From contig JANRCR010000015.1 of assembly GCA_030726915.1 (NCBI GenBank), positions 1 to 42,033 of the forward strand: a stretch of 42,033 bases of DNA. The letters run 5' to 3'. The notes under the pieces were generated by a model. The model did not search any database. It saw nothing but the letters and a program-made list of their open reading frames with translations, and was not told the DNA's origin. The stretch is from Candidatus Nanopelagicales bacterium (GTDB taxonomy: Bacteria; Actinomycetota; Actinomycetes; S36-B12). A program made the position numbers and the translations under genes. Shown in pieces: positions 1-42,033 of this stretch; the first letter of the stretch is position 1; the number at the start of each line of letters is the position of its first letter.

Positions 1-2193
1 CCCCGCGGCACCACGCCCCGACCCCCGACGGGGGCCAGGCCCGGTGGAGCCCCGGGCACGCGCCCTGCAGGTCCGGGTGGCGCGCGGCCCGGTGGTCCCG
101 GGGGAGGCCGACCCGCAGGCCCCGGTGGAGGACGACCCGCAGGTCCCGGAGGTTCCGGAGGTCCCGCACGCGGTGGATTCCCCTCATCGGGTGGTGGTGC
201 GCCTGCTGGTCCTGGAGGTTTCGCCGGTCGACCCGGTGGTCGTGGCGGACCCGGTGGTCGCGGTGGCACAGCGGGTGCGTTTGGCAAGCCGGGTGGCCGG
301 CCATCGCGTGGTCGCAAGTCCAAGCGGGCCAAGCGCCAGGAGTTCGACAACATGCAGGCGCCGACCATTGGTGGCGTGCGCTTGCCGCGCGGCAATGGCC
401 AGGTTGTGCGACTGCCGCGCGGGGCAAGCCTGACCGACTTCGCCGAGAAGATCGATGCGAGTCCCGCCGATCTCGTGACGGTGCTCTTCAAGTTGGGCGA
501 GATGGTCACGACGACGCAATCAGTCGATGACGACACGTTGAAGTTGCTGGGTGGGGAATTGGACTTTGACGTCCAGGTCGTATCCCCTGAAGACGAAGAT
601 CGCGAGCTGCTCGAGTCCTTCTCCCTCGACTTCGGTGAAGATGAGGGTGGTGAGGAGGATCTCGCGGCGAGACCTCCTGTGGTGACCGTCATGGGCCACG
701 TCGACCACGGCAAGACGAAGCTCCTTGATGCGATCCGCAAGACCAACGTCGTCGCGGGTGAGGCCGGTGGCATCACCCAGCACATCGGTGCCTACCAGAT
801 CAACGCCCAGGCCGAAGACGATGACCGCGCTGTCACATTCATCGATACACCGGGACATGAGGCCTTCACGGCGATGCGTGCGCGCGGAGCCCAGGTGACC
901 GATATTGCCGTCCTGGTGGTGGCTGCGGATGACGGCGTCAAGCCGCAGACCATTGAGGCCTTGAACCATGCTCAGGCGGCTGAGGTCCCCATCGTGGTCG
1001 CCGTCAACAAGGTCGACAAGGAGGGTGCGGACCCGGCCAAGGTTCGAGGCCAACTGACGGAGTTCGGATTGGTTGCGGAGGAGTACGGCGGGAACACGAT
1101 GTTTGTTGATGTATCAGCGGTCAAGGGCACGGGTATCGAGGAACTCCTCGAGGCCATCCTGCTCACGGCTGATGCCGCACTCGACCTCAGGGCCAACCCG
1201 CACCAGGATGCTCAGGGTGTCGCCATTGAGGCGCATCTGGACCGTGGCCGCGGCCCGGTCGCGACGGTCCTGGTGCAGCGAGGCACCCTGCGCCTCGGTG
1301 ACTCGATCGTGGCCGGGGATGCCTATGGGCGCGTCCGCGCGATGCTCGATGAGGACGGCAATCCTGTCGCTGAGGCCTTCCCCTCGCGCCCCGTTCAGGT
1401 CCTCGGTCTCACCTCTGTGCCGGGCGCCGGTGACACCTTCCTCGTCGTTAGCGAAGACCGCATCGCACGCCAGATCGCTCAAACCCGACAGGCGCGCGAA
1501 CGCAATGCGCAACTCGCCAAGTCTCGGGCACGAAGGACTCTTGAGGACTTCCTCAAGAGCCTGGAAGAGGGCGAGCAGAGTGAGCTCAATCTCATCCTCA
1601 AGGGTGACGTCTCCGGCTCAGTGGAGGCCCTCGAGGATGCCCTGCTCAAGATCGAGGTGGGCGATGCCGTGTCCCTGCGCGTCATCCACCGCGGTGTCGG
1701 TGCCATTACCAAGAGCGATGTGACCCTCGCCAGCGCCTCCGATGCCGTTGTTGTGGGCTTCAACGTGCGTCCCGAGGGCAAGGTCGCCGAGTTCGCCTCG
1801 CAGGAGGGTGTTGATGTCCGCTTCTACTCGGTGATCTACCAGGCCATCGATGAGATCGAGTTGGCCCTGCGCGGCATGCTCAAGCCGGAGTTTGAAGAAG
1901 TGCAGCTCGGCACCGCCGAGGTGCGCGAGGTCTTCAAGTCCTCCAAGTTCGGAACGATCGCCGGATCGCTGATTCGGTCCGGTGAGATTCGCCGCAACAC
2001 CAAGGCTCGCCTTGTGCGCGATGGTGTCGTCGTTGCCAACGACCTCACGATTGCCTCGCTGCGTCGTTTCAAGGACGACGTGACCGAGGTCCGTGAGGGA
2101 TTTGAGTGCGGCATCAACCTCGGCAGTTACGGCGACGTGAAGGTGGATGACGTTGTGGAGACCTACGAGATGCGCGAAAAGCCTCGCGCCTGA
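1..2193 (+). CDS. infB: Translation initiation factor IF-2 (5' end outside window)
   Basis: Frame 1 is open from base 1; Gly/Pro/Arg-rich N-terminal linker, then GTPase domain with [24 protein letters not shown] and NKVD motifs. The 352 start in the ORF track is internal. Confidence 0.97.
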
Positions 2194-2219
2194 ACCGCAT
2201 CCAGGACGAGGAGGCATCG

Positions 2220-2657
2220 ATGGCTTCAGAGGCAAGGGCACGCAAGTTGGCCGACCGCGTGCGTGAAATCGTGGCCGAGGCACTGGATTTGCGCATCAAG
2301 GACCCTCGATTGGGCTTTGTGACCGTCACTGACGCGCGGGTGACATCGGACCTGCGCGAAGCCACGGTTTTCTACACCGTCTACGGCGACGAGACGGAGC
2401 GGGAAGCGACGGCGGCGGCCCTGGAATCAGCCCGGGGAATGCTCCGTACCGAGGTGGGGCGCCAGACGGGCATCAAACACACTCCCTCCTTGGAGTTCGT
2501 CCTGGATGCCCTGCCGGACACCGCGGCCCACATCGACGAATTGCTGAAGTCGGCCGCTGAGTCCGACGCCCATGTCCATGACCAGGCTGCTGGCGCCCGG
2601 TACGCGGGGGATCCCGATCCCTATCGCCAGCGCGACGACGTCGCCGATGCCGAGTAG
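2220..2657 (+). CDS. rbfA: Ribosome-binding factor A
   Basis: RbfA-like protein (MASEARARKLADRVREIVAEAL...DPRLGFVTVTDARVTSDLREATVFYTV), directly after infB. Confidence 0.95.
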   Translation: MASEARARKLADRVREIVAEALDLRIKDPRLGFVTVTDARVTSDLREATVFYTVYGDETEREATAAALESARGMLRTEVGRQTGIKHTPSLEFVLDALPDTAAHIDELLKSAAESDAHVHDQAAGARYAGDPDPYRQRDDVADAE

Positions 2658-3537
2658 CCCGCCCCGCGGGATTCTCGTTGTCGACAAGCCTTTGGGCCCG
2701 TCGTCGCATGCCGTCGTTGCCGCGGCACGCAAGGCCCTCGGGACGCGCAAGGTGGGACATGCCGGGACTCTGGACCCCGCCGCGGGCGGCGTGCTTGTGC
2801 TCGGCGTAGGCGCAGGGACCCGACTCCTGGGCTACCTTGCCGGCGACGATAAGGAGTATGTGAGCACCTTCGTGCTCGGCATCGGGACCGTAACCGACGA
2901 TGCGCAGGGAGAGGTCACCACAGCACCCGGGGCGGATGTTGACCGAGTGAGTCTGACGTCCGTGATGTCTCGATGGACGGGGGACATTCTGCAGCGGCCC
3001 AGCTCCGTGAGTGCGATCAAACTCGATGGTCGCCGAGCGTATGACCTCGTCCGGTCGGGTGAGAAGGTCGACCTGCCGGTCCGACCCGTGCGTGTCTCAG
3101 CATTCGACTTGCTCGAGATGAAGCAGGAAACTCAGGACGGTATTCCCGTCACGACTGCTCGGGTGCGAGTGGTGGGCAGTGCGGGGACCTACGTGCGCGC
3201 GCTCGCGCGCGACGTCGCTGCAGACCTCGGCACCGTGGGGCATGTGCGGGAGTTACGTCGGGTGCGCTCCGGAGGCTTTGCCGAGTCGGATGCGGTGGCG
3301 CCGGAGTTGATCACCCCGGCCGAGCTGTTGACCCTCGCCGATGCGGCACGTCGGAGCATGGCCTGGGTGGAGGTCCCTGCCAGCAGGGTTGAACTCATCG
3401 GTCATGGCGTGCGCATACCCTGGCCCGAGGGCGCCCCGGAGTCGGAGCACGTCGCCCTGCTGCATGAGGAGCGTCTCCTCGCTATTGCCCGGTGTCGGGA
3501 TGGTCACGCCGCCTACGCCGCCGTCCTCGCCGACTAG
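2647..3537 (+). CDS. truB: tRNA pseudouridine(55) synthase
   Basis: GILVVDKPLGPSSHAVV...KVGHAGTLDPAAGGVLVLGVG is the TruB catalytic region; ATG at 2647 overlaps the rbfA end. Confidence 0.95.
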   Translation: MPSSPPRGILVVDKPLGPSSHAVVAAARKALGTRKVGHAGTLDPAAGGVLVLGVGAGTRLLGYLAGDDKEYVSTFVLGIGTVTDDAQGEVTTAPGADVDRVSLTSVMSRWTGDILQRPSSVSAIKLDGRRAYDLVRSGEKVDLPVRPVRVSAFDLLEMKQETQDGIPVTTARVRVVGSAGTYVRALARDVAADLGTVGHVRELRRVRSGGFAESDAVAPELITPAELLTLADAARRSMAWVEVPASRVELIGHGVRIPWPEGAPESEHVALLHEERLLAIARCRDGHAAYAAVLAD

Positions 3538-3547
3538 TGCTCGAGGC

Positions 3548-5785
3548 TCATCCGCGCGCGAGGGTGCCCCGTGCTGTGTCGGGGGAGAGGTCTTCGACCA
3601 GGATGCGCGACCAGGTGCCGCACACGCTGTCAAGAGGGAACGACGCCCTGACCTGCTGGTTGGCCACGTGCGCCGTGGCCAACCACGCACCCGACGAGAC
3701 GGTCTCGTGAATCGCGTCCGCCATCCTGCGTGCGTCGTCATGAATCCAGCGTACGTCGTAGATCGTGTCTGCACCGGGCCAGGGCAGTAGGGCTGGCACC
3801 GCCCCGGATGCCATGCCCTCGGCGGGTGCGAGATGGAAGCTCTCATCGTCGGAGGTGGACAACACCCAGCCCACGCGTCGCAGCCACGCGGCGACATCCC
3901 CGCCAAATCCATCGAAGGTCACCGCCCCCGCGACGGTCTCATCCTCGTGAAGGCGATGGAATAGGCGCTCAGCTGCGATGCGCTCCTCAGGCTTGCGCCA
4001 GATCCACCAGTAGTCCCAGGGCAGTTTGGACTTCACCGCCAGGCGGTAGCGGCGATCACGGCGACGTAGCAGGGAGAGCACCTCGACACCGAGATCGGGG
4101 CGCTTGCGGTGAGGCGAGATACCGATCATGCCGAGGGTGTACTCCGCGCCGCGCAACTTCGGTCGAGCAAATTGCTCCACGTCGACCCAGTTGGGAATGA
4201 CCACAATCCGCTCGATGGGCCATCCGGTGCGCTCGGCGGTCAGGTGGGCGTAGAAGGGACTGACGCACACGATCTGGTCGACGGCATCGATGCGGACATC
4301 AGCCAGCCAGCCGGCATCGAGTTCGAAACGGTGAAGCCTGACGATGAGTCGTTGACCGGGACGTGTGTGCCGGCTGTACCACACAAGGTTGGGGCCGGCC
4401 CATTCACAAATGATGACGTCCGCCCAGGCCACGAGGTCCTCGCTCACGGACGGGTCATGGCTGGACAGGGTGTCCCAGTGGTCAACGCGCAGGTCCACGT
4501 CGGACAGTGCTGAGAGGTGTTCCTGGATGCGGTTGAAGAACTTCAGGTCGTGACTGGCGACGCCGACGCGCAGGGGCCGGCCGAGACGCGCCGCCGTGGC
4601 CGCGAGGTCATCCGGTGGAGACGGAAAGGTGCGTTCGAGCAGGGATCGCATCCGCTCTGTGGCAGCGGCCATCCCATAGGGCGTCACGGCGGTGGAGACC
4701 TCACCGGACACGTCGGTCCACAGCGAAGGCCGCGCGAGAACCTCGGCACAGGCTTCGGCGATATCCGTCTCGTCCGTTACGTAGAAGGGATAGTCCTCGC
4801 CGAGTAGGGACTCGTGCATCGGTGTCCGGTTGAGCAGGACGGGGACACCGAGGGAGGCAAACTCCAGCACCTTGGTACTCAACTCCAGGCTGGCATCCAT
4901 GGCGGCATCACGCCAGGACAGGCCGAAGTCACCGGATGCAGCGAGAGTCATGGCCTCCTGGCGCGGCATGCCACCGTGCCAGATGACCCCGGGGGTCCCC
5001 TCCAGGGCCGCCCGCATCCGACCTGACCATTCCGGGTCTCCGGGAACGTCATGGATTTTGTCGCCCACCATGTGCACCTCGACGCTGAGGCCGCGATCGG
5101 ACATGAGGGCGGGCAGGTGCGTCATCTCGAGGGTGTTCCACAGGGGGGCGAACTTGCCTGTGTAGACCAAGCGCAGGGGCCGCTCGTCGGTCAGGGGACT
5201 GTGCCCGGGGAGACCGGCGGTGGGTGGTGGCACGACGGGACTCCACAGGACGCAACGCCCGCTTGCCTGCGAGATTGTCCCCTCAATGAGTGAGCGGAGC
5301 TCCTCGGTCTGGCACAGCATCCAGCGGCTGGCGGTGGCAATCGCGCCGATGTGCTGACGCTGTGCATCATCCATGTCCAGGGCACTGTGCGGGATGTCCG
5401 TGAGGTAGGTCCATAGGCGACCTGTGAGGTGCGACGATGCCGCCGCCGCCGTCACCAGACGCAGGCCGCGAACGACAATGAGATCGGCGGGCTGCTCGGC
5501 ATCCAGACGTTCCAGGAGGGTGACGGCCTCGTCGGCGGTGAGCGGCGTGCGACCCGGCGCCATCCCCGACGTAAACGGGTCTATGACCGTCACCGAAGCC
5601 ATGGATTGCACGGGGTCGATGAGGCGAGTGGTCTCCACGGGTGCTTTGAGGAGCACGCGTACGTCGACCCCCGCGAGGGAGAGCGCCTCGCACATCGACT
5701 GCACCCAGATGGCTGAACCATCCAGGATGTTGAGGTTGACGTCGCCGTACACAAGGGCGCGCACGGGACGGGCGGGTGGGGTCAT
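3548..5785 (-). CDS. Large glycosyltransferase with two GT-B-like halves
   Basis: 745 aa; two successive GT4-like regions (e.g. RLVYTGKFAPLWNTLEM...LEFASLGVPVLLNRTPMHESLLG, and later LGMIGISPHRKRPDLGVEVL...LSTSDDESFHLAPAEGMASGAVP). Confidence 0.8.
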   Translation of the reverse strand: MTPPARPVRALVYGDVNLNILDGSAIWVQSMCEALSLAGVDVRVLLKAPVETTRLIDPVQSMASVTVIDPFTSGMAPGRTPLTADEAVTLLERLDAEQPADLIVVRGLRLVTAAAASSHLTGRLWTYLTDIPHSALDMDDAQRQHIGAIATASRWMLCQTEELRSLIEGTISQASGRCVLWSPVVPPPTAGLPGHSPLTDERPLRLVYTGKFAPLWNTLEMTHLPALMSDRGLSVEVHMVGDKIHDVPGDPEWSGRMRAALEGTPGVIWHGGMPRQEAMTLAASGDFGLSWRDAAMDASLELSTKVLEFASLGVPVLLNRTPMHESLLGEDYPFYVTDETDIAEACAEVLARPSLWTDVSGEVSTAVTPYGMAAATERMRSLLERTFPSPPDDLAATAARLGRPLRVGVASHDLKFFNRIQEHLSALSDVDLRVDHWDTLSSHDPSVSEDLVAWADVIICEWAGPNLVWYSRHTRPGQRLIVRLHRFELDAGWLADVRIDAVDQIVCVSPFYAHLTAERTGWPIERIVVIPNWVDVEQFARPKLRGAEYTLGMIGISPHRKRPDLGVEVLSLLRRRDRRYRLAVKSKLPWDYWWIWRKPEERIAAERLFHRLHEDETVAGAVTFDGFGGDVAAWLRRVGWVLSTSDDESFHLAPAEGMASGAVPALLPWPGADTIYDVRWIHDDARRMADAIHETVSSGAWLATAHVANQQVRASFPLDSVCGTWSRILVEDLSPDTARGTLARG

Positions 5786-7353
5786 CGCGACCTCATCATG
5801 CGGGCATCCGTGGGATGCGCGGGTGCGGGCTGGCCCAGCAGTGCGCCGGAGAGGAGGTCGAGGATGTCATGCGGCTGGTGCAGGTCCACCTGATGGGCCA
5901 CATACGTCGACGTCAGCCCGAGTCGTGCAGGGTCGACGTCTCGTCCGGGGGGACGTTCGACAACGTCGATGCCTGCCTCATCCAGGGCCTGATGAGCCCG
6001 CGCAGTGATGGTGGCATCGGTGATCACCTCGCGCGGGCGCCAGGATTGGCTCAGGATGCGATCAACGTCCAGGTCAGCGTCAGCAACGAGTGCGACATCC
6101 CAGCATGACCGGGGCCTCGCTGCTATGCCGAGTCGCTCGGCCAGGCGGGTGAGTTGCACGGGGGCCGAGGCCGCGAGGAGGACGGCTGCCAATGCGGCGC
6201 GATGCTCCGTGGCAGTCAGTGGTGGGGGTCCTCGTCGGGCGGCTTCCACCAGGGCCTGTGGATCAGAGGTGATGAGCGCCGCGGTGAGTGCATCGGGCCG
6301 ACGCGCGAGAAGCGTGTCCAGATCTGCGTCTCCGCCGCTGAGGACACGACGACCCGAGGCGAGTAAGCCGACGGAGGTCCGGCCTGCACCGAGGGTCCGC
6401 GAGGAGACGATGGCGGGGTCTGCGACACCTGCCGATGTCTGAGCGAGCGCGCGCGCCCAGGCGACGTCGACGGGGGCCGCAGGATCGACGGTGACGGGGT
6501 TGATCGATGCCGAGAAGAGCAGTTGGCTCAGGTGTGCCGCTGGCCTGGACTCCCCGGCGGGTGGCACCAGCAGTCCGTTGGCATCGGGGGTCATCGCGGC
6601 CCAGGCGAGTGGGTCGATGCCCGGATGCCAGGGGGACACACGTGTCGACCCTGGTCCATCGACGACCAGGTCGCAGCGGCCAGCAAGGTCGGCGAGGAAG
6701 GCGGTGTGAGACGGGGGCGTCATCCGCAGGAGGACGACCGGCCGGCCGAGTGCATGGGCCGCATCCACCATGGCGCCCGCGGCCAGGAGTCGATCGATGG
6801 CAGCCGGATTGCCCAGATGGGACCAGGTCTCCCCGGGCAGGGCGGCGGCAGAATCAATGACGACAATGTCGGGATCAATGGCCTCGATGAGCGCAGTGCC
6901 GTCCTGGGGGAGTGCCATGCTGACGGCCGCGTAGGGACCCCACTCCCGCGCCGTTGCTGCACTCAGCGCACCAGCGATGGTGAGGCGGCGGCCGGCTGGG
7001 ACCGCGCTCAGTCGGGGCAGAAGCAGCCGGGTTGCATCACGATCCAGGATCTCCCGCGGCTGGACCCCGGGTGCGATGGACCGACCTGTTGTACGTCGCG
7101 CCTTGCGTAGTCGCCAGACCCGCCAGAGGTCTCGGGGGAGCAGGACGAGTCGACGAGGATCCTTGGCCGCCTGGACGAGCAGGGCTCCGACGACGTAGGA
7201 GGCTCCCTGTCGCGTGCGCTGGAGTTCACGTTCCGCACGCTCCGCGCGCGTATTGGCCTGTCGGAGTTCCGCCATGAGCCGAGCACCCGACGCACTGCGT
7301 CCCTGGAGCTCGGGAGGAGATCCCTCCGTTTCCCCAATCCCCTGGTCGGTCAT
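5782..7353 (-). CDS. Coiled-coil plus CgeB/GT-B-like protein of uncertain activity
   Basis: Start MTDQGIGETEG at 7353; ATGA overlap with the next gene (5782-5785); heptad-like N-terminus (RQANTRAERAERELQRTRQ), then DPDIVVIDSAAALPGETWSHL...GRPVVLLRMTPPSHTAFLADLAGRCDLVV resembling CgeB-type proteins. Confidence 0.6.
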   Translation of the reverse strand: MTDQGIGETEGSPPELQGRSASGARLMAELRQANTRAERAERELQRTRQGASYVVGALLVQAAKDPRRLVLLPRDLWRVWRLRKARRTTGRSIAPGVQPREILDRDATRLLLPRLSAVPAGRRLTIAGALSAATAREWGPYAAVSMALPQDGTALIEAIDPDIVVIDSAAALPGETWSHLGNPAAIDRLLAAGAMVDAAHALGRPVVLLRMTPPSHTAFLADLAGRCDLVVDGPGSTRVSPWHPGIDPLAWAAMTPDANGLLVPPAGESRPAAHLSQLLFSASINPVTVDPAAPVDVAWARALAQTSAGVADPAIVSSRTLGAGRTSVGLLASGRRVLSGGDADLDTLLARRPDALTAALITSDPQALVEAARRGPPPLTATEHRAALAAVLLAASAPVQLTRLAERLGIAARPRSCWDVALVADADLDVDRILSQSWRPREVITDATITARAHQALDEAGIDVVERPPGRDVDPARLGLTSTYVAHQVDLHQPHDILDLLSGALLGQPAPAHPTDARMMRSR

Positions 7354-8435
7354 CGACCGTCGCGTCCCCGGAGTTCGTCCAGGACGATGTTGGCGATTCG
7401 CTCGCCCGCGTGTCCATCCCACAGCGGCGGACGACGTTCGACGTCAACATCGCCGGATAGGGCATCGTCGAGGAGGCTCAGCAGGGTCGCTGGCGTGGCG
7501 AGGCGGTTGGTGCCATGCGTGATCGTGATGGGACGCTCCGTGTTGGGTCGCAGCGTGAGGCAGGGGATGCCCAGCATCGTGGTCTCCTCCTGCACCCCTC
7601 CGGAGTCGGTGATCACCGCTTGGGCCCCACGGACAAGGCTCATGAAGTCCAGATAGCCGAGTGGCTCCACGACGTGGACGCGGGGATGGTCATCGAGGCC
7701 GAGCGCCTCGAGGACAGCGCGTCCGCGGGGATGCAGCGGCAGGACGATGTCAGCGCGCGAGGCAGCAGAATGCAGGAGAGCCACGAGTTCGCCCGCTGTC
7801 TCGGGGTCATCGACATTGCCCGGGCGATGGAGGGTGGCGACGATATAGGTGTCCGGCAGTTGCAGTCGTGCTTGCATGCGCTCAGGATCGAGTCGATCGA
7901 GATTGGCAAGCAGGGTGTCGATCATTGGATTGCCGACGAGGTGAATGCGTTCGGGATCGACACCCTCGCGGGCGAGATGCGCGATCGCGTCAGGGCTGGT
8001 GCAGAGCAGGAGGTCGGAGAGGCGATCGGTGACGATGCGATTGATCTCCTCCGGCATGGACATATCGAAGGACCGCAACCCCGCCTCGACATGCGCGATG
8101 GGGATGCCCAGTTTGCTCGCGGCGACCGCGGCCGCCAGTGTGGAATTGACATCGCCGTAGACGACCACCATCTCCGGGCGCGTGGTGAGCATCTCCTCTT
8201 CGAGCCCCACAAGAATGGCGGCGGTCTGCTGGGCATGGGAGCCCGAGCCAACGCCGAGGTTGATGTCTGGACGTGGGAGATCGAGCTCGCGAAAGAAGAC
8301 CTCCGACATCCGGTCGTCGTAGTGCTGGCCGGTGTGGACAAGCCGCTGGCGCACCCCCATGCGGGCCAGGGCGGCAATGACCGGAGCGGCCTTGGGGAAG
8401 TTAGGGCGAGCCCCCGTGATGTGGAGCAGGGTCAT
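7350..8435 (-). CDS. wecB: UDP-N-acetylglucosamine 2-epimerase (non-hydrolysing)
   Basis: GARPNFPKAAPVI, VHTGQHYDDRMSEVFF, VVYGDVNSTLAAAVAASKLGIPIAHVEAGLRSFDMSMPEEINRIVTD: classic WecB/MnaA motifs. Confidence 0.93.
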   Translation of the reverse strand: MTLLHITGARPNFPKAAPVIAALARMGVRQRLVHTGQHYDDRMSEVFFRELDLPRPDINLGVGSGSHAQQTAAILVGLEEEMLTTRPEMVVVYGDVNSTLAAAVAASKLGIPIAHVEAGLRSFDMSMPEEINRIVTDRLSDLLLCTSPDAIAHLAREGVDPERIHLVGNPMIDTLLANLDRLDPERMQARLQLPDTYIVATLHRPGNVDDPETAGELVALLHSAASRADIVLPLHPRGRAVLEALGLDDHPRVHVVEPLGYLDFMSLVRGAQAVITDSGGVQEETTMLGIPCLTLRPNTERPITITHGTNRLATPATLLSLLDDALSGDVDVERRPPLWDGHAGERIANIVLDELRGRDGR

Positions 8436-8449
8436 CGCGGCCTTCCTGT

Positions 8450-8474
8450 CGCCGGTGACGCTGCGTCACCGGCG
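8450..8474. promoter_or_regulatory. Perfect 25-bp palindrome CGCCGGTGACGC-T-GCGTCACCGGCG in the divergent intergenic region
   Basis: 12-bp perfect arms around one base, in the 66-bp gap between wecB (-) and the glycosyltransferase at 8502 (+); a TAGTAT box at 8477-8482 follows. Confidence 0.75.
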
Positions 8475-8501
8475 TCTAGTATCCCAGACCGGGAGGTGGA
8501 G

Positions 8502-10112
8502 ATGAGGACGCTCGGCTACGCGCGGCGTGTGCCCTTGGCGATCTCCGGCGCCGTGCGTCGATTCACCCAGGACCCGGCTCGTGGCCGTGCGGCCCTGGAG
8601 CGGGCAGTCCCGAGGCTGCGTCGCTCCCCGAAGCGCCCGGACGGAGCCTCCGCACTCGATAGGGCCATTGCCCGCGATCGCTACGAGCAGGCGCTGGCGG
8701 CCCTGGCGTCCATCCCCCGTGACGCGCCCGAGCGCGCGGGCTGCGAACTCGCATTCGCCGTCCTCGCGGGCCGACTCACAGAGGTCGCGAGCGCGAAGCC
8801 ACGGGACTCACGAGGTCGACGGGCTGTGCGATCCGCGCGACGCCAATTAGCGGTCATGAGTCAGGGGGTCTCCGACACCCCTGCCGCGGCAGCACCCGCG
8901 ACGCGGCCCCGGGGTGGTCCTCCCAGGATTTTGCACGTGGTGACGAATTCGCTCCCCGTCACCCAGGCCGGGTCAACGATTCGTACTCATCGCATCGCCG
9001 GTGCACAGCGTGATCTGGGGTGGGATGCACGGGTTGTCACGCGACCGGGCTATCCGGTGACCCATGGTGACCTTCGTGCGGATGACCCGCAGGTCCTCGA
9101 TGGGGTGTCTTATCACCGTCTCCTTCCGCTCGTCATGCCGCCGGAGGAAAGCCTGGCGCCTGTGTACGCCGGACTCCTCGGCAATCTGGTGGATCGGCTG
9201 CTTCCCGACGTCCTGCACGCCGCGTCCGACCAGGTCAACGCAGCAGCAGCACGTGAGGTGGGTCGTAGCCGAGGGATACCCGTGGCGTACGAGGCCCGCA
9301 GCTTCTTCGAGGACACGTGGCTGGCCCGCCACGGCGGTGAGGACGCCCGGGAGGTCGATACCTTCCGGCTCCTGCAGCAGCGACACACCGATGTCCTCCT
9401 CGCCGCGGATGTCGTGACAACGCTGGGTACTGGCATGCGAGATGCGATCATCGCCCGCGGCGTTGACCCGGCGCGGGTCTTCATCACACCAAACGCTGTG
9501 CCCATGGACTTCCTCGATGTCCGCGACGTACGGGCGAGCCGCGAACGACTTGGTGTGCCGTCGGCCCTGTGGATCGGGAGTGTGGCCACCATTAATGATG
9601 ACGAGGGCATGGACACCCTTGTTGAGGCGATCGCCCTGCTGCGTGAGGCGGGTATCGATGCGCGTGGCCTGATTGTCGGGGACGGTCCCGGTCTCGTGGC
9701 GGTGCGAGCGCTGGCGCACGACCTCCATGTTCCCCTGATCTCCCCGGGTCGTGTGCCGGTGGAGGAGGTCAAGACGTGGTTCGATGCACTCGATGTTTTT
9801 GGACTGCCCCGCCGGGATAGTTCCGTCTACCGGCTGGTGACACCGTTGAAGCCGCTGGAAGCTCAGGCACGCGGGATCCCCACCGTGGGGAGTGATTTGC
9901 CGGCGATCACCGAGGTGCTCGCTCCTGGCTCCGCCCTGGTGCGGCCCGACGATCCTCGGGCGCTGGCCGAGGCCCTCCTGCCCCTGGCGGATCCAGACCT
10001 CCGGGCCGAGCAGGGAGAGCGTGCCCGCAGGTGGATCGCTGAGACGCGCACATGGCCTTCCGTGATGGAGGCCTATCGTTCGGCGTACGCTTTGGTCGGC
10101 GTTCCGGTGTGA
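8502..10112 (+). CDS. Glycosyltransferase family 4-like protein
   Basis: RBS GGGAGG then ATG 8502; PRILHVVTNSLPVTQAGSTIRTHRIAGAQRDLGWDARVVTR...LIVGDGPGLVAVRALAHDLHV...TPLKPLEAQARGIPTVGSDLPAITEVL. The longer 7515 ORF start is antisense to wecB. Confidence 0.85.
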   Translation: MRTLGYARRVPLAISGAVRRFTQDPARGRAALERAVPRLRRSPKRPDGASALDRAIARDRYEQALAALASIPRDAPERAGCELAFAVLAGRLTEVASAKPRDSRGRRAVRSARRQLAVMSQGVSDTPAAAAPATRPRGGPPRILHVVTNSLPVTQAGSTIRTHRIAGAQRDLGWDARVVTRPGYPVTHGDLRADDPQVLDGVSYHRLLPLVMPPEESLAPVYAGLLGNLVDRLLPDVLHAASDQVNAAAAREVGRSRGIPVAYEARSFFEDTWLARHGGEDAREVDTFRLLQQRHTDVLLAADVVTTLGTGMRDAIIARGVDPARVFITPNAVPMDFLDVRDVRASRERLGVPSALWIGSVATINDDEGMDTLVEAIALLREAGIDARGLIVGDGPGLVAVRALAHDLHVPLISPGRVPVEEVKTWFDALDVFGLPRRDSSVYRLVTPLKPLEAQARGIPTVGSDLPAITEVLAPGSALVRPDDPRALAEALLPLADPDLRAEQGERARRWIAETRTWPSVMEAYRSAYALVGVPV

Positions 10113-10194
10113 ACGCCCGGCTCGAAGGCCCCCGGTGCCGGCGATCCGCTCGTAGCCCGGCTTCCGGCATGTGCGGAGACGACGAAGGATGGAC

Positions 10195-11454
10195 ATGACG
10201 CGCGATCTCGTGGTGATCGGTCTGGGGTACGTCGGTCTGCCGTTGGCACAGGAGGCCACGCGAGCGGGGCTGTCCGTGACCGGGCTCGATGCCTCGACCG
10301 CCGTTGTCGACGGCCTGAGGGCCGGGCGCTCCCATGTGGATGATTTAAGCGATTCCGATCTTGCCGAGATGATCGCCCTGGGCTTTGACGTCACGACGGA
10401 TCCCAACGTTATCGCCGAGGCGGAGACGATCGTGATCTGCGTGCCGACACCGCTGACGCCCGAGGGTGGCCCCGATCTGGGGGCTGTGCTGAGCGCGACA
10501 CGCGCCATTGCGGACCATCTCCGACCCGGGCAGCTCGTCGTCTTGGAGTCCACCACCTATCCGGGCACGACGGACGATGAGGTCCGACCCGTGCTGGAAG
10601 CGCGTGGACTCGTGGCGGGCACCGACTTCCACCTGGCCTTTAGTCCCGAGCGCATTGACCCCGGCAACCCCACCTTTGGCATGCGCAACACGCCCAAGGT
10701 CGTCGGTGGCCATACCGCTGCCTGCACCACCGTGGCTGCCGCTTTTTATGGTCGATTCGTCGACACGGTCGTGACCGCCAAGGGGACGCGCGAGGCGGAG
10801 ATGGCCAAACTTCTCGAAAACACGTACCGCCATATCAACATTGCCCTGGTGAACGAGATGGCCCGCTTCTGCCACGAACTCGATATCGACCTGTGGGATG
10901 TCATTGCTGCGGCCAAGAGCAAGCCCTTTGGATTCCATGCCTTTTACCCCGGCCCCGGCGTCGGAGGTCATTGCATCCCCATCGATCCCAACTATCTGTC
11001 CTACCAGGTCCAGGCGAAGTTGGGCTATCCCTTTCGATTCGTTGAGTTGGCCCAAGAGATCAACGCGGGAATGCCCTCATACGTCGTCCGGCGTATCCAA
11101 GACGCGCTCAATGACGAGGGCAAGGCCCTCCGGGGTGCCCGCATCCTGCTCCTCGGAGTGACCTACAAGCCCGATATCGCCGATCAACGAGAGTCACCCG
11201 CCAAGCCGATCGCCGTGGAACTCATCGAGATGGGTGCCGTCGTGCAATTCCACGATCCGTATGTCCAGACCTGGGGCCTCGGGCCAACCTCCATGGAATG
11301 TGTCAGCAACGTGGAGACCGCCGTGGCGGAGGCGGACATGTGCGTACTGCTTCAAAACCACGGCCTCTACGACCTTGATGACATCATCGCGTCATCTCGA
11401 CGACTCTTTGACACGCGCGGCGTGACCGCCGGACCGAAGGTGGTGCGGCTCTGA
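10195..11454 (+). CDS. Nucleotide-sugar dehydrogenase (UDP-GlcNAc/ManNAc 6-dehydrogenase type)
   Basis: VVIGLGYVGLPLAQEA, CVPTPL, SPERIDPGNP, LLENTYRHINIALVNE, FYPGPGVGGHCIPIDP. Start may be 10171, 10189 or 10195; GAAGGA sits upstream of 10195. Confidence 0.9.
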   Translation: MTRDLVVIGLGYVGLPLAQEATRAGLSVTGLDASTAVVDGLRAGRSHVDDLSDSDLAEMIALGFDVTTDPNVIAEAETIVICVPTPLTPEGGPDLGAVLSATRAIADHLRPGQLVVLESTTYPGTTDDEVRPVLEARGLVAGTDFHLAFSPERIDPGNPTFGMRNTPKVVGGHTAACTTVAAAFYGRFVDTVVTAKGTREAEMAKLLENTYRHINIALVNEMARFCHELDIDLWDVIAAAKSKPFGFHAFYPGPGVGGHCIPIDPNYLSYQVQAKLGYPFRFVELAQEINAGMPSYVVRRIQDALNDEGKALRGARILLLGVTYKPDIADQRESPAKPIAVELIEMGAVVQFHDPYVQTWGLGPTSMECVSNVETAVAEADMCVLLQNHGLYDLDDIIASSRRLFDTRGVTAGPKVVRL

Positions 11455-12338
11455 TTGTCGTCGACGGCCGCGAGGTCGACGCGAAGGAACTTGCGCTGGC
11501 TTCCGGCCTTGAGCCGGTCAACAGCCGTCCCCCGCTGTTTGCCTACCTGCGCAGTGTGTGGGGACGGCGGAGTTTTATTCGCGCTTTCGCCAAGGCGAGT
11601 GTAGATAAGCAAAACACCAAGAGCAGGCTCGGCCAGTTCTGGCAGGTCATGGATCCGGTCCTGACGATGGCCCTCTACTGGTTCCTGTTCGGCTTCCTCA
11701 TGGGGGGCCGGGGAAGCGTTGAGAATTACACGGGATTCCTCGCCGTCGGTGTCTTCACCTTCGCACTCATTCGCCAGTCGGTCACCGCGGGATCACGCTC
11801 GATATCCGGCAATGAGGGCCTCGTGCGCTCCATCCACTTCCCGCGGGCCGTGCTTCCCCTTGCGGTTGTCGGCAAGCAACTGCGCGTCTTCTACTACGCA
11901 CTCCCGATCATGATCATCATCCTGCTCGTCACGGGTGAGCCCGTGACGTGGCAGTGGCTTCTTGCCCCCGTGGCCCTCCTGCTGATCGTCCTCTTCAGCG
12001 TGGGAATGGCACTGATCATGGCCCGCATCGTCGCCACGGTGCGCGATATCTCCGAAGTTTTGCCCTACTTCCTGCGAGTGTGGGGCTACATGTCCGGGGT
12101 CATGATTCCCATCGCGGACCGCCTTGAGCGACTCGGTGTGCCCGACTGGGCGACATTCATCATCGAGATCAATCCCGGGACGGTCTTTCTCAACTGCATG
12201 CGCGATGCCCTGATGGACTCCTACTTTTCCCCGGGTGGCTGGATCAATTGGGCTCTTGCTGTGGCCTGGACACTCATCATCCTGCCCTTCGGTGTGTGGT
12301 TCTTCTGGAGGGCGGAGGCCGAGTATGGCCGCGGCTGA
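11451..12338 (+). CDS. Wzm-type polysaccharide ABC transporter permease
   Basis: ABC-2 permease (GRRSFIRAFAKASVDKQNTKSRLGQFWQVMDPVLTMALYWFLFG). First ATG/GTG/TTG is GTG 11556, but the open frame upstream encodes an apparently conserved N-terminus; proposed CTG start at 11451 with GAAGGTGG 7 nt upstream. Confidence 0.85.
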   Translation: MIVVDGREVDAKELALASGLEPVNSRPPLFAYLRSVWGRRSFIRAFAKASVDKQNTKSRLGQFWQVMDPVLTMALYWFLFGFLMGGRGSVENYTGFLAVGVFTFALIRQSVTAGSRSISGNEGLVRSIHFPRAVLPLAVVGKQLRVFYYALPIMIIILLVTGEPVTWQWLLAPVALLLIVLFSVGMALIMARIVATVRDISEVLPYFLRVWGYMSGVMIPIADRLERLGVPDWATFIIEINPGTVFLNCMRDALMDSYFSPGGWINWALAVAWTLIILPFGVWFFWRAEAEYGRG

Positions 12339-13254
12339 GGACTTTGAGTTTGATGACATCGATCTCACCGACGAAGTCGACTTCTCGGGAGTGGCACCCC
12401 CCAAGCCGGGAGATCCCGCGGCGCCCATCAAGGTCATCGTGGATGACCTCCACATCGTTTACCGCGTGTGGACGGCACCCCAGGGGCCACCGCCTGAGGA
12501 TGCGCGCTGGTGGCTTCGAGTCAAGGCGCGCCGCCCGGTATCGGTCAAGCGCGAAGTCCATGCCCTCCGGGGAGTGACATTCGTCGCTCGTCAGGGAGAC
12601 GCCATCGGGGTGATCGGCAAGAACGGTGCCGGCAAATCGACACTCATGCGTGCCATTGCGGGGCTGCTGCCCCCCAATGAGGGATCAGTATTCGCGGATG
12701 GGCAGCCGACCATGCTGGGTGTGAGTTCCGCCCTCATGCAGGCGCTTCCCGGATCGCGCAACGTCGAGCTCGGTCTGCTGGCGCTGGGACTGACACCGGC
12801 GGAGGTCACGGAGCGCTATCCCTCGGTGGTGGAGTTCAGCGGGATCGGTTCCGCCATACATATGCCCATGAGCACCTACTCGTCCGGCATGTCGGCACGG
12901 TTGAAGTTCGCTATCGCCTCGGCCGTCACACATGAGATCTTGCTCATTGATGAGGCGCTCTCGACCGGTGATGGTGAGTTTGTTAAGCGCAGTAGTGAGC
13001 GTATCCAGAGTCTGCGAGACGACGCTGACACGATTTTTTTGGTGAGCCATTCCATGGGGGCGATTCGCAGCGCCTGCAACCGAGTCCTGTGGCTTGATGA
13101 GGGCCGCATCCTCGCCGATGGGGACCCCGATGACATCGTGCCGGAGTACGAGCAACGTTTTGGGCTCAAGACCAAGAAGGCCATGCGCGAACGACGCCGG
13201 AAGCGCCGGGATGACAATGAGCAGGCCACGCTCGAGGAGCAGGAGGGGGAGTGA
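12325..13254 (+). CDS. Wzt/TagH-type polysaccharide ABC transporter ATP-binding protein
   Basis: Walker A GKNGAGKST, signature YSSGMSARLKFAIA, Walker B EILLIDEAL; start overlaps the permease end; no long C-terminal glycan-binding domain. Confidence 0.92.
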   Translation: MAAAEDFEFDDIDLTDEVDFSGVAPPKPGDPAAPIKVIVDDLHIVYRVWTAPQGPPPEDARWWLRVKARRPVSVKREVHALRGVTFVARQGDAIGVIGKNGAGKSTLMRAIAGLLPPNEGSVFADGQPTMLGVSSALMQALPGSRNVELGLLALGLTPAEVTERYPSVVEFSGIGSAIHMPMSTYSSGMSARLKFAIASAVTHEILLIDEALSTGDGEFVKRSSERIQSLRDDADTIFLVSHSMGAIRSACNRVLWLDEGRILADGDPDDIVPEYEQRFGLKTKKAMRERRRKRRDDNEQATLEEQEGE

Positions 13255-13255
13255 C

Positions 13256-14350
13256 GTGCGCGTCCTCGTGATGTGCACGGTGCACGACCCGCGGGATGCT
13301 CGCATCTCGGAGCGACAAATCGCCGCTCTTCTGGCGGCTGGTCACACTGTGACGCAGGCCGGTCCCTTCACGGCCTTCGGTGCGACCTCGATGCCGGGGG
13401 TGCAGGCCATCGACCTGCCACGCGCACACGGGCGCCATCGTGTGAGGGCGTGGAGGGCTGCGCGTCGACTCCTGCGCCGAACGGCGAGTGAGTACGACGT
13501 GATCCTCATTCACAGTCCTGAACTCATCCCGGCCGCTGTCGGTCTTGATCACACCGCCGTTGTGTGGGACGTGCACGAGGACACGGCGTCGACACTGGCC
13601 ATGAAGAGCTGGCTGCCGCAGGCTCTGCGGGGACCGATCGCGGCAGTCGTGCGAAGGGCTGAGGCCTCCGCGGAGCGGCGGGCCCACGTCATGCTGGCTG
13701 AGCGCGCCTACGCCGAGAGATTTGCCTTGGTGCACCCCGTGGTGCCCAACACCCCCATGATGCCTGCGCAGGTGGTCCCCTCGTCCCCTGGGCGTGCCAT
13801 CTACGTGGGCAGTCTCACCGCGGCACGGGGAGTCCACGACCTCATCGATGTGGGTCGCCGCCTGTCCGAGCAGGGCGAGATACGCCTGGATGTCATCGGG
13901 CCGGCCGCACCCGCCATTGCTGCAGACATGCGGGCTGCCCAGGCTCAGGGCTGGCTGACCTGGCGTGGCTTCATCCCCAATGCTGAAGCGCTTCGGCTCA
14001 TGGACGGTGCCACCGTGGGTCTATCTCTCCTGCATGACGAACCCAACTATCGCCATTCCATGCCCACCAAGTTGCTGGAGTATCTCGCGCGGGGGATCCC
14101 CTTCATCTCCACTCCTTTACCCCTGGCGGTGGGCCTAGCCACGGCGAGCGGTGGAGGCATCATCGTTCCGTTTGGCGATGCCGCGGCCACCGCCCAGGCT
14201 GTGCGCACACTGCATGACGATGATCGGGGTCGCCAGACCCTCGCCGATCAGGGACATGCATGGGTGGTGGAGCATGCGGACTGGGGCAGGGATGGCCCGG
14301 CATTTGTGGCGCAACTCGAGGAGTGGGCTGCTACGCGTCCTCGTCCCTGA
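13256..14350 (+). CDS. Glycosyltransferase family 4-like protein
   Basis: GTG 13256: VRVLVMCTVHDPRDARISERQIAALLAAGHTV...AIYVGSLTAARGVHDLIDVGRRL...MPTKLLEYLARGIPFISTPLP. Confidence 0.85.
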   Translation: MRVLVMCTVHDPRDARISERQIAALLAAGHTVTQAGPFTAFGATSMPGVQAIDLPRAHGRHRVRAWRAARRLLRRTASEYDVILIHSPELIPAAVGLDHTAVVWDVHEDTASTLAMKSWLPQALRGPIAAVVRRAEASAERRAHVMLAERAYAERFALVHPVVPNTPMMPAQVVPSSPGRAIYVGSLTAARGVHDLIDVGRRLSEQGEIRLDVIGPAAPAIAADMRAAQAQGWLTWRGFIPNAEALRLMDGATVGLSLLHDEPNYRHSMPTKLLEYLARGIPFISTPLPLAVGLATASGGGIIVPFGDAAATAQAVRTLHDDDRGRQTLADQGHAWVVEHADWGRDGPAFVAQLEEWAATRPRP

Positions 14351-15413
14351 GTCGATCCCACCCCAGCGCATCCCCCTGCGCATCCCGGGCGGCCTGTGCG
14401 GCCGAGGACACCTCCTCGATCGTGGGTAGGCCCGGATCGCTCCCGGCGCTGGCACAGGTCAGATCCGAGAGAGTGCCGTGGATCGCCACGTCACAGCGGG
14501 CAAGGTCGGCGACATCATCGGCTGACCATCCCCGCACGTCATCCTGCACGGTGTCCGGCAGGCCGAGTCGGCGCCCGCGATCATCTCGTTGAGCCCATCC
14601 CGAGCGCAGGAGCCGCCGATGTCGTGACCGCACCTCCCGACGACCCTCGCCCGCCGCTCGAGCAGCGACGTTGAGATCGTGCAGGACAAAGGTTTCTGAT
14701 CCCGTGAGCGAGATATTGGCGATATCGCCTGGGATCAGCGGAGGCTGCGCCGGCAACTCATCGACGGCTGCCGCCGACACGAATCGTCTCCAGGTTTCGC
14801 CCGGGTCTGCGGAGGAAGCCGGGATGGTCACCACCGCGACCGAACGTGCGGCCTCCTGCCAGCGTCGCACGAGATCCGCATAGCGATAGGCACGCCAGAA
14901 GCCACGATTGAGGACCGACTCGTAGATGTGTGAGGCACGTTCATCGGTGCGCAGGGCGAGGTAGTCGATGTAGGTCTCGATGTTGGCATTGCGCACGTGC
15001 TGCTGCCACGAACTGGGCAGCACCCGGTCCAGGGCGCGGGCCGTGACGATGACGTCAACGGGAGCGGGGGCGAAGGCGTCAACGATCGCGGATGCCCCGG
15101 AGGGACGCAGAACAGACATGGCCTCGGCGGACAGGATCACATCACCAGCGGTGGATGCGACCGCACGCAGGAGTGCGTCAGCATCGGATCCATCCTGGTG
15201 GGTCCAGGCGTCCCCCTGGAGGCCAATCTCTGCGTTGGCACGAGCACAATCGATCAGCCCGGGCACCTGATTGTGGTCAAGGCGCCCACGCGTGCGGACC
15301 GGATAGATGTCAGGTGATAGGTCACCCGACATGGTGAGTGATTGCAGGACCCGCTGCAGGTAGGTGGTCGCTGTCTTACGGGGACCGATGTGCAGGACGA
15401 CCCGCCGTGCCAT
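14331..15413 (-). CDS. Sulfotransferase-like protein (paralogue of 16393-17490)
   Basis: VVLHIGPRKTATTYLQRVLQ (5'-phosphosulfate-loop-like) and VTARALDRVLPSSWQQHVRN. Confidence 0.65.
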   Translation of the reverse strand: MARRVVLHIGPRKTATTYLQRVLQSLTMSGDLSPDIYPVRTRGRLDHNQVPGLIDCARANAEIGLQGDAWTHQDGSDADALLRAVASTAGDVILSAEAMSVLRPSGASAIVDAFAPAPVDVIVTARALDRVLPSSWQQHVRNANIETYIDYLALRTDERASHIYESVLNRGFWRAYRYADLVRRWQEAARSVAVVTIPASSADPGETWRRFVSAAAVDELPAQPPLIPGDIANISLTGSETFVLHDLNVAARAAGEGRREVRSRHRRLLRSGWAQRDDRGRRLGLPDTVQDDVRGWSADDVADLARCDVAIHGTLSDLTCASAGSDPGLPTIEEVSSAAQAARDAQGDALGWDRLRDEDA

Positions 15414-15414
15414 G

Positions 15415-16383
15415 TCAGTTTCGCCGAGAGCGACGACGAAGAGTCGACCTCAGTCCCCGACCAGATTGGCCCCACAGGAATCCCCCCGCGGTGCCCAGAC
15501 ACACGGACACGATCCAGGCCAGACCGACCCAGGGGTTCAGCATGATGGATCCGATCATGCCCGTGATGGCGAAGGTGACGGCGAGGAGCAACAGCGTCGG
15601 GGCAAGCCTGTCCCGGGATTTGCGACGTTGAGGCCGAGGTGTCCGGGTTGGCTTCGACTCGCGAAGATCGACGGTCTTGCGTCGTCCCACGGCGGTCTCA
15701 ACCGCATAGCCATGCTCCACGAGCCAGCGAGCCCCTTCGGCTTCGATGGCGACGAGCTCCTCGGAGGTGAGTGTGTCCCGCCACGCGCCCTCGCGACCGT
15801 CGGTGATGTGGTTTGACGTCACGCGCAGATCATCATCGACACCGTGTTCCTTGGCTGCCTTGGCTCGCTCCGCCTGAGCGGCAAGGTCAACATCCCGCGC
15901 GATGGTGGCGACACGCTCGTGGTCAACGGGCACAGCGAGGTAGTCGGCGAGTTGTCTCACCAGGCCCGGGACATCGTCACGGAAGTCTTCATATCGGCCA
16001 ATCCACACGTCCGACCTGGATGTCCAAAACTCATCACCACGCAGTTCTCGACGGACGATGAGGCGACTGTTTCGAGCTCCGCGCTCTGGATCCTCGGGTT
16101 TTGCCCGACCCTTGCGAAAGAGCGAGGCAACGACGTCGCGGGGATCGCGGTAGGTGTAGAGGTATCGGGCACCCTCATGGGGGAAATCTTCACGGTCAAG
16201 CGCCGGACGGAAGTGGACCTTGGCCATAAGGAGATCGTCGGAGTTGGCTGCGGCGGCGGGGTACTCCTCCGTGGATATTCCTCGAGGGTTGCGCAGGCCC
16301 GGATGACCCTCCACGAGTTGGCGAGCGATCTGCCACACCAGGGTGGATCCGGAGCGGTGCATGCCGCAGACGAGGAGAAGCAC
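15415..16383 (-). CDS. Sulfotransferase-domain protein with C-terminal hydrophobic segments
   Basis: LLLVCGMHRSGSTLVWQIARQL and YTYRDPRDVVASLFRKG motifs; C-terminal APTLLLLAVTFAITGMIGSIM and PWVGLAWIVSVCLGTAGGFLWG look transmembrane. Confidence 0.75.
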   Translation of the reverse strand: MLLLVCGMHRSGSTLVWQIARQLVEGHPGLRNPRGISTEEYPAAAANSDDLLMAKVHFRPALDREDFPHEGARYLYTYRDPRDVVASLFRKGRAKPEDPERGARNSRLIVRRELRGDEFWTSRSDVWIGRYEDFRDDVPGLVRQLADYLAVPVDHERVATIARDVDLAAQAERAKAAKEHGVDDDLRVTSNHITDGREGAWRDTLTSEELVAIEAEGARWLVEHGYAVETAVGRRKTVDLRESKPTRTPRPQRRKSRDRLAPTLLLLAVTFAITGMIGSIMLNPWVGLAWIVSVCLGTAGGFLWGQSGRGLRSTLRRRSRRN

Positions 16384-16392
16384 GTCGGCAGT

Positions 16393-17490
16393 CTAGGCGC
16401 CAGGGGAGCGAGAATCGCCCAACCCCGCGAGAACCGCCAGGGCCGCCCCGGCCGCTCGTGCGACATCGTCGGTGAGCGGGGTGTGCGGCGGGCCCGGACT
16501 GTCCGCGACCTCAAGGTCAGATTCGGGACCGACAAGCACGGCTGAGGTGGAGCGCAGCATGGCAAGGTCGTCATCGGCCCAACCTCTGACCCGGGTGAGC
16601 CAGGAGTCGGGAATGTGGATCGGTGCACCACGGTCGGCGCGGGGAGCGAAGGCTTCGCGCACAAGCCGTGATCGCAGTGCGCGCATATCTCGCCCATCGG
16701 CTTTGGCGGAGTCCACCTCACGATTGAGCGCGGCAAGGACCAGGACCTCCGGCTCGGTGAGCCCGACATTGGCGGCGATGTCATCGATGGCGGGGGGTGT
16801 CTCAGGCAGCACGGGTCCGAGATCCAGCGCGCGCCGGAAGCGATGCCACAGCTCATCCGGGCCAGCACCGCGACGTGGCACGGTCACCACACTCACGGTC
16901 CGGGCGAGCGGTGCCCAGCGCTCCACCAGTCCACCGATCGCGTAGGCCCTCCAGAAGGTCTGCTCGGGATCACTGTCCCAACGCTGGGTGAGTTGTCGGG
17001 GGGAACCGTGTCCCCGACGGTCGGCCTGTTGATTGAGATAACTCGTAAAACTCGTGGATCGGCCATTGCGTATGTGCTGCTGCCATGAACTGGGGAGCAC
17101 ACGTCCGAGGTCACGTGCCGTGATGATGACCTGGGTGTTGGGCACGCCCAGTGCGTCGACAAGGCGACGCGCGGCGGCAGCATCGATCACGGACAGGGCC
17201 TCGCCCGACACGATCGCGGTGCCCTCCCACTCCGCCACCTTGCGCCGCAAGCGATCCCAGGCCGACGTCTGCCCCTGTGCCTTTGCGGCGGGTACCCACG
17301 GGAAGGCTGCGGTGCCCAGGAGGCCATAGGCGGCGGCCTCGTGGTTGTAGATTTCGCGTCGTCCCTGAAGGCGAGTCGGGTAGAGGACGCCATCGCCCTT
17401 GAGTTGGCCCGATAGGTGGGCCAGCACACGCTGCAGGTACGTCGTACCCGACTTCTGTGTGCCGATGTGCAGCAGCAGGCGATTCGCCAC
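16393..17490 (-). CDS. Sulfotransferase-like protein (paralogue of 14331-15413)
   Basis: VANRLLLHIGTQKSGTTYLQRVLAHL, ITARDLGRVLPSSWQQHIRN; GTG start 17490 with GGGAG upstream. Confidence 0.65.
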   Translation of the reverse strand: MANRLLLHIGTQKSGTTYLQRVLAHLSGQLKGDGVLYPTRLQGRREIYNHEAAAYGLLGTAAFPWVPAAKAQGQTSAWDRLRRKVAEWEGTAIVSGEALSVIDAAAARRLVDALGVPNTQVIITARDLGRVLPSSWQQHIRNGRSTSFTSYLNQQADRRGHGSPRQLTQRWDSDPEQTFWRAYAIGGLVERWAPLARTVSVVTVPRRGAGPDELWHRFRRALDLGPVLPETPPAIDDIAANVGLTEPEVLVLAALNREVDSAKADGRDMRALRSRLVREAFAPRADRGAPIHIPDSWLTRVRGWADDDLAMLRSTSAVLVGPESDLEVADSPGPPHTPLTDDVARAAGAALAVLAGLGDSRSPGA

Positions 17491-17572
17491 ATGTGCTCCC
17501 ACTGGCCGGGGGCGCAGAGACGCCCGGGAGGGCCCATCTTCCCACGGGGTGGGTCCGTGGCAGGCTGCGCAC

Positions 17573-18487
17573 GTGCGCGTCGCGATCATCGGCAACTTCG
17601 ACGGCGTCCATCGTGGACATCAGGCGCTGATCCGCAGGGCTCGCCAGCGGGCCTCGCAGGACGCTCCCTCCCGGGTGATCGCGGTGACCTTTGATCCCCA
17701 TCCGACCGCCGTGCTGCGTCCGGATCGTGCCCCAGCAGCACTGACCTCGACATCACGTCGCACCGACCTGCTGCTGGAATCTGGTGCCGATGAGGTGACG
17801 GTGCTCCACTTCACCCCCGAATTCGCTGCTGCGTCACCCGAGGACTTTGCTCACCTGCTTCGCGACCCCGACGGCATTGCCGCGGATCTTGTGATTGTGG
17901 GAGCCAACTTCCGTTTTGGCCAAGGTGCCGCAGGGGACACCGCGCTGCTGGCCGAGTTGGGTGCGCGCCTGGGCTTCGAAGTTGACGTCGTCCCCCTGGA
18001 GGCGCAGGGGCCTGACGATGCCCCCTGGTCGTCTTCACATGCCAGGGACTGCATTGAGGCGGGCGACCTCCCGGGTGCCGCCGATGTGCTCGGCCGGCCC
18101 CACCGGATCGAGGGGCCTGTCGTCCGAGGGGATCAGCGCGGACGTGATCTCGGCTATCCCACGGCCAACGTTGAGGTCGCGCCCGGCACGGCTCTCCCTC
18201 CTGACGGCGTGTACGCCGGGTGGCTCGTGGTGGGGGGGGATCCGCTCCCGGCGGCGGTGTCCATCGGCACGAATCCCCAGTTCAACGGTCGCGAGCGGCG
18301 GGTGGAGGCCTATGCCCTGGACCGTGACGATCTTGACCTCTACGGCCAGACGGTGGCGATAGACCTCATCGAGCGCCTGCGAGGGCAGGCGGTCTTTGCC
18401 TCCGTGGCAGATCTTCAGTCCCACATGGCCGCGGATGTATCGGCGACGCGGCAACGGCTCGCCGCACCTGGGCCCTCGGGTGGCTGA
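17573..18487 (+). CDS. ribF: Bifunctional riboflavin kinase/FAD synthetase
   Basis: GTG 17573: VRVAIIGNFDGVHRGHQALIRRA...VTFDPHPTAVLRPDRAP...GRDLGYPTANVE. Confidence 0.94.
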   Translation: MRVAIIGNFDGVHRGHQALIRRARQRASQDAPSRVIAVTFDPHPTAVLRPDRAPAALTSTSRRTDLLLESGADEVTVLHFTPEFAAASPEDFAHLLRDPDGIAADLVIVGANFRFGQGAAGDTALLAELGARLGFEVDVVPLEAQGPDDAPWSSSHARDCIEAGDLPGAADVLGRPHRIEGPVVRGDQRGRDLGYPTANVEVAPGTALPPDGVYAGWLVVGGDPLPAAVSIGTNPQFNGRERRVEAYALDRDDLDLYGQTVAIDLIERLRGQAVFASVADLQSHMAADVSATRQRLAAPGPSGG

Positions 18488-18509
18488 TATCCTCGGGCTC
18501 GACGGTTGA

Positions 18510-18569
18510 GGGGCGGGCGCCCCGCGACTCGTGACGGCCCCGCAGGGGTCACCGGTTCAGTTGAGCCGG
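18510..18569 (+). promoter_or_regulatory. Structured rpsO leader (three consecutive hairpins), candidate S15 autoregulatory RNA
   Basis: GGGGC-GGGC-GCCCC (18510-18523); GTGA[CGG]CCCC-GCA-GGGGTCAC (18531-18552); CCGGTTC-AGTT-GAGCCGG (18552-18569); possible -10 TATCCT at 18488-18493. Confidence 0.45.
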
Positions 18570-18591
18570 CCGACGCGCCCGAGAGGACATC

Positions 18592-18861
18592 ATGTCGCTG
18601 GATAGTGCCACCAAACAAGAGATCATCACCGAATTCGGCTCATCACCCCAGGACACCGGGAGCCCCGAGGTCCAGGTGGCGATGCTGACGCGTCGCATCA
18701 GTGATCTCACCGGGCACCTCAAGACCCACAAGCACGATCACCACTCGCGACGCGGGTTGCTCCTTATGGTCGGGCAGCGCCGCCGTCTTCTCCAGTATCT
18801 TCAGCGCACGGATATCAACCGCTATCGCACCGTTATTGAGCGTCTCGGCATCCGTCGCTGA
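18592..18861 (+). CDS. rpsO: 30S ribosomal protein S15
   Basis: [70 protein letters not shown]. Confidence 0.98.
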
Positions 18862-18963
18862 CGAAGACCCTGGGCATTCGTGTCCATCACAATTGAATAG
18901 TTGGTTTCTGTCTTTATCCACGACGCCAGGCCGCTGCTGATTGGTCGGTCCTCGGTAGTGGCC

Positions 18964-19025
18964 CACGGGTTGTGTCCCGTGCGCCTCGATCGAAGACCGG
19001 CACCCGGACCCGGGTCCCGGGGTGC
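18964..19025 (+). promoter_or_regulatory. Structured rpsO-pnp intergenic region with two hairpins
   Basis: CACGGG-TTGTGT-CCCGTG (18964-18981) and bulged stem GCACCCGGACCCGGGTCCCGGGGTGC (19000-19025). Confidence 0.5.
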
Positions 19026-19097
19026 GTACATGCGCATCCCGACTGCGGCGGATGAGCGTCTCGGCCCCATGTGGCCGGTTCACCCAAGGAGTTACCC

Positions 19098-21299
19098 GTG
19101 GAGGGTTCTGTCACCACTGCCGAGGCCGTTCTAGACAACGGCGCCTTCGGCACTCGCACCATTCGATTCGAGACTGGGCGTCTGGCCCGTCAGGCCGGCG
19201 GAAGCGTCGCGGCCTACCTCGATGAGGACACCATGCTCCTCAGCACCACAACGGCATCCAAGCAGCCGAAGGAGCATTTTGACTTCTTCCCGCTGACGGT
19301 GGACGTCGAGGAGCGGATGTACGCCGCGGGACGCATCCCCGGCTCTTTCTTTCGTCGTGAGGGTCGGCCATCCGAGGATGCAATCCTCACCTGCCGCCTG
19401 ATCGATCGCCCACTTCGTCCCTCGTTTATCAAGGGTCTGCGCAATGAGGTGCAGGTTGTTGTGACCATCCTCGCGCTCAACCCGGACGTGCTCTACGACG
19501 TATTGGCCATAAACGCGGCATCCGCGTCCACGATGCTGTCGGGCCTGCCCTTCTCCGGCCCCATCGGCGGTGTACGCGTGGCACTCATCGACGGTCAATG
19601 GGTGGCGTTCCCGCGTCATTCAGACCTCGAGCGAGCGGTCTTTGACATGGTCGTCGCCGGCCGCGTCGTCGACAATGATGTCGCCATCATGATGGTCGAG
19701 GCGGAGGCCACCGATGCCACGATCGATCTCGTGGCCGGGGGTGCGACCGCACCGACCGAGGATGTTGTGGCCCAGGGCTTGGAGGCCGCCAAGGGCTTTA
19801 TCCGGACGCTATGTGAGGCTCAGCAGGGCCTCCAGACAGCCGCCAAGCCGATCGGCACCTTCCCGGTGTTTCCCGAGTACGGCGAGGATGTCTACGCCGC
19901 GGTGGATGCCGCTGCCGCCGACCGCGTCGCGAAGGCACTCACCATCGTGGGCAAGGCGGAGCGCGAGGATGCTCTCGACGCCATCAAGGCCGATGTGGTG
20001 TCCAGCCTGTCCGGTCAGCTTGAGGGCCGGGACAAGGAGATCAGCGCCGCACTGCGCAGTGTCACCAAAAACGGTGTGCGTGAGCGTGTGTTGCGCGACA
20101 AGGTCCGGATCGATGGCCGTGGTCCGCGTGATATCCGCGTGCTCGCGGCCGAGGTGGATGTCCTTCCTCGTGTTCACGGCTCCGCCATCTTTGAGCGGGG
20201 TGAGACGCAGATCATGGGGGTCACCACCCTCAACATGCTGCGGATGGAGCAGCAGCTCGACACGTTGGCACCGGAAAGCCGCAAGCGCTTCATGCACAAC
20301 TACAACTTCCCGCCCTACTCCACCGGTGAGACCGGTCGCGTGGGTTCGCCAAAGCGCCGGGAGATTGGTCACGGTGCCCTCGCCGAGCGTGCCCTCGTGC
20401 CCGTCCTGCCGACGCGCGAGGAGTTCCCCTACGCGATCCGGCAGGTTTCGGAGGCACTCGGCTCCAATGGATCGACATCCATGGGCTCGGTGTGTGCCAG
20501 CACGATGTCGCTCATGAGCGCAGGGGTGCCCCTGCGGGCGCCGGTTGCAGGCATCGCGATGGGCTTGATCAGCGGGGTTATTGACGGCACCACCGAATAC
20601 GTGGCCATCACGGACATCCTCGGGGCGGAAGACGCCTTCGGCGACATGGACTTCAAGGTGGCGGGCACGGGTGACTTCATCACGGCACTGCAACTGGATA
20701 CCAAGCTCGACGGTATCCCCGCCTCGGTGCTTGCGAGCGCGCTCGATCAGGCACGCGAAGCACGCCTGACGATTCTCGATGTCATGGGTGAGGCCATTGA
20801 TCGACCTGGTGAGATGTCGATGTACGCGCCCCGCATCATCTCCGTGAAGATCCCGGTCGACAAGATCGGTGAGGTGATCGGGCCGAAGGGCAAGATCATC
20901 AATCAGATTCAGGAAGACACCGGGGCCGACATCACCATCGAGGATGACGGGACGATCTACATCGGTGCTTCCGATGGCACGGCAGCCGAGGCTGCTCGGT
21001 CCAGGATCAATGCCATTGCCAATCCGACCATGCCCGAGGTGGGCGAGCGCTACCTGGGCACGGTGGTCAAGACCACGACCTTCGGTGCGTTCATCTCGCT
21101 CGTCCCCGGCCGTGATGGTCTGCTGCACATCTCCGAGGTCAAGAAGTTGGCCCCGGGCAAGAAGCGACTGGATAACGTCGAAGAGGTACTCAAGGTCGGC
21201 GACAAAGTCCAGGTCGAGATCAAAGAGGTCGACCCACGCGGCAAGTTGTCACTCGTCCCCGTCGTAGAGGGTGGCGACACCGAGCCGGCCGCCGAATAG
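19098..21299 (+). CDS. pnp: Polyribonucleotide nucleotidyltransferase
   Basis: AAGGAG 6 nt before GTG 19098; [29 protein letters not shown] ([26 protein letters not shown]) and S1 domains. Confidence 0.97.
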
Positions 21300-21328
21300 T
21301 CGTCTGACTAACGCAGCCGGCACTCGAT

Positions 21329-22636
21329 ATGTCCGCACGCAGGGCCCTGACGAGCACCCTCCTTGAGGGTGCCGACGGGGCCCTCGTGCGTCGGACCACG
21401 CTGCCCAACGGTCTGCGCATCGTCACCGAGGCCGTCCCGGGCATGCGATCCGTGTCGTTTGGGGCCTGGATCGGCGTGGGGTCACGTGACGAATCACCGA
21501 GGCAAACGGGGGCGGCGCACTTCCTCGAGCATCTGCTTTTCAAAGGCACGCGCACGCGTTCGGCATGGGAGATCACCGCACCGGTGGAGGCCGTGGGTGG
21601 TGAGATGAATGCCTTCACGGGCAAGGAGTACACCTGCTTCTATGCCCGTGTCCTTGACGATGACACCGACCTGGCGATCGAGACCGTCTGCGACGTGGTC
21701 CTCAACGGCAGACTCGATGCATCGGATATCGAGGGTGAGCGTGAAGTCATTCTCGAAGAGATCGCGATGAACGACGACGACCCCAGCGATGTTGTCCACG
21801 ATGTCTTCATGCAGACGTACTACGGAGTGGGCCCGCTGGGCCGTCCCATCCTGGGTACTCAAGAGTCCCTCGAGGCACTGTCACCCCAGGCCATTCGTGG
21901 CTTCTACCGCCGGCACTACGTCCCCTCCGCCATGGTCGTGGCGGCAGCCGGGGCGGTGGACCACGATCATGTTGTTGAGCAGGTGCGCCATGCGAGCGCT
22001 GCCGTCGCAGCGGGCCCGGCGGAGCCGAGGAGTCGTCGATTGGCGCGTCGTGCCCCGTCAACCCCGGGTCGGGGCATGCGCGGCATCGTGCATCGACCAT
22101 CCGAACAGGCGCATGTTGTGCTGGGACTGGGGGGTGTTCATCGCACGGATGAGCGTCGCTTCGCGCTGGGTGTGCTCAATGCCGCTCTCGGTGGAGGCAT
22201 GTCGAGTCGCCTCTTTCAGGGGGTGCGCGAAGAGCGCGGGCTTGCCTATTCCGTCTTCTCCTTTGTGTCGAGTTTTGCCGACACGGGATACACGGGTGTC
22301 TACGTCGGATGTCTGCCCGACAAGCTGCCCGAGGTCCTGGCTGTCAGCCGCGACATCATCACCGATGTCGCCCAGCATGGGCTGTCGGAGGATGAGGTGC
22401 GTCGCGGCAAGGGACAGTTGCGCGGCAGTGTCGTACTCGGCCAGGAGGACGCAGGCTCGCGCATGAGCCGCATCGCAAAGGGCGAGATGCTCTACGGCGA
22501 AATCCCCTCCATTGACAACATCGTCGAGCGCATCGATGCCGTAACGCAGATCGATGTCGCAACATTGGCAGCCGACATCCTCCGTGAGGATCCGACGTAC
22601 GCAGCGATCGGGCCCTTCGATGAGCTGCCCGCCTGA
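21329..22636 (+). CDS. M16 family zinc metallopeptidase
   Basis: HXXEH motif GAAHFLEHLLFKGT, directly after pnp; GGGMSSRLFQGVREERGLAYSVFSF. Confidence 0.92.
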   Translation: MSARRALTSTLLEGADGALVRRTTLPNGLRIVTEAVPGMRSVSFGAWIGVGSRDESPRQTGAAHFLEHLLFKGTRTRSAWEITAPVEAVGGEMNAFTGKEYTCFYARVLDDDTDLAIETVCDVVLNGRLDASDIEGEREVILEEIAMNDDDPSDVVHDVFMQTYYGVGPLGRPILGTQESLEALSPQAIRGFYRRHYVPSAMVVAAAGAVDHDHVVEQVRHASAAVAAGPAEPRSRRLARRAPSTPGRGMRGIVHRPSEQAHVVLGLGGVHRTDERRFALGVLNAALGGGMSSRLFQGVREERGLAYSVFSFVSSFADTGYTGVYVGCLPDKLPEVLAVSRDIITDVAQHGLSEDEVRRGKGQLRGSVVLGQEDAGSRMSRIAKGEMLYGEIPSIDNIVERIDAVTQIDVATLAADILREDPTYAAIGPFDELPA

Positions 22637-22648
22637 GTGCGGGATCCG

Positions 22649-24172
22649 CTAGTACTTCTGAATGGTCTGACCCTCAGCGAAGGGGCCGCGCCGGGATGAC
22701 CTGACGAGCGCAGCGGCATCCTCGGCCAGCAGGACGCCTGCCTCGACGTCGGCCTGTGCGGCGATGCGCACCCGGTTGGTGTACTCCTCGCCCGTCGGGT
22801 ACAGCCGGGAGATCATCGGTCTGCTGAGCGGCTTCTGCCAACCGGTGAGATTGCAGAAGAGTCCCCCTGTGCTCTCCGGACCGTAGACCGCCACGGGGAC
22901 GTCCATGCGTGACAATCGAAGCCCTCCGCGGGCATTGCCTCGGCTATCGCGTGCCACATCCGCGTCCACCCGGGAAATCCGCTTCACGCTCGTGGGCGCC
23001 GCGCCCGTCTCGTGCCAAACGGCCAGTGCCTCGGTGGCGCTGTGCCACGCGAAGCGCATGGGGAAGTCATTGATGCCCATCGGTGCGGTCCAATCGCACG
23101 CGGGGGAGAAGGGCAAGCCGTAGTCCCGATCGAGGACGTTGAGGGCCTGGAGGGCGCCATGGCGATCGTTGTGCGCGGACCCGGCCACCTCCCAGAGGCG
23201 GAAGCGATCCTCCGGCGTGTCGGCGTCGGGGCGCCAGAGCGCCTCATCCCCACCGTCGCGCGCTCCGATGGGGTCTGATTCGGTTTGGAGATTGAGCACG
23301 GGGGTCCCGCCACCACCGAGGCGCCGCTGAGCCAGGGACGTGCTCGTCGAGGGCGCCACCCCGGCCACGGGAGCGGCGTACTGCAGGTTGGTGGCGCGAG
23401 TGCCACGGTAGGCGACGAGGAAGCCGTCAAAGACCTGATGGCGTGGATGGATCGCGTTGACGTAGGTGACGGCATACCCGGCCATCTGGGATTGCCCCGT
23501 GAGGTAGGTCGAGGTGACCTCATAGTTTGCGAGGGGGCTCGTCGGCCCACCCCGAGCCACGAGCGCACCAATCTGCGAGGTGAGGTCCCAGGCGATCGAG
23601 GGGTCCCGGGAGCCGACGACGGGGTCCGCTGAGGCGACGGGCGTCCTGAGATTGAGGCCGAGGCCGGTGTAGCGAGCAGGCTGGCGCTTGAAGGCCTGGA
23701 GCGCATTGATGCCGGTCTGCTGCACGGTGATGCCGACATAGGCCCAGCCGTCCCGCATGAGGTAGTCGTGGCCCTGCTGCCAGGCGATATCCAGATCGAC
23801 CAGTGCTGTGGTGTTCATCATCTCGACGAGGACCCGGCCATTGAAGTCGGCGGGATTCTTGGGCGCGCGCACAATCATGCGGCTGCGGTATGTCCCGGTG
23901 GGCGCGGGAGTCACGGTGGTATTCGTTGACTCACCCACATAGGCGTAGACATGGGGATCGGTGACGTCCACGGTGTACTCACGCTCGACGTAGCCTCGCG
24001 GTGCCAACCTCTGCAGGGCACCGGTGAAGATCGTGCTCCCGGGAATGGCCTTGATTGTGGGCAGGGGCACGGTCTCTCGCGGATCCACCGCTGCGGCGGG
24101 AGTGATTGTGGGGACGAGGGCCGCCGCGAGAGCCATGGCGGCCGAGACGGCGAGCAGTGGGGTGCGACGCAT
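22649..24172 (-). CDS. Secreted alpha/beta-hydrolase-domain protein
   Basis: MRRTPLLAVSAAMALAAALVPTITPAAAV signal peptide; YVNAIHPRHQVFDGFLVAYRGTRATNLQ...GTPVLNLQTESDP; TGQSQMAG nucleophile-elbow-like. Confidence 0.7.
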   Translation of the reverse strand: MRRTPLLAVSAAMALAAALVPTITPAAAVDPRETVPLPTIKAIPGSTIFTGALQRLAPRGYVEREYTVDVTDPHVYAYVGESTNTTVTPAPTGTYRSRMIVRAPKNPADFNGRVLVEMMNTTALVDLDIAWQQGHDYLMRDGWAYVGITVQQTGINALQAFKRQPARYTGLGLNLRTPVASADPVVGSRDPSIAWDLTSQIGALVARGGPTSPLANYEVTSTYLTGQSQMAGYAVTYVNAIHPRHQVFDGFLVAYRGTRATNLQYAAPVAGVAPSTSTSLAQRRLGGGGTPVLNLQTESDPIGARDGGDEALWRPDADTPEDRFRLWEVAGSAHNDRHGALQALNVLDRDYGLPFSPACDWTAPMGINDFPMRFAWHSATEALAVWHETGAAPTSVKRISRVDADVARDSRGNARGGLRLSRMDVPVAVYGPESTGGLFCNLTGWQKPLSRPMISRLYPTGEEYTNRVRIAAQADVEAGVLLAEDAAALVRSSRRGPFAEGQTIQKY

Positions 24173-24232
24173 CGCACCATGATCGTGCCCCGGGGGCCGC
24201 GATGCACGCCGACTGCCCAATCTGGCCCGGCG

Positions 24233-25437
<1,205 letters not shown>

Positions 25438-25468
25438 GACGCCCGAAGAGTAGTCCGCGAGGCGTCGG

Positions 25469-26005
25469 TTATCGCGTCTCCGCCCACCATGTGAAGAGGC
25501 GATCCCTTGCTGCATCCCACGCCTCCGGTCGCAGCCACAGATCAGGTGACCTGGACTCGACGTGTGTTCCCACGACGCGAGTGGAGGTGTCCAGGACGAC
25601 GCGCTCACCGCCCGCGGGCAGGGGGAGCCCGAGGATGCGGGACCGGCCATCGACGCGAACAGCGATCACCTGATCCCATGGGACAACCTCGGTGATCAGC
25701 ACGCCCGAGACCTTGATCCCCCGATCACAGACGTAGGTGCCCGCGACCCAGGCACGGGCCAGGAGCGCGACCAGGGGCAGCGCCACGACGAGGGTGAGCA
25801 CGACGGTGAGGATCCCGGGTGAGACCAGCGCCGCGGAGACTGCTGCGGCGAGGACTGTCGTGACAAGCACGGTGAAGGCGATGAGGAAACACCAGCGCCA
25901 GGGTCCCCTTGAGCAGACCCGAATCCACCTCACCTGCTCGGCGTCATCATCGACGGGGCCGGGGGGAGGTGCGGGCCACAGGAACCAAAAGACGGGGCGC
26001 CTCAC
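25469..26005 (-). CDS. PH-domain-like membrane protein
   Basis: GTG 26005 in a GTGA overlap with the upstream gene; two hydrophobic helices then TYVCDRGIKVSGVLITEVVPWDQVIAVRV. Confidence 0.65.
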   Translation of the reverse strand: MRRPVFWFLWPAPPPGPVDDDAEQVRWIRVCSRGPWRWCFLIAFTVLVTTVLAAAVSAALVSPGILTVVLTLVVALPLVALLARAWVAGTYVCDRGIKVSGVLITEVVPWDQVIAVRVDGRSRILGLPLPAGGERVVLDTSTRVVGTHVESRSPDLWLRPEAWDAARDRLFTWWAETR

Positions 26006-26313
26006 GGCAACCACCCCAGGGCGCGACCACCGGCGGCGACACCAGCGGCCACGAGGACCACGACGAGGAAGGGTGCGCGCAGGATCAGGGCGATGACTGC
26101 GGCGAGCAGTCCGGCGACGCGGGCGTCGATCGTGACTGCTGCGCCATCGGCCACCGTTTGCACACCCACGAGGGCGGCGAGCAGAGCAACGGGGATGAAG
26201 ACGGTCACCCGCTGCATTGCCGGTGCCGTGAGCAGGCGGTCGGGCAGCGTATATCCCGCGACCTTGAGTAGGTAACAGGCGAGGGACCCGGCGATAACGG
26301 CAGTCCAGATCAT
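26002..26313 (-). CDS. azlD: AzlD-type branched-chain amino acid transport protein
   Basis: 104-aa hydrophobic protein starting MIWTAVIAGSLACYLLKVAGY, adjacent to azlC. Confidence 0.8.
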   Translation of the reverse strand: MIWTAVIAGSLACYLLKVAGYTLPDRLLTAPAMQRVTVFIPVALLAALVGVQTVADGAAVTIDARVAGLLAAVIALILRAPFLVVVLVAAGVAAGGRALGWLP

Positions 26314-26993
26314 GCGTCGCTCTCCCGTCGGGAGAGAACGATGCCGCACGCCACTCCGATCGCACCTGCCAGCAGCACGGGGGTGCCAGCCGGCAGGACC
26401 GCGGTCAGGGCAACCCCGGCGACGACGGATACGGCAGCAACCGTGCGCATGATGGTCGTGGTGAGCCGCGGCCAGAGCAGTGCAAGGAACGCCGCGGGGA
26501 TGGCGGCATCGAGTCCATAGGTGCCGGGATCACCGATGAGGCCCGCCCCCAGGGCGCCGAGGAGGGTGCCGAGGTTCCACAGGATGAAGATGGCCAGTCC
26601 TGTCGACCAGAAGGCGAGTCTGGCATCCCGTGGGTTGCCCTCATGTCGCACCGCCATGGCGGTGGACTCGTCGATGGTCACCTGTGCGGTCGGGAGGCGA
26701 CGCCATCCGCGCATGCCGAGGAGGGGGGCCATATGCAGTCCGTAGAAGCCGTTGCGGGTGCCGAGGAGTGCGGCCGTTGCCACGGCGACGAATGCTCCAC
26801 CCCCTGCCGCGAGCACGCCGACGAGGGCAAACTGCGAGGCGCCCGTGAACATCAGAACGGATAGCGCCTGGGTTTGCAGAACGGTGAGACCGCTGGCGAC
26901 AGAGATCGCACCGAAGGAGATGGCGTAGGCACCAGCGGCCAGGCCGACACCGAGTGCGTCTGCGAGGATCGCGCGCCGTTGGTCCATTGTCAT
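26310..26993 (-). CDS. azlC: AzlC-type branched-chain amino acid permease
   Basis: GLAAGAYAISFGAISVASGLTVLQTQALSVLMFTGASQFALVGV; alternative start 26987. Confidence 0.85.
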   Translation of the reverse strand: MTMDQRRAILADALGVGLAAGAYAISFGAISVASGLTVLQTQALSVLMFTGASQFALVGVLAAGGGAFVAVATAALLGTRNGFYGLHMAPLLGMRGWRRLPTAQVTIDESTAMAVRHEGNPRDARLAFWSTGLAIFILWNLGTLLGALGAGLIGDPGTYGLDAAIPAAFLALLWPRLTTTIMRTVAAVSVVAGVALTAVLPAGTPVLLAGAIGVACGIVLSRRESDA

Positions 26994-27003
26994 TGAGCCG
27001 GCA

Positions 27004-28530
27004 TCATCGGCAGGACTCGACGATCTCGGCCACCCGTGGTCCTGCACGCTCAAGGTGCGCGGGTACGAGCGCAATGCGCGTTCGTCGTTCCACGACATCC
27101 TCCACATCCCGCGCGCCCTCGCAGCGCACAGCATGGACAATCTCGACGCCGAGGGTCGGCACACCGGATGCCACCGGCTCCGTCAGGGCCCGGTCACCCG
27201 CGGCGTGGGCAAGGACTCTCGGTGCCTCGGCGCCGTAGCGCTCGACGAGGCGGCGAGGCATACCGGCGGGCACGGGAGTGCGGCGTGACTGTGCACCGAC
27301 AAGTGGCAGGGATGTCGTCACGCTGGGGATGCCGAGCCCCAGGGCGTTGACGGCGTCCTCGGCCATGCGCCGGTACGTCGTCAACTTGCCGCCGGTGACG
27401 ACCACGTGACCCTCGGGTCGCCGTTCGACCAGATGCCGCCGGGAGATATCCGCCGAGGGGGCGCCGGGAGTGCTGACGAGGGGTCGCAGACCGGCGTAGG
27501 TGCCGATGACGTCCGCCATGGTCAGGGGTCTCGCGAGTGCCCTGCTGAGGTGTTCCAGGATCCACGTGACATCGCCATCCGGTGCCGTGGGCACGTCGGG
27601 CAGTGCTCCACTGACCTCGTCGTCGGTGATGCCAGCGATGACGAAGCCCTCCCGTGTGGGCAGGGCGAAGACATAGCGGCTGCGTTCTCCGGGCACCGGG
27701 ACGGTGAGGGCTGCCCGGGGATGGCCGAGGGACTCGGGGGTGAGGAGCACATGTGATCCGCGCGATGCTGTGAGATGAGTCTGCGGATCCAGCACGGACG
27801 TCCAGACACCGGTAGCCACAATGACGTTCCTGGCGTGAATGTCGATGCTGCGGCCGTGGTCATCGCGTACGCGGGCACCCGCACCGGAGACGTCCAGTGC
27901 CGGGGTCCGCGTCACGATGCGCGCACCGTAGCGCGCTGCCGTCCGTGCAACCGCCACGACCAAGCGGGCATCGTCAACGAGCTGACCATCCCAGTGGGCG
28001 GTGGCCCCCGCGACGCCGGACGGATTCAACGCCGGGATGAGCTGAAGTGCCGTGGCTGCATCGAGCGTGCGCGATCGACCCAGCGTCCCGCGTGGTGTGC
28101 GCGCGACCATCCGCAGGACATCGGCCGCGGCGAGCCCCATGCGGACGAGTGACCGCTCGCGAAGATCAGCACCCCACGGCATGACGTGAGGTAGGGGCCG
28201 GATGAGATGAGGAGCAATGCGTGACATGAGGTACCCGCGCTCTACGGCGCTCTCCCAGGCGACGGCGATGTCACCGTGGGCGAGATAGCGCAGGCCACCG
28301 TGGACCAGTTTGCTCGACCATCGCGAGGTGCCAAAAGCAAGGTCGTGGGCCTCCACGAGGGCAACATCGAGTCCTCTGCTGGCAGCATCGAGGGCAACAC
28401 CGCAGCCGGTGATGCCCCCGCCGATGACAAGCACGTCGACGACGTGACCCGCCTCCAGGTGCTCGAGGTCTCGGGCACGGCGAGCCGACGTGAGGTCGGG
28501 GCTCTCGAGGCCGATCGGTCGGTGGGGCAC
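27004..28530 (-). CDS. glpD: Glycerol-3-phosphate dehydrogenase
   Basis: VDVLVIGGGITGCGVALDAASRGLDVALVEAHDLAFGTSRWSSKLVHGGLRYL; start uncertain (28530, 28536 or 28617). Confidence 0.9.
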   Translation of the reverse strand: MPHRPIGLESPDLTSARRARDLEHLEAGHVVDVLVIGGGITGCGVALDAASRGLDVALVEAHDLAFGTSRWSSKLVHGGLRYLAHGDIAVAWESAVERGYLMSRIAPHLIRPLPHVMPWGADLRERSLVRMGLAAADVLRMVARTPRGTLGRSRTLDAATALQLIPALNPSGVAGATAHWDGQLVDDARLVVAVARTAARYGARIVTRTPALDVSGAGARVRDDHGRSIDIHARNVIVATGVWTSVLDPQTHLTASRGSHVLLTPESLGHPRAALTVPVPGERSRYVFALPTREGFVIAGITDDEVSGALPDVPTAPDGDVTWILEHLSRALARPLTMADVIGTYAGLRPLVSTPGAPSADISRRHLVERRPEGHVVVTGGKLTTYRRMAEDAVNALGLGIPSVTTSLPLVGAQSRRTPVPAGMPRRLVERYGAEAPRVLAHAAGDRALTEPVASGVPTLGVEIVHAVRCEGARDVEDVVERRTRIALVPAHLERAGPRVAEIVESCR

Positions 28531-28599
28531 CTGCACAGTCTGCCGGGTCGCCCAGCCGGCACCCGGTGGGCGTCGAGCCCCCGGTGGGAGACTGACCAC

Positions 28600-30222
28600 G
28601 TGGATGCACAGGAACACTCACTCACCCGCTGGGGATCGGCGGATGAGACACCCGCCGTGGAGGATCGTGTCCGGGACTATCTCACCCAACGCGTGGGGCT
28701 GGCCCGGCCCTGGCCGCGGGTCGATCCCCGTGCGGAGGAGGTGCCCCCCTCGCGCATGCGGGGCGATGTCGTGAGCGCACTGATCGACATCGTGGGGGCG
28801 GAGAACGTCAGCGTTGAGCCGGGTGCGCGACTTGGTGCGACCGGCGGAGCCTCCTTTGCCGATTACGCCCGTCGGCGGACCGGTGACGTGAGCGATGTTC
28901 CCGATCTCGTCGTCCGGCCGGGTCACCACGACGAGGTCGTGCGAATCCTCACGGTGCTGAGTGCTCAGGATGTGGCCGTGGTCCCGGTGGGCGGAGGCAC
29001 ATCCGTTGTCGGCGGACTGCGCATGAGCGTCCCGAGGGTGGCCCTGGTGCTGGATCGCCTCGGTGACCTGCTCGATCTTGATCCCGTGTCGGGCATTGCC
29101 ACGATCGGACCGGGTGTGACAGGACCGTGTCTGGAGGCCCTCCTGGCAGCGCGGGGCTTCACGCTGGGTCATCTTCCGCAGTCGTGGGAGCGAGCATCGA
29201 TGGGTGGGTATGCCGCCACGCGGTCAGCGGGGCAGGCATCCACCGGATACGGCCGCAGCGACGAGATGATCGAGTCGCTTGTTGTGGCAACTCCCATGGG
29301 CACGATGGATGTGGGGCGTGCACCATCCAGCGCGGCAGGTCCGGACCTGCGCGGACTGCTCATCGGCAGCGAGGGCGCTCTCGGAGTCATCACTCGGCTT
29401 CGCTTGCGCGTCCGTCGACTGCCGGACACACGGATCTACGACGCCGCGATCCTGCCTGGTTTTGCGGCGGGAGTGGCGGCCTTCCGCGATGCGGCGCAGT
29501 CGCGTGCGACCGCCGATGTCATGAGGCTCTCCGATGAGGCAGAGACCGCGACGACTCTGCTCATGTCGGGTCCGACGGGGCTCCTCGCCGCGGGTTTGGA
29601 TCGATATCTTCGGGTGCGCGGCGTAGACCGTGAGGGTGCCAGCCTGGCGATTCTGGGCTGGGAGGGCACGGACCGCGATCTCGTCACGGCTCGCCGAGCC
29701 GCGACCTGGCGCGCTTTGCGCCGCCATGGCGCGGTGTCGCTGGGGCATCGCCCGGGTGAGTCGTGGCGGCGGCATCGCTTCGCGGGGCCCTTTCTGCGAG
29801 ATGCGCTCATGGACGCGGGTTATCTCGTGGAGACCCTGGAGACGGCGACTCACTGGAATGGTTACCTCGATCTGCATGCCGATGTGAATCAAGCTCTGCA
29901 CTCCGCACTCCAGGCGCCGCCCGGCCCCTATGTGATGTCTCATCTGTCGCACGTTTACGAGACCGGTGCCTCGCTCTACACAACGGTGATAGCCGTCGCC
30001 GATCAGGCTGATCCGTTGGCCCAGTGGGCGCGCGCGAAGTCCGCAGCGACCGACGCCATCATGGAGAGCAATGCCACAGTCACACATCATCATGCGGTGG
30101 GACGCGATCATGCACCGTGGCTGGAGGCAGAGATCGGCAGTCTCGGTATCGACGTTCTCCGAGCGACGAAGCACGCTGTGGATCCGCGCGGTGTTCTCAA
30201 CCCTGGCGTCCTCGGATTGTGA
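28600..30222 (+). CDS. FAD-binding oxidoreductase, alkyl-DHAP-synthase-like
   Basis: VVRPGHHDEVVRIL...VVPVGGGTSVVGGL...GPDLRGLLIGSEGALGVIT...HLSHVYETGASLYTTV...KHAVDPRGVLNPGVL. Confidence 0.85.
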   Translation: MDAQEHSLTRWGSADETPAVEDRVRDYLTQRVGLARPWPRVDPRAEEVPPSRMRGDVVSALIDIVGAENVSVEPGARLGATGGASFADYARRRTGDVSDVPDLVVRPGHHDEVVRILTVLSAQDVAVVPVGGGTSVVGGLRMSVPRVALVLDRLGDLLDLDPVSGIATIGPGVTGPCLEALLAARGFTLGHLPQSWERASMGGYAATRSAGQASTGYGRSDEMIESLVVATPMGTMDVGRAPSSAAGPDLRGLLIGSEGALGVITRLRLRVRRLPDTRIYDAAILPGFAAGVAAFRDAAQSRATADVMRLSDEAETATTLLMSGPTGLLAAGLDRYLRVRGVDREGASLAILGWEGTDRDLVTARRAATWRALRRHGAVSLGHRPGESWRRHRFAGPFLRDALMDAGYLVETLETATHWNGYLDLHADVNQALHSALQAPPGPYVMSHLSHVYETGASLYTTVIAVADQADPLAQWARAKSAATDAIMESNATVTHHHAVGRDHAPWLEAEIGSLGIDVLRATKHAVDPRGVLNPGVLGL

Positions 30223-30226
30223 CGGG

Positions 30227-30769
30227 TCAGGGCGCCGGCTCGTCACCGATGAGCGTGACCAGACGCACCTCGCGCAGGACGGTGTCGCCAAGATCCCGAT
30301 CGCGGTACGCCGTGTCGGGTCCCCAGCCGGCCGATTGCAGGAAGAGTCGTCGGCTCTCATCCGGTAGCGGCACCCAGCAGACCGCTTCCTGGTGACCGGC
30401 AGTCACTAGATGCTCCACGCTGGCCTGCAGTAATCGGGACCCGTGGCCGCACCCCCAGTGCGCGGGATCGACCACGAGGAGGGAGATCTCCCCTGCACCC
30501 GCGCAATCGGCGTCATCCGTCGGACCCACGGCGGCGGCGCCGACGAGCACCCCCTCACCGTCGAGCGCGACCAACAGTCGATGCGGGCTCGGCTGGAGGA
30601 GAGCGCGCCCCCACTCCCAGGCAATATCGTCAGCGCTCAGGTTGTCCAGGACAGGGGGAGGAAGTACCTCCGCATAGGCCGCCCGCCAGGCAGCCACCTG
30701 CACTCGTCCCACGTCGTCGACATCGGACGTGCGGGCGAGTCTGACCGAGTCGGGGCGCATGGACGACAT
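30227..30769 (-). CDS. GNAT-family N-acetyltransferase
   Basis: VRLARTSDVDDVGRVQVAAWRAAY...ISLLVVDPAHWGCGHGSRLLQASVEHL. Confidence 0.85.
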   Translation of the reverse strand: MSSMRPDSVRLARTSDVDDVGRVQVAAWRAAYAEVLPPPVLDNLSADDIAWEWGRALLQPSPHRLLVALDGEGVLVGAAAVGPTDDADCAGAGEISLLVVDPAHWGCGHGSRLLQASVEHLVTAGHQEAVCWVPLPDESRRLFLQSAGWGPDTAYRDRDLGDTVLREVRLVTLIGDEPAP

Positions 30770-30832
30770 GCCCCCTGCCTACCACCGGATCGGAGGGGAC
30801 ACGCGGGTAGGGTCCGAGCAGAGGGAGGGTTC

Positions 30833-31558
30833 GTGTCCGAGGTAGTTGATGTCGAGTTTCGCAGCGACGTGACCGTTGAGTTGGTGAAGTCAACGGCACG
30901 TGACTCCGACGTGCTGTGGGCGGCGCGTGTGTCGACGAGGGGTGAACAGTCACTGGAGGATGTTGACTCCGATGCCACCGCGGCGCGCGGCCTGATCAAC
31001 TACCTGATGCGTGATCGCCATGGCACGCCGTTCGAGCACACATCCCTGACCTATTTCGTCTCAGCACCCATTTTTGTCTTCCGCGAGTTCATGCGTCACC
31101 GGATCGCGTCCTACAACGAAGAGAGTGGTCGCTATCGCGAGCTTCGACCCGTTTTCTACGTCCCCGGACCGGATCGTCGGCTCGTGCAGCAGGGCAAGCC
31201 GGGAGCCTATGAGTTCGTCGAGGGCACCCCGGAGCAGTATCAGGCCGTGGTGCAGCAGACAGAGGCGTCGTGTCGCGTGTCCTACGCCGCCTACCAGGCG
31301 ATGCTCGCGCAGGGAGTCGCTCGAGAGGTGGCCCGAGGGGTGTTGCCCGTCGCGACCTACTCCTCCATGTACGTCACCATGAATGCCCGCGCCTTGATGA
31401 ACTTCCTTTCACTGCGCACAAAGCATCCCGGCAGTCATTTCCCGTCCTTCCCCCAGAGGGAGATTGAGATGGTCGCCGACCTGATGGAGTCCGAGTGGGC
31501 GGCCCTCATGCCACTGACGTACGAAGCCTTCGTCGCCAACGGCCGCGTCGCCCCCTAG
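30833..31558 (+). CDS. thyX: FAD-dependent thymidylate synthase
   Basis: ThyX motif RHRX7S (RHRIASYNEES); GAGGGAGG upstream of GTG 30833. Confidence 0.96.
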   Translation: MSEVVDVEFRSDVTVELVKSTARDSDVLWAARVSTRGEQSLEDVDSDATAARGLINYLMRDRHGTPFEHTSLTYFVSAPIFVFREFMRHRIASYNEESGRYRELRPVFYVPGPDRRLVQQGKPGAYEFVEGTPEQYQAVVQQTEASCRVSYAAYQAMLAQGVAREVARGVLPVATYSSMYVTMNARALMNFLSLRTKHPGSHFPSFPQREIEMVADLMESEWAALMPLTYEAFVANGRVAP

Positions 31559-31561
31559 CGA

Positions 31562-31573
31562 TAGCCTTTCGCC
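31562..31573 (+). promoter_or_regulatory. Candidate leaderless promoter of dapA (TAGCCT-N6-ATG)
   Basis: TAGCCT at 31562-31567, spacer TTCGCC, ATG 31574. Confidence 0.55.
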
Positions 31574-32479
31574 ATGCCCGTCCCCATCGTTGGACCCGTC
31601 GGCACCGTGCTGACCGCCATGGTGACCCCCCTGAGAGTCGATGGCTCGGTCGATCTGGATGGCCTCCAGGACCTCGCCGGGCACCTGGTGGATGTCGGGG
31701 GCAACGACGGCCTCGTGGTCAATGGCACGACGGGGGAGTCGGCCACCACATCTGATGATGAGAAGACGCTGATCGTGCGTGCGGTGGTGGACGCGGTGGG
31801 AGACCGTGCCCGGGTGCTGGCGGGGGTCGGTACGTCGGACACCGCGCATTCGGTCGACCTGGCCCAACAGGCACAGGCGGCTGGGGCCCACGGTCTTCTC
31901 GTCGTCGCGCCCTATTACAACCGACCGCCCCAGGAGGGTCTGCTCGTTCACTTCCGGGCTATCGCGGATGCAACAGACCTCCCGGTGGTCACCTATGACA
32001 TTCCCAAGCGCACAGGAGTGGCGCTGGAGGTGGAGACATTAGTGCGACTCGCGGAGCATCCGCGCATTGTCGCCAATAAGGACGCCAAGGGTGATCTCGA
32101 AGCCGCTCAGTGGGTCATGGCGCGATCCGACCTTGGCTGGTACTCCGGTGATGACATGCTCAACCTGCCCCTGCTGTCCCTCGGAGCCAACGGATTCATT
32201 TCCGTCGTCGGGCACCTTGTGGCTCCACGCCTGCGCGCGTTGGTCGAGGCCTACGCCGCGGGCCGCGTGCACGAGGCCATGGAGATTAATCGTTCGCTTC
32301 TGCCGGTGTACACCGGCATTTTTCGCTCGCAGGGAACAATCCTCACCAAGGCAGCCCTGGCGATGCAGGGCCTACCCGCGGGTCCGGTGCGCGCACCCCT
32401 GATTGAGGCGACACAAACCCAGCGTGCACTCCTGCACGATGATCTGATCGCCGGTGAAGTGGAGATGACACACACATGA
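31574..32479 (+). CDS. dapA: 4-hydroxy-tetrahydrodipicolinate synthase
   Basis: VNGTTGESATTSDDEK, APYYNRPPQEGLLVHF, YDIPKRTG. Confidence 0.96.
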   Translation: MPVPIVGPVGTVLTAMVTPLRVDGSVDLDGLQDLAGHLVDVGGNDGLVVNGTTGESATTSDDEKTLIVRAVVDAVGDRARVLAGVGTSDTAHSVDLAQQAQAAGAHGLLVVAPYYNRPPQEGLLVHFRAIADATDLPVVTYDIPKRTGVALEVETLVRLAEHPRIVANKDAKGDLEAAQWVMARSDLGWYSGDDMLNLPLLSLGANGFISVVGHLVAPRLRALVEAYAAGRVHEAMEINRSLLPVYTGIFRSQGTILTKAALAMQGLPAGPVRAPLIEATQTQRALLHDDLIAGEVEMTHT

Positions 32480-34161
32480 GCCATCCGCATCCAGAGCTGC
32501 CCGAGCCGCCACCCCTGCCGGAGGGTGCACTCAGGGTCGTCGCGCTCGGTGGCCTGGGTGAGATCGGCCGCAACATGACGGTCCTGGAATACGCGGGGCG
32601 TCTGCTGGTCGTGGACTGCGGCGTCCTCTTCCCCGAGGAGTCCCAGCCGGGGATCGACCTCATTCTGCCGGACTTCACGTCGATCGAGGATCGCCTCGAT
32701 GACATCGAGGCGATCGTGTTGACGCATGGTCACGAGGACCACATCGGCGCTCTTCCGTATCTGCTGCGCCTGCGGCGCGACATTCCCCTCCTGGGGTCTC
32801 GGCTGACGCTGGCCCTGGTCGAGGCTAAACTCCGAGAGGCGCGCATCAAACCGGTGGTGACGGTTGTGCGTGAGGGTGAGCGCAACCGGGTTGGTCCCTT
32901 CGATCTGGAGTTTCTCGCCGTCAATCACTCGATTCCTGACGCGCTCGCCGTCGCGATCCGGACTCCGGCCGGGCTCGTGCTGCACACGGGCGACTTCAAG
33001 ATGGATCAGTTGCCCTTGGACGGTCGCCTCACCGACCTCAACGGCTTCGCGCGGCTCGGTGATGAGGGAGTGGACCTCCTCCTGGTCGATTCGACCAATG
33101 CGGAGGTGCCGGGCTTCGTGCCCAGCGAGGCCGAGATCACCCCCGTGCTGAATGCCGTGTTCGCCCGATCGCGTGGCCGCATCATCGTGGCTTCATTTGC
33201 CTCCCATATCCACCGCATCCAGCAGGTGATTGATGCGGCAGCCGCGCACGGGCGCCGGGTTGCCTTTGTCGGCCGGTCCATGGTGCGCAATATGGGGGTT
33301 GCTCGCGATCTGGGCTATCTCACGGTCCCCGGTGGGACACTGGTGTCACTCGATGACCTCACCCACCTTCCGGACGATGAGGTCGTGCTGATCTGCACGG
33401 GATCGCAGGGTGAGCCGATGGCGGTGCTATCCCGCATCGCCAACAACGACCACGCCATCAAGGCCGGCGCGGATGACACCATCATCCTGGCCTCATCGCT
33501 TATCCCCGGCAACGAAAATGCGGTCAATCGTGTGATCAATGGACTGACGAGATCAGGGGCAACGGTCGTTCATCGCGGCAATGCGCTCGTCCACGTATCC
33601 GGTCATGCCTCGGCGGGTGAGTTGCTGTATGTGTACAACGTGGTGCGGCCACGCAACGTGATGCCGGTTCACGGGGAATGGCGTCACCTGCGGGCCAACG
33701 CTGCGCTTGCCGAGCGCACGGGTGTCCCACGTGATCGCATCGTGCTCGCCGAAGACGGTGTGGTTGTCGACCTCGTGGATGGGGTGGCCCGGATTGTTGG
33801 CGCCGTGCCCGTCGGTTATGTCTACGTCGATGGGGCGAGTGTGGGGGACATCAGCGAGGCGTCGCTCACGGACCGCAGAGTGTTGGGCGAAGAAGGGTTC
33901 ATCTCCATTTTTGCTGCCGTCGACATCATCAATGGCAAGGTGGTCGCGGGTCCAGAGATTGAGGCCCGTGGTTTCCACGAGGACCCCGACGTGCTCACGC
34001 CGGTGCGAGACGACGTACGCCGGGAGTTGGAGTCCGCCATGGCCGATGGGGTCGTGGATGCCCGCCAACTGCAGCAGCGGGTCCGCCGGATCGTGGGTCG
34101 ATGGGTGGCCCAGACCCATCGGCGTCGCCCCATGATCATCCCCGTTGTGGTCGAGGCCTGA
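32476..34161 (+). CDS. rnj: Ribonuclease J
   Basis: Beta-CASP metallo-beta-lactamase: LTHGHEDHIGALPYLL, LHTGDFKMD, HVSGHASAGEL, MPVHGEWRHL. Confidence 0.95.
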   Translation: MSHPHPELPEPPPLPEGALRVVALGGLGEIGRNMTVLEYAGRLLVVDCGVLFPEESQPGIDLILPDFTSIEDRLDDIEAIVLTHGHEDHIGALPYLLRLRRDIPLLGSRLTLALVEAKLREARIKPVVTVVREGERNRVGPFDLEFLAVNHSIPDALAVAIRTPAGLVLHTGDFKMDQLPLDGRLTDLNGFARLGDEGVDLLLVDSTNAEVPGFVPSEAEITPVLNAVFARSRGRIIVASFASHIHRIQQVIDAAAAHGRRVAFVGRSMVRNMGVARDLGYLTVPGGTLVSLDDLTHLPDDEVVLICTGSQGEPMAVLSRIANNDHAIKAGADDTIILASSLIPGNENAVNRVINGLTRSGATVVHRGNALVHVSGHASAGELLYVYNVVRPRNVMPVHGEWRHLRANAALAERTGVPRDRIVLAEDGVVVDLVDGVARIVGAVPVGYVYVDGASVGDISEASLTDRRVLGEEGFISIFAAVDIINGKVVAGPEIEARGFHEDPDVLTPVRDDVRRELESAMADGVVDARQLQQRVRRIVGRWVAQTHRRRPMIIPVVVEA

Positions 34162-34224
34162 TTCGACGCTCTCAAAGTGACACGCGTTGCGCGTGTGACG
34201 CCCGGGATTCCTGGGGTCCACGAG

Positions 34225-34236
34225 TAGTCTCGGCAC
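34225..34236 (+). promoter_or_regulatory. Candidate leaderless promoter of ftsK (TAGTCT-N6-ATG)
   Basis: -10-like TAGTCT at 34225-34230, 6 nt to ATG 34237, no Shine-Dalgarno. Confidence 0.55.
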
Positions 34237-36921
34237 ATGGCGAGTCGTTCGAGCGCGCCCCCGCGCCGTACCCCGGAGACATCATCTCGTTCGAGTTCTG
34301 CGCGTCCGAGCTCATCGCGGGCTCCTCGCGGGGCGGTCAAGGCAAAACCAGCACGCTCATCCCCGGCAGAGGCGAAGGCCCGGCCCAAGGCGAGGGCTTC
34401 GGCGTCCGGCACCTCAAAGACCACGTCCACCCGGCCCCCCGCTCGCGCGGCGGCGCCGCGGACTCGATCACCCCGTCCCACTCGCGGTGGTGGTCCAGGA
34501 CCGCTCATTCGCGGTGGTCGGGCGTGCGGCCGCGCGGTTCGTGGGGTGTGGCTGGCGGTGGCAACGGCGATGGGGACCGCTGTGCGACGTGTCGGCCATG
34601 GGGCACGTGATCTCGACGATGTCCACCGCCGGGACGGATTGGGCCTGGTGTTTATTGCCCTGGCTGTCGTGGTGGCTGCGGCCGTGTGGTTTGGCGTGGA
34701 TGGTTGGTTCACCGTGGGACTCGGCACGATTGCGGGCTACCTGGTGGGCGCGTTCGAGATCGCGGTGCCGGTCGTGCTCCTCCTGCTTGCCTGGCGGACC
34801 CTGCGCCATCCGGACGACTACGTCACCAACGGTCGGCTCCTGGTCGGCGGATTGGCTCTGCTGTTGTCGGCCGCCGGCCTGTGGCATCTCGCCCAGGGTG
34901 TCCCGACCCCCAGCGATGGCTTTGATGCGCTGACCACCGGGACCGGGATCACCGGCTGGGTGGTGACGGCGCCCGTATCCGCGGCGCTGGGACCCGTGGT
35001 GACCGCAGTGTTGCTGAGCCTGCTCGGTGTCTTCGGCTTGCTGGTGCTCACCGCAACTCCGCTCATGGCTGTGCCGCAGGCCCTGCGGCGGGGTGCTGCC
35101 CACATCCTGCGCCCAGGGTCCGGATCACGATCTGAGTCAGACGATGCGCTCCTCGATTCCTACGAAGCCGATGAGGTCGACGGGTTCGTCGTGGACCCCG
35201 TGATGGAGGAGGAGTTCCTGGTGTCGGCGGCAGAGCCCACCGGCCCTACCCTCGGGCTGAGCGAGGCGGCGCGCGATATCGCGGATGCAGCTCGATTCGA
35301 AACCTCACCCCGGGATATCACAGAAGAGATTTCCATCATCCCCGGCGACAGCATCGCCGCGGCCGATGTCATACCCACGGACACGGCCACCCCGCCAGTA
35401 CAGGGGCCATCAGCGGATGGCGCGGGCACGCCGGTTCAATTGCCGCTCGATCGGGCGCTGGACTACCACTTGCCGGCGAGCACCACATTGAAGGCCGGTC
35501 CTGCAGCACGTGCGCGCACCAAGGCCAACGACGCGGTTGTCGCATCCCTGACGCAGGTGCTTGAGGAATTTGCCATCGATGCCCGTGTCACGGGATTCAC
35601 TCGCGGACCGACGGTCACCCGGTATGAGATCGAGCTCGGTCCGAGCGTCAAGGTCGAGCGAGTCACCGCGCTGAGTCGCAATATCTCCTATGCGGTGGCG
35701 AGTCCCGAGGTGCGCATCCTCAGCCCGATCCCCGGCAAGAGTGCAATCGGCATCGAGATCCCCAACCTTGATCGCGAACTCGTGAGTCTGGGAGATGTGC
35801 TGCGCTCGACAGTCGCGAGCGACGAGCACCATCCCATGATCGTCGGTCTGGGCAAGGACGTCGAGGGTGGCTATGTTGTGGCCAACCTCGCCAAGATGCC
35901 GCATCTCCTCGTCGCCGGTGCCACCGGCGCCGGCAAGTCCAGCTGCATCAACGCGATCATCACATCCATCCTGATGCGTGCAACGCCAGACGAGGTCCGC
36001 ATGATTCTCGTCGATCCCAAGCGCGTCGAGTTGACGGCGTACGAGGGGATTCCTCACCTGATCACGCCTATTATCACGCACCCCAAGAAGGCAGCGGATG
36101 CGCTGCAGTGGGTTGTCAAGGAGATGGACACCCGCTACGACGATCTGGCGCACTTCGGCTTCCGCCACATCGATGATTTCAACAAGGCCGTCCGCGCGGG
36201 CAAACTCACTCCTCCGCTCGGGAGTGAGCGCATCATGCGTCCCTATCCCTACCTCCTCATCATCGTTGATGAGCTGGCCGACCTCATGATGGTGGCCCCC
36301 CGTGACGTCGAGGATGCGATCGTGCGCATCACTCAACTCGCGAGAGCCGCGGGGATCCACCTGGTCCTGGCCACCCAACGACCCAGTGTCGATGTCGTCA
36401 CCGGCCTCATCAAGGCCAATGTTCCCAGCCGACTTTCTTTCGCGACCTCATCACTGGCGGATAGTCGCGTGATTCTTGACCAGGCCGGTGCTGAGAAACT
36501 CGTTGGACAGGGCGATGGCCTGTTCCTTCCCATGGGTGCGAGCAAGGCGCAGCGCATCCAGGGAGCCTTCGTCTCCGAGTCGGAGATTCGCACCCTGGTG
36601 CGTTTCACTCGTGAGCAGATGGATCCGGAGTATCGCGAGGATGTCGCCGCCCCGGTGGTGGCCGGCCGGGCCGTGGATGAGGACATCGGTGATGATCTCG
36701 ACCTGCTGTGTCAGGCTGCCGAACTCATTATCTCCACGCAGTTCGGGTCAACGTCCATGCTGCAGCGCAAGCTCCGCGTTGGCTTTGCCAAGGCGGGCCG
36801 GCTGATGGACTTGCTTGAGTCACGGGGAGTGGTCGGGCCGAGTGAGGGCTCCAAGGCGCGTGAGGTGCTGCTCACGGCCGACGGACTTCCCGGTTTCCTC
36901 ATGGACGTTCGCGGGGGCTGA
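34237..36921 (+). CDS. ftsK: FtsK/SpoIIIE DNA translocase
   Basis: Low-complexity N-terminus, several TM helices, Walker A GATGAGKSS, LIIVDELADLMM, and C-terminal gamma domain. Confidence 0.95.
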   Translation: MASRSSAPPRRTPETSSRSSSARPSSSRAPRGAVKAKPARSSPAEAKARPKARASASGTSKTTSTRPPARAAAPRTRSPRPTRGGGPGPLIRGGRACGRAVRGVWLAVATAMGTAVRRVGHGARDLDDVHRRDGLGLVFIALAVVVAAAVWFGVDGWFTVGLGTIAGYLVGAFEIAVPVVLLLLAWRTLRHPDDYVTNGRLLVGGLALLLSAAGLWHLAQGVPTPSDGFDALTTGTGITGWVVTAPVSAALGPVVTAVLLSLLGVFGLLVLTATPLMAVPQALRRGAAHILRPGSGSRSESDDALLDSYEADEVDGFVVDPVMEEEFLVSAAEPTGPTLGLSEAARDIADAARFETSPRDITEEISIIPGDSIAAADVIPTDTATPPVQGPSADGAGTPVQLPLDRALDYHLPASTTLKAGPAARARTKANDAVVASLTQVLEEFAIDARVTGFTRGPTVTRYEIELGPSVKVERVTALSRNISYAVASPEVRILSPIPGKSAIGIEIPNLDRELVSLGDVLRSTVASDEHHPMIVGLGKDVEGGYVVANLAKMPHLLVAGATGAGKSSCINAIITSILMRATPDEVRMILVDPKRVELTAYEGIPHLITPIITHPKKAADALQWVVKEMDTRYDDLAHFGFRHIDDFNKAVRAGKLTPPLGSERIMRPYPYLLIIVDELADLMMVAPRDVEDAIVRITQLARAAGIHLVLATQRPSVDVVTGLIKANVPSRLSFATSSLADSRVILDQAGAEKLVGQGDGLFLPMGASKAQRIQGAFVSESEIRTLVRFTREQMDPEYREDVAAPVVAGRAVDEDIGDDLDLLCQAAELIISTQFGSTSMLQRKLRVGFAKAGRLMDLLESRGVVGPSEGSKAREVLLTADGLPGFLMDVRGG

Positions 36922-37000
36922 TCTGCGTCGCTGCTCTTCGGGGCGCACCGGGTCTGAGCCTGAGCGTTGGCCGCCCGTGACCTGACCGCGCCCTACTCTC

Positions 37001-37012
37001 TACCCTGGGGGA
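37001..37012 (+). promoter_or_regulatory. Candidate leaderless promoter of rimO (TACCCT-N6-GTG)
   Basis: TACCCT at 37001-37006, 6 nt to GTG 37013; GTGACC 18 nt upstream could be a -35. Confidence 0.5.
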
Positions 37013-38341
37013 GTGAAGACACGCGTCTCGGTGGTGCGCTTGGGCTGTGCGCGCAACGATGTGGATGCCGATGAGCTCCAGGCGCGGCTCGTCGAGGGGG
37101 GTCTTGACGTCCGCGATGACCCGGAGGGCGCCGAGGTTGTGCTCGTCAACACCTGCGGTTTCATCGCCTCGGCCAAAAAGGACTCCATCGATACCATCCT
37201 GGCGGCCGCCGACACCGGTGCTCGTGTCGTTGTCACCGGATGCCTCGCGGAGAGATACGGCAATGAACTCGCTGATTCGCTTCCGGAGGCGGCTGCCGTA
37301 TTGAGTTTTGACGACTATGGCGAGATTGCCGATCGGGTACGTCGGGTCGCTGACGGCGAGTCCCTTCCGGTGCACACTCCTGCCGATAGGCGTCGGCTTC
37401 TCCCTCTCGCCCCCGTTGACCGTTCGTCCTCCGGGGTCCCCGGGCATGCTGGCCTGGCTCGGATCGTGACGGGGCCCGTCATGGCGGTAAAGCTCGCTTC
37501 CGGGTGCGATAGGAGGTGCACGTTCTGCGCGATCCCGTCCTTTCGAGGTTCGTTTGTGAGCAGGCGGCCGGAGGATGTCATCGGAGAGATCGCCGACCTC
37601 GCCGATGCGGGAGTGCGCGAGGTGGTGCTCGTCAGCGAGAATTCGACGTCGTACGGGAAGGATCTGGGCGACATCCGCATGCTGGAGCGCCTCCTCCCCG
37701 CATTAGGCAAGGTGCCGGGCATCGTGCGAGTGCGCGCGAGTTATCTTCAACCAGCTGAGATGCGACCTGGTCTTGCTGAGGTCATCGCACAAACCCCCGG
37801 AGTCGCACCGTACTTCGATCTGTCATTCCAGCATGCGAGCCCGCGCATCCTCAGGCGTATGCGCCGTTTCGGCGGGTCGGATGACTTTCTCGGCCTGCTC
37901 AGTGGCATCCGGGGCCATGCACCGAATGCCGGCGTGCGCACCAATGTCATTGTCGGATTCCCGGGCGAGACCGAGGCTGATCTGGAGGAGCTAGCAGACT
38001 TCCTGGCGCAGGCGGCCATGGACGCTGTCGGTGTCTTCGGATACTCCGATGAGGAAGGCACCGAGGCCATCGGCCTGGATGGGCATCTCCCCGAGGATGA
38101 GATTGATCGGCGTGTCGCGCATATCTGTGCGCTGGTGGATGAACTCACCCTTGAGCGTGCAACGCGGCGAATCGGCGAGCATGTTGAGGTGATCATGGAG
38201 GAACCCGGTGTCGGGCGCGCAGCCCATCAGGGGCCCGAGGATGGTGCCACGTTGATCGAGGAGGCCGGGGAGGTAGGCGACGTCGTCCGGGCGGTTGTCA
38301 CAGGTGTCGAGGGTGTTGATCTCGTGGCGGAGATCCGGTGA
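37013..38341 (+). CDS. rimO: Ribosomal protein S12 methylthiotransferase
   Basis: [25 protein letters not shown], radical-SAM [12 protein letters not shown] domain. Confidence 0.94.
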
Positions 38342-38931
38342 GGCCACCCCCACCGGATCACGTCGGTGATCCCGTTGGGACGTCACGGTGGGCAACCCTG
38401 CCTAACCTGCTCACACTGATTCGCCTCCTCCTCGTTCCCGTCCTGGGTGTGCTGCTCCTGGCCGACGATGGCGCAGATGCAGGACTGCGCTGGTGGGCTA
38501 TGGCCGTCTTCATCGTGGCGGCCCTCACCGACCTCGCCGATGGGGAGATCGCGCGACGTAGCGGCACCATCACGAATCTCGGCAAGATCGCCGATCCGGT
38601 CGCGGACAAGGCGTTGACGGGTGTTGCCCTGATTGGCCTGTCGATCCTCGGCGACCTGCCCTGGTGGGTGACCATCGTGATTCTTGCGCGCGAGGTTGCT
38701 GTCACCATTCTGCGCTTTGCTGTCATCCGTCACGGTGTCATCCCAGCATCGCGCGGTGGCAAGGCCAAGACGGTTGCTCAAGTAGTGGCGATCGGTCTCT
38801 ACCTTGCACCCCTGCCGGATGCTTTTGATGCTGTGCGCGTGGCCGCCATGGCGATCGCGGTGATTCTCACACTCGTGACCGGGGTCGACTACGCAGTGCA
38901 AGCGCGTCGACTCATGCGTGCGGCTCGATGA
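38338..38931 (+). CDS. pgsA: CDP-diacylglycerol-glycerol-3-phosphate 3-phosphatidyltransferase
   Basis: CDP-alcohol phosphatidyltransferase motif D-x2-DG-x2-AR-x8-G-x3-D-x3-D in [29 protein letters not shown]. Confidence 0.93.
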
Positions 38932-39446
38932 ACGCCGCGGACATCATCATCGCCCTGTCCATCCGTGGCCACACGGTTGCCACGGCCGAGAGCCTGACGG
39001 GCGGCCTATTGTGCGGCATCTTGACGTCCGTCCCCGGCGCCTCCGCCGTCGTGCGGGGCGGCGTGGTCGCCTACGCCGTCGATATCAAGGCGAATGTCCT
39101 CAACGTGGATGCCGAGCTGCTGGCCCGACACGGAGCTGTTGATCCCGTGGTGGCGGTCCACATGGCGGTCGGTGTGCGCCACCTTTTTGGGGCGACGTAC
39201 GGCGTGGCAACCACGGGGTCCGCTGGACCGGATCCGGACCCCGGCGGGACCCTCACAGGGCCCGTCCCGCCGGGCCGGGGATTCGTCGCGGTGGCCGGGC
39301 CGGACGGTGACGTGGTCATCGGCTTTGACCATCCCGACCGAGACCGTGAGGGGGTGCGGCAGGGGGCGATTGAGGCCGCCCTGACGGCCCTGCGCCGGTC
39401 GTTGGATGGCGTGCACGGCACCGACGACAGGCGTGCGTCAGGCTGA
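38928..39446 (+). CDS. cinA: CinA-family nicotinamide-nucleotide amidase
   Basis: TVATAESLTGGLLCGILTSVPGASAVVRGGVVAY; ATGA overlap with pgsA. Confidence 0.93.
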   Translation: MNAADIIIALSIRGHTVATAESLTGGLLCGILTSVPGASAVVRGGVVAYAVDIKANVLNVDAELLARHGAVDPVVAVHMAVGVRHLFGATYGVATTGSAGPDPDPGGTLTGPVPPGRGFVAVAGPDGDVVIGFDHPDRDREGVRQGAIEAALTALRRSLDGVHGTDDRRASG

Positions 39447-39451
39447 CGGGG

Positions 39452-39463
39452 TAACCTCGGGAT
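39452..39463 (+). promoter_or_regulatory. Candidate leaderless promoter of clgR (TAACCT-N6-GTG)
   Basis: TAACCT at 39452-39457, 6 nt to GTG 39464. Confidence 0.5.
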
Positions 39464-39724
39464 GTGATTGTGCTTCGTGAAGTCCTCGGTTCGGAGTTGC
39501 GTCGTGTCCGGTCGGCCCAGGGCCGCACCCTGCGCGATGTGTCCTCCTCCGCTGCGGTGTCCCTGGGCTACCTCTCCGAGGTCGAGCGTGGCGAGAAGGA
39601 AGCCTCCTCGGAGTTGCTGCTGTCCATTTGCGGAGCACTCCACGTGCGTCTATCGGATCTGTTGTTGACGGTGGCTGATCGCGTGTCCGAACTTGAGACG
39701 CCACCCATCGCACACGCTGCCTGA
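39464..39724 (+). CDS. clgR: XRE-family regulator, ClgR-like
   Basis: [60 protein letters not shown]; position after cinA as in other actinobacteria. Confidence 0.85.
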
Positions 39725-39731
39725 TCACCCA

Positions 39732-40517
39732 TCACACGGTGGCCGGCTGGCAGTACGGACACCAGTAGGCGTCGCGCACGAATGTGCCGCTGGCCTGCTT
39801 GCCGAAGCGGATGCGGGTCCCGCATCGCAGGCACGGCCGCCCCGCGCGTCCATAGACGTAGTGTTGTGCCCGCAGATTCCCGGTGGAGGCTTGCGCCCCG
39901 CGACCGCGGTTGGCTCGCATGAGGTCCCGCCCGGTTGTCACCAGCGCGGGCAGCTCTGGGACACAGTGGAGCGGCGTCAGGGGTGCGATGCCGCGCAGAT
40001 ACAGAGTCTCGGTGACGTAGATGAGCCCAAACCCGGCAACAATGGACTGGTCCAGCAGCGCATCGCCGATGGCGCGATCAGGATGGGCGCGCAAGCGGTC
40101 CACGACATCCTCGATGTCGACGTTGTCGTCGAGGATGTCCGGACCGAGTGTGCCGAGGAGTCGCTCCACGCCGCTGGAGTCGAGTACGTCAACGACGGGC
40201 AGCCGATAACCCACGGCCTGCCACTGTTCGGTCGCAAGGACTGCTCGCACCTGCCAGTCGGGTCCGCCGCGCCATGTCCGACCGTGTCGATAGAGGTGCC
40301 ACGAGCCGTCCATGCGGAAGTGCGTATGCAGGGATAATGCGCCACTGAGTCGGAAGAGCAGGTGCTTGCCGTAGGACCGGACTCCCTCGACCGTGCGCCC
40401 CACCAGATCGACGGTTGCCAGTCGTGGGACCCGCAGGTCCGCGGTGGTGAGCACATCACCGGCGAGGCAGTCATCGAGCCGGCGAGCGGCCAGCCAGACC
40501 GTGTCTCCCTCAGGCAT
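39732..40517 (-). CDS. nei: Fpg/Nei-family DNA glycosylase
   Basis: N-terminal MPEGDTVWLAARRL, C-terminal zinc finger CLRCGTRIRFGKQASGTFVRDAYWCPYCQ. Confidence 0.93.
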   Translation of the reverse strand: MPEGDTVWLAARRLDDCLAGDVLTTADLRVPRLATVDLVGRTVEGVRSYGKHLLFRLSGALSLHTHFRMDGSWHLYRHGRTWRGGPDWQVRAVLATEQWQAVGYRLPVVDVLDSSGVERLLGTLGPDILDDNVDIEDVVDRLRAHPDRAIGDALLDQSIVAGFGLIYVTETLYLRGIAPLTPLHCVPELPALVTTGRDLMRANRGRGAQASTGNLRAQHYVYGRAGRPCLRCGTRIRFGKQASGTFVRDAYWCPYCQPATV

Positions 40518-41412
40518 GCACCGATTCTGGACCCTCCGTGGCCGTCGGTGCCACCTCGCGGTCGCGGCGTACGGTCCGGACGACGAAAGCGATGGCAAGG
40601 AGGCCCATCGCCAGGAGCATGGCGTACGTCATCCACCAGACGGCGGCAGGAGCGTCGAGGGCGCCGAGGATGAGCCGGGCGTTGAGGAGGCAGATGAAGA
40701 CGCCGACGACGACGCCGAGGATCCGGGCGTTGAGGAAGCGGACCAGCATGGCCGCGAGGGGCGCCGCGATGATGCCACCGATGAGGAGGGCAATAACGAT
40801 GCCGAGGTCAATGCCCGAGGTGCCCAGACCGACGAAGAAGCCCAGGCTGGCCGATAGGGCGACGACAAATTCCGAAGTATTGACGGTGCCGATCACGCGC
40901 GCAGGTGAGAGGCGGCCGTCGGCCAGCAGCGTGGGAGTGGTGACGGGACCCCACCCGCCGCCCCCGGTAGCGTCGATGAACCCCCCGACCAGGCCGAGTG
41001 GCACGAGGAGACGCAGCCCCGGGGTGCCCGGCTTGCGGCGGGGAGCGCGGCCCATGACGAATCGCGCAACGATGTAGATGCCGAGGAGGAACAGCAGTGT
41101 TCCGGTGAAGGGCAGCGCAGCCTTGGTAGACAGATGGGACAGCAGCGTGGCGCCAACAAAGGCACCGATGGCGCCCGGCAGGGCAATACGTCGGACGCCG
41201 GACCAGTCGACATTGCCGTAGCGCTGATGGGCGATGCCGGAGGCGGCAGCGGTGCCGAGCTTGGCCAGGTGGACCGAAGCTGAGGCAAGGGCCGGACTCA
41301 AGCCCACCGCAATGAGAAGGGTCGATGAGGTGACTCCAAAGCCCATCCCCAGCGCGCCATCGATGAAGGACGCGCCGAAACCGGCGAGAGCAATGAAGAT
41401 GAGCGTATTCAC
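40510..41412 (-). CDS. TauE/SafE-family sulfite exporter-like permease
   Basis: GTG 41412: VNTLIFIALAGFGASFIDGALGMGFGVTSSTLLIAVG...GLVGGFIDATGGGGWGPVTTPTLL. Confidence 0.9.
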   Translation of the reverse strand: MNTLIFIALAGFGASFIDGALGMGFGVTSSTLLIAVGLSPALASASVHLAKLGTAAASGIAHQRYGNVDWSGVRRIALPGAIGAFVGATLLSHLSTKAALPFTGTLLFLLGIYIVARFVMGRAPRRKPGTPGLRLLVPLGLVGGFIDATGGGGWGPVTTPTLLADGRLSPARVIGTVNTSEFVVALSASLGFFVGLGTSGIDLGIVIALLIGGIIAAPLAAMLVRFLNARILGVVVGVFICLLNARLILGALDAPAAVWWMTYAMLLAMGLLAIAFVVRTVRRDREVAPTATEGPESVHA

Positions 41413-41433
41413 GGGGCCTCCGGGACCAGGGCT

Positions 41434-41472
41434 AGATGCTATTCTCACCTGACATAGGTGACAATAGCATCT
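41434..41472. promoter_or_regulatory. 39-bp inverted repeat covering the predicted tauE core promoter
   Basis: AGATGCTATTCTCACCT-GACAT-AGGTGACAATAGCATCT (16/17 arm match); minus strand TTGTCA-N17-TAGCAT; plus strand TTCTCA-N17-TAGCAT. Confidence 0.8.
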
Positions 41473-41512
41473 CAGCGGCCCCGTGGTGGGCAGACATGCC
41501 AGCGGATCGCGC

Positions 41513-41962
41513 TCAGTGCCAGGCGGCGGGGTCTTGGGTGAGGCGGCGCACGCGCGCGGGGAGATGCCCGCTGACAACATCGGCCAGGGATACGGCCTCG
41601 AGGATTTGGCGCTCAGCCGCCCGCAGGGCGATGAGCACCTGGGGGAGCCCGGCGGCAGGCCCGGTGAAGTGGAGGTCTTCAGGTCGGGAGCCGGCCACGT
41701 CAGTCAGTGCACCGTCAACGGCGCGGATGACATCCGCGAGGCAGATGTCTGCGGCCGGTCGTCCCAGGGTCCAGCCGCCGTCGGGACCCCGACGTGCCCT
41801 CACGAGACCTGCCTTGCGAAGTTCTGCGAGGATCGCGCCCAGGTACGACGTGGGGATGTCCTGGCGTCGCGAGATTTCATCCGTCGTAACGGGACCATCG
41901 GGCGTAGCAGCGAGTTCGAGGGCTGCGCGGAGGGCGTAGTCGGTCCGTCCGGGCAATCGCAT
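41513..41962 (-). CDS. Rrf2-family transcriptional regulator
   Basis: MRLPGRTDYALRAALELA...TTDEISRRQDIPTSYLGAILAELRKAGLVRARRGPDGGWTLGRPAADICLADVIRAVDG. Confidence 0.93.
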   Translation of the reverse strand: MRLPGRTDYALRAALELAATPDGPVTTDEISRRQDIPTSYLGAILAELRKAGLVRARRGPDGGWTLGRPAADICLADVIRAVDGALTDVAGSRPEDLHFTGPAAGLPQVLIALRAAERQILEAVSLADVVSGHLPARVRRLTQDPAAWH

Positions 41963-41974
41963 GTGGTGAGCATA
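41963..41974 (-). promoter_or_regulatory. Candidate leaderless promoter of rrf2 (TATGCT-N6-ATG)
   Basis: On the minus strand TATGCT-CACCAC-ATG, ATG at 41962; no Shine-Dalgarno. Confidence 0.5.
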
Positions 41975-42033
41975 TGCCCGCCGGTGCGACTAGGAGCGCA
42001 GTCGGAGACCACTCGGCGTGGACACAAAGCCCG

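Follow-up and report, generated by a model that had tools for sequence, protein, structure and literature searches.

A 39-bp inverted repeat between rrf2 and tauE in a Candidatus Nanopelagicales genome as a probable operator of the adjacent Rrf2 regulator

The inverted repeat between the genes rrf2 and tauE of a Candidatus Nanopelagicales bacterium is probably an operator of the Rrf2 type that overlaps the promoter of tauE, which would be repressed by the adjacent Rrf2 protein. Based on sequence comparisons, we assign this reading a probability of a little less than four in five. The window analysed comprises 42,033 nucleotides and is an entire contig (C15) of a draft genome. The repeat (41434-41472, no strand assigned) consists of two 17-bp arms (41434-41450 and 41456-41472) separated by a 5-nt spacer, and 16 of the 17 arm positions (94%) are complementary. 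Repeats with arms of 17 bp, at most one mismatch and a spacer of 3-10 nt occurred once in the window and on average 0.0 times in 100 dinucleotide shuffles of it, so the repeat described in the initial annotation was confirmed by both its coordinates and its rarity. Both flanking genes are encoded on the minus strand; from the repeat it is 40 bp to the stop codon of rrf2 on one side and 21 bp to the tauE GTG on the other. The outermost pairs, which give the repeat its length of 39 bp in this species, are mostly asymmetric in relatives. Conservation in 10 genomes of the genus delimits an operator of 29 bp (41439-41467, no strand assigned), the putative site of an Rrf2 dimer, with a core of 27 bp that reads TATTGTCACCT-N5-AGGTGAGAATA on the minus strand. 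Rrf2-type operators are characterized by an inverted repeat, imperfect and about 23-29 bp long, at the promoter of a target gene, and such a repeat is present here.

The tauE gene (40510-41412, minus strand) encodes a TauE/SafE-family (TSUP) membrane transporter of 300 residues (PF01925, E=1.4e-38); its GTG start codon at 41412-41410 is preceded by the ribosome-binding site GGAGG (41417-41421, minus strand). The rrf2 gene (41513-41962, minus strand) encodes a winged-helix regulator of 149 residues, assigned to the Rrf2 family by PF02082 (E=1.5e-30), alignment A1 and the presence of both the winged helix and the dimerisation helix. The alignment reveals that the protein is devoid of the three cysteines that bind the Fe-S cluster and that no cysteine is conserved; the sole cysteine, at position 74, occurs in this species only. 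Scores are far under the cut-offs of the Fe-S class (IscR, NsrR, RirA, RsrR) and of every other named Rrf2 equivalog, including that of CymR (NCBIfam NF047409), for which 58.6 bits were obtained relative to a cut-off of 195. The AlphaFold model (pLDDT 82.5) matches RsrR, CymR and IscR, with CymR as the best structural match (TM-score 0.77/0.89, rmsd 2.2). The protein is probably CymR-like in the way it works, but the name CymR is withheld because of the low equivalog scores.

The genus sample consisted of 11 genomes, nearly all of them metagenome assemblies; the named relatives are assemblies of freshwater Actinomycetota, some of which are labelled Candidatus Nanopelagicales. The order rrf2, motif, tauE is kept in 10 of the 11, with a single motif copy in each that reads TATTGTCACCT-N5-AGGTGACAATA with variations. 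In the nine genomes other than that of the window, the rrf2 orthologues are 74-87% identical to the rrf2 studied here, and the adjoining tauE orthologues share 66-83% identity and the position of the start. In the remaining genome (G005, about 90% complete), orthologous rrf2, tauE and the site are all absent, such that the three are present or missing jointly in 11 of 11 genomes. A sequence model of the motif (R1), run genome-wide with E up to 10, matched once per genome, between rrf2 and tauE, and nowhere else. The window's own genome was also scanned with the 17-mer allowing three mismatches, which yielded one unrelated match, and with the pattern allowing one mismatch, which yielded scattered single half-sites only; R1 found no further copies there. 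Autoregulation is common in the Rrf2 family; it was not seen here, since no second copy of the motif was found ahead of rrf2 in the loci of the genus. In one of these loci (L011, G003:C43), direct repeats GGCCTCGGCAAGGCCCA..CAACCGTTTCTCCCACTTTGTGGGACAAACGG are inserted upstream of the operator, between rrf2 and tauE.

Changes in one half-site tend to be accompanied by changes in the other. The covariation score of the half-sites is 0.199, compared with 0.101 in shuffles (reached in 0 of 500) and far over that of slid versions of the dyad. For example, a C..G pair immediately outside the core is replaced by G..C. Several species have a degenerate right half-site. Paired changes fit the binding of a symmetric homodimer and do not require an RNA hairpin.

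In the initial annotation the repeat was read as an operator that embeds the whole core promoter of tauE, with a -35 TTGTCA (41464-41459) and, after 17 nt, a -10 TAGCAT (41441-41436) on the minus strand. Those hexamers are present, as are GGAGG, GTG and the plus-strand counterpart TTCTCA-N17-TAGCAT. They give rise to an alternative in which the repeat is a mirror-symmetric promoter that generates transcripts of tauE and, from the plus strand, antisense transcripts of rrf2. The minus-strand pair is the sole consensus match in the last 2.6 kb; one match of this type was found relative to 0.3 +/- 0.5 in shuffles, which is a weak indication. Moreover, TGNTANNNT occurs in both arms in this species, which makes a bidirectional start conceivable. 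Arguing against this alternative is the poor conservation of its elements: at the claimed -10 position, TAnnnT is found in 3 of 10 species in the sense direction and in 1 of 10 in the antisense direction, and antisense TGNTANNNT likewise in 1 of 10. As a conserved promoter, the sigma-A pair TTGTCA/TAGCAT was accordingly discarded, and we consider the mirror-symmetric promoter unlikely. The one arm mismatch does fall within the -35 hexamer, as had been stated, but it is private to the species of the window: in two relatives (G002 and G009) TTGTCA occurs on both strands. The directional preference for tauE derived from the mismatch is not supported.

The overlap between the operator and a promoter of tauE, in contrast to the hexamer pair that spans the dyad, is supported by comparison of the species. 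TGNTANNNT is found in the upstream arm, directed toward tauE and at a fixed place, in 10 of 10 species. In alignment A2, positions T3, G4 and T11 are invariant on the upstream but not on the downstream arm, and together with T6 and A7 they spell TGNTANNNT, the actinobacterial extended -10 motif. Within the 42-kb window it occurs three times, two of which are the arms of the repeat. The predicted extended -10 of tauE is TGCTATTGT (41461-41469, minus strand); TANNNT is kept at this place in the sister genus g7. The mirror copy TGCTATTCT (41437-41445, plus strand), a possible antisense extended -10, is not kept in relatives. Antisense transcription toward rrf2, as had been suggested, is therefore possible in the window species only. 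In Mycobacterium tuberculosis, TANNNT was found at 73% of the primary start sites, a -35 motif was not found, and TGN increases promoter activity (PMC3898074). Given the conserved extended -10 in the upstream arm and the promoter pattern of M. tuberculosis, the tauE start is predicted within the dyad, in the spacer (41451-41455, minus strand) at about 41454 +/- 3, and the leader would measure some 42 nt. On this placement, the operator would extend from the -10 to about +20, a position probably suited to repression by occlusion.

A further possibility is that the operator serves some regulator that is not the adjacent Rrf2. It would be consistent with the single site per genome, the lack of a site ahead of rrf2 itself and the lack of a published consensus for this Rrf2. 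Against it stand the joint presence or absence of rrf2, site and tauE and the occurrence of dyads of the same length, together with related rrf2 genes, at sulfur genes of other lineages. Elsewhere in Actinomycetota, related rrf2 genes accompany those of ssuABC sulfonate transporters, with a dyad CTATTTCCTACT..AGTAGGAAATAG that has the length of the genus dyad. In Nonomuraea, the ssuABC operon, whose SsuA scores above the NCBIfam cut-off, ends with the related rrf2, and CTATTTCCTACTTAATAAGTCGTCTATAT or close variants immediately precede ssuA; in N. antri, which has no transporter genes there, the dyad lies immediately ahead of rrf2. The same rrf2-ssuABC operon, with a similar dyad, is found in Asanoa. 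Several genomes of the order have a related rrf2 that adjoins ssuA, with dyads of the same length upstream; in G017, ssuA and rrf2 are divergent and the dyad occupies the region between them. Where tauE orthologues are located away from rrf2, in other genera of the family (G013, G018, G021, G022, G030), a dyad is found shortly before the start codon. The 3 kb around the homologues from Streptomyces, Actinomadura and Actinoallomurus revealed no dyad that was convincing.

A second model (R2), built from the 29-bp dyads of the related lineages and run over 59 genomes, revealed seven new places that were outside the training set and previously unseen. Five of them immediately precede genes of the TauE family (G034, G043, G023, G015, G028; identified by Pfam in three cases and by tblastn in all), and another precedes cysD in G019. 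The match on contig C166 of G019 (E 0.83) lies within a coding sequence and presumably arose by chance. The matches are individually weak (E about 0.005-0.8), but chance would hardly have placed five of the seven before genes of one family. R2 did not match in genomes of the genus at E up to 1. The half-sites differ, TTGTCACCT in the genus and TTTCCTACT in the sister clade, and it is therefore by their length, their symmetry and the gene context that the two are connected. In a tree of 46 Rrf2 proteins, a quick tree with some long branches, the tauE-linked clade is separate from the ssuABC-linked clade, and G008 holds members of both. Its second, ssuABC-linked Rrf2 (L137, G008:C46) has its own dyad, ATATTGTCGATAGAGATGCTAGGAAATAG, ahead of ssuA; the site ahead of cysD in G019 (L151) is asymmetric and similar to ATATTGTCGATAGAGATGCTAGGAAATAG. 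In another family (L016, G038:C7), rrf2 is followed not by tauE but by a gene for an Fpg/Nei-like glycosylase, with CCGGTCTGACCGGAACC-like repeats in the gap. In several genera, a moeA-like gene adjoins TauE-family genes of a second type, which are 64-72% like the one in G016 (L141, L146, L148).

Sites of the same kind at sulfur-metabolism genes, a search for which the initial annotation had proposed, thus exist in relatives at ssuABC, tauE-family genes and cysD. The site is kept with its cognate rrf2 gene and at several targets, with one target only in this genus. Joint occurrence, single copy number and the dyads at sulfur genes support the assignment of the repeat to the adjacent Rrf2, and a different regulator appears quite improbable.

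The arms might also act as RNA, by forming a long hairpin in rrf2 read-through mRNA that either masks the start codon of tauE or causes transcription to terminate. The operator is itself flanked by a further inverted repeat, CACGGGGCC/GGCCCCGTG (41410-41418 and about 41478-41486), which is perfect over 9 bp and would extend this hairpin; in read-through RNA it would pair the start codon of tauE, a feature that is not general among relatives. The predicted fold is strong (-53.1 kcal/mol, z = -3.7), the GTG pairs with CACGGGGCC, and there are compensating changes in the arms. Yet the sequence itself is conserved beyond pairing, just 72% of the pair cells pair, and a transcript initiated at the predicted promoter would be without the upstream arm. 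Start-codon pairing is predicted in some relatives, such as G004, and is low in G002, G009, G003 and G006, which eliminates the hairpin as a general mechanism. We regard an RNA element as highly improbable; hiding of the start codon would be a secondary effect at most. An intrinsic terminator and a known RNA family are dismissed, since no T-run follows the GC-rich stem on either strand and no Rfam family was matched.

The Rrf2 operator reading can be compared with systems already known. CymR controls sulfur-acquisition genes as a cysteine/sulfur regulon and acts with CysK as a cysteine sensor. CymR of Bacillus and Staphylococcus and the Rrf2 of the window share a cluster-less Rrf2 fold and a link to sulfur genes, but in this genus a single tauE gene, rather than a global cysteine regulon, would be controlled. 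The Rrf2 winged helix is also common to RsrR, NsrR and IscR, the former two from Streptomyces; the system described here differs from these in the lack of cluster cysteines, the 11-5-11 dyad of other sequence and the sulfur-transport targets. Those of RsrR that lie at its own divergent promoter are believed to obstruct the site of the polymerase. Known Rrf2 operators are inverted repeats of 23-25 bp (PMC9338935, PMC5015018), among them the 11-3-11 operator of RsrR (PMC5015018) and the 23-bp operator of ScNsrR (PMC9338935). In Rhodococcus qingshengii, the CymR/Rrf2-like IGTS8_peg394 was tied to sulfur metabolism by proteomics (PMC8557817), which makes it another actinobacterial Rrf2 with such a link; unlike the rrf2 studied here, it has a neighbourhood without sulfur genes, and no operator or target is defined in the parts of the report considered (PMC8557817).

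We infer the following sequence of events. A homodimer of the cluster-less, CymR-like Rrf2 would bind the 27-29 bp dyad with one subunit on each half-site and thereby cover the extended -10 and the predicted tauE start, which would keep RNA polymerase off and repress tauE. A sulfur-related signal, for which sulfite, sulfonate, cysteine status and reactive sulfur species are candidates, would release the repressor and permit transcription of tauE, whose product would export what may be a sulfur compound. A sister Rrf2 in related lineages would recognize the same dyad, though with a different sequence in the half-sites, at ssuABC, at cysD and at further genes of the tauE family. More broadly, the cluster-less Rrf2 subfamily may be a general repressor of genes for sulfur import, export and assimilation (ssuABC, tauE-type, cysD) in Actinomycetota, of which a sister copy would have specialized on tauE in this genus while its DNA specificity changed from TTTCCTACT to TTGTCACCT; we consider this an evenly balanced proposition.

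A literature search retrieved no paper on the control of tauE or ssuABC by Rrf2 in actinobacteria. The operator itself is an ordinary type of switch, and the novelty is in the regulon rather than in the repeat. For a group of Rrf2 proteins whose targets were not found described in that search, these results provide an operator, a promoter and a target that can be put to the test. They connect TauE-family exporters with the type of switch that also serves sulfonate uptake and cysD, and the sister regulators with changed half-sites make it practicable to study how specificity changes within a family of repressors.
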